DNA of 64,000 nt, taken from NCBI RefSeq assembly GCF_003987855.1, contig NZ_RXIZ01000004.1, positions 261,759-325,758 of the forward strand, in the 5' to 3' direction. The stretch comes from Hyphomicrobium sp. Lineage in GTDB: Bacteria; Pseudomonadota; Alphaproteobacteria; Rhizobiales; Hyphomicrobiaceae. Both the position numbers and the translations under genes were made by a program. Below the pieces are notes generated by a model. The model was not told the DNA's origin and searched no databases. It was given only the letters and a program-made list of their open reading frames with translations. Positions 1-64,000 of this stretch are shown here, one piece after another (the first letter of the stretch is position 1; each line of letters opens with the position of its first letter).

Positions 1-1
1 C

Positions 2-424
2 TTTCGCGATCCCAAGCGCATTACGCGTTTTTCCGATTGCGCCTTTTGGCTGCATCTCGTCGCCGCCGCGTTGATCGTTTCGCCGATGATCACGTTCATC
101 AAGGAAACGACGAACGGCCCGATGGCATCCATGGCCATTCTCCTGACCGTTCTCGGCCTGGGGCTCTTCGCGCTCGCGATTGACCGGCGTGCCCTGCTGG
201 TCTCGTCACTGACCTACTTCTGCGCGGCCGTATACAGCCTTCTGAGCGGAAGCGTGGAACTGCCCCATAGCGGCAATCTTCCATCGTCCTTTACGTTGAC
301 GCTCGCTCTCGTCGGCGGCTTCGTCCTGATCCTTGGTGTCTTCTGGCACCCGCTGCGCAACCGGCTTTTGCCGGTTCTCAATGCGACACCCCTCGGTCCC
401 TACCTTCCCCAAGCGAGACAATGA
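2..424 (+). CDS. Membrane protein of unknown function, 5' truncated by window edge
   Basis: The reading frame is open from the first bases of the window and ends at a stop overlapping the hslU start (ATGA), so the N-terminus lies outside. The visible 140 residues begin [19 protein letters not shown] and hold three or four hydrophobic segments, for example around window residues 16-30, 43-60 and 94-113. A start could be placed at TTG 71, but the sequence upstream of it is clearly protein-like (aromatic residues, then a membrane segment), so I treat the gene as cut. I do not recognise a function. The 4-bp overlap suggests translational coupling to hslU. Confidence 0.7.
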
Positions 425-1725
425 CCAACTTCTCCCCGCGTGAAATCGTATCCGAACTCGATCGCTATATTGTCGGCCAGGGCGACGCCAAACGCGCCGT
501 CGCCATCGCCTTGCGCAACCGTTGGCGCCGCCAGCAATTGACCGGTGAACTGCGTGACGAAGTCCTGCCGAAAAACATTCTGATGATCGGCCCGACCGGC
601 GTCGGCAAAACCGAAATCTCGCGCCGCCTCGCAAAACTTGCAGGCGCGCCGTTCCTCAAAGTCGAAGCAACGAAGTTTACCGAGGTCGGCTACGTCGGCC
701 GCGACGTCGAAAGCATTATCCGCGATCTCGTTGAGGTCGGCATGGGCCTTGTCAAAGAGTCAAAACGTCAAGGCGTGCGCGCGAAAGCCGAAAAAGCCGC
801 CGAAGAGCGCGTGCTTGATGCACTTGTCGGCTCCAACGCATCTCCATCCACGCGCGACAGTTTCCGCAAGAAGTTGCGCAACAACGAATTGAACGACAAG
901 GAAATCGAGATCCTCGTCGCCGATACGGGCTCCCCCATCCCGACATTCGACATGCCCGGCGGCTCGATGGCAACGATCAACATCGGCGAGATGCTGGGTA
1001 AGGCGCTTGGCCAGCGGACGAAGTCGCGGCGCGTCAACGTCAAGGACAGCTTTGAAATTCTCATCGCCGAGGAAAGCGACAAGCTGATTGATAGCGATCA
1101 GATCTCCGGCGAAGCGATTGCTGCCGTCGAAAACAATGGCATCGTCTTCCTCGATGAGATCGACAAGATTTCATCACGCGGCGACGGCACGCGCGGCGGC
1201 GCCGATGTGTCTCGCGAAGGCGTGCAGCGGGACCTCCTGCCGTTGATCGAAGGCACGACCGTCGCGACGAAATACGGGCCGGTGAAAACCGACCACATTC
1301 TCTTCATCGCTTCGGGCGCGTTCCACGTTTCAAAACCCTCCGACTTGCTGCCCGAGCTGCAAGGCCGCTTGCCGATCCGCGTCGAACTCAACGCTTTGAC
1401 GCGAGATGACATGAAGCGCATTCTGACCGAGCCGCAGGCGAGCCTCATCAAACAATACATCGCGCTGATGGAAACCGAGGGCCTGACGCTCGAATTTCGT
1501 CCCGATGCCATCGACGCGCTGGCCGACGCCGCGGTCGAGGTGAACTCGACCGTCGAGAACATCGGCGCGCGGCGCCTACAGACGGTACTGGAGCGCGTGC
1601 TCGACGAAGTGTCGTTCGAGGCCTCCGACAAAAGCGGCGCGACCGTCGTGGTCGACGGTTCCTACGTCACCTCCCGGGTCGGCCAGCTCTCCAAGAACGC
1701 CGATCTGAGCCGATTTATTCTATAG
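421..1725 (+). CDS. hslU: ATP-dependent protease ATPase subunit HslU
   Basis: AAA+ unfoldase that partners the HslV peptidase in the cytosolic HslUV (ClpYQ) protease. The Walker A motif GPTGVGKT is at residues 57-64 and the Walker B stretch IVFLDEID starts at residue 241. The lysine- and glutamate-rich insertion between them is the I-domain. The C-terminal tail SRFIL matches the conserved HslU tail that docks into HslV. Length 434 aa is normal. It starts inside the stop of the preceding membrane-protein gene. hslV, usually a close upstream neighbour, is not next to it in the visible sequence and may lie further left. Confidence 0.97.
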
Positions 1726-1849
1726 TTCGCCATTCCGGCATTAGCTGCCGCGACCGGCGCGACGATGCCAGGACAATGGGCCCGCTATCCACGAACCGCG
1801 AACGCCTGTAAAAGAGGCCGCTTCCGAAGCTCAAAGCCATTTTTTGATT

Positions 1850-3040
1850 ATGACCGCCGCGCCCTTAGTTAAGATCGACACCGACGCATCCGCCGCGAAG
1901 CCCTCGCTCGCGGGACTGACGCGCGACGGCTTGAAGCTTGCGCTCGCTGCCGCCGGCGTCCCCGAAAAGCAATTGCGCATGCGCGTCGGCCAGCTGTGGA
2001 GCTGGCTGTACGTTCGCGGCGTCACGAGCTTCGAAGACATGACGGACGTTTCGAAGGATCTGCGCCGTCAGCTAAGCGAGCTCTATTCGCTCGATCGTCC
2101 CGAAATCGTGTCCGAGCAGATCTCTATCGATGGCACGCGCAAGTGGCTCCTGCGCTTGCCCAAGCGCAGTCATGAAGCCCGCCCGCCCGAGATCGAGACG
2201 GTCTACATTCCCGAAAGCGATCGCGGGACGCTCTGCATTTCGAGTCAGGTCGGCTGCACGCTGAATTGCTCGTTCTGCCACACCGGCACCCAGCGCCTGG
2301 TCCGCAACCTCGAAGCCCAAGAGATCGTCGGCCAGATCATGCTGGCGCGCGACCGCATCGGCGACTGGCCCGGAGCCAAGGGACCGGAGGATGGCCGCCT
2401 GCTTCCCAACGCCGAGCGCAAGATCACCAACGTCGTCCTCATGGGCATGGGCGAGCCGCTCTACAATTTCGACAACGTCAAAGCCGCGATGGAGGTCGCT
2501 TCCGACGGCGACGGCCTGTCGTTATCCAAGCGCCGCATTACGCTTTCGACTTCGGGCGTCGTCCCTGAGATCCCGCGATGGGGCGAGGAAGCCGACACCA
2601 TGCTTGCGATCTCGCTGCACGCCACGAACGACGCGCTGCGCGACGAGCTGGTGCCGATCAACAAGAAGTACCCGATCGCCGAGCTGATGGAGGCCTGCCG
2701 CAACTATCCCGGCCTCTCGAATGCCCGCCGCATCACCTTCGAATACGTGATGCTGAAAGGCGTGAACGACAGCCTTGCCGAGGCACGCGCGCTCGTTCGG
2801 CTGCTCGCTGGAATTCCTGCGAAAATCAATCTGATACCATTCAATCCCTGGCCCGGCACACGCTATGAGTGCTCCGATTGGGAAACGATCGAGCGCTTCG
2901 CCGACGTCGTGAACCGCGCCGGTTATGCGAGCCCGGTGCGCACCCCGCGCGGCCGGGACATTCTCGCGGCCTGCGGTCAGCTCAGGTCGGAAAGCCAGCG
3001 GCTCTCCGCGAAAGAACGCACTACGACGGCAGCCAACTAG
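1850..3040 (+). CDS. rlmN: Dual-specificity 23S rRNA/tRNA methyltransferase RlmN
   Basis: Radical-SAM enzyme that methylates C2 of adenine in 23S rRNA (A2503) and some tRNAs. The cluster-binding motif CTLNCSFC has Cys136, Cys140 and Cys143 (CxxxCxxC). The conserved C-terminal cysteine that forms the methylene-linked intermediate is Cys375 in [15 protein letters not shown] is the GGE-like SAM-contact motif. An in-frame TTG lies 6 bp upstream at 1844, but ATG 1850 gives the more usual N-terminus. 396 aa, typical for alphaproteobacteria. It stands alone, about 125 bp after hslU. Confidence 0.96.
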
Positions 3041-3137
3041 CGCTGCCGCCATTGGACCGGTTCGTTATTCCTGTTGAGCCCCAACCCCAGCCCTATATAG
3101 ACTTCGCGCCGAAGGGTGGACTTGGGGCGTAGATCTC

Positions 3138-3785
3138 GTGCTTGGCTTCGTTCGCACATTGGCGCGTATCGTCTTTGGCTGGGCAGTTGCGAGCCTCGCT
3201 GCCGGACTGGTCACCGTGCTGTTCGTCGACATCGACGTGCTCGCCGGACCCTTGGACCGGCTTCCCAAGACACTCAGCGAAACGTTCGACCTTGCGCTTC
3301 TGGCTGCCACGCACATCGCCATCTTCGCCTCGGTGTTCGTTTTGATCACGGCGGTGATCAGCGAATGGTTTTCCATCCGCACGCTGGCGTTCTACCTTCT
3401 GGTCGGCATCGCGATCGCTTTCCTGGGCTTTAGCGTGCAGTACGCGAGCGAGGTCGCCGGCCAGCCAACCATTCTCAACAACTACGCCGTCAAGGCCTTC
3501 ATGACCGTCGGCTTTGCAGGCGGCTTCGTTTACTGGCTCTCCGCCGGACAGTTCGCGGGGCGGGCTCCCCAACCCGAGAATCATTTGCTCGCTGCGTCGG
3601 CCTCGGGAACGGCGCGCGAGAATGACGAGGAATCGAGCGAGGTCGTCATCACTCGGCCGCCAAATCCGGATGAGCGTCCGCGGTGGCGGATGCCAGCACT
3701 CGAACGGCTGAGATTTGCCAACCGCACCTCCCGCGCCGATCCCGACGCTGCTGATGGCGATGACCCGAGCACCCGGGCCGATTGA
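3138..3785 (+). CDS. Hypothetical inner-membrane protein
   Basis: 215 aa with four predicted membrane segments: roughly residues 9-30 (LARIVFGWAVASLAAG), 50-76, 81-103 and 117-137. A hydrophilic acidic and proline/arginine-rich C-terminal tail follows from about residue 145. The start is GTG; no ATG lies in frame nearby. I do not recognise a family. Coding character is supported by a continuous frame with sensible membrane topology and by the absence of a better frame on either strand. Confidence 0.7.
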   Translation: MLGFVRTLARIVFGWAVASLAAGLVTVLFVDIDVLAGPLDRLPKTLSETFDLALLAATHIAIFASVFVLITAVISEWFSIRTLAFYLLVGIAIAFLGFSVQYASEVAGQPTILNNYAVKAFMTVGFAGGFVYWLSAGQFAGRAPQPENHLLAASASGTARENDEESSEVVITRPPNPDERPRWRMPALERLRFANRTSRADPDAADGDDPSTRAD

Positions 3786-3880
3786 ACCCGAATACCTTCG
3801 CAACCTCTCGATATCGTGATTAACCAAAAAGCCCCGGATGAATGTCCGCTGTTGCTGCGTCGCAACAAACGCGCTATATA

Positions 3881-4489
3881 ATGTCGCAGGACCCCCGAGG
3901 GATATCACCGTTGTTCGATTGTGCCCTGCATTTCCGCTTTCTGCAGAAAGCGACGGAAGCGATGTTCGAGATGGGCCAGGCCTCCGTGGCCGCCGCTCTT
4001 GCCTGCCAGAAGCGGGCCTTGGAAGACCTCTCGACGCCAACGCCTGAACCCGAGCCGCAGCCAAATCCGATGATGTGGTTCAGCGAATGGTTCGCCCCGG
4101 CGCCGCCGAAAGTGGCGCCCCAGCAGCCCGACTTGATGCAGTCGTGGATGGCCATGGCGAGCGCGTGTTCGCAGGCATATTGGCCAAATCCTCAAGCGCG
4201 ATCGGTGCCGGCTCTGCCGATGAACCCGATGTTTGCCGGCGCCGCGATTCCCTCCTTCTGGGGAATGTCGCCCTGGACGATGTATCAGGGCCCGATGGTG
4301 GCGATGATGCTGTCCTACGGCGTGCCCTACGCCGTCGCTGCCCCGACCGCCCGCGCCAGCACATCGGCGATGGACGCGGCGGACGCCGCCTGCTCCCAGT
4401 GGCGATTGGTGTTCGGAAGTCCCGAAGGCCAGCGCAGCCTCGCGCGCAACGTAACGGCGCCTGACTACTGGCCGAAATACCTTCACTGA
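3881..4489 (+). CDS. Hypothetical Met/Pro-rich protein
   Basis: About 202 aa starting MSQDPRGISP. The frame is open 39 bp further upstream (3842), but ATG 3881 sits just behind an AT-rich stretch and is the likelier start. The N-terminal 40 residues look like an amphipathic helix with Ala/Gln, which recalls phasin-like proteins only loosely. The middle is rich in Pro, Trp and Met. No catalytic motif or membrane anchor is clear. It converges on the Ala/Lys-rich gene downstream and shares an inverted repeat with it as possible terminator. Confidence 0.6.
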   Translation: MSQDPRGISPLFDCALHFRFLQKATEAMFEMGQASVAAALACQKRALEDLSTPTPEPEPQPNPMMWFSEWFAPAPPKVAPQQPDLMQSWMAMASACSQAYWPNPQARSVPALPMNPMFAGAAIPSFWGMSPWTMYQGPMVAMMLSYGVPYAVAAPTARASTSAMDAADAACSQWRLVFGSPEGQRSLARNVTAPDYWPKYLH

Positions 4490-4497
4490 AAACAAGA

Positions 4498-4521
4498 AAG
4501 CCGCCGCTCTCGCGACGGCTT
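4498..4521 (-). terminator. Hairpin terminator between convergent genes
   Basis: Inverted repeat with 10-bp arms (4498-4507 and 4512-4521) and a 4-base loop. Read on the minus strand one pair is G-U and the hairpin is followed by TCTTGTTTT. It therefore best serves the leftward Ala/Lys-rich gene ending at 4529. On the plus strand the same position is a C-A mismatch and the T-tract is poor. Confidence 0.6.
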
Positions 4522-4528
4522 CTGAAAA

Positions 4529-5368
4529 TCAGTCAGCGCCCGACGCGCCTGAGGTGTCAGCTGGCGGTGCTGCGTCGCCCCCGGCCGGAGCAGCCGCAGC
4601 TGCTGCTGCCGGAGCTTCTTCAGCCGGAGCAGCCGCCGGTTTCGGTTTCGCCTTCTTCGCTGCAGTCTTGGCTTTCTTGGCTGGCTTTGCGGTTTCCGTG
4701 CCGGTCGTCGTGGCTGCAGCCGTGGTTGTGGTACCGGTCGTAGCACCGGCCGCAGGTTTCGCGGCCGCCCCATTGGCTGCCCAAGGCAAAACTTCAGCCC
4801 CACCGGCACCCGTGGCACCCTTCGCGTCAGCAGCCTTATTGGCCTTCTGCGCCTTCTCTTCTTCTTTCTTCAGAATAGCGAGAGACCGGCACCGCGCCTT
4901 CGTTTCTTTGCCGGCGTCGTTCGTACCGGCCGAAACCCAGATGCAGGCGGTGTTCGTTCCGCATGCCTCTTCCGTCAGATTGAGACAGGATGCCTTGGCC
5001 GTTTTCGCTTTCTTCGCTGCAGGCTTGGCTGCCGGAGCACCGGAAGCGGCAGCACCATCTGCAGGCGGCGCCTCCGCAACGGCATTGGCGGGCACGGCAG
5101 CCTTCGCTGCCTTCTTCGTTTTCTCGTGCTTCTTGACGGGAGCTGGCGGAGCTTCGGCTGTGGCTGGCGCCGGAGCCGCAGCTTCAGGAGCAGCCGGCGC
5201 GGCCGAATCCGTCGGATGCGATGTCGGATCTTCTGACTGCGCCTGCGCTGGCGAATCATCCGGAGGAACGGTGACGGTTAATTCTTCGGCAGCGAGTGGA
5301 ACCGCCAAAATCCCGCTCAAAAGCCCGAGCCATAAGAACTTTCCGGCAATGCGAATCGATCTGCTCAC
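4529..5368 (-). CDS. Exported Ala/Lys/Pro-rich low-complexity protein with a four-Cys island
   Basis: 279 aa from GTG 5368. A purine-rich SD (AGGGGGGA) lies just upstream of that GTG and the protein then opens with a clean signal peptide (SRSIRIAGKF, hydrophobic core, cleavage near PLAA-EE at residues 26-29). The mature protein is mostly alanine, proline and lysine, with AKKAK-type repeats like histone H1 tails. A distinct island at residues 127-162 has Cys128, Cys136, Cys142 and Cys160 and normal composition, suggesting a small disulfide-bonded domain. Function unknown. The antisense frame is equally long but lacks an SD and is a composition artefact. Confidence 0.7.
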   Translation of the reverse strand: MSRSIRIAGKFLWLGLLSGILAVPLAAEELTVTVPPDDSPAQAQSEDPTSHPTDSAAPAAPEAAAPAPATAEAPPAPVKKHEKTKKAAKAAVPANAVAEAPPADGAAASGAPAAKPAAKKAKTAKASCLNLTEEACGTNTACIWVSAGTNDAGKETKARCRSLAILKKEEEKAQKANKAADAKGATGAGGAEVLPWAANGAAAKPAAGATTGTTTTAAATTTGTETAKPAKKAKTAAKKAKPKPAAAPAEEAPAAAAAAAPAGGDAAPPADTSGASGAD

Positions 5369-5561
5369 GACCGTCCCCCCTGCGTTAGCTTCGAAACCCA
5401 TTAGCAGCTTCCAATTGGCCGAAACACCGCAAACACCGATGTCATGCCTTTTTTATGTTCACGAATCGAGTGCAATGCAGAATTGCGCGTGAAAGACATC
5501 CTGCATGTCGGCAAAGCGCCGTAACGCCTTGATCGCGGTCAGTAACAGAACGAAACGAATC

Positions 5562-6176
5562 TCACGACTTTGATGCTTTGTGCGCGACGGCCCACGCCAG
5601 CGCCTGATCCAGTCGATCGTCACCCCAGAAGAGCTCGCCGTCTTCCGTCGTGAAGCTCGGCGCACCGAAAATCCCGCGCGCGATCGCTTCGTCCGTGTTG
5701 TCCCGCAGAGCCGTCTTTGTCTCAACGTCAGCAGCGCGTTCGCGCATCGCATCGGGATCGAGCCCGGCGGAAACCAAGCAGTCCGTCAACACGGCGTCAT
5801 CAAAGACGTCCAAGCCCCTGCCGAAAGCGGCGGCGTAAACAGCGCGCGTGAATGCTGCCGTGCCGCCTTCCGCCTTGGCCGCGATCGCAAGTCGCGCCGC
5901 CTTGAGTCCATTGGCCGGAAAAGTTTCCGGCATCTTGAAAGAAAGTCCGCGGCTCTCCGCGATGCGCGCGATATCGCGCTGCATGTAGCGTCCCTTCGCC
6001 GGGTAGAGATTGAAGGGCGATGTTGTCCAGCCATGCGCCTTGAAGATCGGGCCAAGCAGAAACGGCCGCCATTCGATATCGACGCCGGCGCGCGCCGCGT
6101 CTTCCTCGATGCGCATGGCGCTGAGGTAGGAATAGGTCGAGGCGAACTCGTACCAGAAGTCGATGCGGGGTTTCAT
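5562..6176 (-). CDS. DsbA-family 2-hydroxychromene-2-carboxylate isomerase-like protein
   Basis: About 204 aa, thioredoxin-fold superfamily member of the HCCA isomerase / GST-kappa type. The N-terminus [16 protein letters not shown] is the family signature: a serine/tyrosine active site replaces Cxx[18 protein letters not shown] and the C-terminal GIFGAPSF (cis-Pro loop) also fit. True substrates of such chromosomal homologues are mostly unknown; a naphthalene-pathway role is unlikely because no other degradation gene is near. Two further in-frame starts lie up to 21 bp upstream (to 6197). It is divergent from argG. Confidence 0.85.
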
Positions 6177-6328
6177 GCCCTCTCTCATATTCACCAAACG
6201 TCAGCTGTACTTGCGACAAGTCGTGTTCTTGTGTCCACCGCCCTTGCGGCAAACGCCGCCGACCCTATAGTGCCGCGCGTTTTCTCACCTTCGCACAATC
6301 CTCAAGAGCCGAAAGAGCCAGACCGCCC

Positions 6329-7558
6329 ATGAGCGCCGCGCCCAAGTCCGTGAAGAAAGTTGTCCTCGCCTATTCGGGCGGCCTCGACACCTCCATCATC
6401 CTGAAGTGGCTGCAGGAGACCTATGGCGCCGAGGTTGTGACGTTCACGGCCGATCTCGGCCAGGGCGAAGAGCTCGAGCCCGCCCGCCAGAAGGCGCTGA
6501 TGCTCGGGATCAAGCCCGAAAACATCTTCGTCGAAGATCTGCGCGAGAAATTCGTCCGCGACTTCGTCTTTCCGATGTTTCGCGCGAACACGGTCTACGA
6601 GGGCGTCTATCTTCTCGGCACTTCGATCGCGCGCCCACTGATCGCTCAAAAGCAGATCGAGATCGCCAAGAAAGTCGGTGCCGACGCCGTCTGCCACGGC
6701 GCCACGGGCAAGGGCAACGATCAGGTGCGCTTCGAACTCGGCTATTACGCGCTTGAACCCGGAATAAAGATCATCGCGCCTTGGCGTGAGTGGTCCTTCA
6801 AAGGCCGCGAGGAACTTTTGAAGTTCGCCCGCGACCATCAGATCCCAGTCGCCAAGGACAAGGAAGGCGAATCGCCGTTCTCGGTCGACGCCAACCTTTT
6901 GCATTCTTCTTCAGAAGGCAAAGTGCTGGAAGACCCCGCCAAGAAGCCGCCGGAGGTCGTCTATCAGCGCACCATCTCGCCGATGGCTGCGCCCGATAAG
7001 GTCACGACCATCAAGATCGGCTTCAAAAAAGGTGATGCCGTATCGATCGACGGCAAGGCGCTTTCCCCCGCGACCCTTCTAAAGGCTCTGAACGATCTCG
7101 GCCGCGACAACGGCATCGGCCGCATCGATCTCGTCGAGAACCGCTTTGTCGGCATGAAATCACGCGGCGTCTACGAAACGCCCGGTGGCACGATCCTGCT
7201 CGCCGCCCACCGCGCCATCGAAAGCCTGACGCTCGACCGTGGCGCCGCGCATCTGAAAGATGAGATCATGCCGCGCTACGCCGAGCTGATCTATAATGGC
7301 TTCTGGTTCTCGCCCGAGCGTGAGATGCTGCAGGCTCTGATCGACAAGAGCCAGGAAAGCGTCGAAGGCGAAGTGACGCTCGAGCTCTACAAGGGCAACG
7401 TCATCCCGGTCGGCCGCGAAAGCGCCAAGTCGCTCTATTCGTCGACCCTCGTGACCTTCGAAGACGACAAGGGCGCCTACGACCAGAAGGATGCGCAAGG
7501 CTTCATCAAGCTCAACGCGCTCCGCCTGCGAACACTTGGGCGGCGCAACCAGAGTTGA
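6329..7558 (+). CDS. argG: Argininosuccinate synthase
   Basis: Joins citrulline and aspartate using ATP in arginine biosynthesis. The N-terminal PP-loop motif SGGLDTS is at residues 16-22. The citrulline/aspartate-binding stretch [13 protein letters not shown] and later ESLTLDRG and [11 protein letters not shown] are all typical. 409 aa, the normal length. It is monocistronic as seen here, with a short intergenic region before a small membrane-protein gene. Confidence 0.97.
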
Positions 7559-7594
7559 TCAGGATCGGCACCGCGCCGGAATGTGGAGGCCAAC

Positions 7595-7813
7595 ATGATC
7601 GTCATCACGAGAAACGGCGAGACGACGGTACTCACCGGCTGGCGCGAGTGGCTTTTCAAGATCGTCGTCTTCATGGCGGCGATCTTGCTGTTCGGCGTGA
7701 TCGCCTTCGTCATGTTCGGTCTTGCCATCACGATCGGCGCGGTTGCGCTGGTCGTCATTCCCGCCGTCATCATCGTGGCATTGATCGGCTCGCTCTTCGG
7801 CCGGCGCGTCTGA
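7595..7813 (+). CDS. Small membrane protein, two hydrophobic segments
   Basis: 72 aa starting MIVITRNGETTVLTGW. ATG 7595 has the SD GGAGG 6 bases upstream; an in-frame GTG at 7583 overlaps that SD and is unlikely. Two long hydrophobic stretches (about residues 23-44 and 46-66) separated by one glycine-rich turn suggest a hairpin in the inner membrane. The protein ends in a basic FGRRV tail. Unknown function. It sits 37 bp after argG and could be co-transcribed. Confidence 0.7.
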   Translation: MIVITRNGETTVLTGWREWLFKIVVFMAAILLFGVIAFVMFGLAITIGAVALVVIPAVIIVALIGSLFGRRV

Positions 7814-7958
7814 CGCGTCACGATGGTAAATTTCACGCCGGCCGAAGCCCATTTTTCACCCGCGTGGCTGCTTCGGTCTTGACGCAAGGGTCGCCATCCC
7901 CGACATCGCGGCTCTTGGCACTGCTCGCTTCACCATTCGATTGACGAGGATTTGAATT

Positions 7959-8984
7959 ATGACAGTTGCGGCGAACGCCTCGCCGGTGGTGACACCTGCC
8001 GAATGGGCGCCTCAGAAGGCGATTTGGACCGCATGGCCCGCCGATCCCAACGAATGGAACGGCGATCTCGAAACGCCGCGCCGCGACGTCGCGGCTCTCA
8101 TCCGCGCTTTGTGCATCGCCGGCAACAACGTCCGCCTGCTCGTCAACGGTGATGAGGCGAAAGCCTCCGCCGCCGCTGCCCTCAGCGACATCGCCGAACT
8201 CATTCCGGCAAAATATGGTGACATCTGGTTGCGCGATACTGGGCCGATCTTCGCGTATACCGGCGATGACAAGATCGCGCTGAGGTTCAAGACGAACAGC
8301 TGGGGCGGCAAGTACGATCTTCCCGACGATGCCACGGTGGGCGACGAAGTCGCGCGCCTGTCGGATGCGACGGTGCGCCGTTTCGATTTCGTGCTCGAAG
8401 GCGGCGCAGTCGACCATGACGGCGAAGGGACGATCCTCGCCACACAGCAGACGCTGCTCAATCCCAACCGCAACGGCTGGAGCAAGGAGGCAGCCGAGGC
8501 CGCACTTGCTGAGGCATTCGGCGCCAAGAAGGTCATCTGGATCGACGAAGGCCTCAAGAATGACCACACCGATGGCCACATCGACAACATCGCGCGCTTC
8601 GTTGCGCCGGGCCGCGTTGTTTGTCAGGCGCCAGCCGGGGCTGATGACCCCAACGCCGAGATCCTTGATGCCATTGCCGCGTCTCTCGCGAAAGCGACGG
8701 ATGCCGCCGGCCGCACCATCGAGGTCATCCGTATTCCCGGCGTCGGTCTTTATCGCAACGCCCTTGGGGAAATCTCTCCCGCATCCCACATGAATTTCAT
8801 CATCGCGAACGATGTTGTCGTCGTTCCGATTTATGGCACTGCTACCGAGGCCGACGCGCTTTCAGCGCTGCAAGCTGTTTTCCCCACCCGCGCAGTTGTC
8901 GGCGTCTCTTCCCGAGGCCTGCTGGGCTGCGGTGAAGCCGGCGGCGGATCGTTTCACTGCATCACGCAACAGGAGCCTCTCTAA
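7959..8984 (+). CDS. aguA: Agmatine deiminase
   Basis: Hydrolyses agmatine to N-carbamoylputrescine and ammonia; peptidylarginine-deiminase superfamily (guanidino-modifying enzymes). GDIWLRDTGPIF contains the conserved Asp, FVLEGGAVDHDGEGT the substrate Glu, NDHTDGHIDN the catalytic His, and GGGSFHCITQQ the nucleophile Cys334 near the C-terminus. 341 aa. Its stop codon is immediately followed by the start of the next gene, N-carbamoylputrescine amidase, so the two form a complete two-step route from agmatine to putrescine. Confidence 0.96.
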   Translation: MTVAANASPVVTPAEWAPQKAIWTAWPADPNEWNGDLETPRRDVAALIRALCIAGNNVRLLVNGDEAKASAAAALSDIAELIPAKYGDIWLRDTGPIFAYTGDDKIALRFKTNSWGGKYDLPDDATVGDEVARLSDATVRRFDFVLEGGAVDHDGEGTILATQQTLLNPNRNGWSKEAAEAALAEAFGAKKVIWIDEGLKNDHTDGHIDNIARFVAPGRVVCQAPAGADDPNAEILDAIAASLAKATDAAGRTIEVIRIPGVGLYRNALGEISPASHMNFIIANDVVVVPIYGTATEADALSALQAVFPTRAVVGVSSRGLLGCGEAGGGSFHCITQQEPL

Positions 8985-9845
8985 ATGGCGCGACGTTCGA
9001 TCACCGTCGGGAGCATTCAGACCTCCTACGGTCCCGACCTCGAAACCAATATCGCCAAGACGGAAACTTTCATCCGCGAGGCGGCGGGCCGGGGCGCGGA
9101 AGTCATTCTGCCCTCGGAATTGTTCGAAGGCATTTACTTCTGCACCAGGCAGGATCCGAAATGGTTCGAGACCGCGCGCCCCGTGATGGAGCATCCATGC
9201 GTCCTCCGCCTGCGTGAACTTGCAAAATCGCTCGGCGTCGTCATCCCCATTTCCTTCTTCGAGAAGGATGGACCGCGCTACTACAACAGCATCGCCATTG
9301 CCGACGCTGACGGCGAAATCCTCGGCGTCTACCGCAAGAGCCATATTCCGGATGGCCCGGGCTATCAGGAGAAATATTATTTCCGCCCTGGCGACACGGG
9401 CTTCAGAACCTGGAGCACGAAGCACGGCAAGATTGGCGTCGGTATCTGCTGGGATCAATGGTATCCGGAAACCGCCCGCGCCATGGTGCTCCAGGGTGCG
9501 GAAGTTCTCTTCTATCCGACCGCCATTGGCTCCGAACCCTACGACGCGAGCCTCGACACGCATCTTCAATGGCAGCGCGCAATGCAGGGCCACGCTGTCT
9601 CCAACGCCGTCCCGATCGTCGCTGCCAACCGCATCGGCCTCGAGGACAACGCCGGCGTGAAGCAGAAGTTTTACGGCCACTCCTTTATCAGCGACCATCG
9701 CGGCGAGCTGGTGCAAAAATTCGATGCTGAAGACGAGGGCGTGCTCGTCCACACCTTCGATCTCGACCTTATCGAGAGCTATCGCGCCGATTGGGGCTTC
9801 TTCCGCGATCGCCGCACCGACCTCTACGCCAAGAGCATCATTTAA
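8985..9845 (+). CDS. aguB: N-carbamoylputrescine amidase
   Basis: Nitrilase-superfamily enzyme that converts N-carbamoylputrescine to putrescine, CO2 and ammonia. The Glu-Lys-Cys triad is visible: Glu in LPSELFEG, Lys in YRKSHIPDG and Cys in GVGICWDQWYPE. The DGPGYQEKYYF segment is typical of the AguB branch rather than of other nitrilases. 286 aa. Zero bases separate it from aguA, which supports coupled translation and the pathway assignment. Confidence 0.95.
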   Translation: MARRSITVGSIQTSYGPDLETNIAKTETFIREAAGRGAEVILPSELFEGIYFCTRQDPKWFETARPVMEHPCVLRLRELAKSLGVVIPISFFEKDGPRYYNSIAIADADGEILGVYRKSHIPDGPGYQEKYYFRPGDTGFRTWSTKHGKIGVGICWDQWYPETARAMVLQGAEVLFYPTAIGSEPYDASLDTHLQWQRAMQGHAVSNAVPIVAANRIGLEDNAGVKQKFYGHSFISDHRGELVQKFDAEDEGVLVHTFDLDLIESYRADWGFFRDRRTDLYAKSII

Positions 9846-9873
9846 TTCGTCACGATTGACGCGACGTCTGTGC

Positions 9874-9895
9874 AGCGCCGGCCTCAGCCGGCGCT
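9874..9895 (+). terminator. GC-rich hairpin downstream of aguB
   Basis: Perfect 9-bp inverted repeat AGCGCCGGC / GCCGGCGCT around a CTCA loop, 28 bp after the aguB stop. No T-tract follows, so it may be a weak or factor-assisted terminator, or only an mRNA 3'-end stabiliser. Confidence 0.4.
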
Positions 9896-9977
9896 ACGCA
9901 TTCGTGCAATGCTCACGTGGTCCAAAATCAACACACCCAGCGATTATCAATAAATCGTAATATTTCCGCTTGTTCTT

Positions 9978-10001
9978 CGTTATAGCCCAACGAATATATC
10001 G
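9978..10001 (+). promoter_or_regulatory. Candidate ModE (molybdate-responsive) operator
   Basis: The sequence reads CGTTATAGC, six bases, AATATATCG. Against the published ModE-box consensus (CGNTATATA-N6-TATATANCG, Studholme and Pau) the right arm matches 7 of 8 fixed bases, the left arm 6 of 8, and the 6-base spacer is exact. The element ends 44 bp before the receptor start codon. It overlaps or abuts the only plausible promoter (TTGTTC at 9970 and TATATC at 9995, spaced 19), a position suited to repression by Mo-loaded ModE. The downstream operon encodes a Mop-domain protein, which supports the call. No modE gene is in the window. Confidence 0.6.
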
Positions 10002-10009
10002 CCACAAAA

Positions 10010-10025
10010 GGCACCGGGGGGTGCC
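10010..10025 (+). other. Leader hairpin upstream of TonB receptor
   Basis: Perfect 6-bp inverted repeat GGCACC / GGTGCC with a GGGG loop, just after the candidate ModE box and 20-21 bases before the start codon. It lies in the predicted 5' leader and could modulate ribosome access; there is no direct evidence for that. Confidence 0.35.
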
Positions 10026-10045
10026 GGAGTGTGGGGGTAAGAAAA

Positions 10046-12460
10046 GTGCGTAAGCGTTCCGTCGCTGCGATTGCGGTCGTGTGTCTATCGTTCACGGGTT
10101 CCAAGTTTTTGCGGGCACAGGAGGCGCCGACGCCAGGAGGCAACGTGACGGCCGACGAGGCGAGCGTTCTGCCGCCAGTGGTCGTGAACTCTCCAAATCA
10201 GCCGGTGTCGGCCACGAAGCGAAAGCCTCAAGCACAGACCGTATCTCAACCGACCGGCGGCAATGGACAAGCCGGATCGAGCAAAGCAGCAGGCTCCGGA
10301 GGCGCGCCTGCGATCGCGACGGGCGTCTTCACGCTCGGCCAGCTCGACATGATTGGCGGATCGACCATCACCAGCGAGGCTATGTGGACGTTCAATAAGC
10401 AGTCGCTCGGCCAAGCCGCAAACTTGCTGCCCGGCGTTTCGTGGTCAAGCACAGGCTCACCACAAGCCAACTCCAGCGGCTCGCGCAATGAAGGCGATAT
10501 CTTCGTTCGCGGATTCAATCGCTTTCAGGTTCCGCTCTCGATCGACGGCGTCAGGGTTTACCTTCCCGCCGACAACCGGATCGACATGAATCGCGCCGAA
10601 GTTCAGGTCGCGAAAGGCTACGTATCCGTCCTGAATGGGCCGGGCGGCGAAGGCGGCGCAATCAATCTTGTCTCGCGCAAGCCGACGAAGGAAATAGAAA
10701 TCGAGGGTCGTGCCGGCGTTATCGTCAATGGCGACGTCGACGATCTGAATTCCTGGAACGCATATGCGTTCGCCGGCACGCGCCAGAAGGGCTATTACGC
10801 ACAAATTTCAGGTACGATCGTCGACCAGGACCATTTCAATCTGTCGCACGATTTCACGCCTGCAGGCCCCGGCACCCTCGGCTACAGCAACGGCGTGGCC
10901 CAGGGCTTTCCCTACGAAAACGGCGGCGATCGCGACCACTCGGACTTTAGGGATTGGCGCATAAACACCAAGGTCGGCATCACGCCGAACGCCACTGACG
11001 AATATAGCATCAACTATACAAATCAGCAGAGCGAGAAGGATGCGCCGCTCCACGTCGACCGCCAGATCGTTCAAGGATACTTCAACGGCAATCAGGTTCG
11101 ATATTGGCAATGGCCCGATTGGAATACCTCGAGCCTCTCGTGGTTATCGAAAACGAAGCTCGGCGACGCCTCATATATCAAGACAAACATCTATTATAAT
11201 ACGTTCGACAACACGATCTCATTCTATCCCAACGCGACGTACACCAACCAGACCGCCGACAGTCCATATGAAGATTATTCATACGGCGGCTTTGTCGAGA
11301 TGGGCACCGACTTGATCCCGATGAACACGCTGAAGGGATCAATTCATTACCGCAAGGACGTGCACGCCGAACACAGCGTCAACTACAGCTACGCAACCTC
11401 GCCCCCGGCCGTAACGGAGAATGGCTACAAGCGTCAGGCTGAGGACGTATGGTCGTTCGCCGTCGAAAATACCTTTCACGCCACCAGCAGCCTCGACCTC
11501 GTTGCCGGCGTCAGCTTCGATACGAACCAAGTCTTGGAAAACGTTGCGAACGGTGTCGAGGCCGGCACGTCAAAGCCCAACGCCAACGCATGGAACTGGC
11601 AGACCGCAGCGATCTATCGCTACAGCCCGACAGGATCTGTCCACGCCGACGTCTCAAGCCGAACGCGCTTCCCGACATTGTTCGAGCGTTACAGCACCCG
11701 CTTCGACGCCAAGGATCCCGATCCAAACGTCGCCCCCGAGCGTGCCACCAACTACGAAATTGGCATCGGAGATACGGTGTTTCGTAATGTCCGCATGTCC
11801 TCTGCCGTCTTCTATTCCGACGTCGAACACAGCATCCAAAACGCTTTCACGGCGGCCAATGCAAAGACCTCTATCGTTGGCGTCAGCCCGGACGGCCACT
11901 ACTACGGCGTCGAGTTTTCGGCCGATTGGGACGTCACGCGGACGCTGCGATTCGGAGGAAATTATACCTACACCGAGCGAGATCTGGATTTTGTGGGCGC
12001 AGCAGCTGATCTGCCCGCTGGAACGTCGGCATCAGTACGAAATGCCGTCGCCGCAACTCAGCTCGAAGGCGTGCCGCGTCACAAAGGGTTTATCTACTTG
12101 GCGTGGAAAGTGACCGACAAACTGACGTTCACGCCAAACGTCGAGCTTGCATCCGACCGCGTATCGCTGGTCACGAGCTGCGCCTCGACGCTAGTCCCAA
12201 GCGGCGGCGCCAGTGCAACGCCAATCAGCTCATCAAACGGCAACTGCGGCAAAGCGCCGAACCCCGGCGCCAAGCAACTCCCGAGCTACGTTAATCTCGG
12301 CGCCTACGCGCTTGTCAATTTTCAGGCCGAATACGCATTCAATGATAATGCATCCATTGCAATTGGAGGCAGCAATCTGCTTGATGAAAATTATTCACTG
12401 GCAGACGGCTTTCCCGAGCCAGGGCGCCAATTCTTTGCTAACTTGCGAGCTCGCTTCTGA
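10046..12460 (+). CDS. TonB-dependent outer-membrane receptor, possibly for a molybdenum/tungsten oxyanion complex
   Basis: 804 aa. GTG 10046 is preceded at 8 bases by GGGGG and gives the signal peptide RKRSVAAIAVVCLSFTG, cleaved near LRAQ-E; GTG 10031 is an in-frame alternative. After a proline/glutamine-rich linker, the plug domain spans about residues 95-215 (LGQAANLLPGVSW, DIFVRGFNRFQVPLSIDGV, GPGGEGGAINLVSR). A 22-strand barrel follows and ends in the canonical terminal Phe (FFANLRARF). The plug and barrel resemble siderophore-type receptors but I cannot assign a ligand from sequence. It heads an operon with a Mop protein (15-bp gap) and an exported protein, behind a ModE-type operator. 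A molybdate or tungstate role is inferred from that context alone. Confidence 0.9.
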   Translation: MRKRSVAAIAVVCLSFTGSKFLRAQEAPTPGGNVTADEASVLPPVVVNSPNQPVSATKRKPQAQTVSQPTGGNGQAGSSKAAGSGGAPAIATGVFTLGQLDMIGGSTITSEAMWTFNKQSLGQAANLLPGVSWSSTGSPQANSSGSRNEGDIFVRGFNRFQVPLSIDGVRVYLPADNRIDMNRAEVQVAKGYVSVLNGPGGEGGAINLVSRKPTKEIEIEGRAGVIVNGDVDDLNSWNAYAFAGTRQKGYYAQISGTIVDQDHFNLSHDFTPAGPGTLGYSNGVAQGFPYENGGDRDHSDFRDWRINTKVGITPNATDEYSINYTNQQSEKDAPLHVDRQIVQGYFNGNQVRYWQWPDWNTSSLSWLSKTKLGDASYIKTNIYYNTFDNTISFYPNATYTNQTADSPYEDYSYGGFVEMGTDLIPMNTLKGSIHYRKDVHAEHSVNYSYATSPPAVTENGYKRQAEDVWSFAVENTFHATSSLDLVAGVSFDTNQVLENVANGVEAGTSKPNANAWNWQTAAIYRYSPTGSVHADVSSRTRFPTLFERYSTRFDAKDPDPNVAPERATNYEIGIGDTVFRNVRMSSAVFYSDVEHSIQNAFTAANAKTSIVGVSPDGHYYGVEFSADWDVTRTLRFGGNYTYTERDLDFVGAAADLPAGTSASVRNAVAATQLEGVPRHKGFIYLAWKVTDKLTFTPNVELASDRVSLVTSCASTLVPSGGASATPISSSNGNCGKAPNPGAKQLPSYVNLGAYALVNFQAEYAFNDNASIAIGGSNLLDENYSLADGFPEPGRQFFANLRARF

Positions 12461-12475
12461 GAGGAAGGACTAGGA

Positions 12476-12682
12476 ATGAAGATTAGCGCGAGAAACGTGC
12501 TCAAAGGAAAAATTGTCGACGTCGTGAAAGGCGCGACGACGGCTCACGTGCGCATCGACGTCGGCGGCACCATCGTGACGGCTTCGATCACCAACGAAGC
12601 CGTCGCCGACCTAGGTCTTGAAAAAGGCATGTCGGCGTCCGCCGTCATCAAGGCCTCTGATGTCATGGTTGCGGTGGACTGA
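12476..12682 (+). CDS. Mop/TOBE-domain molybdate-binding protein (molbindin)
   Basis: 68 aa, one complete Mop domain: SARNVLKGKIVDVVKGATTA, then HVRIDVGGTIVTASITN, then LGLEKGMSASAVIKASDVMV. These match molbindins and the C-terminal TOBE domains of ModC and ModE. Such proteins bind molybdate or tungstate in the cytoplasm as multimers with sites at subunit interfaces, and act as stores or buffers. The SD AGGA lies directly upstream of ATG. It is sandwiched between the TonB receptor and an exported protein, with 15-bp and 1-bp gaps, so all three should be on one transcript. Confidence 0.9.
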   Translation: MKISARNVLKGKIVDVVKGATTAHVRIDVGGTIVTASITNEAVADLGLEKGMSASAVIKASDVMVAVD

Positions 12683-12683
12683 C

Positions 12684-13211
12684 ATGAATAACGCACGTTG
12701 GATTTCCGCGCTGGCATGCGCCGCAGCGCTCGCGATCTCCTCGCAGGCCTTCGCTGCAGAAACGGGCGGCTGCCAGAGTTTCTCTTGGTCGATCGCGACC
12801 GAGTTGAAATGGATGAAAGCGGCGGACAGCCAGGCGGCTGCCTCCGGGGCCAAGCTTCCTCAGCCACCTGAAAAGGCCATCACCCTGGCGCTTGAACCCA
12901 TGAGCGCCGTTTCCTTTCCTGTCGCGCCGACCGGCAAGCGCAAGCTGGAAGGCGAAGCGCATGGCGGCATCGTGACCTTCGACAGCCCGAGCAGCGCGCC
13001 GGGCTCCTATCAGGTTTCGATGGATGTTCCGGGCTGGGTCGACGTCGTTCAGGATGGCAAGGCGCTGAAGCCGACAGCCCACAGCGGCAAGTCCGACTGC
13101 GACGGCGTCCGCAAGAGCGTTCGCTTCACGCTGGATCCCGGCCCGTTTACGCTTGAATTCAGCAATATCAAAAACGACAAGATGAAGTTCACGGTCAAAC
13201 AGGCGGACTAG
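12684..13211 (+). CDS. Exported protein of unknown function in the TonB receptor-Mop operon
   Basis: 175 aa from ATG 12684, one base after the Mop stop. A signal peptide (NNARWISALACAAALAIS, cleavage after AFA-AE near residue 24) predicts a periplasmic location. The mature part has two or three cysteines (GGCQSF near the start, SDCDGVRKS late). Its C-terminal half is beta-rich, with the pattern GWVDVVQDGKALKP followed by HSGKSDCDGVRKSVRF and GPFTLEFS. From memory this pattern occurs in a family of uncharacterised secreted proteins, unverified here. Context makes it a candidate periplasmic partner of the receptor, for example a ligand-binding or processing protein. A frame extension to 12618 overlaps mop and is unlikely. 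Confidence 0.85.
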   Translation: MNNARWISALACAAALAISSQAFAAETGGCQSFSWSIATELKWMKAADSQAAASGAKLPQPPEKAITLALEPMSAVSFPVAPTGKRKLEGEAHGGIVTFDSPSSAPGSYQVSMDVPGWVDVVQDGKALKPTAHSGKSDCDGVRKSVRFTLDPGPFTLEFSNIKNDKMKFTVKQAD

Positions 13212-13248
13212 CGCTTGACAGCCTCAGCCCTCGGCCTATTGGCACCCC

Positions 13249-13968
13249 ATGAACTTTTTCGCTGATACGCCGAGGCTGGAGCTGTTCCGGCTCGCCGGCA
13301 TTCCGATCAAGATCGACATCACCTTTATTCTGGTGCCGATCTTTCTTTTCGACGTCCTGCAGCAATCGCCTAACACCTTCGCCATCCTGACCGCCGGCAT
13401 TTTTCTTTCGGTTTTGCTGCATGAGATCGGCCATGCAACGCTCGCGCGGCTCTTTCGGGTGCCGGTCGGCGAAATCCTCGTCGGCGGATTTTACGGCTAT
13501 GCGCGCATGCTCCGGGCCGCGCCCTCCGCCTTCGCCAGCATCGTAATCCTCTTCGCCGGGCCGCTGACGAATGGCCTGATTTTTCTGCTCTGTTGGTACG
13601 TGCTTGGCTGGCCGGAAGTCGGCTGGACCGGCCGCTTTGGACCGATCGATCCCTTGCCCGCGATCGCCGGCAGCCCGTGGGGCATCTATGCCATCTTCAC
13701 GCTCGCCCGCATCAATCTCGCGATGCTGGTTTTCAATTTACTTCCCGCGTTTCCGCTCGACGGTGGCCGCATCTATCGCGACATGCTGGGCGCGATCATC
13801 CCGCGCCCCACCGCCGTTCGCGCCATCGCCATACTGGGCGTCGTCATTGGCCTGTGGAGTGCCTACGTCGGGTTCAGGGGCAGCATTGTTCTGCTCCTCA
13901 TCGGCGCGCAGATCGCGATCATGAACTGGGCGATCTTCAAACAACCCGCTGAAGCCGAAGATCGCTAG
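13249..13968 (+). CDS. Site-2-protease family zinc metalloprotease (M50)
   Basis: 239-aa intramembrane protease with several membrane segments. The zinc-binding motif HEIGH is at residues 58-62, and NLLPAFPLDGGR, carrying the third ligand Asp, begins at residue 163. There is no PDZ or CBS domain, so this is a compact M50B-type member rather than RseP. Substrates cannot be predicted. It starts 37 bp after the exported-protein gene, so read-through from that operon is possible, but there is no functional link. Confidence 0.9.
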   Translation: MNFFADTPRLELFRLAGIPIKIDITFILVPIFLFDVLQQSPNTFAILTAGIFLSVLLHEIGHATLARLFRVPVGEILVGGFYGYARMLRAAPSAFASIVILFAGPLTNGLIFLLCWYVLGWPEVGWTGRFGPIDPLPAIAGSPWGIYAIFTLARINLAMLVFNLLPAFPLDGGRIYRDMLGAIIPRPTAVRAIAILGVVIGLWSAYVGFRGSIVLLLIGAQIAIMNWAIFKQPAEAEDR

Positions 13969-14040
13969 CCCGACGATTGCAAATTTGCCGCTTCTCCGTG
14001 CATATCTGGCGCCGCCTTACCGACCTTGCCGGGAGCCCCG

Positions 14041-14820
14041 ATGACCCGCGTCTCCGTCAATCGCACGCTTGCGCGCCTTTATTGGCTGCTGTCGCTCGTG
14101 CTGCTTCTGTTGCTGGCGTCGAAGTTTGCCAATGACATTCCCGGCATCCCGCCGTTCGTCATCTCCGCCGCCAACAACTTCTATGATTTCATGCGCGACA
14201 TGTCCCTGCTGATCGCCACCGGCGGCGTCGCCTACATCTCCAACATCTATCAGAAGCGGTCGAACTTCGTCGAAAGCCTGGAAGAGGAATGGCGCAACAT
14301 CGTGCGCACGAAATCGGTGCTGCTGTCGACCTGCGAGAAACCGTATCTCGCCACCGACGACTATCTTGCCGCCTATTACAGGGTGAGTGAGACGATCGAC
14401 ACCATGCGCATCGTCTATCGCAACGCCGGCGAGACCGATGGCCTCGTCGGGCTCTACCCCTACGCGCCGCTGCATGACATGCGCCGCGCCATCCAGACCT
14501 TGGATCCGCGCGTGGCATCCGACGTTACGAAGGAGAAGAAGGCGCTCGTCCGGGACGCCATACTGCAATCGTTCTACGCGCTCCGCGAAACGTTCCTCGA
14601 AGAACTGGATCTCGAAGAGCCGCAGCATCCCCTGCTTATTGCTGGCAGCCGCCGTCTAAAAACGCCGGGCGCGGCCGTCTCCGCGCGCGTCATGGAGGAA
14701 TACCAGCGCAAGAAGCTCGATCGCGACGCTTCTCCACGCCCCGATATCGACGTCTTTCTGACGAAGCTTCGTTCGGCGGAGGAAGGTGAGGCAGGGAAAG
14801 CGCCCGTCCCCGGCCGGTAA
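14041..14820 (+). CDS. Hypothetical membrane-anchored protein
   Basis: 259 aa from ATG 14041, with GGGAG 5-8 bases upstream; a TTG at 14026 is an in-frame alternative. Residues 11-28 form a strong membrane segment and about 47-66 a second weaker one. The rest is a mostly helical, charged cytoplasmic domain (EEEWRNIVRTKSVLLSTC, YYRVSETIDTMRIVYR). No known motif is seen. It lies in the same direction as the flanking genes but with separate spacing. Confidence 0.75.
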   Translation: MTRVSVNRTLARLYWLLSLVLLLLLASKFANDIPGIPPFVISAANNFYDFMRDMSLLIATGGVAYISNIYQKRSNFVESLEEEWRNIVRTKSVLLSTCEKPYLATDDYLAAYYRVSETIDTMRIVYRNAGETDGLVGLYPYAPLHDMRRAIQTLDPRVASDVTKEKKALVRDAILQSFYALRETFLEELDLEEPQHPLLIAGSRRLKTPGAAVSARVMEEYQRKKLDRDASPRPDIDVFLTKLRSAEEGEAGKAPVPGR

Positions 14821-15010
14821 TCGGCACCGCCATGCTGTTTTGAAACAATTTCCGTGCCAGTCTGTGGCTCCAAGGCCTTTTTGACGGTTAAGCCGCACCT
14901 TATATGACGCGAGCCGCCTAGCGGGCCGCCGTGCCGTCATGCTACGTGCGAGCCAATATTGCGCCGCGCTGGCCAAGCCCGCGGCGCTTCCCATAACTTT
15001 CAGGTTGCAA

Positions 15011-16840
15011 ATGGCACTTCGCAATATCGCGATCATCGCGCACGTCGACCATGGCAAGACGACACTCGTCGACGAGCTTCTGAAGCAGTCCGGCTCCTTC
15101 CGCGACAATCAGAAGGTGGCCGAGCGCGCCATGGATTCCAATGATCTCGAGCGCGAACGCGGCATCACCATTCTGGCGAAGTGCACGAGCGTCGAGTGGA
15201 AGGGCACCCGCATCAATATCGTCGATACGCCAGGCCACGCCGACTTCGGTGGCGAGGTCGAGCGCATCCTGAACATGGTCGACGGCGTCATCGTCTTGGT
15301 CGACGCCTCGGAAGGCCCGCTGCCGCAGACCAAATTCGTCGTATCGAAAGCCTTGAAGCGCGGCCTCCGGCCAATCGTCGCCATCAACAAGATCGATCGC
15401 CCCGACGAGCGCCACACCGACGTCTTGAACGAAGTCTTCGATCTCTTCGCCAATCTCGACGCCACCGATGAGCAGCTCGACTTTCCGATCCTATACGGCT
15501 CAGGCCGCAATGGTTGGATGGCGCGCGATCCGTCAGGTCCGCAGGAAAATCTCGGACCGATGTTCGATCTGATCCTTGAACACGTACCGCCGCCGGCCGT
15601 CGACGATGGTCCGTTCCGCATGCTGGCGACGACGCTCGACGCCGATCCGTTCCTTGGGCGCATTCTGACCGGCCGCGTGACCGCGGGCACCGTCAAGCCG
15701 AACCAAGCACTGAAGGCGCTCGATCGCGACGGCAAAGTTCTGGAGAACTTCCGCGTCCAGAAGGTTCTGGCCTTCCACGGCCTCGAACGCGTTCCCGTCG
15801 AATCCGCTGGCGCCGGCGACATCATCGCGCTCGCCGGCATGAGCGAAGCCAACGTTGCCGATACGCTCGCAGACCCCTCTGTCGAGGAGCCGCTTCCCGC
15901 CCAGCCTGTCGATCCGCCGACCCTGTCGATGACGTTCCGCATCAACGATGGCCCCTTCGCCGGCCAAGAAGGCGACAAGGTTCAAAGCCGCGTCATTCGC
16001 GATCGTCTCTTGAAGGAAGCCGAGCGCAACATCGCCATCCGCGTCAGCGAAAACGAGGATCGCGACAGCTTTTCCGTTTCAGGTCGCGGCGAACTTCAGC
16101 TCGCGATCCTGATCGAAAATATGCGCCGCGAAGGCTTCGAATTGACGGTTTCACGCCCCAAGGTCGTGTTCGAAACGGACGCGGAAACCGGCCAGCGCAT
16201 GGAGCCGATCGAAGAAGTCATCATCGACGTCGATGACGGCTACACCGGCGTCGTCGTGCAGAAGCTTTCAGAACGCAAGGGTGATCTCCTCGAGATGCGC
16301 CCCTCGGGCGGCGGGCGCACGCGCATGGTGTTCCACGTGCCGACGCGCGGGCTGCTGGGCTACCAGTCGGAGCTTCTCTCCGACACGCGCGGCACCGGCA
16401 TCATGAACAAGCTGTTCCATTCGTATAAGCCGTTCAAGGGTGAGATCGCGGGCCGCCGCACCGGCGTTCTGATTTCAAACAGCCCAGGCGAAGCCGTTGC
16501 CTACGCGATCTTCAATTTGCAGGATCGCGGGCCCTTCATGATCAACCCGCAGGATCGGGTCTACGAAGGCATGATCGTGGGCGAGCATTCGCGCGACAAC
16601 GATCTTGAGGTCAATGTCATCAAGGGCAAGAAGCTCACCAACGTCCGCGCGTCCGGCAAGGACGACGCCGTGCTGCTGACGCCGCCGATGCGCCTCACGC
16701 TAGAAAAAGCCATGAGCTACATAACCGACGAAGAGTTGGTCGAGGTGACGCCGAAATCGATCCGCCTTCGCAAGCGCTATCTCGATCCCAACGAGCGCAA
16801 GCGCCAGAGCCGCAAGAGCGAGGCTGAACGCGCCGGCTGA
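15011..16840 (+). CDS. typA: Translational GTPase TypA/BipA
   Basis: Ribosome-associated GTPase of the EF-G class, involved in 50S assembly and stress adaptation. The N-terminus ALRNIAIIAHVDHGKTTL holds the P-loop; RGITILAKC is switch I, DTPGHADFGGE switch II and NKIDRPDER the G4 motif. Domain V and the TypA-specific C-terminal domain follow (RMVFHVPTRGLLGYQSE, VRASGKDDAVLLTPP). 609 aa from ATG 15011; the frame is open to 14939 but that extension is not conserved-looking. Confidence 0.97.
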   Translation: MALRNIAIIAHVDHGKTTLVDELLKQSGSFRDNQKVAERAMDSNDLERERGITILAKCTSVEWKGTRINIVDTPGHADFGGEVERILNMVDGVIVLVDASEGPLPQTKFVVSKALKRGLRPIVAINKIDRPDERHTDVLNEVFDLFANLDATDEQLDFPILYGSGRNGWMARDPSGPQENLGPMFDLILEHVPPPAVDDGPFRMLATTLDADPFLGRILTGRVTAGTVKPNQALKALDRDGKVLENFRVQKVLAFHGLERVPVESAGAGDIIALAGMSEANVADTLADPSVEEPLPAQPVDPPTLSMTFRINDGPFAGQEGDKVQSRVIRDRLLKEAERNIAIRVSENEDRDSFSVSGRGELQLAILIENMRREGFELTVSRPKVVFETDAETGQRMEPIEEVIIDVDDGYTGVVVQKLSERKGDLLEMRPSGGGRTRMVFHVPTRGLLGYQSELLSDTRGTGIMNKLFHSYKPFKGEIAGRRTGVLISNSPGEAVAYAIFNLQDRGPFMINPQDRVYEGMIVGEHSRDNDLEVNVIKGKKLTNVRASGKDDAVLLTPPMRLTLEKAMSYITDEELVEVTPKSIRLRKRYLDPNERKRQSRKSEAERAG

Positions 16841-16956
16841 GTAACAACGTTTCATCTCCTTGTGAATTCGGCCCGTCGGGAAAAAATCCCGGGTTGAACC
16901 TGACGTTTTCCGTTCACAAATGGTGTGGGTCAAGAACACGTCATAGGAGAGACCTG

Positions 16957-17211
16957 ATGAAACGTTTTGCCGTTGCCGCCTGCGCCGTCTTTGCGATGTC
17001 GCTTCCAGCCTTTGCTGATGCGCCATTGAGCGAGGAAGAAATGAAGAGCGCGACGTCTGCAGCATCGGCACTCGGGTGCGAAGGCGGCAAGTGGGAAAAG
17101 GAAACCGAAGGCACCGGCGTCTTCGAGCTTGACGATGCAAAATGCAAGAACGGCTCGTATGACCTGAAGTTCGACAAGGACTTCAAGCTGCTCAACATGA
17201 GCGCGGACTGA
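16957..17211 (+). CDS. Small exported PepSY-like protein
   Basis: 84 aa with a signal peptide (KRFAVAACAVFAMSLPAFA, cleavage before DAPL). The mature part resembles a single PepSY-type domain: a helix (EEEMKSATSAASALG) followed by strands ending YDLKFDKDFKLLNMS. Two cysteines (LGCEGG, AKCKNG) could form a disulfide. ATG 16957 has the SD GGAGAG upstream. PepSY-like periplasmic proteins often inhibit proteases or sense ligands; no specific role can be assigned. A strong terminator follows. Confidence 0.75.
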   Translation: MKRFAVAACAVFAMSLPAFADAPLSEEEMKSATSAASALGCEGGKWEKETEGTGVFELDDAKCKNGSYDLKFDKDFKLLNMSAD

Positions 17212-17231
17212 CAATCGCGGATTTGACCGAT

Positions 17232-17262
17232 GCGGATGAGCCTTTTGGCTCGTCCGCTTTTT
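17232..17262 (+). terminator. Rho-independent terminator after the PepSY-like gene
   Basis: 11-bp stem (17232-17242 with 17247-17257, one G-U pair) around a TTTT loop, followed by five Ts, 21 bp after the stop codon. Confidence 0.85.
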
Positions 17263-17419
17263 GCTCACTATCCTTCCCTCACTCTCCGGTTTGACTTACG
17301 CTCTGGGCTTTGGTTTCTCTTGGCCGGGCCAAATCCATTGCACGTGTATGGCCGCTGGTAGGCCGTCACTGAATGCTCCGACTCTCCCGATCTGTTGCTG
17401 AAGACCATAAGTCACGGGG

Positions 17420-18721
17420 ATGCCCGTGATCGCGTGGCCCGACAACATCAAGCCAACGCCCGCGTTCGAGCGCGCGGCAGCCTTCATGAAAGAAGAGTCG
17501 GGCAATCTCTTCGTGACCGGCCGGGCCGGAACCGGCAAGTCGACGCTTCTTAAAGCCCTGCGCGATGCCTATGAGGATCGCATGGTGGTCCTCGCCCCCA
17601 CAGGGCTTGCGGCAATCAACATCGGCGGCCAGACGATCCACTCGTTTTTCGGCTTCCCCCCAAGGCTCATTCAGAGGGACGACATCCGCCGCAGCCGCAA
17701 TGGCCGCGTGATGCGCAAGCTTGAATTCGTTGTCATTGATGAAGCCTCGATGGTGCGTTCGGATATGATGTGGGCGATCGATCAGTCGCTTCGCGTCAAT
17801 CGCGGACGCCCGCGCGAACCCTTCGGTGGCGCCCGCCTGCTGCTGTTCGCGGATCTGCATCAACTGCCGCCGGTCATTCAGGAACCGGAGGTCCTGGCCC
17901 ATCTTACTGAAGAGCACGGCAGCCCCTTCTTTTTCTCGATCGGCGCGCTGCGCGAAGGCTCAGGCACCGCGCTGCTCGAGCTTGAGCAGATATTCCGGCA
18001 AACCGACAATGAGCTCATCAACGTGCTCAATGCGGTTCGCGACGGCAACGTCACCGAGGACGACCTCGCGTTCATCAACAAACGCGTCAGTCCCATTCGT
18101 ACGCTGTCCGAAGGCGAGCCGTACGTCATCCTGACGACGACCAACGCGGCCGCCAAGCGCATCAACACGGCTTATCTCGAAGCGCTTCCTGGCAAAGGCT
18201 CTCGCTTTGACGCCAACATAACAGGTGAGTTCACGGCGAACGTCCAACCGGCGGAAAGCGCGCTGGAACTGAAGGCCGGCGCCAAAGTCATGATGCTCAG
18301 GAACGACCCGGACCGCCGCTGGGTCAATGGCACCATCGCCCGCGTTTCCCGGCTGACCGAGAAGCAGGTCTTCGTCGAAGTCTCCGGCAAAGAGTACGAG
18401 GTTGAGCAGGTCGCCTGGGAACATCGCCGCTACGCCTTCGATCAAGCCCAAGAGAAGATCGTCGAGACCGTCGCGGGCACGTTCAAGCAGTTCCCTCTGC
18501 GGCTCGCTTGGGCGCTCACGATCCATAAGGCCCAGGGCCTCACCCTCGACAAGGTGTATATCGACCTGGGTTCCGGCACATTCGCCCACGGGCAAACCTA
18601 TGTGGCCCTCTCCCGGTGCCGGACCCTGGAGGGATTGGCGCTCGCGCGGCCGCTGACCCGCCGCGACATAATGTTCGATCCGAATGCGGTCGGTTATCGC
18701 GATGTTTTCTCAAAACTTTGA
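17420..18721 (+). CDS. Pif1/RecD-like superfamily 1 DNA helicase
   Basis: 433 aa. Walker A GRAGTGKS is at residues 34-41, APTGLAAINIGG is motif Ia-like, VVIDEASMVRSDM is Walker B, and the later LTTTNAAAKRIN, LAWALTIHKAQGLTLDKV and YVALSRC blocks are SF1 motifs IV-VI (the UvrD_C_2 / RecD C-terminal type). The length and motif order fit bacterial Pif1-family 5'-3' helicases rather than RecD, and no recB or recC is near. Its role in replication or repair is not specified by context. Confidence 0.9.
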   Translation: MPVIAWPDNIKPTPAFERAAAFMKEESGNLFVTGRAGTGKSTLLKALRDAYEDRMVVLAPTGLAAINIGGQTIHSFFGFPPRLIQRDDIRRSRNGRVMRKLEFVVIDEASMVRSDMMWAIDQSLRVNRGRPREPFGGARLLLFADLHQLPPVIQEPEVLAHLTEEHGSPFFFSIGALREGSGTALLELEQIFRQTDNELINVLNAVRDGNVTEDDLAFINKRVSPIRTLSEGEPYVILTTTNAAAKRINTAYLEALPGKGSRFDANITGEFTANVQPAESALELKAGAKVMMLRNDPDRRWVNGTIARVSRLTEKQVFVEVSGKEYEVEQVAWEHRRYAFDQAQEKIVETVAGTFKQFPLRLAWALTIHKAQGLTLDKVYIDLGSGTFAHGQTYVALSRCRTLEGLALARPLTRRDIMFDPNAVGYRDVFSKL

Positions 18722-18731
18722 GTACTGACGC

Positions 18732-18742
18732 GTGCAGTGCAC
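18732..18742 (+). promoter_or_regulatory. Short palindrome upstream of phasin gene (possible repressor site)
   Basis: GTGCA-G-TGCAC is a perfect 5+1+5 palindrome about 140 bp upstream of the candidate phasin -35 box. PHB-responsive PhaR repressors bind TGC/GCA-rich sites near phasin genes, but the distance is large and short palindromes arise by chance. Confidence 0.2.
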
Positions 18743-18882
18743 ACCAAGTCTATTTCGCAAGTGCGAACAATTGGATAGCGAAAGGCCTACCCACCCTAGA
18801 CCTTGGCCTGTCACATTCGGGGCATAAGGACGCGATGAAAAAACCAATTGTCGCGATCTTGCGCGTGCGCAGCAAAAACTTA

Positions 18883-18911
18883 TTGCAACGCACCATTCAA
18901 TTGCTTATATT
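18883..18911 (+). promoter_or_regulatory. Candidate sigma-70 promoter for the phasin gene
   Basis: TTGCAA at 18883-18888 and TATATT at 18906-18911 with an ideal 17-bp spacer, in a locally AT-rich stretch. This leaves a leader of about 80 bases before the phasin ATG, which has a strong AGGAG SD. Confidence 0.5.
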
Positions 18912-18998
18912 TCACGCACTGGCATTGCCCCATCGGGCACCAGACGCACCATTCGAAATTTCATTTAAGCAGACACTGATAATCCAGGAGTGACCCCC

Positions 18999-19475
18999 AT
19001 GACCGACGCCTTTACGCGACAAGTCCAAGACTTCACCAAGCAGGCTCAAGAGATGTTCACGGCCGGCAAGGACGCTAAGGTTCCGGAGAACCTCTCGGCA
19101 TTCGCAGAAGACGCGATCGCGAAGTCGCGCGACGCTTACCACAAGCTGACGTCCTTCGCGAAGGACAATGCTAAGGTCGCCGAGGAAGTGTTGCTGACGA
19201 CCCAGGCTGGCGCCAAGTCGATCGGCGAGAAGATCGTTGCCAATACGCTTGCGAACACCGAAGCGGCATTCGAAGCTGCTCAGGCGATGGCTCGCGCCCG
19301 CACCTTCCCCGAGATCGCACGCCTCCAGGCGAACTACTGGCAGCAGCAGTTCGCTGTCGCCGGCTCGCAGTCTAAGGAGCTGTTCGAGCTTTCCAGCAAA
19401 GTGACGAAGCAGGCTCTTGAAACGGTCGGCTCGGCAACGACCAAGTCGTTCGAGCAGCTGAAGACCGTCGGCTAA
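18999..19475 (+). CDS. Phasin family protein
   Basis: 158 aa, almost wholly amphipathic helix: RQVQDFTKQAQEMF, repeated Ala/Lys/Glu segments, then ANTEAAFEAAQAMARARTFP and the phasin signature EIARLQANYWQQQFAVAGSQ. Phasins coat polyhydroxyalkanoate granules and act as chaperone-like size regulators. The SD AGGAG lies 8 bases before ATG 18999. The gene has its own promoter candidate upstream and a strong terminator downstream, so it is probably a highly expressed single-gene unit. No pha synthase gene is in the window. Confidence 0.9.
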   Translation: MTDAFTRQVQDFTKQAQEMFTAGKDAKVPENLSAFAEDAIAKSRDAYHKLTSFAKDNAKVAEEVLLTTQAGAKSIGEKIVANTLANTEAAFEAAQAMARARTFPEIARLQANYWQQQFAVAGSQSKELFELSSKVTKQALETVGSATTKSFEQLKTVG

Positions 19476-19541
19476 TATCCAATGACGAATGCAGCGTGTG
19501 CATACTGCATGCGTCGAGTGGGGCACGTCACTTGAAGTTCT

Positions 19542-19573
19542 AGGCGCGGAACGTGTGTTCCGCGCCTTTTTTT
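19542..19573 (+). terminator. Strong Rho-independent terminator after the phasin gene
   Basis: Perfect 11-bp stem (19542-19552 with 19557-19567) around a GTGT loop, followed by a run of seven Ts. Confidence 0.92.
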
Positions 19574-19633
19574 ATTTTCTCCCGCCGCACCGACTCTGAT
19601 GCGTTTTCTTCCGCTTCGGGTTAGAGTGAAGTT

Positions 19634-20140
19634 ATGTTGAACCAGAGCCTCAAGGTTTCTGTCCGCAACGCTCGTCCTGCAGACGCCTCCGTCCTCGCCG
19701 AGATTTTCCGCGATTCCTGGCGGCAGGCCTACACCGGCATCCTCCCTTCACTCTATCTGGAACGTGAGATCCTGCGTCGCGACGCGAGCTGGTGGCGCCG
19801 TGCCGTAGCGGCAGAGCGCAACCTGTTGGTCGTCCTCCATGGCGAGACCATCGCCGGTTACGCCACGTGCGGTCGTGCCCGGGGCGGCGGTCGCGATAGC
19901 GGCGAAATTTACGAAATCTATCTCGCGCCGCCCTACCAGGGTCTCGGCATGGGCGAGCATTTGTTCGAGGCGTGCCGTGCGACCTTGGACGCGCTCGACC
20001 TTGAGCGTCTGATCGTCTGGGCCCTCGAGGAGAACGAGAAGGCGCACGCCTTCTACCGGCAGTGCGGAGGCCGGGCCACCCGCCGCTCCTGCGTGCGCCT
20101 CGGCAAGGGTATGAACTCGCGGATCGCCTTCGAGTGGTGA
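19634..20140 (+). CDS. GNAT family N-acetyltransferase
   Basis: 168 aa GNAT fold. RNARPADASVLAEIF opens the domain, EIYEIYLAPPYQGLGMGEHLFE contains motif A (acetyl-CoA pyrophosphate loop QGLGMG), and WALEENEKAHAFYRQCGGR is motif B. It groups with RimI-like or small-molecule acetyltransferases; the substrate is unknown. It lies alone between the phasin gene and ppa. Confidence 0.88.
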   Translation: MLNQSLKVSVRNARPADASVLAEIFRDSWRQAYTGILPSLYLEREILRRDASWWRRAVAAERNLLVVLHGETIAGYATCGRARGGGRDSGEIYEIYLAPPYQGLGMGEHLFEACRATLDALDLERLIVWALEENEKAHAFYRQCGGRATRRSCVRLGKGMNSRIAFEW

Positions 20141-20281
20141 ACTGGGCCGGGGCCCGCCACAGCCCTTGACGGTCCAAATCGTTAACTCTGGATGTGCGAC
20201 CTAAGATCGGTTGTGCGCTCCCGTCTTTCGCGGCAAGGGTGGCGCCCAAAGCAAAACGATATGACTTGAGGTTGCTCTCCA

Positions 20282-20815
20282 ATGCGTCTCGACGCCATTC
20301 TGCCCGGCAAGAACCCGCCTGAAGACATCAATGTCGTGATTGAAGTCCCGGTCGGCGGCGAGCCGATCAAATACGAAATGGATAAGGCTTCGGGCGCTCT
20401 CTACGTCGACCGCTTCCTCTACACGCCGATGCGCTATCCGGGGAATTACGGCTTTGTTCCCCATACGCTCTCGACGGACGGCGATCCGATCGACGTTCTC
20501 GTCTGCAATACGCGCGCGATCTTTCCCGGCGCGGTTATCAACTGCCGCCCGGTCGGGGTCCTGGTGATGGAAGACGACGGCGGCGGCGACGAAAAGATCA
20601 TCGCCGTTCCATCGAGCAAGCTCACCAAGCGCTACGAGTCGGTCAAGACCTACACCGACCTGCCCAAGATTTCGGTTGAGCAGATCGAGCACTTTTTTGC
20701 CCACTACAAGGATCTCGAGCCGGGCAAGTGGGTGAAGATCGACCACTGGGGCCATGCCGACGAAGCACGCGACTTGATCGTGAAGGCCTTGGCGCGTGCG
20801 AAAGCGCCCGCCTGA
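20282..20815 (+). CDS. ppa: Inorganic pyrophosphatase (family I)
   Basis: Hydrolyses pyrophosphate to drive biosynthetic reactions. Family I active-site residues are present in [33 protein letters not shown] and the signature DGDPIDVLV; the later [14 protein letters not shown] is also typical. 177 aa is the usual length for a soluble bacterial hexameric PPase. Confidence 0.97.
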
Positions 20816-20949
20816 TCGTTGATAGGCATCAGCAAACAGGATCTTTGTCCCGCGCAGCGGCGATTTTCGCCGGCATCCTCTTTACGCTCGTGTGACGGCG
20901 TTGCTATATCGGCCCGCCGACTGGCAACGTCGATCCGACCGGAGATGTC

Positions 20950-21753
20950 ATGAAGATCGCCATTATGGGCGCGGCTGGCCGAATGGGCCGCGAACTGATT
21001 TGCGCGATCGCGGCCGACCCCGATTGCAGCATCAGTGGCGCGACCGAAACCGCAGGCTCCCCCGTGCTCGGCAAAGACATCGGCACGCTCGCCGGCCTCG
21101 ACCCGATCGGCATCGCGGTTTCCGATGATGCACCTGCTGTTATCGCTGCCGCCGACGCCATCGTCGATTTCACGGTCCCCAAAGCCAGTATCGAATTCGC
21201 CCGGCTGGCGGCGAAATCGGGAACTGCTGCGATCATCGGCACGACCGGTTTTGAGGCTGGCACCGAGGCTGCGATCGCCGAAGCCGCGAAATCAACCGCC
21301 ATCGTCAAGGCCGGAAACATGAGCCTCGGCGTCAACCTCCTGTTGGCTCTGACGCGCCAGGCTGCGGCCGCATTGGGGAACGACTTCGATATCGAAATCG
21401 TTGAAATGCATCACCGCATGAAGGTCGACGCGCCCTCCGGCACGGCTTTGATGCTGGGCGAGGCTGCCGCATCGGGCCGAGGCCTTGCCCTGAAGGATCA
21501 CGCCGTCCGCGTTCGTGATGGCGTTACCGGGCCCCGCAATCGGGGCGATATCGGTTTCGCAACGTTGCGCGGTGGGACGGTTGTAGGCGACCACACAGTC
21601 ATTTTTGCGGGAGAGGGCGAACGCATCGAACTGACCCATCGCGCGACCGACCGTGGAATTTTCGCTCGAGGTGCGGTGAAAGCCGCGCTTTGGACAAAAG
21701 GCCGTGCACCAGGTCTTTACGATATGACGGATGTATTAGGCATTAGGGTTTAA
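20950..21753 (+). CDS. dapB: 4-hydroxy-tetrahydrodipicolinate reductase
   Basis: NAD(P)H-dependent reductase of the diaminopimelate/lysine pathway. The nucleotide-binding loop GAAGRMGRE is at residues 7-15. EIVEMHHRMKVDAPSGTAL is the family signature with the catalytic His and Lys; GDIGFATLRGGTVVGDHTV follows. 267 aa. Other DAP-pathway genes in the window (asd, dapF and a DapC-like aminotransferase) are dispersed, not in one operon. It is 41 bp upstream of gpmA. Confidence 0.97.
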   Translation: MKIAIMGAAGRMGRELICAIAADPDCSISGATETAGSPVLGKDIGTLAGLDPIGIAVSDDAPAVIAAADAIVDFTVPKASIEFARLAAKSGTAAIIGTTGFEAGTEAAIAEAAKSTAIVKAGNMSLGVNLLLALTRQAAAALGNDFDIEIVEMHHRMKVDAPSGTALMLGEAAASGRGLALKDHAVRVRDGVTGPRNRGDIGFATLRGGTVVGDHTVIFAGEGERIELTHRATDRGIFARGAVKAALWTKGRAPGLYDMTDVLGIRV

Positions 21754-21794
21754 AGAAGAGCCGCAAAACGGCTGGTGACGTCTAGACGGGAAAC

Positions 21795-22469
21795 ATGACC
21801 GACGCTCTGACGGACAATATCCTGGTGCTCGTGCGGCACGGCGAGAGTGAGTGGAACAAGCTCAATCTCTTCACCGGTTGGCGCAATCCCGATCTGACCG
21901 AAAAAGGCGTCATCGAAGCCCGCGTGGCTGGGCGGATGATACGCGATCATCGCGTGAAATTCGACATCGCCTTCACCAGCGCATTAAAGCGCGCCCAGCG
22001 CACGCTGGACATCATCCTATCCGAGCTCGGTCAGCCCGACGTGCCAATCATTCGCGACGCCGCACTCAATGAGCGCGATTACGGCGCGTTGTCGGGCCTG
22101 AACAAGGACGAGGCCCGCAAGAAGTGGGGCGAGTCGCAAGTTCAGAAGTGGCGCCGCTCTTACGACATCGCGCCTCCTGAAGGCGAAAGTCTGAAAGATA
22201 CGCTGGCCCGCGTTCGCCCCTATTACGACAAGGCGATCTGGCCCCAGATTACCGCCAGCAAAAACGTGATCATTGCCGCGCACGGCAATTCCCTTCGCGC
22301 GCTCGTCATGATCCTTGAAAACCTCGACAAGGACGAAATCCTCGAGAGAGAGCTTGCCACCGGCGCCCCCATTCTGTACCGCCTCGGCGCGGATGGACGC
22401 GCGATCGATCGCAAGGATCTTCTGCCCGCCCGATCGCTCGCCGCGCCGCCCGAAGACCATATCATGTGA
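21795..22469 (+). CDS. gpmA: 2,3-bisphosphoglycerate-dependent phosphoglycerate mutase
   Basis: Glycolytic/gluconeogenic mutase of the histidine phosphatase superfamily. [10 protein letters not shown] carries the phosphorylated His15; [24 protein letters not shown] and [11 protein letters not shown] (second catalytic His) follow. 224 aa. It starts 41 bp after dapB, so the two may share a transcript. Confidence 0.94.
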
Positions 22470-22502
22470 ACAGCCGCATACGTTCAGTCGGGGGATCATC
22501 GC

Positions 22503-23096
22503 ATGGCGCTGGAAGAACTCGCTGCCGATCGCGAGAATATGAAATCGCGCGATAAGCTCATCGGCATTTATGTAGGCATCCTCGCAGTCATCCTGGCGAT
22601 CTGCAGTTTGGGCGGCAGCAATGCCCAACAGGATGCCCTTCAGCAGAACATCGCGGCATCCAACGACTGGTCGTTCTTCCAGGCCAAGAACGCGCGCCGT
22701 CAGTCCTTGCGCCTGCATGCCGAAAACTTCGAAACGATGCTTTTGGCGCAGCCGTCCATGCCGGACGATGTGAAAAAGTCCATCCAGGAAAAAATTGCCG
22801 CCTACAAAGCGCAGGACAAGCAGCTGACGAGCGATCCCAAGAGTGGCGAAGGTCTCGACGAGCTTTTCGCGAAGGGCAAGGCGCTCGAAGCCTCACGCGA
22901 CCAGGCATTGGCGAAAAACCCGTATTTCGATTACGGCCAGGCGCTTTTGCAGATCGCAATCGTTCTCGCTTCGGTTGCCCTGATTTCCGGCGGCAACATG
23001 CTGCTCTACGTCAGCTTCGTCTTGGGCGGTCTTGGCACGCTCTCGACCTTCGGCGGTTTTACGCTCGCTTTTCCGCTGCCGGGATTCCTGTCCTAA
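22503..23096 (+). CDS. DUF4337-like membrane protein
   Basis: 197 aa. A first membrane segment at about residues 20-37 is followed by NDWSFFQAKNARRQSLRL, the W-x-x-[YF]-QAK pattern I associate with DUF4337. Then comes a charged helical periplasmic or cytoplasmic region, and two C-terminal hydrophobic segments from about residue 145. Function unknown. Its stop is one base from the stop of the convergent M23 gene. Confidence 0.75.
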   Translation: MALEELAADRENMKSRDKLIGIYVGILAVILAICSLGGSNAQQDALQQNIAASNDWSFFQAKNARRQSLRLHAENFETMLLAQPSMPDDVKKSIQEKIAAYKAQDKQLTSDPKSGEGLDELFAKGKALEASRDQALAKNPYFDYGQALLQIAIVLASVALISGGNMLLYVSFVLGGLGTLSTFGGFTLAFPLPGFLS

Positions 23097-23097
23097 C

Positions 23098-24117
23098 TTA
23101 CTTCACATCGGCACTGACGACGTTCGTCGCGATGATCCCACCGTCACGAACGAGCGCGACGCGCCCGTCGTAATGTCCTGTCGGCCAAGGATCGTGGCTG
23201 CGTTTCTTGCCGACGAAAGCCACGAACGTTGCCTTGTCCCGATCGACGGGATCGCTCGTTTCGTCGAACAGCTCGCCGCCCGGGCCAAGGGCGGTGAAAT
23301 TGATGCGGTCGCCCTTCTTGAGATTGATGAACCGACCGTAGAGCACGAAGCCTTCAGACGTCGCGTTGAGAGCGACGATGTCCTGATCATCAGCTTCGAG
23401 CGCATTGACGTCCGGCGGCCCGCCCGCGAAGCCCGCACCAATCACCTCTCCATTGCGGTAGGGAAAAGCGGCGGCGACTTCTGGCTCCCAAAGCCCCGGG
23501 CCTTTCGCATTCGGGTCGCACGAACCCTGAGGCGCGTCGGGCAGAAACGGATCGACGATCTTGCCATTGTGGCGGACGCTCAGATGCACTTGCGCAAAAT
23601 CCGCGGTGCCGGAATAGCCTGCTTCACCGAGCTGCGCGCCACGCTTGACCGATTGCCCCTTGCTGACGCGAACGCTGCCTTTACGCAAATGGCAGTATTG
23701 CGTTTCCCACCCATCCGCATGCTCCAGGATTACGCCATTGCCGCACTCGCGGCCGGAGACATCCTGCGGCTTCGCCGCCTTGAAGAAAACGTCGGTCACG
23801 CCATCACGTACCGCCTTCACCGTTCCATCGGCGGATGCGATGACCGCAAACGGCGTCTTCGTGGCGGCAGCGGCCGACAGCAGACGGAAGTCGACGCCGC
23901 TGTGCTTGTCGTAGGTCGCCGTCCCGCACATGTAGTCTTTGGCGCCCCGGCCCGGATCGTCATCGACATAGGTCTGGATGAAGCAGGTCTTGTGCGGCTG
24001 GCAGACGAGCGGCATCGAAAGCTGCGGACGCTCTTGCGCAAGCGCATGGGGCGACAGCCATACGCCAAGGCCCAGCACTGAAAGCAAAATTGCCGGCGAT
24101 GGCCCCCTTGGTTGCAT
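23098..24117 (-). CDS. M23 (LytM-type) metallopeptidase homologue, exported
   Basis: 339 aa from ATG 24117. The N-terminus QPRGPSPAILLSVLGLGVWL is a signal peptide ending near ALAQ-E; the frame continues upstream but that part is not signal-like. The lysostaphin-type domain shows KHSGVDFR (His72, Asp76), TQYCHLRKGS (His143) and FAQVHLSVR (His178). In canonical M23 enzymes the last motif is H-x-H; here the first His is Gln176, so catalysis may be impaired. The C-terminal 150 residues form a second unrecognised domain. Likely role: peptidoglycan hydrolysis or activation of amidases in the periplasm. Confidence 0.85.
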   Translation of the reverse strand: MQPRGPSPAILLSVLGLGVWLSPHALAQERPQLSMPLVCQPHKTCFIQTYVDDDPGRGAKDYMCGTATYDKHSGVDFRLLSAAAATKTPFAVIASADGTVKAVRDGVTDVFFKAAKPQDVSGRECGNGVILEHADGWETQYCHLRKGSVRVSKGQSVKRGAQLGEAGYSGTADFAQVHLSVRHNGKIVDPFLPDAPQGSCDPNAKGPGLWEPEVAAAFPYRNGEVIGAGFAGGPPDVNALEADDQDIVALNATSEGFVLYGRFINLKKGDRINFTALGPGGELFDETSDPVDRDKATFVAFVGKKRSHDPWPTGHYDGRVALVRDGGIIATNVVSADVK

Positions 24118-24235
24118 AGAACGCCTCTGCGCTATAGTGCCGTTTTCAGGCGCGGGGTGCTTGCCCGCCGCCGAGCCAAACGCTAGCACTCCCACCGACC
24201 GAATTCCCGAACAGTTGAGCAAGGATTGTTAACCG

Positions 24236-25351
24236 ATGACGACGCACACCCTCCTCCTTCTTCCAGGCGATGGCATCGGCGTCGAAACCATCGCGGAGGT
24301 CGAGCGGCTTATCGCGTTCTTCAATGCCAAGAGCAACGCGGTCCAGTTCACGACTGAGCGCGATCTCGTCGGCGGCGCTGCCTACGACGCGCATGGCGTC
24401 TCCATCACCGAAGAGGCGATGGCGAAGGCTCAGAACGCCGACGCCGTGATCTTCGGCGCGGTCGGCGGACCGAAGTGGGCGGAAGTCCCCTATCAACATC
24501 GCCCCGAAGCGGGTCTGCTACGCTTGCGCAAGGATCTTGGCCTCTTTGCCAATCTTCGCCCCGCGATCTGCTATCCGGCCCTTGCCGATGCATCGAGCTT
24601 GAAGCGCGAACTTGTCGAGGGCCTCGACATCATGATCGTGCGCGAGCTGACGGGCGGCGTCTACTTCGGCGAACCGAAGGAAATCGTCACGCTCGAAAAC
24701 GGTGAACGTCGCGCCGTCGATACGCAGGTCTACACCACCCACGAAGTCGAACGGATCACCAAGGTGGCTTTCGACCTCGCGCGCAAGCGTCGAAACCTCG
24801 TCCACTCGGCCGAGAAGCACAACGTCATGCGTACCGGCGTGCTCTGGAAGCAGGTGACGACGGAAGTCCACAAAACCTACGCGCCCGACGTAAAGCTCGA
24901 GCATATCCTCGCCGACAACTGCGCCATGCAGCTGATCCGCAATCCCAAGCAGTTCGACGTGATCGTCACCGATAACCTGTTCGGCGATGTCCTGTCGGAC
25001 GAAGCTGCGATGATGACGGGGTCGCTCGGCATGTTGCCGTCCGCCTCTTTGGGTGCTCCTGATCCCAAGACAGGCCGCCGCAAGGCGCTCTACGAGCCGG
25101 TGCACGGCTCCGCGCCGGATATTGCCGGCCAGGGCCTTGCCAATCCGATCGCGACGATCGCGTCGTTCGCTATGGCCCTGCGCTATTCCTTCGATCTTGG
25201 GAAGGAAGCAGATTTCGTCGAACAGGCGATCGCCAAGGTGCTCGATAAAGGTCTGCGCACCGGCGACATCATGCAACCGGGCATGACGAAGGTCGGCACC
25301 GGCGAGATGGGCAAAGCCATCGAAACCGAGCTCAAAACCCTCGCAGCTTAG
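24236..25351 (+). CDS. leuB: 3-isopropylmalate dehydrogenase
   Basis: NAD-dependent oxidative decarboxylase of leucine biosynthesis. [10 protein letters not shown] at the N-terminus, the substrate-contact region [14 protein letters not shown], and the signature [27 protein letters not shown] are typical, as is [18 protein letters not shown] near the C-terminus. 371 aa. It is transcribed divergently from the M23 gene, with about 118 bp between starts. Confidence 0.97.
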
Positions 25352-25423
25352 GGATCGGCATCCTCGAACGAGAACGGCAGCCGCGCTGGCGGCCGGCTCC
25401 CCGCAGGGAAGTCGCCAGCGCCA

Positions 25424-25876
25424 TCAGACAGACGGCTCGTCCTTGCAGGCGCTCGGCTGTCCTTGGATGGCGCCGCGCGCCGTCCATCGCGGCTTGCCGC
25501 CTTCGGGCCCTGGAACCGCCTGCTCGGTACGTGAGACGAAGTAGAATTCATAGCAGTTCGTATCGACGCGCATGACACGGTAACAGCCGCCGGTTTCGTC
25601 GAAGTCATAGATGGTGCACAGGGAGCCCTGCGTGATCGACCAGTGGCCGCCAAGCGTCATTCCCCGCTCGACGTAGCTCAGGCGACCGTTGCTGCCGTAA
25701 TGCTCGCTAAACGCCTTCCCGCTCGCATAACGCCCTTCGATGGTGGCATTTGAGAAGCGCTGCAACTCCGCATCGTTCAGCCACGCCGATATGGCGGCCG
25801 ATCGCGGCATAGGGCCCGCCAGGCTGAAAGCGGTCACTGCGGCTGCGAGGATCAGAAGCTTTTGCAAGAAACGCAC
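25424..25876 (-). CDS. Exported hypothetical protein
   Basis: 150 aa from a GTG start with GAGGTGA just upstream. Signal peptide: RFLQKLLILAAAVTAFSLAG. The mature part has a beta-rich look with IEGRYASGKAFSEHY, RGMTLGGHWSITQGSLCTIYDF and CYRVMRVDTNCYEFYF, and four cysteines (SLCTIY, GGCYRV, TNCYEF, SACKDE) that could form two disulfides. Function unknown. Confidence 0.7.
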   Translation of the reverse strand: MRFLQKLLILAAAVTAFSLAGPMPRSAAISAWLNDAELQRFSNATIEGRYASGKAFSEHYGSNGRLSYVERGMTLGGHWSITQGSLCTIYDFDETGGCYRVMRVDTNCYEFYFVSRTEQAVPGPEGGKPRWTARGAIQGQPSACKDEPSV

Positions 25877-26142
25877 GTCACCTCAGCCCTTCGCGGCGGT
25901 TTCGATCATCGGATTATGCTTCCAATAGTGGGGCGCCTTCGCGGCCGTCTCCAGAACCTTCTGTAACGGGCTGACGCTTAAGATCGGGGTAAGAGCGCGG
26001 ATCCCTCCAACTCTCGGCACCAGCGGCCTTGACGCGCCTTGAAACTCGCGCCCGAGCCGCGTATGTGAACGCCCAGCGAACAGACGCTGCGTCCAGGCGT
26101 GATTCTGGCGCAAAACCCGCAATTTCAAGGACCTGAAAACTC
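25877..26142. other. Intergenic region upstream of asd, no certain gene
   Basis: Two overlapping leftward open frames cross this stretch, but they are mutually exclusive, rich in Arg/Ala and lack an SD or recognisable motif. I treat the region as the asd promoter and leader plus non-coding DNA. Confidence 0.4.
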
Positions 26143-27174
26143 ATGGGCTACAAGGTCGCCATTGTCGGCGCCACCGGCAACGTTGGCCGCGAGATGCTGA
26201 ACGTGCTCGCCGAGCGGAAATTTCCGATCAGCGAGCTTTACGCCCTTGCTTCGCGCCGCTCGATTGGAACCGAAGTTTCGTTCGGTGACTCGGTCATCAA
26301 ATGCCGCGACCTTGAGAACTTCGACTTCGCGGGCGTCGACTTCTGCTTGATGTCGGCAGGCTCCACCGTTTCGAAAGAGTGGTCGCCGCGGATCGGCGCA
26401 CAGGGCGCGATCGTGATCGATAACTCGTCCTGCTGGCGCTACGACCAGGACGTGCCGCTCATCGTGCCGGAAGTGAACAGCCACGCAATCCGCGGTTTCA
26501 CGAAAAAGAACATCATCGCCAACCCGAACTGCTCCACCGCTCAGCTTGTGGTGGCGCTAAAACCTCTGCATGACGCGGCGACGATCACCCGTGTCGTGGT
26601 CTCGACCTATCAATCCGTCTCGGGCGCCGGCAAGGACGCCATGGACGAGCTCTGGCAGCAGACCAAAGGTAAGTACGTTCCGGGCCAGGAACTCGAACCG
26701 AGGAAGTTCCCGAAGCAGATCGCCTTCAACTGCATTCCTCACATCGACGTCTTCATGGAAGACGGCTACACCAAAGAGGAATGGAAGATGCTGGCCGAGA
26801 CGAAGAAGATCTTGGATCCCAAGATCAAGCTGACGGCGACGTGCGTCCGCGTGCCCGTCTTCGTCGGTCACTCGGAGGCCGTCAACATCGAGTTCGCCAA
26901 GCCGATTACGCCGGAGGAAGCACGCGACATCCTGCGCGCCTCACCAGGCATCATGGTAATCGATAAGCGCGAGCCTGGCGGCTACATCACGCCGGTTGAA
27001 GCGGCCGGCGAATACGCGACGTTCGTCTCCCGTATCCGCGAGGACGCGACCGTCGAAAATGGCCTGACGATGTGGATCGTCTCCGACAATCTTCTGAAAG
27101 GCGCCGCGCTCAACGCCGTGCAGATCGCCGAGACGATCGTCAATCAGCGGTTGCTGCCGCAAAAGGCGGCGTGA
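26143..27174 (+). CDS. asd: Aspartate-semialdehyde dehydrogenase
   Basis: NADP-dependent reduction of aspartyl phosphate, the branch point to lysine/DAP, threonine and methionine. VAIVGATGNVGREML is the nucleotide-binding loop, the catalytic Cys130 lies in NPNCSTAQ, and SGAGKDAMDEL and CVRVPVFVGHSEAVNIE (with the catalytic His) follow. 343 aa. A strong terminator follows immediately, shared with the convergent marR gene. Confidence 0.97.
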   Translation: MGYKVAIVGATGNVGREMLNVLAERKFPISELYALASRRSIGTEVSFGDSVIKCRDLENFDFAGVDFCLMSAGSTVSKEWSPRIGAQGAIVIDNSSCWRYDQDVPLIVPEVNSHAIRGFTKKNIIANPNCSTAQLVVALKPLHDAATITRVVVSTYQSVSGAGKDAMDELWQQTKGKYVPGQELEPRKFPKQIAFNCIPHIDVFMEDGYTKEEWKMLAETKKILDPKIKLTATCVRVPVFVGHSEAVNIEFAKPITPEEARDILRASPGIMVIDKREPGGYITPVEAAGEYATFVSRIREDATVENGLTMWIVSDNLLKGAALNAVQIAETIVNQRLLPQKAA

Positions 27175-27207
27175 TCCGCCCTTTATCGCAAGCTTGAAAA
27201 AAAGAAG

Positions 27208-27235
27208 CGCCGGCAAGTCACTTGCCGGCGTTTTC
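27208..27235. terminator. Bidirectional terminator shared by asd and marR
   Basis: Perfect 10-bp stem (27208-27217 with 27221-27230) with a three-base TCA loop. Rightward it is followed by TTTTCTTTTT. Leftward the stem is followed by CTTC and seven Ts. The loop is exactly the marR stop codon read on the minus strand, so one stem arm also encodes the last marR residues. Confidence 0.9.
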
Positions 27236-27688
27236 TTTTTCCCTGATCTTGTTGAGTGTTTGCACGATCGAGCTGAGGTCCTGCAGAAAGCGGTCGCGCT
27301 GCTGCGCCGGCAGGCTCGACAGGATGCGCTCATCGACGCGGCGCGCCATCGGATCGTGTGTCTTGAGCACCCTCGCGCCTTCTTCCGTCAACTTGACGGC
27401 GTAGGCCCGCGCGTCATCGCGCGTGCGGCGGCGCTGAAGCAAGCCCTTCTTGAGCATCCGCCGGACGACGTCGGCAAGCGTCGACCGATCGATGCCGGTC
27501 ATCTCGACGAGCTGCGTCTGATTGAGCCCTTCGTTCTGCGCGACGGTCAGGAGAATCGCAAACTGCCGCGGCGTGAGATCGTCAGAACCTAACTCGACCT
27601 GGAAGATTTCCGCTGCACATTGCCCCGCCCTGTGCAGCAAATGCAAAGGCGACCGTTCGAGACGGTTGCCTGCAGTTTCTCGTGCCAT
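27218..27688 (-). CDS. MarR family transcriptional regulator
   Basis: 156 aa winged-helix regulator. DLTPRQFAILLTVAQNEGLNQTQLVEMTGIDRSTLADVVRRMLKKG is the helix-turn-helix region, with the wing RRRTRDDARAYAVKLTEEG. The dimerising helices flank it. The ligand and target are unknown; no drug-efflux or catabolic operon is adjacent. It has its own 190-bp upstream region after the yciB pair, and its end lies inside a terminator hairpin. Confidence 0.92.
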   Translation of the reverse strand: MARETAGNRLERSPLHLLHRAGQCAAEIFQVELGSDDLTPRQFAILLTVAQNEGLNQTQLVEMTGIDRSTLADVVRRMLKKGLLQRRRTRDDARAYAVKLTEEGARVLKTHDPMARRVDERILSSLPAQQRDRFLQDLSSIVQTLNKIREKENAGK

Positions 27689-27880
27689 TCAATGCCCCAC
27701 CGGTCTTGTCGCGCGGAACGCCAGAGTTGCTCGGCGCGTGAACAAAACCACTCATCTTTCGAATACTGAACAAGAAACACTACGCGTGGCCGCGCGTCCA
27801 GCAAAATTGCAGAAGCCATTGCAAATTAGAACGATTCCTAGCGTGCGCCGCAAAAGCCTGCACGCTGCGCGCAGTGTCGA

Positions 27881-28498
27881 TCAGTCGACCCGCGGACCGC
27901 TGTCAGCTGCACCGGACGCATCGTATTTTTTTAAAATGCCGATTTGCGCCATCGCAAACACGAACGTCAGCGGCATGATGCCGAAGACTTTGAAAGTTAC
28001 CCAGGTGTCGGTCGAGAAGGCGCGCCACACCACTTCGTTCAACACGGCCAGCACGAAGAAAAATAGCGCCCAGCGGATCGTCAGCACGCGCCAGCCGTCT
28101 TCTGTCAAATGCATGACGTCGCCGAACACGATCTTCAGGAAAAGTTTCCCGAACATCAGACCGGCAAGCAATATCGCTCCGAACAGACCGTTTACGATCG
28201 TCGGCTTCAATTTGATGAAATGATCGTCCTGCAGATAGATCGTGAGACCGCCGAACACTAAAACGAATATTCCCGTGACGAGGGGCATGGTCGCGACCCG
28301 CCCAAGCAAGAAATGCGACGCGATCAGCGACACCACCGTCGCCGCCATGAACGCCGCCGTACCGGCAAAAATTCCATAGTGGCTGTTGGTGATGAAAAAC
28401 ACGAGCAGCGGTCCAAGCTCGATCATCAACTTTATGATCTGCTTGCGATCGAGGTGCGGACCTTCGCTGGCGTTCGACAGCTTGTTCTGCTCGGACAT
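27881..28498 (-). CDS. yciB: YciB/IspZ-type septation protein A (copy 1)
   Basis: 205-aa inner-membrane protein of the YciB (intracellular septation protein A) family. It has five to six hydrophobic segments and the family pattern KLMIELGPLLVFFITN, KLKPTIVNGLFGAILL, EDGWRVLTIRWALFFFVLAVLNE and VTFKVFGIMPLTFVFA. YciB has been linked to cell-envelope synthesis and septation. It is the last gene of the leftward operon dapF-mtaB-ftsY-yciB2-yciB1, 11 bp after its paralogue. Confidence 0.9.
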   Translation of the reverse strand: MSEQNKLSNASEGPHLDRKQIIKLMIELGPLLVFFITNSHYGIFAGTAAFMAATVVSLIASHFLLGRVATMPLVTGIFVLVFGGLTIYLQDDHFIKLKPTIVNGLFGAILLAGLMFGKLFLKIVFGDVMHLTEDGWRVLTIRWALFFFVLAVLNEVVWRAFSTDTWVTFKVFGIMPLTFVFAMAQIGILKKYDASGAADSGPRVD

Positions 28499-28509
28499 GG
28501 CTTTGGTCC

Positions 28510-29172
28510 TTATTCGTGCGCAGGATCGGGCAGCCGATACTTTTGCATCAATCGCGTGAGCACCCAGGCATAAAGCCCCGACACCGGAAGCACAATCGCG
28601 ACCTTGAACAGGATCCAGACATTAACGCCGCTCATTTCATGACCGAAGATCTGATAGAGGTGATCCTCGACGTAAACTCTGCGCACGTATTCGTTGGCAG
28701 CAGCCGTCAGAAAGAAGAAAAGCGCAAAGCTCCAGGTGAACTTGTTCCAGCCTTCATCCGTGTAGCGGAAGGTCTTCTCGAAGACGTACTGGAAGAAGTT
28801 GTGCTTCACGAACAATCCGCCGATCAGAAAGATGCCGAACAGCGCATTGAAGATCGTCACCTTGATCTGCACCCACATCGGATCGCCGGTGATGATCGTG
28901 AGCGTGGCGAATGCCACCGTCACGCTCGATGCGATAAGCGGAAAGATCGGCGGCCGGTGGAACATGTAGAACATCACCCCGATCGCCATCATGGTCGTGA
29001 TGATCAGCGCCCACGTGCCGGCGTTGATGCCGAGTACGGCATTGACGATGAACATCGTGACGAGCGGTCCGAACTCGCTCAGAATATTGATCGTCTGCTC
29101 GGCATTGAAGGGAAACCAGCTCTTTCGGGCTGGCGCGGCAGAAGCATTGCGAATGTTCACGTCTTGCGTCAT
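28510..29172 (-). CDS. YciB/IspZ-type septation protein A (copy 2, divergent paralogue)
   Basis: 220 aa from ATG 29172; a TTG at 29193 is an in-frame alternative. Shares the YciB layout: ILSEFGPLVTMFIVNAVLGI, QIKVTIFNALFGIFLIGGLF, DEGWNKFTWSFALFFFLTAAANE, WILFKVAIVLPVSGLYAW. It is longer at the N-terminus than copy 1 and clearly divergent from it. It lies between ftsY (24 bp) and copy 1 (11 bp). Tandem paralogues suggest a two-subunit complex or specialised roles. Confidence 0.88.
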   Translation of the reverse strand: MTQDVNIRNASAAPARKSWFPFNAEQTINILSEFGPLVTMFIVNAVLGINAGTWALIITTMMAIGVMFYMFHRPPIFPLIASSVTVAFATLTIITGDPMWVQIKVTIFNALFGIFLIGGLFVKHNFFQYVFEKTFRYTDEGWNKFTWSFALFFFLTAAANEYVRRVYVEDHLYQIFGHEMSGVNVWILFKVAIVLPVSGLYAWVLTRLMQKYRLPDPAHE

Positions 29173-29196
29173 TAGGCGATTCCGTTCCCCCAAGGC

Positions 29197-30276
29197 TTAT
29201 TTTCCGGCGATGGCATGCGCGAACTCTGCGGCCGAAAAAGGCTGCAAGTCGTCCGCGCTTTCACCAACGCCGACGGCGTGAACCGGCAAACCGAATTTGG
29301 CTGCGATCGCGACAAGGATGCCGCCACGCGCCGTTCCGTCGAGTTTCGTCATGACCAACCCTGTTACGCCTGCACGGTCGCGAAAGACCTCGACTTGCTG
29401 AAGTGCGTTTTGACCCGTCGTCGCATCGAGCACAAGGACAACGTCGTGCGGCGCACTCGGATCGAGTTTCTTTAGAACGCGCGTAACTTTCTCGAGTTCT
29501 TCCATCAACACTTGCTTATTTTGAAGACGGCCCGCCGTGTCGAGCAAAAGCACATCCGCGCCCGATGCTTGCGCCTGTTTCAAGGCGTCAAACGCAAGGC
29601 CTGCCGAATCGCCTCCGACATCACGCGCGATAACCGGACACCCCGTTCGTTCGCCCCAAACCTTCAACTGGTCGATGGCGGCCGCGCGAAACGTATCGCC
29701 GGCGGCCAGCAAAACCGATTTGCCTTCGGATCTGAATTTTGTCGCCAGCTTGCCGATTGTGGTCGTCTTGCCGGTACCGTTGACGCCCACCATCATGATG
29801 ACGTGCGGCTTATGCGACGCCTTTATGACAAGCGGCTTGGCGACAGGTGTAAGAACCCGCTCCACCTCGGTTGCGAGAACGTCGCGCACCTCGTCACCGG
29901 AGATGCCCTTTTCGAAGCGACCTTTGCCGATTGCCGCAGTGATGCGGCTCGTCGTTTCCAAGCCGAGGTCGGATTGGATCAGAAGATCCTCAAGATCATC
30001 GATCGTCTCGGCGTCGAGTTTTCGCTTCGAGAAAAGATCGGTAATTCCCGTTGTCAGCTTGGATGAGGTTTTGCCAAGCCCCGATTTCAGCCGCTGAAAC
30101 CAGTTCGCCTTCGCTGGAATGGGTTCGGCCACGGCCTTCGGGTTTTCATCGGGCAGCAGGACTTCAACCTTGGCCTCTGGCTGCGCCTCGGTTGCAACCT
30201 CTTCCGGCTGCGGCTGCGATCCACCCTTGAAGAACCGGCCGAACAGTCCCTTGCCTTTGTCTTTCTGCTCGCTCAC
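29197..30276 (-). CDS. ftsY: Signal recognition particle receptor FtsY
   Basis: Membrane-associated SRP GTPase receptor that pairs with Ffh (also in this window) for co-translational insertion. A short acidic/basic A-region (residues 1-60) precedes the N domain. The G domain has GVNGTGKTTTIGKLA, DTFRAAAIDQL, DTAGRLQNK and the TKLDGTARGG motif. 359 aa. Its start overlaps the mtaB stop by 4 bp. Context dapF-mtaB-ftsY is common in this group. Confidence 0.96.
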   Translation of the reverse strand: MSEQKDKGKGLFGRFFKGGSQPQPEEVATEAQPEAKVEVLLPDENPKAVAEPIPAKANWFQRLKSGLGKTSSKLTTGITDLFSKRKLDAETIDDLEDLLIQSDLGLETTSRITAAIGKGRFEKGISGDEVRDVLATEVERVLTPVAKPLVIKASHKPHVIMMVGVNGTGKTTTIGKLATKFRSEGKSVLLAAGDTFRAAAIDQLKVWGERTGCPVIARDVGGDSAGLAFDALKQAQASGADVLLLDTAGRLQNKQVLMEELEKVTRVLKKLDPSAPHDVVLVLDATTGQNALQQVEVFRDRAGVTGLVMTKLDGTARGGILVAIAAKFGLPVHAVGVGESADDLQPFSAAEFAHAIAGK

Positions 30277-31535
30277 GCCGAGGCCTCACCGACGAGATGC
30301 TGCTGATCGGCGCCGGTGATCCGGGTCCGGATGATGGCTCCGGCCGCACCGGGCTTGTCGCCTTGGAAGACCACTTCGGCAAAATGCGGCGTGCGTCCTT
30401 TGCCGGCGCCTTCGATGAGCACGTCGACGACGCGGCCCGGCTGAGACTGAAGGTAAGAAGAGAGCACTGAACTTCCTTTTTCACGCAGCCTTGCCGCGCG
30501 TTCCTTGATGGTCGTGCCGGAGAGTTGCGGCATCCGCGCAGCCGGTGTCCCGCGCCGCGCCGAAAATGGAAAAACGTGCAGATACGTCAGGCCGCACTCA
30601 TCGACGATACGATAAGAATTCTCGAACATCGCCTCGGTTTCCGTCGGAAATCCTGCGATGAGGTCAGCGCCGAAGACGACATCCGGGCGGATCTTTCGGG
30701 TTTGCTCGCAAAAGGAGATGGCGTCGGCGCGCAAGTGACGGCGTTTCATGCGCTTCAACGTCAAGTCGTCGCCCGCCTGCAACGACAGATGCAGATGCGG
30801 CATCAGGCGTTCCTCGTCACGAAGCGCAACCATCAGATCCTGGTCGGCTTCAACCTGATCGATCGACGAAAGACGCAGGCGTTTGAGCTCTGGCACGTGC
30901 TTCAGCACTTGGCGGACGAGCTTCCCAAGCGTTGCGGCTCCTGGAAGATCGCGGCCATACGACGTTATGTCGACGCCGGTCAAAACGATCTCGGCATAAC
31001 CTTTTTCGACGAGCGCTCTGACTTGCGTGACGATCTCGCCGGCAGCAACCGATCGCGAAGGGCCACGCCCGAAGGGGATGATGCAAAACGTGCAACGATG
31101 ATCGCAGCCATTCTGAATTTGCACATAAGCGCGGGTGCGCGATCCGAAACCGTCGATCAAATGCAGCGCCGATTCCCGCACGCTCATGATGTCGTTGACC
31201 TGAACGCGCGCGCCGGTTTCGAGAGACAATCCCGCGAACGTTTCCGCCTTGGTCTTTTCATCGTTTCCTACGACGTGATCGACTTCCGGCATCTCGGCGA
31301 AGCGCTCGGGCTCGATCTGCGCCGCGCATCCCGTCACGATGATCCTCGCTTCGGGCTGCTCGCGACGAAGCCGGCGAACGGTTTGCGCGGCCTGCCGCAC
31401 GGCTTCGTTTGTTACGGCGCACGTGTTGACGATGATCGCATTGTCGAGCCCAGCCGCGCGCGCGTGACGGCGCATGACCTCGGACTCATACGTATTGAGC
31501 CGGCAGCCGAGCGTGATCACTTGGGGTTCGGACAT
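30273..31535 (-). CDS. mtaB: tRNA (N6-threonylcarbamoyladenosine(37)-C2)-methylthiotransferase MtaB
   Basis: Radical-SAM methylthiotransferase that makes ms2t6A37 in tRNAs. The UPF0004 N-terminal domain has VITLGCRLNTYESE, NTCAVTNEA and VTGCAAQ (three cysteines for the auxiliary cluster). The radical-SAM motif is CDHRCTFCIIPFGRG. A C-terminal TRAM-like region follows. About 420 aa from ATG 31535; another in-frame start lies 9 bp upstream. It overlaps ftsY by 4 bp and follows dapF by 64 bp. Confidence 0.94.
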   Translation of the reverse strand: MSEPQVITLGCRLNTYESEVMRRHARAAGLDNAIIVNTCAVTNEAVRQAAQTVRRLRREQPEARIIVTGCAAQIEPERFAEMPEVDHVVGNDEKTKAETFAGLSLETGARVQVNDIMSVRESALHLIDGFGSRTRAYVQIQNGCDHRCTFCIIPFGRGPSRSVAAGEIVTQVRALVEKGYAEIVLTGVDITSYGRDLPGAATLGKLVRQVLKHVPELKRLRLSSIDQVEADQDLMVALRDEERLMPHLHLSLQAGDDLTLKRMKRRHLRADAISFCEQTRKIRPDVVFGADLIAGFPTETEAMFENSYRIVDECGLTYLHVFPFSARRGTPAARMPQLSGTTIKERAARLREKGSSVLSSYLQSQPGRVVDVLIEGAGKGRTPHFAEVVFQGDKPGAAGAIIRTRITGADQQHLVGEASA

Positions 31536-31599
31536 GAAACGCAATCGTCTCTTTTCTGAAAACGTCCGGATGGCCGCACGTCGTGTTCGGCCTGCGCGA

Positions 31600-32469
31600 C
31601 TAGACGGACACCTTGGTCAACTTGGAAAAATCGATGGCCCCTTCGTACTCGAACTCCACAGGGCCCGTCATGAGGATGCGATTGTTCTCCGCCCATTGGA
31701 TATCGAGAGCGCCGCCGGGCAGCGTGACCGCCACTTGGCGACCGGTGAGCTTCTTGCGTGCCGCGCAAACGGCTGCCGCGCACGCTGCCGAGCCGCAGGC
31801 GAGCGTCAGGCCTGCGCCGCGCTCCCAGGTACGAAGCAGGATCGATGCGTCCGACGTCACCTGCGCCAGCGAGATGTTCGCGCGCTCCGGAAAGATCGGA
31901 TGATTTTCAAGCAACGGCCCGAATCGGCCAAGGTCGTAGGCCTCCACGTCGTCGACCCAAAACACGGCATGGGGATTGCCGACATTGACGACGGATGGCG
32001 AATGCAAGACGGGATTATCGATCGGTCCGACTTGCAGCTCGATCGCACGAGTGTCGCGGAATTCCTCCGCCAGCGGAATTTCCTGCCAGCCGAACTTTGG
32101 TTCGCCCATGTCGACCGTGATCGAAGCCTGATCCCGGACGATGGTTCCGAGAACACCAGCACGCGTTTCAACGAGGAACCGGTCTTTGGCGCCGCCCTCC
32201 GACAGGAACCACCCGACGCACCGCATACCGTTGCCGCACGCGCCGGCTTCCGATCCGTCCGCGTTGTAAATGCGCACATAGGACAGGGTCCCGCTCGTGC
32301 GCGGCGCGTGAAGAACCATCATCTGATCGAACCGCGAAATCCGGTCCGCGGCGACAGCTGCAACCTCCTCCGGGGTGAACGTCTTGGCGCTGTTACGCAA
32401 ATCGACGACAACGATCTCGTTGCCGAGGCCGTTCATCTTAAGAAAAGGGAGGGTCGCCGCCGTGTTCAT
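31600..32469 (-). CDS. dapF: Diaminopimelate epimerase
   Basis: Converts LL- to meso-diaminopimelate for lysine and peptidoglycan. Both catalytic cysteines are present: ACGNGMRC in the first half and LACGSAACA in the second. [11 protein letters not shown] at the N-terminus and [14 protein letters not shown] are also typical. 289 aa. First gene of a leftward operon with mtaB, ftsY and two yciB genes. Confidence 0.96.
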
Positions 32470-32665
32470 GGTGGCCTATATGGCGAGATCCGGTGCAAAT
32501 GACAATTCCGAACGCTAATACTGGGGCGGACCTCGCGGCACAGGGGGCAGAAACATTTCACCCCTTGTCCTCCCGCGGGAACAAACTTTCTTTCCCGGCC
32601 GTTAGGAAGCTTCGAAAACCACCAAGTTGTTCTCTCCCCGCGTCGTTTTCTTTCCCGAGATCCCG

Positions 32666-32860
32666 ATGACGCACTCCGACTACAACGCCCTCCTCTTCCG
32701 CATTGCTCTCGCCCGTGCCCGCCCCTGCTATTGCTATGGGTGCATCTGCCTGACCCCAGATGAGCGCGCCTATGAACGCCGCGTCTTCCGATTGGCGAGG
32801 GCCTGGAGCAAGGCTCTGAAGCGCGCGGAGAAAAAAGCGAACCATCCGACCGCCCGCTAG
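32666..32860 (+). CDS. Small Cys-rich basic protein (hypothetical)
   Basis: 64 aa from ATG 32666. The N-terminal third holds the dense cysteine cluster RPCYCYGCICLTPDE, and the rest is a basic helix (YERRVFRLARAWSKALKRAEKKA). Four cysteines in seven residues could bind metal. No clear SD, so this is tentative; it might be a chance frame. It lies between dapF and the PagL-like gene. Confidence 0.4.
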   Translation: MTHSDYNALLFRIALARARPCYCYGCICLTPDERAYERRVFRLARAWSKALKRAEKKANHPTAR

Positions 32861-32982
32861 CCCGGCCTCGGGTGTGTGTCGGCCGAGCACTGCCCGTCCA
32901 AATTCCCGCGCCCGATCTTGCGACGCCGGCGAAATCGGCGCACAGGTTGCTCGTGGTTAGGGTGTTGGGGGCATCTTTCCGA

Positions 32983-33546
32983 ATGATGAGGATCCTGCGC
33001 GGCGCTGCAGCGGCTTGCCTTGGCGGCCTGATCGCGCTTGCCGCCGCAAGCTCCGGCGCCGCCGCCGGGGATATGCTCTACGCCTTGAAGATCGGCGCCC
33101 TCGCGCATGACGTTCCCGGACTTTGGAGCGGCTTCCAAGTCGAGAAGAACGCCGTCGACATCAATATCGAAGCTCAATTCAACGCCGCGCTCGCTTTGCC
33201 GTGGGGCGCGATCCGGCCCGTGATCGGCGGCTCGATCAATACGCGCGGCCAAACGAGCGACGGTTATATCGACGCGCGTTGGCAGGGCGATTGCCCATCG
33301 GGGCTGTTCTTCGGCATCGGTCTCGGCGCCGCCATTCACGATGGCGAAATCGGCGGCCCCGGATCCGATCCCGATCGCAAATGGCTGGGCTCCCGCGTGC
33401 TCTTCCACATCCCGATGGAAGTGGGCTACCACCTCGATGCCCACAACGACATCTCGGTCTATTTCGAGCACATGTCGAACGCCTACACCCAGACGTACAA
33501 CGAGGGAATGGACCGCATCGGCGTCAGATACGGCTACCGGTTCTGA
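32983..33546 (+). CDS. PagL-like acyloxyacyl hydrolase (lipid A 3-O-deacylase)
   Basis: 187 aa from ATG 32983 (an adjacent ATG is at 32986). Signal peptide ends near GAAA-GD. The mature part looks like an eight-stranded outer-membrane barrel, ending in alternating aromatic residues VRYGYRF. The C-terminal motif YFEHMSNAYTQTYNEG carries His163 and Ser165, matching the PagL His-x-Ser pair, with Glu174 as candidate third residue. Such enzymes remove a 3-O acyl chain from lipid A. The frame is open further upstream but that extension is not signal-like. Confidence 0.8.
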   Translation: MMRILRGAAAACLGGLIALAAASSGAAAGDMLYALKIGALAHDVPGLWSGFQVEKNAVDINIEAQFNAALALPWGAIRPVIGGSINTRGQTSDGYIDARWQGDCPSGLFFGIGLGAAIHDGEIGGPGSDPDRKWLGSRVLFHIPMEVGYHLDAHNDISVYFEHMSNAYTQTYNEGMDRIGVRYGYRF

Positions 33547-33572
33547 GAGCGGCGGTCCGCGGCGCCCACGCT

Positions 33573-34865
33573 CTACTCGGCCGCGATCGGTTCCTCGTCG
33601 TCCACCCGCTGATCTTCGATACCTGGTAGATCGAAGCCATCGATCTCTTTCAGCGCTTTGCCGGCGATGCCCTGAAGGTCGCCGATCATCCCTGCGGTTG
33701 CGTCGAGTACGATCGTGATCTGCGCCTCACGCTTGGCCCAGATCTTCATCATGGCTTTGCGTTCTTTGTCGAGGTCCGCGCGCATTTCGGTGAATTTTTC
33801 GACGATCGCGCCGACGCGCCGGCGAAAATGCGGACCCGTCAGATACTCGTAGACGAGCTCCATTTTGGTCTGTTGACCTTCGCCCGCGACGCGTACAGTC
33901 GCGACTTCGATGAGGAACTGACGCAAGGCCAGCGCGACCGGGATGGCGCAACGAAATTCCGAAACCCAAACGCCATCGACACTATCGAATGTGTGGACGC
34001 CTTTCGGTAGCGCGGTCGAGACGATGATCGACACGTCGGCCTTCGCACGTCTCTGGTCTTCCTTGAGTTTCGCGATCCAATCTCCGCCCCAGGCTTTCGT
34101 TCTTTTGCTCTCCCACAGGATCGTTCCGCACGACGCCCCCGACGGGCCGACGACCCGTTGAATGAGATCGCCACCGAATTCGCCTTTCCCGACGGGCTCG
34201 AACGCGTCGAACGGGAACTTGGCCCGCAGCATGTTCTCAAGCTCCAGTTCCAGCACCTCACCCTGGAGCTGTTGCGAACCCTGCTCGGCCTTGCGCTTCA
34301 ACTCCTCGATTTGCCGCTGCATGCCGGCGATCTGCTCTTCCTTCTCCTTGACGCGCAGACCCAGCGCTTCCTCGGCTTCCTGCTTGGCCTTGACACGTTC
34401 GCCATCGAGGCCCGCGGTAATGCGCGTTTGAATCGTCAATTCCATCGCGCGCCGCTCGTCGTCGAGCTTTCTCTCTTTCTCCACGAACTCGGCTTGCGCC
34501 TTCTGCGCGTCTGCGAGCTTCTGATTGCGCTCTTGCAGAATCTCCTGAAGCTCGGACAGCTCTTTGGACTTTGCGTTGATCTCGTCTGCCGCGCGAAGCT
34601 TCGCCTTCGCGGCCTCTTCGCCGGCAATGCGTTGGCGCTCGGCGGCAAGCTTCTGGGCGACAATATCTTCAAGTGAAGACCGCGCTTTCTCCAAAGCGCT
34701 TGCCTGCTCCCGGATCGCGGCTTCCTTCGCTGCGATCTCACGGTCCTTCTGTACCGCAGCTGCCTCGAACTGGCGCTTGGTCTGCGCGATAAGCGGCGCC
34801 GCCAGCGACTCCGTAAGAGGAATGCGCGTCTGGCAGCTGGGGCAAGTGATTGTTGGCTCGGTCAA
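33573..34865 (-). CDS. DUF2130 protein with long coiled coil and PD-(D/E)xK-like motif
   Basis: 430 aa from a TTG start (34865); an in-frame stop two codons upstream excludes anything longer. An N-terminal CPSC (residues 8-11) looks like half a zinc knuckle. Residues about 27-200 are a long Glu/Lys/Ala coiled coil. The C-terminal domain begins GEVLELELENML and contains FGGD (Asp233) followed by ILWESK (Glu252, Lys254), the spacing of a PD-(D/E)xK nuclease core. I recognise it as DUF2130; enzymatic activity is inference from the motif. It is convergent to the PagL-like gene. Confidence 0.85.
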   Translation of the reverse strand: MTEPTITCPSCQTRIPLTESLAAPLIAQTKRQFEAAAVQKDREIAAKEAAIREQASALEKARSSLEDIVAQKLAAERQRIAGEEAAKAKLRAADEINAKSKELSELQEILQERNQKLADAQKAQAEFVEKERKLDDERRAMELTIQTRITAGLDGERVKAKQEAEEALGLRVKEKEEQIAGMQRQIEELKRKAEQGSQQLQGEVLELELENMLRAKFPFDAFEPVGKGEFGGDLIQRVVGPSGASCGTILWESKRTKAWGGDWIAKLKEDQRRAKADVSIIVSTALPKGVHTFDSVDGVWVSEFRCAIPVALALRQFLIEVATVRVAGEGQQTKMELVYEYLTGPHFRRRVGAIVEKFTEMRADLDKERKAMMKIWAKREAQITIVLDATAGMIGDLQGIAGKALKEIDGFDLPGIEDQRVDDEEPIAAE

Positions 34866-35286
34866 AACTCAAATCCCTCTGAACGCATCAGATAAGTCTA
34901 TGTTCTCTTTTTGTTCTCGTCAAGCCCGCGTTTGAGCGTGATCCTTGTGCGAGTCGCGGATCGAGCTGAAGCGCCGAAACGCATCCAGGCCGATTCTGCC
35001 GTTGACAGCAGGGACCTGCTCCCCCATACCCACCCCATTCCGACGGCCTGATCTCAGAGCCGCCGCCCTGCACATGGCCTTTTCTCGCGAATGGGTCCGG
35101 GAGGCAGGGGGGTTAACATCCGGCAGCGCGTAGCGCCCCCGGGTGCGTTTTGTGTTTTGCACTTGCAGGAGACGAGCGGCGACATCACTTCGACGAGCGC
35201 AGCGAGGCGAACGGCCAAGGGCCGCCAACACGTTGCGCCGCCCCCGCGTAGGCGGGAGCGAAGCGACCTAACCGCGACCGCAACAT
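34866..35286. other. 421-bp intergenic region upstream of ffh
   Basis: No convincing gene. The right half is GC-rich with short inverted repeats (CGGCC-AAG-GGCCG near 35215, CCCGC-GTA-GCGGG-like near 35250) and should hold the ffh promoter and leader. I looked for the SRP RNA signature (GGAAG...GCAGCC type tetraloop region) because of the ffh context and did not find it on either strand. Confidence 0.4.
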
Positions 35287-36885
35287 ATGTTTCAATCGCT
35301 CACAGAACGCCTCTCCGGCGTCCTCGATAAGCTCACCCGCCGCGGCGCTCTGACCGAGAGCGACGTCAGCGAGGCGATGCGCGAGGTCCGCCGCGCCCTT
35401 CTCGAAGCCGACGTCGCCCTCGACGTCGTGAAAGACTTCACCGAGAAGGTGAAGGCGAAGGCCATTGGTGCTGAGGTGCTGCGCTCGGTCACTCCCGGGC
35501 AGATGGTCGTCAAGATCGTCAACGATGAACTCGTCTCGACGCTGGGATCGACCGCCGAGCCGATCGATCTTCATGCGGCCCCTCCCGTCGGCATCCTGAT
35601 GGTCGGCCTGCAGGGCTCGGGCAAAACGACGACGACGGCCAAGATTGCGTATCGGCTCACGAACCGCGAGCGCAAGAAGGTCCTGATGGCCTCGCTCGAC
35701 ACGCGCCGTCCCGCTGCGCAAGAACAGCTGCGCGTGCTTGGCGAGCAAACCGGCGTTGCAACACTTCCGATCATCGCCGGACAGAACCCGCTTCAGATCG
35801 CACGTCGCGCCGAAGACGCAGCCAAACTCGGCGGCTTCGATGTCGTGATCTACGATACCGCTGGCCGCGTCACCGTCGACGAAGAGTTGATGGACGAGGT
35901 CCGCGATGTCAAAGCCGCGATCCATCCGCACGAAGTTCTGCTCGTTGCCGACGCGCTCACCGGCCAGGACGCCGTCAACACCGCGAAAGCCTTTGATGGC
36001 CGCATAGGCGTCACCGGCATCGTATTGACGCGCGCGGACGGTGATGGCCGCGGCGGCGCGGCGCTGTCGATGCGTGCCGTCACCGGCAAGCCGATCAAGC
36101 TCATCGGCGTCGGCGAAAAGTGGGACGCGCTGGAGGATTTCCATCCCGGCCGTATCGCTTCGCGCATTCTTGGCATGGGCGACGTCGTCTCGCTCGTCGA
36201 GAAGGCCGCGCAAACGATCGACGTCGAAAAGGCGACCAAGATCGCCGAGAAGATGAAGAAGGGGTCGTTCGACCTCGAAGACTTGTCCGACCAGCTTGCG
36301 CAAATGCAGAAGCTCGGCGGCATGGGCGGCGTGCTCGGCATGCTTCCCGGCGTCGCCAAGATCAAAGGCCAGATCAACGAGGCCGGTCTCGACAAGAGCC
36401 TTGTCCATCAGCGCGCGATCATCTCGTCGATGACGCCAAAAGAGCGCCGCAACCCGAAGATCCTCGATGCCAAGAGGAAGCGCCGCATCGCTGCGGGCTC
36501 CGGCACGAAACCCGAGGACATCAACAAGCTGATCAAAATGCACCGCCAGATGGCGGACATGATGAAGTCCATGGGCCGCAATGGCGGGCTGATGAACAAG
36601 TTCCTCGGCCGCACGGGCGCCGGTCCTTCGGAAGCTGAATTGCAGTCGATGCAGGCTGAGCTCGCGAAGCTTGATCCCAAGGCGCTCGAACAGCTTCCGG
36701 CCGAACTCAAGGAACAACTCGCCAGCGGCGTCCAGCCATCAACGCCCGGATCTGGCGGAATGCCCAATCTGCCACCCGGGTTCGGGCGCGGCTTGCCCGG
36801 TTTGGGCGGCGGGCTTCCAAAAGGATTGCCGGGCCTTGGCGGCGGAATGCCGAAGTTCCCGGGTATCCCCGGAAAGAAACGATAA
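35287..36885 (+). CDS. ffh: Signal recognition particle protein Ffh
   Basis: SRP54 homologue that binds signal sequences and 4.5S RNA. The N domain (residues 1-95) is followed by the G domain with GLQGSGKT at 107-114, LDTRRPAAQEQL, DTAGR and TRADGDGRGGAA. The M domain is methionine-rich (QMQKLGGMGGVLGML, HRQMADMMKSMG). It ends in an unusually long Gly/Pro/Leu/Phe repeat tail (LPGLGGG, LPKGLPG). 532 aa. rpsP follows after 42 bp. Confidence 0.97.
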   Translation: MFQSLTERLSGVLDKLTRRGALTESDVSEAMREVRRALLEADVALDVVKDFTEKVKAKAIGAEVLRSVTPGQMVVKIVNDELVSTLGSTAEPIDLHAAPPVGILMVGLQGSGKTTTTAKIAYRLTNRERKKVLMASLDTRRPAAQEQLRVLGEQTGVATLPIIAGQNPLQIARRAEDAAKLGGFDVVIYDTAGRVTVDEELMDEVRDVKAAIHPHEVLLVADALTGQDAVNTAKAFDGRIGVTGIVLTRADGDGRGGAALSMRAVTGKPIKLIGVGEKWDALEDFHPGRIASRILGMGDVVSLVEKAAQTIDVEKATKIAEKMKKGSFDLEDLSDQLAQMQKLGGMGGVLGMLPGVAKIKGQINEAGLDKSLVHQRAIISSMTPKERRNPKILDAKRKRRIAAGSGTKPEDINKLIKMHRQMADMMKSMGRNGGLMNKFLGRTGAGPSEAELQSMQAELAKLDPKALEQLPAELKEQLASGVQPSTPGSGGMPNLPPGFGRGLPGLGGGLPKGLPGLGGGMPKFPGIPGKKR

Positions 36886-36927
36886 TCTTCAACCAAGTTC
36901 ACACGATTTGATCAGGAGAAGAAAAGC

Positions 36928-37299
36928 ATGTCGGTGAAAATTCGTTTGTCGCGCGGTGGCGCGAAGAAGCGTCCCTACTACTACGTCGTCGTCGCTCACG
37001 GCACCAGCCCGCGCGATGGCCGCTATATCGAGCAGATCGGCACCTTTGACCCGATGCTGAAGAAGGACGATCCGAACCGCGTGAAGCTCGTCGAAGACCG
37101 CGTCAAGCATTGGCTCGGCGTAGGCGCCCAGCCCACCGATCGTGTTCTCCGCCTGCTCGACGGCAAGGGGCTTGCGAAGCGCACGGCTCAGAACAACCCG
37201 GAGAAGGCAAAGCCGAAGAAGAAGGCTCAGGAGCGCGCCGCCGCCGCCGCCGAAAAAGCCGCCAAGGCTGCCGAAGCCGCCCAGGGCGAGCAGGCCTGA
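36928..37299 (+). CDS. rpsP: 30S ribosomal protein S16
   Basis: S16 N-terminal core [20 protein letters not shown], then [13 protein letters not shown] and [12 protein letters not shown]. The usual approximately 80-residue protein is extended by an Ala/Lys/Glu-rich tail (about residues 90-123), as often seen in alphaproteobacteria. SD AGGAG upstream of ATG. It follows ffh in the standard ffh-rpsP order; a terminator comes right after it. Confidence 0.97.
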
Positions 37300-37321
37300 T
37301 ACTCGCGAACTTCGCGGTTTC

Positions 37322-37356
37322 AAAAGCCTTCCGGGCGATGCCCGGAAGGCTTTTTT
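37322..37356 (+). terminator. Rho-independent terminator after rpsP
   Basis: 15-bp perfect inverted repeat (37322-37336 with 37340-37354) around a GAT loop with T-tract TTTTTT. The left flank has AAAA, giving a weaker terminator in the other direction. Confidence 0.9.
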
Positions 37357-37429
37357 GTTGCAGATCCGACTGGCCCGACTTTTGGACGTATTCGACTTTC
37401 GATAGTTAATCGGATCTTTAGGTGCGAAA

Positions 37430-37804
37430 GTGAACCAAAGAATATGTTCAGAAGGTCTCTTCGAGGTCGTGCGCGTGCACTCGACCCGGATCGCGCCTGC
37501 AACCAGTCGACTCATTTTGGCATGCCGCGGCGACCGCCTGCTGGGAGCAGACCAAACGGGCCGGGTCTACATGGGGCGGCTGCTGCCGCAACGCCTACCC
37601 ACCACCCGCAAGCTTGTCTTGCAGGGGACCTACGACATCCCGCTGCGCTGCCGGCCCCTTCGCGACATCCGCAACCGCGCGAGCTTCCGCCTGCCGATCA
37701 GCGGCGAAATTGATCCTTTGGCACGCTTTCAACACACCAGCGTCTGGGTCGGCAGCCGAAGGATCGATATCGAGATTAGTTATCTCGGCCCCTTGCCCGC
37801 CTGA
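37430..37804 (+). CDS. Hypothetical protein between rpsP and rimM
   Basis: 124 aa from GTG 37430, rich in arginine and leucine, with no signal peptide or membrane segment. Segments such as GADQTGRVYMGRLLPQRLP and FQHTSVWVGSRRIDIEISYL look beta-structured. No family recognised. It fills the gap between the rpsP terminator and rimM, and ends 24 bp before the rimM start. Coding status is moderately likely. Confidence 0.45.
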   Translation: MNQRICSEGLFEVVRVHSTRIAPATSRLILACRGDRLLGADQTGRVYMGRLLPQRLPTTRKLVLQGTYDIPLRCRPLRDIRNRASFRLPISGEIDPLARFQHTSVWVGSRRIDIEISYLGPLPA

Positions 37805-37828
37805 CCGTTGCACGGCATCAAGGCCGCC

Positions 37829-38389
37829 ATGTCGACTGAAAACAAACCACGCCGGATCCTCGTCGGGGAGTTCGCAGGCGCCCACGGCATTCGTGGCGAC
37901 GTCCTGGTCAGAAGCTATACCGAAACACCGGACGCCATCGCGAGCTATGGACCGCTCACCGATGCGTCGGGACAGAAAAGCTTCACGCTGCGCGTCGTCC
38001 GCGTCACCAGCAAGGGCATCGTCGCGCGCGTCGCCGGCATCACCGATCGCAACGGCGCCGAACCTCTCCGCGGCACGAAGCTGTACGTGGATCGAGCCAA
38101 GCTTCCCTCGACCGGCGCAGCTGAATTCTATTACGCCGATCTGATCGGTCTGCGGGCCATAGCCGAAGACGGCAGTCCGATTGGCGAGATTGTCTCGGTG
38201 CAGAATTTCGGCGCGGGCGATCTTCTCGAACTGAAACCCCTCGAAGGCGAGACCGAATTCATCCCCTTCGAAAATCGCTGGGTACCAACGGTTGATCTCG
38301 ACCAGCGCCAAGTCGTGATCGTCCGGCCGAAAGCCGCCGAAGAAGACGATGACGAAGATGCTCCGGATAGCGAAGCAGCAGGCTCCTAA
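37829..38389 (+). CDS. rimM: Ribosome maturation factor RimM
   Basis: 16S rRNA processing factor that binds S19 in the 30S head. RILVGEFAGAHGIRGDVLVRSYTE is the conserved N-terminal block, and the PRC-barrel domain shows EFYYADLIGLRAI, IGEIVSVQNFGAGDLLEL and FIPFENRWVP. An acidic tail ends the protein. 186 aa from ATG 37829; an in-frame TTG lies at 37808. The usual downstream trmD and rplS are absent; a convergent ubiH-like gene overlaps its last 4 bp. Confidence 0.95.
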   Translation: MSTENKPRRILVGEFAGAHGIRGDVLVRSYTETPDAIASYGPLTDASGQKSFTLRVVRVTSKGIVARVAGITDRNGAEPLRGTKLYVDRAKLPSTGAAEFYYADLIGLRAIAEDGSPIGEIVSVQNFGAGDLLELKPLEGETEFIPFENRWVPTVDLDQRQVVIVRPKAAEEDDDEDAPDSEAAGS

Positions 38390-39618
38390 ACGGCTTCGCC
38401 GCGCGCGAGCTTCGGTAAATCGCCGGTAACACCAGCGGCTTCCGATATGATCATATCTTTCAGGCTGGGTATGCGATCGAGCACGCCCAGCGCCGCTCCG
38501 CGGCCAGCGCGCAACACCATGCTGTCGGCCGAGAACGCACGATTGAGGCCATCGTAGAGCGACGCTGACATCGTGGAATCAAAACGCCGCCAGCGTTGGT
38601 AACGCTCCAGATGCGTGCCGTTGCCGAGATCGAGCCCGATGCGTCCTGCATCCGCCAATACTTCGACCATGGCAGCCGCATCCCGGAAGGCGAGATTGAC
38701 GCCTTGTCCCGCGATGGGGTGTACGCCGTGAGCAGCGTCGCCCACGAGCGCGAAGCGAGGCGAGATCAGCCGCCGCGGCACGCGTAGGTCGAGCGGCCAT
38801 GACTGTCGCGGCCCATCGAGCGCAATGGCGCCGAAACGGCCGCCGATCCGAAGATCGAGTTCGCTGAGAAACCCGGCATCGTCCAGTGCCGCCATACGGG
38901 CGGCTTCTTCCTTGCCGGCGCTCCACGTGATGCACGCGCAATTAGCCGTGAGCGGCAGAATGGCGAATGGCCCACCCGGCAAAAAATGTTGGATGGCGAC
39001 GCCGTTGTGGGGCTCTTCGAATTTCACTCGGGCGACAATGCCCGTTTGCGGGTAGCCCCAGCCGATGGTTCGAATTCCGGCCGCATCGCGCAGCTTTGAT
39101 TGCCGTCCATCGGCGGCGATGGTGAGCGCCGCGCTGACGATCGTTCCATCGCGGAGCGTCAGTTCGCTCGCATTGTCGTCCCAATGCGCATGTTCGATTT
39201 CGCCCGGCGTGAACCAAGTCACGGCAGGGTCCGTCGCCACGGATTGATAAAGCGCGCTGGCGAGCACCGACGCCGGCACGATGTAGGCCGCAGGCCATCC
39301 ATCCGGAGTTCTGGCATCGTAGGTGACGAGAGCCGGGCGAAAGGCATCGTTGACGCGCGAGTCGGAGATCTCGATCGACGTGACGGTCTCCGCATCATCG
39401 CGAATTCGATCCCAGACGCCGAGGCCGGCGAGGATCTTTTGAGTTCCCGCCCAAATCGCGAAAGCGCGGCTATCGTCGCTGTGTTCTGTTGCCGGCTGCG
39501 CTTTATCGACGATCGCAATGCGCACGTCGGGGCCCAAAGCCTGCGCCAATCCGCGCGCGACCGCCAGTCCCGCGAAACTGCCGCCGACAATAGCGACGTC
39601 AAAATTCAGTTTTGCCAT
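38386..39618 (-). CDS. UbiH/COQ6-type FAD-dependent ubiquinone hydroxylase
   Basis: 410 aa flavoprotein monooxygenase. The N-terminal GxGxxG-type loop is VAIVGGSFAGLAVARGL, the mid-motif is the DG block AADGRQSKLRDAAGI, and the second FAD motif FALVGDAAHGVHPIAGQGVNLAFRDAA is the UbiH/UbiF/Coq6 signature. It hydroxylates the ring during ubiquinone synthesis; which position cannot be told from sequence (alphaproteobacterial enzymes are often multi-site). The stop overlaps the rimM stop. Confidence 0.88.
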   Translation of the reverse strand: MAKLNFDVAIVGGSFAGLAVARGLAQALGPDVRIAIVDKAQPATEHSDDSRAFAIWAGTQKILAGLGVWDRIRDDAETVTSIEISDSRVNDAFRPALVTYDARTPDGWPAAYIVPASVLASALYQSVATDPAVTWFTPGEIEHAHWDDNASELTLRDGTIVSAALTIAADGRQSKLRDAAGIRTIGWGYPQTGIVARVKFEEPHNGVAIQHFLPGGPFAILPLTANCACITWSAGKEEAARMAALDDAGFLSELDLRIGGRFGAIALDGPRQSWPLDLRVPRRLISPRFALVGDAAHGVHPIAGQGVNLAFRDAAAMVEVLADAGRIGLDLGNGTHLERYQRWRRFDSTMSASLYDGLNRAFSADSMVLRAGRGAALGVLDRIPSLKDMIISEAAGVTGDLPKLARGEAV

Positions 39619-39734
39619 GTCCGCTCGCTATCCGCCGCTACGCGATATGCTTCACCTGCTCGTCATTGCAACATACAACGTCGTCACGAGCGGGCCTCTC
39701 GGCGCGCTGCTTAGCATAGACGCGAAAGTCCGCC

Positions 39735-40634
39735 ATGACAGCTTCCCTCCAATCTTACCCGGCCCTTGAAGGCCTTCTCCGGACGCTGACGCTGGAGCGG
39801 TTGGAGGACAACCTTTTCCGCGGGCCGCGTGCAAGCGAGGGCTGGCAGCGTGTATATGGCGGGCTTGTCTTGGGTCAGGCCCTCGTTGCCGCAGCATCAA
39901 CGGTTGACGCCGCCCATCCGATCCACTCGCTTCATGGTTACTTTTTGCTGGCTGGCGATCCCGAACGCGAGATCGTCTACGACGTCGAGCGCATCCGCGA
40001 TGGCGGCAGCTTCACGACCCGGCGCGTTCGCGCGGTCCAGCACGGACGCGCCATTTTCTCGATGAGCGCCTCGTTTCACAAGCAGGAGGAGGGCTTCGAG
40101 CACCAAGACCCGATGCCCGACGTCCCGGAACCGGAATCGCTGCCGACGGCCCGGGAGGTTCTAGATGCCGCTACCGCAGAACTACCCGAAAGCATGCGCG
40201 CCTATTGGCGCCGCGAGCGGCCGATCGATGTCCGGATTGTTGACCCCACGAGATATGTGAGCCGCGAGCCCAAGCTTGCCCGCCAGTCGATCTGGCTGCG
40301 GTCGAATGGCCCTCTCGACAGTGAGAGCCCCTACATCCACCAGGCCGTTCTCGCCTACGCCTCGGATTTCACGCTGTTGGACACAGCGCTCGTAGCCCAC
40401 GGCAAGCTTTTGTTCGACTCCGACATCCAGCTGGCGAGCCTCGACCACGCCATGTGGTTTCACCGCCCGTTCCGCGCCGACGATTGGCTGCTCTACACCC
40501 AAGACAGCCCGAGCGCGTCCGGAGCACGCGCCTACTGTCGAGGTGCCGTCTATGACCGGCATGGCCGCCTTGTAGCATCCACCGTTCAGGAAGGTCTGAT
40601 GCGTCCGCGCGAAACCGCATTCCTGCTCAAGTAA
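39735..40634 (+). CDS. tesB: Acyl-CoA thioesterase II
   Basis: Double hot-dog thioesterase. FRGPRASEGWQRVYGGLVLGQAL is the N-terminal hot-dog core, GSFTTRRVRAVQHGRAIFSMSASFH the strand motif, and the C-terminal part contains SLDHAMWFHRPFRADDWLLY with the catalytic Asp region, plus GRLVASTVQEGLMR. 299 aa. Broad-specificity hydrolysis of medium/long acyl-CoAs. Divergent from the ubiH-like gene, with about 116 bp between starts. Confidence 0.94.
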   Translation: MTASLQSYPALEGLLRTLTLERLEDNLFRGPRASEGWQRVYGGLVLGQALVAAASTVDAAHPIHSLHGYFLLAGDPEREIVYDVERIRDGGSFTTRRVRAVQHGRAIFSMSASFHKQEEGFEHQDPMPDVPEPESLPTAREVLDAATAELPESMRAYWRRERPIDVRIVDPTRYVSREPKLARQSIWLRSNGPLDSESPYIHQAVLAYASDFTLLDTALVAHGKLLFDSDIQLASLDHAMWFHRPFRADDWLLYTQDSPSASGARAYCRGAVYDRHGRLVASTVQEGLMRPRETAFLLK

Positions 40635-40739
40635 TAAGCATTTTCTCCGAAATGCACAATTTTCATGCTTATTTTGTAGGCTAGCGCCGCATAAATTTCA
40701 TTCAACCGTAAACTTTTCGTTGCCTTTTCAACGCGTTGA

Positions 40740-41201
<462 letters not shown>

Positions 41202-41244
41202 GCTCACAAGCATCGCATTTTTAAATTTATCAGGGAGCACTCAC

Positions 41245-42744
41245 ATGGAGTTTAGAAAAGTAGCGCGATACGCAGGGGTCTTGGGGGCCCTCGGCGCGAT
41301 TGCGCTTTTCGTTGAACCGGCGCTCGCCCAGCAGGCAGCAACAGCTCCTGCCGCGCCTCCGCCGCCGGTTCCTAACAAAGGCGACTCCGCCTTCATGTAC
41401 ATCGCCTCGGTCCTCGTGCTTATGATGACCGTTCCTGGCCTAGCGCTGTTCTACGGCGGCCTTGTCCGCACCAAGAACATGCTGTCGATGTTCATGCAGG
41501 TGTTCGCAACGCTCTGCCTCGTCGCGATCCTTTGGGTTCTCTACGGCTACTCGATGGCATTCACCAACGGTGGCTCTCTCAATGATTTCGTCGGTGGCTT
41601 CTCGAAGGCCTTTCTCAAGGGTGTCGACTCGACCACGCTGGCCGCAACGTTCTCCAACGGCGTGTACATCCCTGAATACACCTACATCATCTTCCAGATG
41701 ACGTTCGCGTGCATCACGCCGGCGCTTATCCTTGGCGCCGTCGCCGAGCGACTGAAGTTCTCGGCTATGCTTGTGTTCATGGCTCTCTGGGCTACGTTCA
41801 TCTACTTCCCGATCGCGCATATGGTCTGGTACTGGGGCGGTCCGGATGCATTCGGCAACGCTGCGAAGGCGCTCGCTGCCGCAACGGGCGATGCCAAGGC
41901 ACAGGCTCAGGCCGCATACGACGCGGTGATGGCTGACGCCGGCATCTCGTTCAAGTGGGGCGCGCTCGACTTCGCCGGTGGCACCGTCGTTCACATCAAC
42001 GCTGGTATCGCAGGTCTTGTCGGTGCGCTGATCCTCGGACCGCGCATTGGCTACGGCAAAGAGCCGATGCCTCCGCACTCGCTCGTCAACTGCATGATCG
42101 GCGCTGCTCTCCTGTGGGTAGGCTGGTTTGGCTTCAACGTTGGCTCCAACCTTGAGGTCAACCAGTTTGCCGGCGTTCCCTTCATCAACACCTTCATTGC
42201 GACCTGCGCCGCCGGTCTCTCGTGGGTGATCGTTGAATGGATCATCAAGGGCAAGCCTTCCGCGCTCGGCATGGCATCCGGTGTTGTCGCCGGTCTCGTC
42301 GCGATCACGCCTGCCTGCGGTTTCGCAGGTGTTATGGGCTCGATCGTGCTCGGCCTCGTCGTCAGCCCGATCTGCTTCTTCTTCTGCTCGGCAATCAAGG
42401 GTGCTCTGGGCTACGACGACAGCCTCGATGTCTTCGGTGTCCACTGCGTCGGCGGTATCGTCGGAGCTCTGGGTACTGGTCTCCTGGTCAATCCCGCATG
42501 GGGTGGCGCCGGTATCGCCGACTACACGTCGAAGCCGGGCGAGTTGGTTGCTGGCACCTACGACATGGCCACGCAGATGATCTCGCAGGCCAAGGCCGTC
42601 GGCATGACGCTTGTCTGGAGCGGCATCGGCTCTGCAATTCTCTTCAAGCTGGTGGATATCATCATTGGTCTCCGTCCGTCGGAAGAGAAAGAGCGTGAAG
42701 GCCTCGACATCACCGACCACGGCGAAAGCGCCTATCACTACTAA
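41245..42744 (+). CDS. amtB: Ammonium transporter AmtB
   Basis: 499 aa. N-terminal signal-like segment ending near ALAQ-Q is followed by eleven predicted membrane helices. Family signatures include SAFMYIASVLVLMMTVPGLALFYGGLVR, FAGGTVVHINAGIAGLVGAL (first pore His) and DVFGVHCVGGIVGALGTGLL (second pore His). Ammonia channel regulated by GlnK. SD GGGAG upstream of ATG. Codon choice is rich in C/T-ending common codons, consistent with high expression. Confidence 0.97.
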   Translation: MEFRKVARYAGVLGALGAIALFVEPALAQQAATAPAAPPPPVPNKGDSAFMYIASVLVLMMTVPGLALFYGGLVRTKNMLSMFMQVFATLCLVAILWVLYGYSMAFTNGGSLNDFVGGFSKAFLKGVDSTTLAATFSNGVYIPEYTYIIFQMTFACITPALILGAVAERLKFSAMLVFMALWATFIYFPIAHMVWYWGGPDAFGNAAKALAAATGDAKAQAQAAYDAVMADAGISFKWGALDFAGGTVVHINAGIAGLVGALILGPRIGYGKEPMPPHSLVNCMIGAALLWVGWFGFNVGSNLEVNQFAGVPFINTFIATCAAGLSWVIVEWIIKGKPSALGMASGVVAGLVAITPACGFAGVMGSIVLGLVVSPICFFFCSAIKGALGYDDSLDVFGVHCVGGIVGALGTGLLVNPAWGGAGIADYTSKPGELVAGTYDMATQMISQAKAVGMTLVWSGIGSAILFKLVDIIIGLRPSEEKEREGLDITDHGESAYHY

Positions 42745-42830
42745 GACGAATTTCCCGCGGCTCACTTTCGAGGCCGCGGGATCTCACTTCATCTCCCGAG
42801 CACGCGTCTCCACCTAGACGTGCTCCACTT

Positions 42831-42860
42831 GGGCCCGGCGCATCCGTCGGGCCCTTTTTA
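42831..42860 (+). terminator. Terminator after amtB
   Basis: 10-bp stem (42831-42840 with 42845-42854, one G-U pair), loop CATC, followed by TTTTTATTTT. Confidence 0.85.
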
Positions 42861-42865
42861 TTTTC

Positions 42866-43429
42866 CTAGAGAACGACGAGTTCGCAGCGCTTCGGCAGCA
42901 GCGCGATCAGACGGCGCAGGTCGCGTTCGCGCAGAGCGATGCAGCCTTCAGTCGGAGCGAAGTCGGGACGCGCAATGTGCATGAAGATGGCGCTACCGCG
43001 ATTGCGGACACGCGGCACGTCGTTATAGGCGAGCACCACGACGACGTCGTAAAGCCCGTCGCCTCGCCAGAGACGCTCCGCGCTCGCCGGATACGGCAGT
43101 TTGACAGGCCGGTTGTAGTTGCGATCACACGGACTATCGCACCATCCGTCATTGCGCCGAATGGCGCGCGTCTTGAGTACGCTAAGCGGCGGCTTCACAC
43201 CGGAGCGGACCATGATTTGCCGCACGGGAAAGCGCCCCAGCGGCGTCGCGCCGTCGCCCTCGCGCTTCAAAGCCCGCATCCCCGACCGCCCGAGCGCACA
43301 TGGCAGCCGAAGGGCTCCCATTTGGACATGCCCCCGGCGCGCGGCCCGCGACAGCGCTTTAACGACGATCTGCGCGCTGGATGCCTGGCCTCCCCTCGAT
43401 CCGGTCCTCAAAGGAACAGCCCTTCCCAT
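42866..43429 (-). CDS. L,D-transpeptidase (YkuD domain) family protein
   Basis: 187 aa from ATG 43429. The frame is open to 43525, but that extension overlaps the response-regulator start on the other strand. The YkuD motif is AIFMHIARPDFAPTEGCIALRERDL, with catalytic His151 and Cys163. These enzymes make 3-3 peptidoglycan crosslinks or anchor proteins to peptidoglycan. No signal peptide is obvious with this start, which leaves export unclear. Divergent from the response regulator. Confidence 0.82.
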   Translation of the reverse strand: MGRAVPLRTGSRGGQASSAQIVVKALSRAARRGHVQMGALRLPCALGRSGMRALKREGDGATPLGRFPVRQIMVRSGVKPPLSVLKTRAIRRNDGWCDSPCDRNYNRPVKLPYPASAERLWRGDGLYDVVVVLAYNDVPRVRNRGSAIFMHIARPDFAPTEGCIALRERDLRRLIALLPKRCELVVL

Positions 43430-43517
43430 CACCCGTTTACGCCCAGAGCCTTTGTTCGCGGCGCGCACGATGCTACTGTCCCGGGCTAAAACAAGGCAAG
43501 AAACTGGAGCTCCGTTA

Positions 43518-44204
43518 ATGAGCACGGCCCGGAAGGTCCTTCTCGTCGATGACGATGAGGATTTGCGATCATCATTGAAAGATCAGTTGGTCCTGCACGA
43601 CGAATTCGAGGTTTCCGAAGCCGGAACGGCAAGCAAGGGGATCGAAGCCGCCAAGACGGGCCGGTTCGACCTCGTCGTCTTCGACGTTGGCCTGCCCGAT
43701 ATGGACGGTCGCGAAGCCGTGAAGCTGTTGCGAAAGTCCGGCTTCAAGACGCCGATCGTCATGCTGACCGGCAATACATCCGACGCCGATCAGATCTTGG
43801 GGCTCGATGCCGGCGCCAACGATTACGTTCTCAAGCCGTTCAAGTTTGCTGTTTTGCTGGCCCGCATTCGCGCTCAACTCCGCCAGCATGAGCAAAGCGA
43901 AGATGCCGTGTTCGCTATCGGCAACTACACCTTCAAACCGGCCTCGAAGCTGTTGATCGACGAAGCCGGAAGCAAGATCCGCCTCACCGAGAAGGAAACT
44001 TCGATTCTAAAATACCTCTATCGCTCCGGCGATAAGGTCGTCTCCCGAGACGTCCTGCTGCACGAGGTCTGGGGCTACAATGCCGGCGTCACCACTCACA
44101 CGCTCGAAACGCACATCTACCGGTTGCGACAAAAGATCGAGAAAGACCCCTCCAATGCCGAGCTGCTGATCACCGAGAGCGGCGGCTACAAGCTCGCGCC
44201 CTGA
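43518..44204 (+). CDS. OmpR/PhoB-family response regulator
   Basis: 228 aa. Receiver domain residues 1-120 with acidic pocket VDDDED, phosphoacceptor Asp56 in VVFDVGLPDMDG and conserved Lys in VLKPFKF. Winged-helix DNA-binding domain from about residue 130 (LTEKETSILKYLYRSGDKVVSRDVLLHEVWGY, THTLETHIYRLRQKI). No histidine kinase gene is adjacent, so it is an orphan here. Target genes are unknown; the neighbours are envelope genes (L,D-transpeptidase, lolA, ftsK). Confidence 0.92.
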   Translation: MSTARKVLLVDDDEDLRSSLKDQLVLHDEFEVSEAGTASKGIEAAKTGRFDLVVFDVGLPDMDGREAVKLLRKSGFKTPIVMLTGNTSDADQILGLDAGANDYVLKPFKFAVLLARIRAQLRQHEQSEDAVFAIGNYTFKPASKLLIDEAGSKIRLTEKETSILKYLYRSGDKVVSRDVLLHEVWGYNAGVTTHTLETHIYRLRQKIEKDPSNAELLITESGGYKLAP

Positions 44205-44396
44205 GGCATCCGGGCGTTTTCACGTGAATCTCTCGTTTGAGAGTTGTTCACCAGCGATCCACAGCGGGTTGCCGGGCGGGGGCAAAGGCATGTTCCTGAT
44301 TCTCCAGCGAGTCAGATATCTAAACTCCGTTCGCCCATTCGTGCGAGTTCACGGCGAACCAGTGCCTCGCGTGCGTAGAACACCTGGAGTTTCGAA

Positions 44397-44918
44397 TTGG
44401 CGATTGATGCTCTGGTCAGACCGCTACTGGCTTTGCCACTGTTCCGCGGACTGTCCCCGCTTCAGCTGACCGAGATCGTCCGCCGCGCCGAACGCATTAT
44501 TTTTCGGCCGGGCGATGCACTCGTGGTTGAAAACGAGGAGGCTGATGCGGCCGTGGTCATCATCTCCGGCCCGTGCGTTCGCATCGACGATGTCGGCGAT
44601 CGCACCACGAGATCGCGTGGAGAGGTCGTCCCAGAAGGTTCGATGCTCGCCGAACTTGCGATGCTGATCGACTTCGTCCACACGACCACAGTCATCGCAC
44701 AGGGGCCGGTGAAAGCTCTGCGACTGACGCGCGAAAGAATGCGCGAGCTAATGGACGAGGATCCGGCTCTTGCTGAGCATTTCAGCGCCTGTATTTTCAA
44801 CAGACTAAAACTGTTGGCGGATGAGCTAAAAAGTATTGATAGCCTGATCGGTGACGCTAGGATCCCGGCTCAAATTTCGGCGCCTGTCGGCAACACGTCA
44901 GCGGCGCAGACGATCTGA
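44397..44918 (+). CDS. Cyclic nucleotide-binding-domain protein without HTH
   Basis: 173 aa starting at TTG 44397, with GGAG 7 bases upstream and no usable ATG in frame. Residues about 13-125 form a CAP_ED/cNMP-binding domain (LFRGLSPLQLTEIVRRAERIIFRPGDALVVENE, then PEGSMLAELAMLIDF). After an RMRELMDEDPALAEHF helix there is no DNA-binding domain, so it is a sensor rather than a Crp-type regulator. It follows the OmpR-type regulator in the same direction. Confidence 0.75.
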   Translation: MAIDALVRPLLALPLFRGLSPLQLTEIVRRAERIIFRPGDALVVENEEADAAVVIISGPCVRIDDVGDRTTRSRGEVVPEGSMLAELAMLIDFVHTTTVIAQGPVKALRLTRERMRELMDEDPALAEHFSACIFNRLKLLADELKSIDSLIGDARIPAQISAPVGNTSAAQTI

Positions 44919-44972
44919 ATTTCGCCTTGAGCGCGTTCCAACTTTCGAAGCTTTGGGTACCCCCAGAAACAA

Positions 44973-45076
44973 GGGCGCCCAGTTCCGGGGGGAGGAACTG
45001 GGCGCTATGCGCTTGTCGCGCTCGGCACCGGGAGGGAAGCCGGTACCAGAGGCGGCGTCTTCGGCTAGACGGGGGG
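44973..45076 (-). ncRNA. Candidate structured small RNA (tandem GC-rich hairpins)
   Basis: The 338-bp gap between the cNMP gene and lolA holds three closely packed hairpins: a perfect 12-bp stem (44975-44986 / 44994-45005), an 8-bp stem with one mismatch (45024-45031 / 45040-45047) and a 5-bp stem (45056-45060 / 45067-45071). On the minus strand the first two loops are C-rich (TCCCCCC and CTTCCCTC), like the anti-Shine-Dalgarno CCUCCC loops of several alphaproteobacterial sRNA families. The last hairpin is followed by CCCTTGTTTCT, a weak terminator tail. No open frame explains the structure. Strand is uncertain. Confidence 0.45.
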
Positions 45077-45189
45077 CACTACCGAATACAGGGTGACGCC
45101 ACCTGCATGCAGATGACTTAAGCCCAAGATGCTAAAATTCAATAGGGCTTCCGCGACTACTTCACGAAAATGTGAACATTTACCCAAAC

Positions 45190-45198
45190 TTATCCACA
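45190..45198 (+). other. Single DnaA-box match
   Basis: TTATCCACA is a perfect DnaA box in an AT-rich 60-bp stretch downstream of the hairpin cluster. No further boxes and no origin-type genes are nearby, so an origin is not claimed. Confidence 0.25.
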
Positions 45199-45247
45199 GG
45201 ATGGGTATTGCATCGCGTCAAAAGGGCAACAGACTGATTTGCCGAGC

Positions 45248-45273
45248 AAAACGCCTCTACGGAGAGGCGTTTT
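45248..45273. terminator. Terminator overlapping the end of lolA
   Basis: Perfect 11-bp stem (45248-45258 with 45263-45273), loop ACGG, with A-run and T-run at the outer ends, so it works in both directions. The lolA stop codon (minus strand, 45257-45259) lies at the stem-loop junction and the last lolA codons form one arm. Confidence 0.88.
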
Positions 45274-46006
45274 TGGGCCAAAGTGGTTGAATTTTAAACA
45301 AATTTCCGTCGAGGTCATCCGATTTGATGAGTTGTGAAAGCTCGATTCGGGTGTCCTGGCCCTGGGCGTCGGTGGTCACCCATTCTTTCAGTTCGAGCGC
45401 CGGCTTGGTCGAGAGGAACAGCTTGATGCGGCCGGGCGAATTGGGATCTTTGTCCTCAAGCGTCAGCACGATCAGGTCCTCGGACTGCTGGACCTCCATG
45501 ATCTTGGCATCGCGAATGAGATTAACGTCGTTGCGCAGAAGCAGCCGGAACGGCGTCTGATCGAGCGAAACGCGATCCTCATTGTTGAGGTCGTGATCCT
45601 GAATCGCGAGGTTCTGCCCGTCGGAGACGATGACCTGCTTTGACGGCAGGGCGTAGTCGAAGCGGAACCGGCCCGGTCGCTTGACCATGAATTTGCCCTT
45701 CATCTTCTTGTTGTCGGCGTCGATCTGCACGAACGACCCCTTCAGACTTTGAAGAGATTGGAAATAGGCGCTGACCTGATCGACGAGCTTTGTCTGACGC
45801 GCATCGAGCGTGATGCCGTCTGGGCTATTTGCCGGCGCGACTTCACTGCTCCAGCCGTTGACCGCTGCCTTCTTGGCAGGCTGTGGATTGACGAGGGTAT
45901 TCGTCGGACCGTCCGGATCTTGCGCCGCGGCCACTCCACAAAACGCTGCGGAAAGCGCCGTCGCAACGGCAGCCCCGCGCAAAAAATCTTTCATGCTTTG
46001 TCCCAT
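45257..46006 (-). CDS. lolA: Outer-membrane lipoprotein carrier protein LolA
   Basis: 249 aa from ATG 46006 (another ATG is at 45994; either gives a signal peptide ending VAAA-Q). Periplasmic chaperone for lipoproteins: VDQVSAYFQSLQSLKGSFVQID, GKFMVKRPGRFRFDYALPSKQVIVSDG and LTLEDKDPNSPGRIKLFLS match the LolA barrel. It lies 199 bp downstream of ftsK in the same direction; the ftsK-lolA order is common in alphaproteobacteria. Confidence 0.92.
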   Translation of the reverse strand: MGQSMKDFLRGAAVATALSAAFCGVAAAQDPDGPTNTLVNPQPAKKAAVNGWSSEVAPANSPDGITLDARQTKLVDQVSAYFQSLQSLKGSFVQIDADNKKMKGKFMVKRPGRFRFDYALPSKQVIVSDGQNLAIQDHDLNNEDRVSLDQTPFRLLLRNDVNLIRDAKIMEVQQSEDLIVLTLEDKDPNSPGRIKLFLSTKPALELKEWVTTDAQGQDTRIELSQLIKSDDLDGNLFKIQPLWPKNASP

Positions 46007-46204
46007 TCGTGGCCCCCCACAGCCCCGAAGCCCCATCTCAAGGGGGCTCTGCACGCGAATTACGGTTTCAACAAAGATTGCGTCCAGAACTAGGCGACGA
46101 ACCGTGAATACGCCTGTGTGGGTAGAGCGAACGCAACCTCACTGGCAAGCGGCGCAACGGCCCGCTCCACGATTTTCTGAATTATCGCCGATCAAACAGC
46201 GCCA

Positions 46205-48877
46205 TCAGGCCGCAGCATCCGAGCCGCCGCTACGCCCCATCAGGATTTCACGCTTCCCGACCGAGTTGGCAGCCGAAATCAAGCCTTCTCGTTCCATGCG
46301 CTCGATCAGATCCGCCGCGCGATTGTAGCCGATCGACAGACGGCGCTGAATGTAGCTTGTCGACGCCTTTCCATCGCGAAGAACGATAGCAACGGCGCGA
46401 TCATAAAGATCATCATCGCTCGCTTCGCGAATCCCGGTCGCAACCTCGCCGTATTGCGGACCATCGGTAATGCCGTCGACATACTTGGGAGCAGCTTCGC
46501 GACGCAAAGCGTCGGCGAAGGCGACGACCTCTTCATCTGACACGAACGCACCATGGACGCGCACGAGCTGCCCGGCGCCCGTCGAATAGAGCATGTCGCC
46601 TTGACCGAGCAATTGTTCCGCGCCCTGCTCATTCAAGATCGTCCGGCTATCGATCTTCGATGTCACCTTGAACGAAATGCGCGTCGGGAAATTCGCCTTG
46701 ATGGTGCCCGTGATGATATCGACCGACGGCCGTTGCGTCGCCATGATGAGATGGATGCCCGCTGCCCGCGCCATCTGCGCCAGACGTTGCACGGATGCTT
46801 CGACCTCGCGGCCGGCGACGATCATGAGATCGGCGAACTCGTCAACGATGATGACGATGCGCGGCAACGGCTCAAGATCCATCTGCTGCGTTTCGAAACG
46901 CGCCGCGCCGGCCTTGTCGAAGCCAGTTTGCACCGTCCGGGACAGCATTTCGCCCCGCTTCTTGGCGTTGCGCACCCGGTTGTTGAAGACGTCGATATTG
47001 CGCACCGACAGCGCGGCCATGCGCTTGTAGCGCTCTTCCATCTCGCGCACCGCCCAGTTGAGAGCGGCGACCGCCTTGTGCGGATCGGTGATGACAGGCG
47101 TGAGCAGATGCGGAATGTCATTGTAAACTGACAACTCCAGCATCTTCGGATCAATCATCAGCACGCGACAGTCGTCGGGCGAATGACGATAGAGCAGCGA
47201 CAGCACCATTGCATTGATGCCAACCGACTTGCCCGAGCCGGTCGTGCCGGCAACGAGCAGATGCGGCATGCGCGCAAGATCGGCAACCACGGGATCGCCG
47301 CTGATCGACTTGCCGAGGCCGAGGGGCAGCCCGGTCGCATCCGACTTGAAGGCATCGGCTTCGAGAATCTCGCGCAACAAGACGGTTTCGCGCCGCGCGT
47401 TGGGAAGTTCGAGGCCAATAGCGTTACGCCCCGGAACCACCGCAGCGCGCACACTGGCGACGCTCATCGAGCGCGCGATGTCTTCGGCCAGGCCAATCAC
47501 GCGCGAAGACTTCGTCCCGCGAGACGGTTCGAGTTCGTAAAGCGTGACGACCGGGCCGGGCCGGATATCTTTCACTTCGCCCTTGATGCCGAAATCGGCC
47601 AGCACATCTTCGAGCAGCCGCGCATTGCCGCGCATGACCGTCTGCGAGAGTTCGGGCCGCGGCTTCTGCGTGCTCGGCCGCTTGAGCATGTTGAGCGACG
47701 GACGCTTCCAAACCGGCACCGCGCGCGTCCGCGCCATGCTTGCGAGCAAGCCGTTACTCGTAATGGGCTTTACGTCTATCGGCTCTTCCGCGTCCTCTTG
47801 CACGACGGGTCTCTGCCTCGGCGCTGGCATCGGCATCTCAAGATCAGCGTCATCATCGCGCAACTGAGCAGCGAGACCGGAGGCGGGCGCAAATCGTTTG
47901 GCGATCGCCCGGCTCGATTCGGTCGTTTCATCGAGATCGAGTTCATGCTCGATGCCGTCCAGATCGTCATGCTCAAGGGAACGGGGAGTGCGCGTTTCTG
48001 GAGCTTTAAGCGATTGTTTGTCAGCCACCGCCGCGGCTTCGTCCGTACCTTGAGGACGCGATCGCGCCATCCGCTCGGGATTGAGGTCCAGCGTCGGCGT
48101 TGTGTCGCCAGCAAAAGCGTCCAGGGAACGATAGGTTTGAGCCTCGGACGCCTCGCCGGTATTTCGCTTGAACCAGCCTCTGCGCATGCGTTCCGCGCCG
48201 TCGGCAAGCGATGAGCGCAATGTCGCCGCGTCTTCGAGACGCCGCTTGCTGGACGCATAGCGAAGCCCCGAACTCAGCGAGCGCAGAAATCCCATCATCA
48301 CCGTCTCGGCCTCGAAGCCGATGGCCTTGCCGCACGTCTGCACCGCCGCTGCCAGCAGCACGACACCTGCCGCAACGGGTGCGCGTTCCTCGTTCAGCAT
48401 CGAAAAGAGCTTCAGCGCCAGGTGATAGACGCCGTCGCCAAGCAACCCGCCATACCCGTGGCGCAGAGGCCAGCCTCCGAGCACCGGGAGCGCCGAAATG
48501 GCGCCAGTCAGCGCTAAGACCGACAGGGGATAAAAACCAAGCTTCAAGCGGCCATTGGGAACACGCTCCGAGCGGAGCATGTCGATACCCCAGACTACCG
48601 GCGCGATAAGCGCGAGCACGGCACCGAAGCCCAGCATCTGAAAGAGAAGATCCGAGACGATTGCGCCGACTGGGCCAGCGTAGTTATGCGTGGGAGCTGT
48701 CGTCGTGTGCGTCAGGCTCGGGTCGAGAGCCGACCAGGAAACGAGACTGATCCAGAGGAACGCGGTTGAGCCAAGCAGAAGGGCTCCGCCAAAGCGGCCC
48801 ATCCAGCTTAAAAGCCTATCCTCCAAAGATTGCGGCAGCAGCCGCTGAGGATCGATTCCTCGCGTATCCAGCGACAT
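46205..48877 (-). CDS. ftsK: DNA translocase FtsK
   Basis: 890 aa. Four N-terminal membrane segments (residues about 30-180) anchor it at the septum, then a charged linker, then the RecA-like motor with Walker A GTTGSGKS near residue 543 and Walker B RIVIIVDEFADLM. The C-terminal gamma winged-helix domain (DDLYDRAVAIVLRDGKASTSYIQRRLSIGYNRAADLIERME) reads KOPS-type sequences. It pumps DNA toward dif during division. Length is normal. Confidence 0.97.
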   Translation of the reverse strand: MSLDTRGIDPQRLLPQSLEDRLLSWMGRFGGALLLGSTAFLWISLVSWSALDPSLTHTTTAPTHNYAGPVGAIVSDLLFQMLGFGAVLALIAPVVWGIDMLRSERVPNGRLKLGFYPLSVLALTGAISALPVLGGWPLRHGYGGLLGDGVYHLALKLFSMLNEERAPVAAGVVLLAAAVQTCGKAIGFEAETVMMGFLRSLSSGLRYASSKRRLEDAATLRSSLADGAERMRRGWFKRNTGEASEAQTYRSLDAFAGDTTPTLDLNPERMARSRPQGTDEAAAVADKQSLKAPETRTPRSLEHDDLDGIEHELDLDETTESSRAIAKRFAPASGLAAQLRDDDADLEMPMPAPRQRPVVQEDAEEPIDVKPITSNGLLASMARTRAVPVWKRPSLNMLKRPSTQKPRPELSQTVMRGNARLLEDVLADFGIKGEVKDIRPGPVVTLYELEPSRGTKSSRVIGLAEDIARSMSVASVRAAVVPGRNAIGLELPNARRETVLLREILEADAFKSDATGLPLGLGKSISGDPVVADLARMPHLLVAGTTGSGKSVGINAMVLSLLYRHSPDDCRVLMIDPKMLELSVYNDIPHLLTPVITDPHKAVAALNWAVREMEERYKRMAALSVRNIDVFNNRVRNAKKRGEMLSRTVQTGFDKAGAARFETQQMDLEPLPRIVIIVDEFADLMIVAGREVEASVQRLAQMARAAGIHLIMATQRPSVDIITGTIKANFPTRISFKVTSKIDSRTILNEQGAEQLLGQGDMLYSTGAGQLVRVHGAFVSDEEVVAFADALRREAAPKYVDGITDGPQYGEVATGIREASDDDLYDRAVAIVLRDGKASTSYIQRRLSIGYNRAADLIERMEREGLISAANSVGKREILMGRSGGSDAAA

Positions 48878-48894
48878 CGGAGCGAACGTACTCT

Positions 48895-50109
48895 TTAACG
48901 CAGCACGGAACTCGTGCGTTCGAGCGCTTCCTGAATCGTCTGGGCGTCCTGCACCATGGCGACGCGAACATAGTCCGCGCCGGGATTGGTCCCGTCTCGT
49001 CCCGTCTGAGCCAAAAAGCTACCGGGAATAACCTTGACGCCTGCGCGTTGCCATAAGGTTACCGCCGCCTGAGCACCCCCGCCGAATTGACTCATATCGA
49101 GCCAGAGACAGAACCCCCCCGCGGGCCGGATATAGCCGTAGCGGTCACCTAAAACTCTGTCTGCAATAAGAAATTTTTCGCGGTAGGCCTCTCGCGAGCG
49201 TTCGACGTGACCTTCGTCTCGCCAAATCGCGGCCGAGGCATGTTGCACAGGCAACGGCACAGTCGGCGCGCACATGTTGCGAACTTCACCATAGGCTTCG
49301 ATGAAGCTGGCGTCACCCGCACAAAATCCAGACCGCAACCCCGGAAGGTTCGACCGCTTCGACAGCGAGTTGAAGACGATGAGATTGCGGAACCGGTCCG
49401 GCGTTGCTGCGGCGACCTCCAGCCCCCCGATCGGCGCCGCCTCCGTGTAAATCTCCGAGTAACACTCGTCGAGGAACAGCATGAAGTCGTGCGCCCGCGC
49501 GAGCTCCAGCGCTCTCAGAATATAATTGCGATCCGCCACCGTGCCCTGTGGGTTCGACGGCGAGTTGATGAACAGGGCGACCGTTCGCGCCAGCAGCGCT
49601 TGGTCTTGTGCGATCTCATCGAGATCGGGAAGAAAACCTGTAGCCCTCGTCGCGTTCAGATAGACCGGCTCGGCACCAACCGCGATCGCGCCGGCCACAT
49701 ACGCCGAGTAATAGGGGTTGCACATGAGAATTGCGGGCTGGCCTTGAACCTCTTTTCGGCCCACGGCAGGCAAGCACGCGAAGAACAAGCCCTCGCGCGA
49801 CCCGCTCAGCATCAAGACTTCGCGTTCCGCGTCGACGCTCGCCCGAGGCAACGAATACCGCCGCGTCAACCATTCAGCGATCGCGTTTCGCGCATCTTCG
49901 GCGCCACGGATCGGCGGGTACTTGCCATAGAGCGCCGTGGCCTGGTTGAGCTTCTCTTGTATGAAGTCCGGCATCGCCTCGCGCGGCTCACCGATCGTCA
50001 ACTCGATCGGCCGCTCATGCCCAGGCGGGACACCGGCAAGAAGCTTGCGGAGCTGAGTGAAGGGAGACGAAATCGCGCCGGACGTTAGCGAAGAAAGTGG
50101 GTGAGCCAT
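48895..50109 (-). CDS. PLP aminotransferase, DapC-like (succinyldiaminopimelate transaminase)
   Basis: 404 aa class I/II fold-type I aminotransferase. ELTIGEPREAMPDFI at the N-terminus, NSPSNPQGTV, LFLDECYSEIY and the PLP lysine in VFNSLSKRSNLPGLRSGFCAGD are present. This N-terminal motif and the SLSKRSN Lys context resemble DapC of lysine biosynthesis. dapB, dapF and asd elsewhere in the window fit, but specificity is not proven. It lies 18 bp downstream of the ftsK start side, divergent in function and in the opposite order (both leftward). Confidence 0.82.
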   Translation of the reverse strand: MAHPLSSLTSGAISSPFTQLRKLLAGVPPGHERPIELTIGEPREAMPDFIQEKLNQATALYGKYPPIRGAEDARNAIAEWLTRRYSLPRASVDAEREVLMLSGSREGLFFACLPAVGRKEVQGQPAILMCNPYYSAYVAGAIAVGAEPVYLNATRATGFLPDLDEIAQDQALLARTVALFINSPSNPQGTVADRNYILRALELARAHDFMLFLDECYSEIYTEAAPIGGLEVAAATPDRFRNLIVFNSLSKRSNLPGLRSGFCAGDASFIEAYGEVRNMCAPTVPLPVQHASAAIWRDEGHVERSREAYREKFLIADRVLGDRYGYIRPAGGFCLWLDMSQFGGGAQAAVTLWQRAGVKVIPGSFLAQTGRDGTNPGADYVRVAMVQDAQTIQEALERTSSVLR

Positions 50110-50183
50110 CAGCGGACAATCGATTCTTGGTCTGCGCGGCTATCGCATGCCCTGGCCGCTGAGGGAAGGGCGGAAAAGTGCCG

Positions 50184-50999
50184 TCACGACCTCACGTTTG
50201 ACAGGCTCTTTGAAGCCGGGGCACCGAAAATTCGGTGGAACTCCCGCGAAAAGTGAGGCTGATCGTAGTAACCGGCCGCGTGTGCGGCAGCCGTAAGATT
50301 TGTCCCTCGCACCACCTCCGCGACAGCCGTCCTCATCCGTCGCCACGCTGAATAGCGATTGTAGGACACGCCGACATGCTCCCTGAAGAGATGCTGGAAA
50401 CGAGACACGGATAGCTCTGATGCGATCGCTGCCGACGAAACCCTAGGCGGCAAGGCACTCGTGCCCTCGTATTCGGCCCCGTGACCGGCAGTCATGCCCT
50501 GGAGCGCCGCGCGAATTCGGCGATCGAGGACGCGGCTGCATTGCCTTTGCGCAAAGCGAACGAGATCGGTCACGGCCTCGCCAGCCCAGCATGCGCTTGC
50601 GGAATCTTCATAGATCGCCCGGATCGATCGGCGTTCCAGAAAGGCGCCGACAACCGCGCCACTCAATTCCGATGTATCGCGAAGAAGCGATCCGAGACCT
50701 TCCGCCCCGATCTCATCCGGCTCGACATAAATGACGGACAACGGCTGCCCGCGCGCATCGAACTCATACGCCGTTCCCGCGCGAATGATCGCCGCTCGGC
50801 AGGAAAGCCAATCGCTGTCCTTCAGGCGGAGAGAGAACTCGTCATAGACACCGGCAAGAAGCACAGTCGCACTGTGCGTGTGAAGAGCATTGCGGCCGAG
50901 ACAACCTGCAAACAGCATTCGCTTATCGCCGACATGCCACAACGGCCTGAGCTGCCGATCGTGTACCGCAGCAGAATCGTACAAGCCTGTTTCTCCCAT
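50184..50999 (-). CDS. AraC family transcriptional regulator
   Basis: 271 aa. The N-terminal cupin-like domain includes LHTHSATVLLAGVYDEFSLR. The C-terminal double HTH shows SSAAIASELSVSRFQHLFREHVGVSYNRY and TAAAHAAGYYDQPHFSREFHRIFG, the AraC signature. It is divergent from the exported MBL-fold gene with only 46 bp between starts, so it probably controls that gene and itself from the shared region. Confidence 0.92.
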   Translation of the reverse strand: MGETGLYDSAAVHDRQLRPLWHVGDKRMLFAGCLGRNALHTHSATVLLAGVYDEFSLRLKDSDWLSCRAAIIRAGTAYEFDARGQPLSVIYVEPDEIGAEGLGSLLRDTSELSGAVVGAFLERRSIRAIYEDSASACWAGEAVTDLVRFAQRQCSRVLDRRIRAALQGMTAGHGAEYEGTSALPPRVSSAAIASELSVSRFQHLFREHVGVSYNRYSAWRRMRTAVAEVVRGTNLTAAAHAAGYYDQPHFSREFHRIFGAPASKSLSNVRS

Positions 51000-51045
51000 A
51001 ACGCCTAGCGTTCGGCATTCCGATAGTCTTGCCTAGGATGCCGCC

Positions 51046-52080
51046 ATGCTCAAGATAGCAAAACCAGAATTCGAATCTCGCGGACAGATCTCCGCCGTAT
51101 CGATAGACCGGCGGAATCTCCTCGCGACCAGCCTCGCGCTGACGCTTCTGCCCGCCATGACATTGACCGCGGCTTCGCCGGTCAACGCGTCCGCGCCGCA
51201 GCTTGGCGGCTGGCAGCCAAAATTCTACCGCTTCAAGCTCGGTGGTTTCGAAATCACGACGATCTCCGATTCCGAAGCCTTCATAGACGGCCCGTTTCCC
51301 ATCATCGGCCAGAACGCAAGCGAATCCGACGTGCGCGGCCTGATGCGCGACAATCTCCTACCGGAGACCAGATATCAGCCGGGATTCTCGCCGACCCTCG
51401 TCAACACCGGCAAGGAAATCGTGTTGTTCGACACTGGCAACGGCGAAAGCGGGTTCATTCCGCGGCCGAACGGCGGCTGGCTCGCCGCCCAGCTCGGCCC
51501 TGCTGGCTTCAAGCCGGAAGATATCGACATTGTTGTGCTATCGCACGGGCACCCTGACCATGTCGCTGGCATCATCGAACGCGGGAAGCCTCTCTTCCCA
51601 AATGCGCGATATGTCATCAGCGGCATCGAGCATGACTACTGGTCACCCGAAGGCAAATTCACCGGCGATGTCGAAAAGCTCGCGAGCGTTTACCGCGCCA
51701 ACACGAAACCCGTCATCGCGAAGTTCTCGTTCATCAAACCTGGCGATGACGTTGTGACGGGAATACGCGCCATCGAAGCCTATGGGCACACCCCGGGCCA
51801 CCTTGCGTTCAATATCGAGAGCCAGGGCAAATCGATTTTATTCTGGGGCGATTGCGCCCATCATCAAGTCGCATCTCTTGCGCACCCGGAATGGCATTGC
51901 ATCTTCGACATCGACAAGCCAAAGGGCGTCGAAACACGCCGCCGCGTCTACGACATGACCGCAACGGATCGCATGCCCGTGATCGGTTATCACATGCCGT
52001 TTCCCTCGATCGGATACGTCGAAAGAAATGGTCCTGGCAGTTACCGCTGGCTCCCGCACTCCTACCAGCTCAACCTATGA
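51046..52080 (+). CDS. Exported MBL-fold metallo-hydrolase
   Basis: 344 aa. The N-terminus has a Tat-like twin arginine (SIDRRNLLATSLALTLLPA) after a 20-residue lead. The metallo-beta-lactamase fold shows LSHGHPDHVAG (His167, His169, Asp171, His172), then AYGHTPGHLAF and LFWGDCAHH with further ligands. The fold covers lactonases, thiol hydrolases and others, so the substrate is unknown. It is divergent from an AraC-type regulator, suggesting inducible expression. Confidence 0.88.
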   Translation: MLKIAKPEFESRGQISAVSIDRRNLLATSLALTLLPAMTLTAASPVNASAPQLGGWQPKFYRFKLGGFEITTISDSEAFIDGPFPIIGQNASESDVRGLMRDNLLPETRYQPGFSPTLVNTGKEIVLFDTGNGESGFIPRPNGGWLAAQLGPAGFKPEDIDIVVLSHGHPDHVAGIIERGKPLFPNARYVISGIEHDYWSPEGKFTGDVEKLASVYRANTKPVIAKFSFIKPGDDVVTGIRAIEAYGHTPGHLAFNIESQGKSILFWGDCAHHQVASLAHPEWHCIFDIDKPKGVETRRRVYDMTATDRMPVIGYHMPFPSIGYVERNGPGSYRWLPHSYQLNL

Positions 52081-52096
52081 CGAATGCCGGTTGCCG

Positions 52097-52489
52097 TTAT
52101 TCCGGCAGATGCGTCACGGCTTCGATGTTGTGACCGTCCGGATCGAGGACGAATCCGCCGTAGTAGTTCTCGTGATAGTGCGGGCGAAGCCCTGGTGGCC
52201 CGTTATCCTTGCCGCCCGCTGCCAGCGCCGCATCGTAAAACGCCTTTACCTCGTCGCGGTTCTGCGCAGCGAACGCCACGTGCAGGCGGCCTTTCAGCGC
52301 CGAACCGGTGCCGATCCAGAACTGTGGCCTCTGCCTCCCGAACCCGGCATAGCCGTCGCTATCTTCTTCCGAGAACTTCACTTCCTTGAGCAGCTTGATG
52401 CCGAGGGGCGCCAGTGCCTTCGTGTAGAACTCAAGCGACCGCACATAATCTGTGACGGGAAAACCTATGTGATCGAGAATATCCAGCAC
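52097..52489 (-). CDS. VOC family (glyoxalase-like) protein
   Basis: 130 aa, two beta-alpha-beta-beta-beta halves of a vicinal-oxygen-chelate fold: LDILDHIGFPVTDYVRSLEFYTKALAPLG and AFYDAALAAGGKDNGPPGLR, ending YYGGFVLDPDGHNIEAVTH. His7-type and Glu metal ligands are present. Substrate unknown. It is 39 bp downstream of sdhB on the same strand and may be co-transcribed. Confidence 0.9.
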   Translation of the reverse strand: MLDILDHIGFPVTDYVRSLEFYTKALAPLGIKLLKEVKFSEEDSDGYAGFGRQRPQFWIGTGSALKGRLHVAFAAQNRDEVKAFYDAALAAGGKDNGPPGLRPHYHENYYGGFVLDPDGHNIEAVTHLPE

Positions 52490-52528
52490 GGTCGCTCCTG
52501 CTTTTCTGATGCGATCGAACCGGCTGCC

Positions 52529-53308
52529 TCAGACCCGGCGTTCGACCATGAGTTTCTTGAGTTCGGCGATGGCTTTGGCGGGCGACAGCCCCTTCGGACA
52601 TGCCTTCGCGCAGTTCATGATCGTATGGCAGCGGTAGAGACGAAACGGATCTTCGAGATTGTCGAGACGTTCACCCGTTGCTTCGTCACGGCTGTCGTTC
52701 ACCCAGCGGTAGGCCTGCAGCAGAATCGCAGGGCCGAGATAACGATCAGAATTCCACCAGTAGCTCGGGCACGATGCCGAGCAGCAAGCACACAGAATGC
52801 ATTCGTAAAGCCCATCGAGCTTTTCGCGGTCTTCGCGCGACTGGCGCCATTCTTTCGGCGGCGTCGGCGTATCGGTCTTGAGCCACGGTTCGATCGAGCG
52901 GTGCTGCGCGTAAAAGTTCGTCAAATCCGGCACGAGATCCTTGACGACCTCCATGTGCGGCAGCGGATAGATCTTGACCGGCCCGCTCACCTCTTCGATG
53001 CCCTTCAAGCACGCGAGCGTATTCGTGCCGTCGATGTTCATCGAACAGGAACCGCAAATGCCTTCCCGGCACGAACGGCGAAAGGTCAGCGTCGGGTCGA
53101 TCTCGTTCTTGATCTTGATCAGGGCGTCCAGAACCATCGGTCCGCACTGCTTCTGATCGATATGGTACGTGTCGATGCGAGGATTGCGACCGTCGTCAGG
53201 ATTCCAGCGATAGACGCGGAATTCTTTCCAGTCCCCATCGCGCCCTGGCTGATTCCAGGTCTTGCCCTCGGAGATCTTCGAGTTCTTCGGAAGTGTGAGC
53301 TGAACCAT
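52529..53308 (-). CDS. sdhB: Succinate dehydrogenase iron-sulfur subunit
   Basis: 259 aa from ATG 53308 ([17 protein letters not shown]); an in-frame ATG at 53329 adds seven residues. The 2Fe-2S cluster cysteines lie in [22 protein letters not shown], and the 4Fe-4S and 3Fe-4S cysteines in [17 protein letters not shown] and [15 protein letters not shown]. Electron-transfer subunit of complex II, TCA cycle. It is separated from sdhA by one hypothetical gene. Confidence 0.97.
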
Positions 53309-53412
53309 GAAAGTGCGGGGCCCCGCCATCGAAAATGCTGCGGGCATGACAGAAGCTTGAACATGCCCGCGTGTCAACGAAATGCGGGCCAAAACTATGC
53401 GGTTCTTTGGCC

Positions 53413-54045
53413 CTAACCGGCCTTCTGATGCCTCTTCAGCTCCCGGACGAGTGCGACGAGCTTATCGGCTATTTCGCCGCCGGTATCGACGGCGACCCTA
53501 AGCGGCACCCGCGATTGGATGATCTCGTTCAGCCTTTCCTGCTGCTCGCCGAAACCGAAGAAGATCTCTTCCGGCGCCTCGATATCGCCGTCCTCGACCG
53601 CCGTCATGACATCGAACGCGTTCTGCGTTGCCAGCACCAGCATCGAAGCGATGTCGTTCATGAGTTGCAGGTAGAGCTTCTGCGCATCCGCGCGGATGCG
53701 CTGCCCGTGCACCCCGAACTTGAGCGGCGCTGCGGCCTGTCCGCCGCCTCCAGCGAACACGCGCGGGTGCTTTTGAAAGCGCTTGAAGATCTCGGCGAGG
53801 CCCATGCAGCACGTTTCGAGGTCGCGCAGCGCCGCCCCGGTCTTGCGCTTCGTACGCGTTCGCGCCGCCAACTTCTCCTGCCCCGACCAATTGATGGCCG
53901 CAATTGACGCAATGGCGCCGAGCGCCGCAAGCGCAGGCAGCACGGCCGCGAATGGATCCGGCGGCATGCGCGTGTCGGTATCGTCGCTGTCGTCGGTGCC
54001 GATCTTGGTCACGGATTGGTGCGCCTTCGCCGATGAAGGCCGCAC
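53413..54045 (-). CDS. Hypothetical membrane-anchored protein inside the sdh cluster
   Basis: 210 aa. After an acidic N-terminus ([10 protein letters not shown]) there is one membrane segment at about residues 34-51 ([19 protein letters not shown]), then a basic patch and a helical soluble domain ([67 protein letters not shown]). No known motif. It lies between sdhA and sdhB on the same strand with gaps of about 53 and 104 bp. Whether it belongs to the operon functionally is unknown. Confidence 0.7.
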
Positions 54046-54098
54046 CTTAGGCGAGTTCGCATGACGGCGCTATTTCTACTCGCGATGGCGAGAACGCC

Positions 54099-55946
54099 TC
54101 AATAGACGCGCGCCTTGGGCTCGATGTACTTGACCTCGTTGGTCATCGTTTTCGTATGCACGGGACGATCGTCGAGCGTCACCGACTTGGTGCCATAGTC
54201 GGCCCACGCAAGCGTATGCTTCATCCAATTGACATCATCTCGCTTAGGAAAATCTTCGCGTGCATGCGCGCCGCGGCTTTCCTGACGATTTTCTGCGCCG
54301 ACCACCGTCACGGCGGCCTGTGCGATCAAGTTGTCGAACTCGAGTGTCTCGACAAGATCGGAATTCCAGACGAGCGAGCGATCTGTGACCGAAATATCCG
54401 CAGCATCGCGCCAGACCTGTTTGATCTTATCGACGCCTTCCTTCAGCACTGGACCGTCACGAAACACCGCGCAGTTGGATTGCATGATCTTCTGCATGCG
54501 CAGACGCAGCGCGGCGGTCGGCGTCGATCCCTTGGCGTAGCGGAAACGATCGAGTCGCGCGACAGCCGATTCGTGAGCGTCTTTGGGTAAATCTGGTTGC
54601 GAGCCGCCCTGCTCGATCGTCTCGGCGCAGCGCAAGCCAGCCGCGCGTCCGAACACCACGAGATCGATGAGCGAGTTTGACCCTAGTCGATTGGCGCCGT
54701 GGACTGAAACGCAGGCCGCTTCGCCAATGGCCATCAGGCCCGGAACGACATGATCGGGATCGCCATTCTTCTTGGTCAGCACTTCGCCATGATAGTTCGT
54801 CGGAATGCCGCCCATGTTGTAGTGAACCGTCGGCAGCACCGGAATTGGTTGGCGGCGCAGATCGACACCGGCAAACACCTTCGCGTTCTCGGTGATGCCC
54901 GGCAGCCGTTCCGCCAGGATCTTCGGATCGAGATGATCGAGATGGAGATAGATGTGGTCGGCGTCCGGGCCGACACCGCGACCTTCCCGGATTTCGATCG
55001 TCATCGAACGCGACACGACATCGCGCGAGGCAAGATCCTTCGCATGCGGCGCGTAGCGTTCCATGAAGCGCTCGCCCTTCGAGTTGGTCAGGTATCCGCC
55101 TTCGCCGCGTGCACCTTCGGTAATCAGCACACCCGCGCCGTAGATCCCGGTGGGGTGAAACTGCACGAACTCCATATCCTGCAGCGGCAGCCCGGCGCGC
55201 AGAACCATGGCATTGCCGTCGCCAGTGCAGGTGTGGGCCGATGTGCATGAGAAATAGGTGCGGCCGTATCCACCTGTCGCCAGAATGGTCTTCTTGGCGC
55301 GGAACCGATGCAAGGTGCCGTCATCAAGATTGAGCGCAATGATGCCGCGGCACGCGCCATCCTGGTCCATGATCAAATCGAGCGCGAAGTATTCGATGAA
55401 GAATTCCGCCGAGTGGCGCAGCGATTGACCATACAGCGTGTGGAGCATGGCGTGCCCCGTGCGATCGGCCGCCGCGCATGTCCGTTGCGCCGGAGGACCT
55501 TCGCCGTAGTCCGTCGTCATGCCGCCGAACGGACGCTGATAGATCTTGCCGTCCTCCGTTCGCGAAAACGGCACGCCGTAATGTTCGAGCTCGTACACCG
55601 CCGCCGGCGCATTGCGACAAAGATATTCGATAGCATCTTGATCGCCGAGCCAGTCCGAACCTTTGACGGTGTCGTACATGTGCCAGCGCCAGTCGTCGCG
55701 ACCCATATTGCCCAGCGCAGCCGCAACGCCACCCTGCGCCGCTACGGTATGTGAGCGCGTCGGAAAGACCTTCGTCACGCACGCGGTCTTAAGGCCCGCT
55801 TCCGCGCAGCCGAGTGTGGCGCGAAGCCCCGCTCCGCCTGCTCCGACGACGACGACATCATAGACATGGTCATGCAGTGGGTAGGCTTTTCCGACCTGCG
55901 AGGGCGCCACGTTGATGCCGTTGGCCTTGCCGTTCACTTGTGACAT
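54099..55946 (-). CDS. sdhA: Succinate dehydrogenase flavoprotein subunit
   Basis: 615 aa. FAD-binding loop [15 protein letters not shown], the covalent FAD histidine His65 in [10 protein letters not shown], and substrate residues in [10 protein letters not shown] and [29 protein letters not shown] is also typical. Catalytic subunit of complex II. sdhD lies 6 bp upstream, so the order sdhC-sdhD-sdhA is co-transcribed. Confidence 0.98.
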
Positions 55947-55951
55947 GGGGC

Positions 55952-56335
55952 TCAGGCTCCAAAACCCAATTTCAATATCGAGAACACGCTCGCGAGCGCG
56001 ACGGCGATGGCAAAGAAGGTGTTGAGGATCAGCAGCCCGAACTTCAGCCCTTCGCCATGCACGTAGTCTTCAATGATGACCTGCATGCCGATCCGCATAT
56101 GGATCGTCGCTGACACCATCAGCGCCAACAGCGGCAATGCGATCAACGGATGCGCGAGTTTCTGTTTCACGGCCGTGTAGTCCGCGCCGACCAGAGACGC
56201 GATCAGCCAAACCAGGAAGATCACGAGAAACGCATTGGCGATCGCAGTCAGACGTTGCCGCCAGAAATGGTCGGCGCCTTCCTTGGCCGATCCGAGGTAC
56301 CGAACTTTCTTCAGAGGTGTCCGCATGGTCGTCAT
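55952..56335 (-). CDS. sdhD: Succinate dehydrogenase membrane anchor subunit D
   Basis: 127 aa with three membrane helices (about residues 33-55, 64-84 and 98-121). The N-terminal [31 protein letters not shown] and [30 protein letters not shown] blocks match alphaproteobacterial SdhD, with the haem-ligand His. ATG 56335 overlaps the sdhC stop (ATGA). The frame is open upstream inside sdhC but that is overlap only. Confidence 0.93.
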
Positions 56336-56745
56336 CAGGCGGCTCCCATCGCGACAGAGATCCAGATGATGGCGGTCAGCGAAAGCGATGCGACCAGCGT
56401 GCCCCAGGAGAGAATGTCGATCGATCGTAGATCGTAGCCGTACCCGGTATCCCAGATGAGGTGACGGATACCGCCGACCATATGGTGCATCAGCACCCAA
56501 GTGAATCCGAACAGGACGAGCTCGCCGAACCAGTTTCCGCACCAGCTCAGAAAGTGGTTGTAGGCGTCAGGACCCGAAGCGGCTGCGACCAGCCACCAGG
56601 CCAGCAGCGCCGATCCCAAATAAAGCGCGGCGCCGGTGATGCGATGAAAGATCGACATCACCATGTTGATCAAGGGCGAATAGATTTGAAGGTGGGGTGA
56701 AAGCGGCCGCTGAGGGCGCACACCGCGGCCAGATGTGACTGCCAT
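56335..56745 (-). CDS. sdhC: Succinate dehydrogenase cytochrome b556 subunit
   Basis: 136 aa, three membrane helices. RPLSPHLQIYSPLINMVMSIFHRITGAAL is the family signature, and HHMVGGIRHLIWDTGYGYD carries the haem-ligand His. Quinone-binding anchor subunit of complex II. First gene of the sdhCDA operon, with a 180-bp upstream region shared with no other gene on this strand. Confidence 0.95.
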   Translation of the reverse strand: MAVTSGRGVRPQRPLSPHLQIYSPLINMVMSIFHRITGAALYLGSALLAWWLVAAASGPDAYNHFLSWCGNWFGELVLFGFTWVLMHHMVGGIRHLIWDTGYGYDLRSIDILSWGTLVASLSLTAIIWISVAMGAA

Positions 56746-56924
56746 CGGACGTCCTTCTTTATTGTTTGATGCGAATGTGTAGCGTTTCGCTGCAGACGCG
56801 GCAATTCGCCAAATGCCACAGCGACGCGCACCCGCGATGAACTGGCTTCAGACCTTCAGGCACCCGCGCTTTCGCCAAAAGCACAATCAGCAGCCGTCCC
56901 GGGCCTGTTCGCCCCAACGCGAAC

Positions 56925-57467
56925 CTACTTGGCTTTGATCACCCCGCAGGCGATCCGCTTCACCCCGCCACCTTCCGGGTCGGTCTGATAGTCGTCGGCC
57001 GTGTCATAGATCACGAGCGCCGAACCATCGGCATCAAACAGCGAATCGTCGGTATCCTTGTTGAGGTGCAGATAGGTCGTAACCAGCTCGGCTCGCGCCG
57101 TACCATCCGGACCCGCGACGACGTTCGGAAGATCGCCGGCCATCGGGCCTTCCTCGTTGAAGAAGCCGTGTTTGGCGCCCAACGGATTATAGATGCCGCC
57201 TGCGGAGGTCAGATCGCCTTCACACTTGCCCACCTCGTGTACGTGAAAGCCGTGGGCACCCGGCGGCAATCCTTTGAGATCGAATTTCAGGATAACGCCG
57301 GCGGCAACGTCGGTCAGCGTAACGGTGCCCGCATCCTTGCCGTCCGCGAGTTTGATATCGGCCGTCGCCGTTTCCCCCGCTGCCTGCGCGGTCGCGGCAG
57401 CTGAAAAAAGCAACAGCCCCAGCGCCACACCGCCAAACGATCCGAGTTTCCGCGCCATGACTGCCAT
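56925..57467 (-). CDS. SodC-family (Cu,Zn superoxide dismutase-like) protein lacking three metal ligands
   Basis: 180 aa with a signal peptide (cleavage near AQAA-G, residue 30) and SD AGGAG. The fold is clearly SodC: HGFHVHEVGKCEGD (His75, His77), AGDLPN with Asp112, and DADGSALVIY plus RIACGVIK, with the disulfide pair Cys82/Cys174 and Arg171. Three ligands differ from every active enzyme: the bridging His is Ile92 (SAGGIYNP), the zinc His is Met109 (GPMAGD), and the last copper His is Tyr154 (LVIYD). Classical dismutase activity is therefore unlikely. It may be a structural or other metal-binding homologue. Confidence 0.85.
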   Translation of the reverse strand: MAVMARKLGSFGGVALGLLLFSAAATAQAAGETATADIKLADGKDAGTVTLTDVAAGVILKFDLKGLPPGAHGFHVHEVGKCEGDLTSAGGIYNPLGAKHGFFNEEGPMAGDLPNVVAGPDGTARAELVTTYLHLNKDTDDSLFDADGSALVIYDTADDYQTDPEGGGVKRIACGVIKAK

Positions 57468-57515
57468 GCGACGTGCTCCTCTGGGTTCCTGTTCCGGCAG
57501 AGTGCCGATAAGGCC

Positions 57516-58574
57516 TCAGCGGGGCAGCACAAGCCACGTATCGAGATCGAGGACAACCCCCTCCGCATACTCGCCCGTCGGAGTCTTGAGCGGGAGTGAC
57601 GCGCAATCCTGGTTTTTGACACCGACGAGGCGAACCCGGAGCGCGCCGACGTCCTTTCGACCGGGAATCTCCGCTTTCTCGAGGACCTCGGACCAAGCGT
57701 AGATTGTGTCGCCCGCAAACGTCGGCGCGACGTGCCGCCCGCCGTTGATCGCGGCGAGATGAAACGCATTGCCGAACCCGTTGTAGGACAACGCCCGCAC
57801 CAGCGAAATGACGACACCACCGTACACGATCCGCTTGCCGAACCGGCCCTTGGATTCGGTGTGCAGATTGAAATGCACTTTCGCGGTATTTTGATAGAGG
57901 CGCGTCGCGATCTGATGCTCGGCCTCTTCCAGGGTCATCCCGTCGACATGGTCGATCTTCTCGCCGGGCTCATAATCGCCCCAGCGGTGTTTCGAACCAG
58001 AGAGATCGAAATCATACTGGCTGACGTCGATTGGCGGCACCGCCTGTGCGAGCACCTCCGGCTCGACCCTTTCCGGTAGCTTCGGAACGACCGCCTCGGG
58101 CGACGGCGAACTCTTCGCGCGCTTGCGAACCATCACCCACCGGCAATATTCGAGAACGACTTCACCATTCTGATTGCGTCCCGTCGAGCGCACATAGACG
58201 GTGCCAGTCTCGCCGTTGGAGTTTTCTTTGAGGCCGATCACCTCGGAAGTCGCGGTCAGCGTGTCACCGGGATAAACGGGCTTCAAAAAGCGGCAATCGG
58301 CGTATCCGAGATTGGCGATCGCATTGAGCGAGATTTCCGGCGTCGTCTTTCCGAACACCACATGAAAAGTCAGGAGATCATCGAGCGGCGCCCGAGGGTA
58401 GCCGATGGCTTTCGCAAACGTATCTGCCGACTGGACTGCGAACCGCGAACCGTAGAGCGACGTATAGAGCGCCACGTCGCCATCGGTTACGGTGCGCGGC
58501 GTCGGGTGGTGAATGACCTGGCCGTACGTGAAGTCTTCAAAGAAATTGCCAGCGTTCGTCTTGGTTCCGGCCAT
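57516..58574 (-). CDS. mch: Mesaconyl-CoA hydratase (MaoC family)
   Basis: 352 aa from ATG 58574. Double hot-dog MaoC-type hydratase: NFFEDFTYGQVIHHPTPRTVTDGDVALYT, LTFHVVFGKTTPEIS and YADCRFLKPVYPGDTL in the first half, KVHFNLHTESKGRFGKRIVYGGVV and HVAPTFAGDTIYAWSEV in the second. The full-length double domain matches mesaconyl-CoA hydratase of the ethylmalonyl-CoA pathway, used for C2 and C1 assimilation. The malyl-CoA lyase-type gene next upstream supports this. Confidence 0.9.
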   Translation of the reverse strand: MAGTKTNAGNFFEDFTYGQVIHHPTPRTVTDGDVALYTSLYGSRFAVQSADTFAKAIGYPRAPLDDLLTFHVVFGKTTPEISLNAIANLGYADCRFLKPVYPGDTLTATSEVIGLKENSNGETGTVYVRSTGRNQNGEVVLEYCRWVMVRKRAKSSPSPEAVVPKLPERVEPEVLAQAVPPIDVSQYDFDLSGSKHRWGDYEPGEKIDHVDGMTLEEAEHQIATRLYQNTAKVHFNLHTESKGRFGKRIVYGGVVISLVRALSYNGFGNAFHLAAINGGRHVAPTFAGDTIYAWSEVLEKAEIPGRKDVGALRVRLVGVKNQDCASLPLKTPTGEYAEGVVLDLDTWLVLPR

Positions 58575-58714
58575 CGATCCCGCCCTATGTTCTGAGAGGC
58601 CCGGCATCACCAGGCTCGGCTTTTCTTGTTCTTTTCGGGATGTCGGAACCCGACCGCAACAACTTTCCCGATCGCCAAGACGCGATCAAGGGCCGCAGAA
58701 GCCCGCGCCGTTTA

Positions 58715-59614
58715 CTAAAACCACGGCTCCTCGACTTTCGATCGAGCGTTGATCGCATCCGCTATGGCTGCCACCCGTTTTGCCATGACGAGGTGCAGGC
58801 GCTCGACCATCCGTCCTTCGACTGTGATGACCCCCTTGCGCGCATTCTCCGGCTCGTCGAATGCCTTGATGACTTTCTGCGCCCAAGAAATTTCATCGAT
58901 CGTCGGCGAGAACACCTCGTTGCAGGGAATGACCTGCGACGGGTGGATGAGCGTCTTGCCGTCCATTCCGAGCGTGCGGCCATGCTCGCATTCGGCTCGA
59001 AAACCGGACTCGTCCTTGAAATCGTTGTAGACGCCGTCGATGACGTCGAGCCCATAAGCGCGGGCGGCGACGAGCGTCATCGCGAGCCAAGGAACCACGG
59101 CGAACCTGTTCCGGCTTGCCAGTGCTCGGCTTTCTTTCAGCAGGTCGTTGGTGCCCAGAACGAAGCAGACCAGACGGTTGTCCTGATCAGGCGCGCAGGC
59201 TGCGATTTCCTTGGCGTTGATGATGCCCATGGGAGTTTCTATCATCGCCCAAAGGCGGATGCGCGGATCGGCGTCGGCGGCCTTGACGACCTTCGCGGTG
59301 CCTGTGACGTCGCCGGAATTGGACACCTTCGGCACGAGGATGGCATCGGGCACGGCTGCGATCGCCGCGTGAAGATCCGCCATGCCCCACGGCGTTTCGA
59401 TCGGGTTGACCCGCAGAACGACCTCGCGCGAGCCAAACCCGCGCTCGTGAATCGCCGCGGTCGCCTGGGCGCGCGCTTTCTCTTTGTTTGCCGGCGCGAC
59501 AGAGTCTTCCAGGTCGATGATGATCGAGTCCGCGGGCAGACCTTTAGCTTTTTCGAGTGCCCGGTCGTTGTCTCCGGGCAAATAGAGAACGCTGCGCCTT
59601 GGTCGCATGGCCAT
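58715..59614 (-). CDS. HpcH/HpaI-type CoA ester lyase, probably (3S)-malyl-CoA thioesterase (Mcl2-like)
   Basis: 299 aa from ATG 59614 with GGAG upstream; ATG 59608 is an alternative. RRSVLYLPGDNDRALEKA and DSIIIDLEDSVAPANKEKAR are the CitE-like barrel start, with LRVNPIETPWG, LWAMIETPMGIINAKEI and KTLIHPSQVIPCNEVF (metal and CoA contacts). The N-terminus is like the thioesterase (Mcl2) branch rather than the longer malyl-CoA lyase (Mcl1). Adjacent mesaconyl-CoA hydratase puts it in the ethylmalonyl-CoA pathway. Confidence 0.85.
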   Translation of the reverse strand: MAMRPRRSVLYLPGDNDRALEKAKGLPADSIIIDLEDSVAPANKEKARAQATAAIHERGFGSREVVLRVNPIETPWGMADLHAAIAAVPDAILVPKVSNSGDVTGTAKVVKAADADPRIRLWAMIETPMGIINAKEIAACAPDQDNRLVCFVLGTNDLLKESRALASRNRFAVVPWLAMTLVAARAYGLDVIDGVYNDFKDESGFRAECEHGRTLGMDGKTLIHPSQVIPCNEVFSPTIDEISWAQKVIKAFDEPENARKGVITVEGRMVERLHLVMAKRVAAIADAINARSKVEEPWF

Positions 59615-59760
59615 CGCACCGGCTCCCCTGCAATCGGGTTGGATTTTGCAACGCAACATGCACGTTTGCAACATCGACCGCGACTAAACTTTCGAATAAA
59701 TCCCAGCTTCCCGGCGCGGCTCTGAGCCGGGCTGACCCTGCTGCCTGGCCGACGGACCCA

Positions 59761-60585
59761 ATGCGCCGACTTTTGATGATTTCCTCCTATGTCGCGAACG
59801 ACCCTGTCGGCCTGACCGCAACGATACCCCCGCTGTTGGCCGCGGGTATCGACGTGGTTGGGCTGCCGACGGTCGTCCTGTCGAACCATCCGGTTCGCGC
59901 TCACATCGCCGGCATCACGCTCGACCCACGGCTCCTGAGCGACATGGTCCGCGCTCTGGAAGACAATGGCTGGCTGGCCTCGTTCGACGCAATCTTCTCA
60001 GGCTATCTGCCATCGATGCAGCACGTGGAGGTCGTCGCCGCAGCGGTGAAGCGCCTGCGTACGATCAGGTCTGAGATTACCTACGTGTGCGATCCGATCT
60101 TCGGCGACGATCCAGGCGGCCTCTATATCGATGAACGTTCGGCTCACGGCATTCGCGATCTGCTTTTGCCGCTCGCCAACGTCCTAACACCCAACCGTTT
60201 CGAGTTGTCGTGGCTCTCGGGTATCGATGTTCGATCTCCTGCCGACGCGCGAGCGGCAATCGCCCGGCTGGGGCGGCCCATCGTCGCTGGCACGTCAATT
60301 CCGGACGGACCGGATGTTCTGGCGACGGTACTTGCCGCGCAAGGCGATGCCTTCATCGGCCGCGTCGACAAATGGAGCAACGTTCCCCATGGCACGGGCG
60401 ACGTCTTCGCCGGCTGCCTCACTGCAAAGCTCATGCACGGAGAATCCCCGCAGAATGCGCTGGCATATGCTTTGGCGGGTGTCCGAAGCGCGCTTGAGGC
60501 CAGCCGGGGTATCGATCACTTGCTGCCAAGCTTCGTCGACTGGAGAAGGGACATTGAGCCAGTGAGCGTATCGCCCCTGACATGA
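59761..60585 (+). CDS. Pyridoxal kinase-like (PdxY/PfkB family) protein
   Basis: 274 aa from ATG 59761. RRLLMISSYVANDPVGLTATIPPLLAAGIDVVGLPTVVLSNHP is the PdxY/PdxK N-terminus. YVCDPIFGDDPGGLYI, NVLTPNRFELSWLSG and the anion-hole motif HGTGDVFAGC follow. It phosphorylates pyridoxal or related vitamers to PLP. Divergent from the CoA ester lyase; the frame extends upstream but overlaps that promoter region. Confidence 0.85.
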   Translation: MRRLLMISSYVANDPVGLTATIPPLLAAGIDVVGLPTVVLSNHPVRAHIAGITLDPRLLSDMVRALEDNGWLASFDAIFSGYLPSMQHVEVVAAAVKRLRTIRSEITYVCDPIFGDDPGGLYIDERSAHGIRDLLLPLANVLTPNRFELSWLSGIDVRSPADARAAIARLGRPIVAGTSIPDGPDVLATVLAAQGDAFIGRVDKWSNVPHGTGDVFAGCLTAKLMHGESPQNALAYALAGVRSALEASRGIDHLLPSFVDWRRDIEPVSVSPLT

Positions 60586-60670
60586 TCGGACCGCATTTTT
60601 GTTTGGCTTGCTGCATCGTCGATGAGCCTGCATATCTGACCTGGCAAATTCGACAGGAGCAGACGCAGGA

Positions 60671-61861
60671 ATGAAGCCCGAATCCAGTACCGAAGGCATA
60701 AGCCGGGAAGTTCTTGCCAGTCTCGTTCTACTTGCCGCCGCTGTCCTTGCGCTAGTGCTCGCGAACTCGCCGCTGCACGACGCGTATGAACGCTTTCTCG
60801 CGACCAATGTTCAACTGGGTGTCGCACCTTTCGCGCTGACGAAAGAAATCCATCACTGGATCAACGACGGGCTGATGGTGATTTTCTTTCTGGTGGTCGG
60901 TCTCGAGATCAAACGCGAAGTTATCCGAGGCGCTCTTTCAAAACCCGCGGCGGCGATGCTGCCGATTGTGGGCGCCATTGGCGGCATGGTTGTGCCAGCC
61001 TTGATCTACGCGAGCGTGAACTGGAGTAACCCCGAAGCGTTGCGCGGTTGGGCTATTCCCGCCGCAACGGATATTGCCTTCGCGGTTGGCGTGGTCGCGC
61101 TCTTGGGGCGACGCGTACCGCCGACGTTGAAGGTTTTCCTGCTCGCCCTCGCGATCATCGATGACCTAGGCGCCATTCTGATCATCGCCTTCTTCTACAC
61201 CTCGGAGCTGTCGTACCAGGCGCTCGGGCTAGCAACCGCAGGCGTAGGTGCGTTGGCCCTGCTGAACTATTTCAACGTCATGCGCACGTTGCCATACCTC
61301 GTGGTCGGCGCCTTCGTTTGGCTCTGCGTGCTGAAGTCAGGCGTCCACGCCACCGTCGCCGGCGTGATAACTGCGCTAATGATCCCGCTGTCGAGCCCCA
61401 AGAAGGGGGTCGACGGCCCGCTTCCAGCGCTTGAGCACGCCCTGAGCCCGTTCGTGAGCTTCATCATCATGCCCGTTTTCGCGCTCGCCAACGCCGGGCT
61501 ATCGTTTAGCGGCATGTCGACGAATGACATGCTGTCGCAAATCCCGATTGGCATCGCGTTGGGCCTTTTCCTCGGCAAGGCCCTCGGCATATACGGCGCA
61601 GTAAGGGGTCTGATTGCCAGCGGCCTCGGAGACATGCCTCACGGCGCATCGCGGCGACAGCTGTTCGGGACCGCGATCCTCGGAGGTATCGGCTTTACGA
61701 TGAGTTTGTTCATCGGCCAGTTGGCATTTCCCGATCCCGACACGACCGCCGAGGTTCGCCTTGGCGTCATCATCGGTTCGCTGCTTTCTGCCGTCGCAGG
61801 CTACGTGGTTTTGGTCACAAGTCAGGGAGGCCCGGCATCCGGGTTTGAAAAACAACAATGA
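60671..61861 (+). CDS. nhaA: Na+/H+ antiporter NhaA
   Basis: 396 aa, about twelve membrane helices. IHHWINDGLMVIFFLVVGLEIKREV, AIPAATDIAFAVGVVALLG (with the catalytic Asp region) and LALAIIDDLGAILIIAFFYT (Asp-Asp pair) are NhaA signatures. Exchanges Na+ for protons and sets cytoplasmic pH. It overlaps the carbonic anhydrase gene by 4 bp (ATGA). Confidence 0.96.
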   Translation: MKPESSTEGISREVLASLVLLAAAVLALVLANSPLHDAYERFLATNVQLGVAPFALTKEIHHWINDGLMVIFFLVVGLEIKREVIRGALSKPAAAMLPIVGAIGGMVVPALIYASVNWSNPEALRGWAIPAATDIAFAVGVVALLGRRVPPTLKVFLLALAIIDDLGAILIIAFFYTSELSYQALGLATAGVGALALLNYFNVMRTLPYLVVGAFVWLCVLKSGVHATVAGVITALMIPLSSPKKGVDGPLPALEHALSPFVSFIIMPVFALANAGLSFSGMSTNDMLSQIPIGIALGLFLGKALGIYGAVRGLIASGLGDMPHGASRRQLFGTAILGGIGFTMSLFIGQLAFPDPDTTAEVRLGVIIGSLLSAVAGYVVLVTSQGGPASGFEKQQ

Positions 61862-62496
61862 GCAGTTTCCCCGAAACATTGGCCGATCGTTACCGCCGTT
61901 TTCGGTCTCGCCATTTCGTCCCCAATGCCGACCAATATGAAGAACTGGCGACGCACGGACAAAGTCCCGAGACGATGATCATTTCCTGCTCGGACAGTCG
62001 CGTCGATCCCGAGACGATTTTTAGCGCCATGCCGGGCGAACTGTTCGTCGTCCGCAACGTCGCCAATCTCGTGCCCCCCTACGAAGTCAGCGGCAAATAT
62101 CATGGCGTCAGCGCCGCGATGGAATTTGCGGTGCTGAACCTGCGCGTCAAAAATCTGATCGTCATGGGCCATTCGGGTTGCGGTGGCATCAAGGCTGCGC
62201 TCGACCAGAACGCCGCCATTCAAACGGATGCGCACTTCATTTCGAAGTGGATGTCGATGCTCGATGATGCGCGGCTCTCGGTCCTGGCCTCGCACCAAGT
62301 CAGCCCCGCCAATGTTCGGCAGGAAGCCTTGGAAAAGGAAGCGATCAAACAATCGATCGGCAATCTGCGTACGTTCCCGTTCATCCAGGAACAGGAGGAA
62401 AAGGGCCGCTTGTCGCTGCACGGCGCACACTTCGACATCGCGTCGGGCACGCTGACGGTCCTCAACCACTCGCGCGGCCAATTCTTCAAGCTTTAG
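61858..62496 (+). CDS. Beta-class carbonic anhydrase
   Basis: 212 aa. Zinc ligands Cys44 (with Asp46 and Arg48 in SCSDSRVDPETIF), His105 and Cys108 (GHSGCGG). Interconverts CO2 and bicarbonate. Translationally coupled to nhaA, so the pair may tune cytoplasmic pH and bicarbonate. Its last 11 bp overlap the convergent ccmG gene. Confidence 0.96.
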   Translation: MSSFPETLADRYRRFRSRHFVPNADQYEELATHGQSPETMIISCSDSRVDPETIFSAMPGELFVVRNVANLVPPYEVSGKYHGVSAAMEFAVLNLRVKNLIVMGHSGCGGIKAALDQNAAIQTDAHFISKWMSMLDDARLSVLASHQVSPANVRQEALEKEAIKQSIGNLRTFPFIQEQEEKGRLSLHGAHFDIASGTLTVLNHSRGQFFKL

Positions 62497-63094
62497 GAGA
62501 TGCGCCGGGGCTGCTGGCCTCGGCCTTCGCCTTCGCGATGATCGGCAGAAGCTTCGTTTCGAGCGAAGCCGGTGTGATGGGGCCGACGTGCTTATAGATC
62601 ACGTCGCCCTTCCCATTGACGATGAAGGTCTCGGGTGTCCCATAAACCCCCCAATCGATCGCAGCCCGCCCATCGGCGTCCGTTCCAACCGCGGTGAACG
62701 GATTGCCGTAGCGGCCTAGAAAACGACGGGCTGCCGCCGGCTGATCCTTGTAATTGATCCCATAGATATCGACTCCCGAAGCCGCTTTGAGCTGTTCGAG
62801 CATCGGATGTTCGTCGACGCAGGGAACGCACCACGACGCCCAGTAATTCACGACGGATATTTTGCCCTTGGCGAGATCGGCGGACGTGAACCCCGCCTCA
62901 GGCGTGCCCTGCGCCTGCTCCAATCCCTCGACAGGCGGGAACGTCGTCTGCGGTACCGGCTTGCCGACGAGCGTCGATGGCAGCAACGACGGATCGCCGG
63001 AACGCAGCGCCATTGCGAAGAAGCCGGCGATGACGACGAAGATCACGACCGGCAGGAGACGGAGTAAGTTGGATCGAGCTTGAGCCACGTGCAT
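62486..63094 (-). CDS. ccmG: Cytochrome c maturation thioredoxin CcmG/DsbE
   Basis: 202 aa from ATG 63094. One N-terminal membrane anchor (residues 10-31), then a periplasmic thioredoxin fold with active site WASWCVPC (Cys89, Cys92), EHPMLEQL and VYGTPETFIVNGKGDVIYKH (cis-Pro loop). It reduces apocytochrome c for haem attachment. Follows ccmD with a 5-bp gap; the frame is open further upstream inside ccmD. Confidence 0.95.
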   Translation of the reverse strand: MHVAQARSNLLRLLPVVIFVVIAGFFAMALRSGDPSLLPSTLVGKPVPQTTFPPVEGLEQAQGTPEAGFTSADLAKGKISVVNYWASWCVPCVDEHPMLEQLKAASGVDIYGINYKDQPAAARRFLGRYGNPFTAVGTDADGRAAIDWGVYGTPETFIVNGKGDVIYKHVGPITPASLETKLLPIIAKAKAEASSPGASPKA

Positions 63095-63099
63095 TGCTT

Positions 63100-63261
63100 T
63101 CAGTTCGAAGAGCGCCGTTTGACACCCTGGCGTTCCAGCGCATCGAGATCGGCGCGTTGCCTCCACCCATCAGCGATGAGCCACATGATGAGCCCGATCA
63201 CCGTCACGGTGACGGCGGCGTAGGACAACCATATGAAGGCTGCGTGCGGGCCAAGATCCAT
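63100..63261 (-). CDS. ccmD: Haem exporter protein CcmD
   Basis: 53 aa starting MDLGPHAAFIWLSYAAVT, missed by ORF finders because of its size. One membrane helix (about residues 9-30) is followed by a charged helix (DGWRQRADLDALERQGVKRRSS). HAAFIWLSY is the CcmD pattern, and it lies exactly between ccmC and ccmG, 5 bp from each. CcmD stabilises the CcmE-haem complex released by CcmABC. Confidence 0.93.
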   Translation of the reverse strand: MDLGPHAAFIWLSYAAVTVTVIGLIMWLIADGWRQRADLDALERQGVKRRSSN

Positions 63262-63266
63262 CTCGT

Positions 63267-64000
63267 TCACTCCGCTGCACCTTGCGCCGCCGAAGCGCCA
63301 AATCGATCGCGGCCGGCAACCGCCTGCGCCCGCAATGCCTTCACGCGGCGGCGCAGGATCTCGTTACGCATCGCCTTCAGATGCATGGCGAAGAACATCA
63401 GCGTGAACGCCAACGCCATGATGAGAAGCGGCAGCCGCATGCTTGGATCGACAGTCGATGTGAAATCGGTCGAGGGCTGGTGCAGCGTGTTCCACCAGTC
63501 GACCGAGAATTTGATGATCGGCAACAGGGAAACGCCAACCAGCGCCAGCACAGCCGTGAGTTTCGCCGCCGCGCCTTCATCTTCCAGCGCCGAGCGCAAC
63601 GCAATGAGCCCCAGATAGAGAAAGAACAGCAGCAGCACCGACGTGAGCCGAGCGTCCCAAACCCAATAGGTCCCCCACATCGGCTTGCCCCAGAGCGAAC
63701 CTGTGAGAAGCGCCAAAAACGTGAAAGCTGCGCCAAGCGGCGCTGCCGCCTTGGCCGAAACGTCAGCCAGCGGGTGCCGGAATACGAGGAGACCAAAGCT
63801 TGATAGCGCGATGAGCCCGTAGATCATCATCGACAGCCAAGCGCACGGCACATGGATGTACATAATGCGCACAGTCTCGCCCTGCTGGTAATCCGCCGGA
63901 GACGCAAGAAACGCCAGATAAAGCCCGTAAACCAAAAGGATAACGGTCGCCCACGAGATCCACGGCAGCAGGCGCGCGGAAAGCTCCATGAAGCGCGTGG
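63267..64000 (-). CDS. ccmC: Haem exporter protein CcmC, 5' end probably outside window
   Basis: Six membrane helices; the haem-handling WxWD-type motif is GTYWVWDARLTSVLLLFFLY, with periplasmic His in YIHVPCAWL and the second His in LHQPSTDF. An ATG at 63989 gives 240 aa, but the frame stays open to the edge and the codons before it read TRF, matching the (N)PTRF motif that precedes this region in family members. I therefore treat the N-terminus as cut. The ccmC-ccmD-ccmG order is standard. Confidence 0.93.
   Translation of the reverse strand, partial: TRFMELSARLLPWISWATVILLVYGLYLAFLASPADYQQGETVRIMYIHVPCAWLSMMIYGLIALSSFGLLVFRHPLADVSAKAAAPLGAAFTFLALLTGSLWGKPMWGTYWVWDARLTSVLLLFFLYLGLIALRSALEDEGAAAKLTAVLALVGVSLLPIIKFSVDWWNTLHQPSTDFTSTVDPSMRLPLLIMALAFTLMFFAMHLKAMRNEILRRRVKALRAQAVAGRDRFGASAAQGAAE

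Follow-up and report, generated by a model that had tools for sequence, protein, structure and literature searches.

The window analysed here, a 64,000-nucleotide stretch of a Hyphomicrobium genome, contains a compact operon behind a ModE-type box (Mo-box; 9978–10001, no strand assigned) with the core CGNTATA-N10-TATANCG. The box lies 44 bp 5′ of the likely start of the first gene (10046–12460, plus strand), which encodes a TonB-dependent receptor of about 804 aa. Its plug (PF07715, 38.8 bits) and barrel (PF00593, 109.4 bits) both exceed the Pfam cut-offs, which confirms the receptor named in the original prediction. The mechanically derived receptor ORF begins at GTG 10031; because comparison with relatives, made by eye, points to GTG 10046, which follows a G-rich ribosome site, we re-set the probable start to that codon. 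Between the box and the start codon, the 5′ leader carries a plus-strand hairpin, GGCACC-GGGG-GGTGCC (10010–10025). The two genes that follow were also found as first described: a lone Mop (molybdate/tungstate-binding TOBE) protein of 68 aa lies 15 bp past the receptor stop (12476–12682, plus strand; TIGR00638, 76.9 bits, cut-off 55; PF03459, 56.4 bits, cut-off 22.3), and 1 bp beyond it an exported protein of 175 aa (12684–13211, plus strand) has no over-cut-off match to any family in Pfam or NCBIfam.

The 24-bp element, CGTTATAGCCCAACGAATATATCG, matches the outer ModE core at 12/12 positions and is the sole exact core match in the whole 3.78-Mb genome, at the position where a ModE-like site had been proposed. 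A passage of PMC545781 gives the full E. coli consensus as ATCGNTATATA-N6-TATATANCGAT; the element agrees with it at 14/20 positions (counted by eye) and departs from it in the inner TA steps and in the outer flanks. The local form of the box is rather CGNTATAGC-N6-GCTATANCG, and a variant form, CGNTATATTC-N4-GAATATANCG, occurs in other Hyphomicrobium records. Neither genome-wide count showed an excess: 3 sites vs 5 for a reversed control pattern at ≤1 mismatch to the core in the genome itself, and 48 vs 92 sites, summed over 22 genomes, for a 16-position pattern at ≤2 mismatches. Because the reversed control scored as many or more, we dropped genome-wide box enrichment as evidence. It is the placement of the box that exceeds chance: over the 330 bp at the receptor promoter, 0/2000 Markov resamples attained 12/12. 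Elsewhere in the same genome, a box between permease-like and GntR-like genes (G000:C9) was noted by eye, while one inside an ORF that, judged by eye, has no obvious Mo-related function (G000:C15) was set aside. Boxes in L116 fall within an apparent CRISPR array and were taken as chance.

We then evaluated the promoters of relatives, with start coordinates placed by hand from BLAST matches. At least 10/12 core positions were matched in 26/34 receptor promoters (expected 0.42), 13/13 modA promoters (expected 0.08) and 9/12 promoters of LysR-formate-dehydrogenase loci (expected 0.10), vs 0/36 control regions, six of which lie upstream of Mop genes without a preceding receptor, while the rest precede neighbouring genes that are in many cases orthologues of one another. 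The 34 receptor rows include the broken copy of G004 (L063); left out of the promoter counts were L135, L138 and L141 (no ModA match), the receptor remnants L057 and L061, and duplicate records of genomes that the counts already contained; G732 and G009 were likewise outside the main count and, scored afterwards, gave 7/12 and 11/12. In most relatives the box occupies the same place in the receptor promoter. The eight receptor promoters below threshold comprise four Rhodomicrobium-type loci and G721, scoring 7, and G006, G008 and L149, scoring 9. The original prediction had been staked beforehand on conservation of the box and of the gene triad among relatives, and had called for a genome scan for both; in the scan that we ran, the receptor–Mop–exported-protein order recurs within the genus and beyond it, and with most receptor promoters boxed the prediction withstands this test. 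The genome-wide counts would suit a siderophore receptor of the common kind, whose ModE-like palindrome arose by chance and whose Mop neighbour has nothing to do with it, a reading already disfavoured and, in view of the conserved box placement, the recurring triad and the modA neighbourhood of the exported protein (see below), extremely improbable.

The genome encodes modABC and a ModE outside the operon, with the ModE gene convergent with modABC, and a box precedes modA here too (10/12). ModA and ModC score over curated cut-offs. The ModE is a 130-aa, HTH_1-only protein that matches the ModE_repress domain (E 1.5e-25) at 89.1 bits vs a curated cut-off of 98.5, a cut-off that none of the ModE matches among 60 genomes attains. 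G002 is the only genus genome lacking a strong ModE match, and it also lacks TOBE, exported-protein, formate dehydrogenase (FDH), receptor and box matches; three ModE-bearing genus genomes yielded no box in the 16-position pattern search. In G006 a box stands ahead of moeA. A metal-free, NAD-type FDH (NF005750, 706.6 bits vs cut-off 329) is encoded outside the window, on G000:C20. G001, which carries the type-1 operon, shows no lysR match next to its FDH gene. To judge from box placement, the regulon would be wider than the operon and would include modABC as well as the LysR gene of the metal-free FDH, and the box ahead of that LysR gene suggests a Mo-sparing switch. LysR proteins often regulate themselves, and since the box directly precedes lysR, it might instead belong to another regulator such as this LysR, leaving only an indirect link to Mo. 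We regard this as improbable and disfavour it because genomes without such an FDH at E ≤ 1e-100 (G017, G019, G009, G012, G005 and G021) retain boxed modA genes and a strong ModE match; moreover, in L252, L255, L256, L261 and L262 a ModE gene neighbours the boxed receptor gene.

This ModE has no molybdate-binding domain. ModC matches only positions 2–221 of a 353-position model and hence lacks its TOBE part, and Mop is the sole PF03459 match in the genome; across the genus, TOBE scores over cut-off in 17/22 genomes. Six solved Mop-type sequences match Mop, including 1h9j, 1gug and 1fr3. Mop resembles the stand-alone Mop proteins 1gug (48.5 bits) and 1fr3 (40.2 bits), presumably from Clostridium and Sporomusa, in being a single 68-aa TOBE unit, but differs in lying between receptor and exported-protein genes and in coexisting with a ModE that carries no TOBE. 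The combination of an HTH-only ModE with a single PF03459 match, Mop itself, hints at a split sensor, in which Mop may be a Mo-sensing partner and not only a buffer. The stronger form of this idea, in which Mop is the separate sensing subunit and not a store, and molybdate-bound Mop enables box binding, can be combined with the explanation that we prefer below but strikes us as rather doubtful. In line with it, a passage of PMC545781 (2004) states for Desulfovibrio that the way in which a DNA-binding-only ModE senses Mo was not clear. Against it, no TOBE match appears in G012 (92% complete), G014 (85%) or G005 (71%), although all three have ModE, modABC and a box, which weighs against a need for Mop, and the regions upstream of Mop in G011, G007, G016, G017, G008 and G019 have no box (7 or 8 of 12).

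For the exported protein, the best clues come from its neighbours. An AlphaFold2 model (mean pLDDT 85.5) predicts a beta-sandwich, and Cys30 and Cys139 are invariant across 16 sequences; among the best 50 rows of a fold search only generic beta-sandwiches appeared (best target-normalised TM-score 0.62), and a weak, below-cut-off Pfam match to CopC (E 0.049) was rejected. By our neighbourhood rule, the protein adjoins Mop, modA or the receptor in 71/80 relatives. The modA gene lies directly downstream in 51/80 loci, 19 of which also have Mop upstream. This neighbourhood ties the exported protein to molybdate uptake without recourse to the receptor, and more strongly than first proposed. Weighing against the uptake reading of the operon, none of these 51 modA-type loci has a receptor under the same rule, and among 20 such loci examined none has a box over 12/16 positions. 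In three further loci (L159, L168 and L170), the exported protein follows TupA-like and ModA-like binding proteins; the two TupA-like proteins scanned score 247 and 252 bits (cut-off 400), and the two ModA-type proteins scanned beside them score 322 bits (cut-off 264). The gene family thus has a conserved neighbourhood with molybdate/tungstate transport genes.

At E ≤ 1e-60, 16/22 genus genomes carry a single receptor relative (7 of type 1, 8 of type 2 and 1 broken, types being assigned by identity) and none of the 22 carries two. Less favourable to the uptake reading, G011, G007, G016, G017 and G008 have Mop and the exported protein with no adjacent receptor or box and a type-2 receptor elsewhere in the genome, and G020 and G004 have kept Mop and the exported protein together with a receptor that is only a remnant or broken. 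A leader hairpin of at least 5 pairs was seen by eye in the receptor gene described here and in about 12/21 other receptor rows, with differing stem letters, and mostly not in type-2 receptors. An LPPVV motif, a possible TonB box, is invariant in 11 receptor sequences (residues 47–51 of the listed ORF from GTG 10031). Seven stretches (L070, L252, L255, L256, L261, L262 and L264) have a ModE gene next to a receptor relative, and in L261 and L262 Mop, receptor, ModE and the LysR gene with its metal-free FDH form one cluster, joined in L262 by a PBP-FecCD-ATPase (Fec/Btu-type) importer.

The operon could be under ModE control while the receptor imports something else needed at low Mo, for instance a siderophore for iron, or an organic cofactor that Mo-free metabolism requires. 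The receptor shares plug and barrel domains over cut-off with TonB-dependent siderophore, B12 and nickel receptors, the best of its weak matches in NCBIfam is to TIGR01783, a subfamily of siderophore receptors (75.6 bits, below the cut-off of 223.5), and the importer adjoining its relative in L262 belongs to the siderophore/B12 class. MolBCA, a molybdate/tungstate importer, is likewise of the FecCD class; the L262 set, which neighbours the genes for Mop, the receptor and ModE, resembles it in importer class, and the genome studied here differs in carrying ModABC beside ModE. Further in line with another substrate, a passage of PMC9542535 describes three Azotobacter genes dependent on the nitrogenase regulator VnfA1 as encoding TonB-dependent siderophore receptors. 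The receptor differs from those of siderophores, B12 and nickel in having a Mo-type box ahead of it and Mop and ModE as partners, in falling below the cut-offs of all 11 NCBIfam models matched, and in matching no PDB chain at E ≤ 0.001 (its structural model, with a mean pLDDT of 42.2, was too poor for a fold search or strand count). The genes found with it point away from another substrate: they encode Mop, ModE and a protein whose gene adjoins modA elsewhere, and no iron-uptake gene was seen adjoining the receptor gene itself, so that we hold a substrate other than Mo or W to be unlikely.

Taken together, because a receptor gene under a conserved Mo-box is accompanied by molybdate-transport partners, the operon is, on sequence grounds, a strong candidate for an outer-membrane import system for scarce Mo or W. 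The uptake function first proposed is thus supported by the conserved box and triad and by the modA neighbourhood of the exported protein, and we consider it probable that this is a ModE-controlled Mo-starvation operon whose receptor imports a Mo or W species for ModABC. With ample Mo (or W), the HTH-only ModE would sit on the promoter box and keep the operon off, and with scarce Mo the operon would be on. The TonB-dependent receptor would then actively import a Mo (or W) species across the outer membrane, more probably in chelated or oligomeric form than as free molybdate. In the periplasm the exported protein may take up, free or pass the metal species to ModA, and ModABC would move molybdate into the cytoplasm. 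Cytoplasmic Mop would store molybdate or signal it to ModE. With boxes before both modA and the LysR gene of the metal-free FDH, the cell would at the same time scavenge Mo and put a Mo-free enzyme in the place of a Mo-dependent one. A broader model, which we put forward tentatively and think somewhat less likely than its converse, joins a TonB route for a Mo/W chelate and its periplasmic partner (with a Fec/Btu-type importer in one sister lineage) to a split sensor of HTH-only ModE and Mop that also turns on the Mo-free FDH, making up a whole-cell scavenging and sparing switch in methylotrophs.

Parts of this arrangement have precedents. In E. coli, a ModE-type repressor and a Mo-box control modABC, and the regulon described here resembles those of E. 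coli ModE and R. capsulatus MopA/MopB in its repressor type, its Mo-box and its putative control of modABC. It differs from them in having a TonB-dependent receptor and an exported protein as putative targets, and a ModE without a molybdate-binding domain. According to a passage of PMC6925177, Rhodobacter capsulatus MopA/MopB repress anfA, the activator of Mo-free nitrogenase, via Mo-boxes. The box preceding the LysR gene of the Mo-free FDH is a comparable arrangement, although the substitute enzyme here is a formate dehydrogenase and not a nitrogenase.

Among the open-access literature matches listed, no title or abstract opening names a TonB receptor for Mo or W. The usual view is that molybdate enters the periplasm by passive diffusion. 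An energy-driven outer-membrane route, if true, would point to chelated Mo as a nutrient and to competition for Mo in low-Mo waters and soils, and the regulon makes outer-membrane Mo uptake testable in cultured strains. The box before the LysR gene is also a candidate site through which the metal-free formate dehydrogenase, used in biotechnology, may be controlled. The regulon also opens a way to how a DNA-binding-only ModE senses Mo, the point that PMC545781 left as not clear in 2004 in the passage concerned. It would further provide a function class for an uncharacterised exported protein of Hyphomicrobium and Bradyrhizobium relatives.

The operon lies on contig C17 of a 3.78 Mb genome and opens with a ModE-type box at 9978-10001 (CGTTATAGCCCAACGAATATATCG), upstream of a TonB-dependent receptor gene for which relatives, compared by eye, favour a start at GTG 10046 over GTG 10031. 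The original prediction described a gene for a lone Mop domain 15 bp beyond the receptor and one for an exported protein 1 bp beyond Mop, and box and genes were all found in this order and spacing; Mop (a molybdate/tungstate-binding TOBE protein) has 68 aa and the exported protein 175 aa. Between box and receptor start (10010-10025) lies a short 5′-leader hairpin, seen by eye at the same place, with other stem letters, in ~12 of 21 other rows; it may act as an RNA element, in stabilisation or in regulation.

The box core, CGNTATA-N10-TATANCG, corresponds to the outer positions of the ModE consensus of E. coli, as quoted in PMC545781, and the operon box is its sole exact match in the genome. 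Genome-wide box counts nonetheless prove nothing, because near matches were no commoner than those of a reversed control pattern (3 vs 5 in this genome; for a longer pattern, 48 vs 92 summed over 22 genomes). Instead, it is by position that the box exceeds chance, as seen when the best core score within ≤330 bp around each operon start was compared with 2000 Markov resamples. Conservation of the box among relatives, on which the prediction depended, was evident: scores ≥10/12 were found for 26 of 34 receptor rows (expected 0.42 together; 9/10 in the first group, 5/6 for the more distant type-2 receptors, 12/18 for others), all 13 modA promoters (eleven exactly at 10; expected 0.08), and 9 of 12 promoters of metal-free NAD formate dehydrogenase (FDH) genes with an adjoining lysR gene (expected 0.10) vs none of 36 control regions, six of them Mop genes without receptor, although these rows are not independent trials since they come from related genomes picked for holding the genes. 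The lower-scoring receptor rows were four of Rhodomicrobium type and G721 (7/12) and G006, G008, and L149 (9/12); two receptors scored afterwards reached 11/12 (G009, whose stretch spans just 146 bases) and 7/12 (G732). Among LysR-FDH rows, G010 and G679 scored 9/12 and G018 7/12; the FDH genes of G001 and G028, without a lysR match in their stretch, scored 8/12.

Other box-like sites were encountered in fetched stretches from relatives. One (L113 6069, G006) lies ~110 bp ahead of where an ORF begins to match MoeA, in a stretch also carrying Mop and LysR-FDH. In three genus genomes, sites occur just 5′ of aldoxime-dehydratase-like genes (L108 11857, L120 4207, L121 4442; only L120 was scanned, giving PF13816, and the other two were judged by eye), for which we know of no molybdenum link. 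Further sites precede SMP-30-like genes (L117 3936 and L119 4316, both by eye, and L261 10891), which are followed in L117 and L119 by a sorbosone-dehydrogenase/cytochrome c type gene and adjoin a Mop-receptor-ModE-FDH cluster in L261. Behind the FDH genes of G010 (L108 75-3107), a box is followed by an ORF of 129 aa, which matched no NCBIfam model, and by an ORF that looks, by eye, like a TonB receptor. In L116, a box-like sequence of 24 bp recurs at a distance of 61 bp and was taken as chance, as it falls in a CRISPR-array-like stretch of repeat-rich ORFs (about 1490-5362).

At E ≤ 1e-60, 16 of the 22 genus genomes contained one receptor relative each and none had two; seven are of the own type (type 1), eight of type 2, and one is a broken copy, types being divided by us on identity (62 to 100% vs 46 to 49%). 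Type 1 has been lost in several genomes: what is left in G020 and G015 is a 3′ remnant, the G004 copy is broken, and in five others (G011, G007, G016, G017, G008) Mop and the exported protein directly follow the upstream carbon-nitrogen hydrolase gene. All of these but G020 and G004 carry a type-2 receptor elsewhere, which suggests that one type stands in for the other. G020 and G004 speak against the receptor being strictly needed, since both still have Mop and the exported protein but no intact receptor. Across the order, 21 of 397 genomes had a receptor match at E ≤ 1e-110, and in fetched neighbourhoods the receptor adjoins ModE in L070, L252, L255, L256, L261, L262, and L264. L261 and L262 unite Mop, receptor, ModE, and LysR-FDH in one cluster, joined in L262 by a PF01497 binding protein, a FecCD permease, and an ATPase. 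The ModE of L264 is full-length and includes two TOBE stretches, and neither a separate Mop match nor a box was found in L264. In L261 and L262, Mop is followed by an ORF carrying a TrmO-type tRNA methyltransferase domain.

The exported protein matched no Pfam or NCBIfam family over cut-off and nothing convincing among PDB sequences (best E 0.25). Its AlphaFold2 model is a beta-sandwich (mean pLDDT 85.5) resembling generic sandwiches only, and Cys30 and Cys139 are invariant (n = 16 sequences). It occurs in 18 genomes of the 60-genome panel, namely 17 of 22 in the genus, own included, and G028. In the species-genome collection, among the best 80 of 228 relatives, 51 loci have a modA match ≤1.5 kb downstream (37 labelled Bradyrhizobium by our count; Mop upstream in 19 by a script rule), while 14 place the exported protein behind a receptor (Mop between in 9, same rule), 6 have Mop only, and 9 have none of the three. 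In three of these nine, it stands behind TupA-like and ModA-like binding proteins. These modA and TupA-/ModA-like neighbours link it to the uptake of molybdate or tungstate independently of the receptor. No receptor adjoined the operon in two Bradyrhizobium loci inspected one gene at a time, and no box exceeded 12/16 in 20 modA-type loci examined. In G019, an exported-protein gene behind an intact Mop is broken (L128 1491-2022), and a second copy stands with a type-2 receptor. The set of receptor, Mop, and exported protein, of Hyphomicrobium type, also occurs on a 3-kb contig filed as Phycisphaerae (L154), which has probably been misbinned.

The genome encodes modA-modB-modC, with a box upstream of modA and a convergent gene for a 130-aa, HTH-only ModE. 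This ModE matches the repressor domain at E 1.5e-25 (89.1 bits, below the curated cut-off of 98.5, which no ModE match reached in any of 60 genomes searched), and a strong match was found in 21 of 22 genus genomes. The TOBE part is missing from ModC, whose match covers model positions 2-221 out of 353, and Mop is the genome's only match to PF03459, the TOBE family searched. TOBE was over cut-off in 17 of 22 genus genomes; as G012, G014, and G005 have ModE and a modA box with no TOBE match, Mop is disfavoured as an obligatory sensor.

A one-mismatch site also lies between lysR and the metal-free FDH gene of the own genome (C20; L053 5167-7618; NF005750, 706.6 bits, cut-off 329). There and in G014 the two genes are divergent, with the box 6 bp 5′ of the lysR match (15/16 and 14/16, respectively) and none on the FDH side (8/12 each); several relatives show the order box-lysR-FDH. 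Metal-free FDH was detected in 13 of 22 genus genomes and G028 (E ≤ 1e-100), and the Mo-type alpha subunit over cut-off in 21 of 22, own included. A probable selenocysteine enzyme is encoded by an FDH-like gene with one in-frame TGA (C1:122934-124217); the listed rows show the same in 12 further genomes of the genus. In R. capsulatus, the ModE-like MopA and MopB are described as repressing anfA, the activator of Mo-free nitrogenase, via Mo-boxes (PMC6925177); here, in parallel, a ModE-type box precedes the regulator gene of a Mo-free FDH. LysR presumably activates FDH, and this box is a candidate Mo-sparing switch.

TonB receptors, Mop, and ModE boxes are each already known. Titles and abstract openings among the open-literature matches listed named no TonB receptor for Mo or W, and we make no priority claim because subscription papers and RegPrecise lay outside the search; the nearest case seen in those sources is from Azotobacter, where three TonB siderophore receptors depend on VnfA1 (PMC9542535). 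Mo and W are indistinguishable as cargo from these data. The receptor ligand is more probably a chelate than free molybdate, since TonB receptors serve large or scarce ligands and the L262 importer belongs to a class serving chelated metals and B12. Most likely, ModE would shut the operon when Mo is ample, whereas under Mo starvation the TonB-energised receptor would carry a Mo or W species into the periplasm, where the exported protein would hand it to ModA, with Mop storing it or reporting on it.
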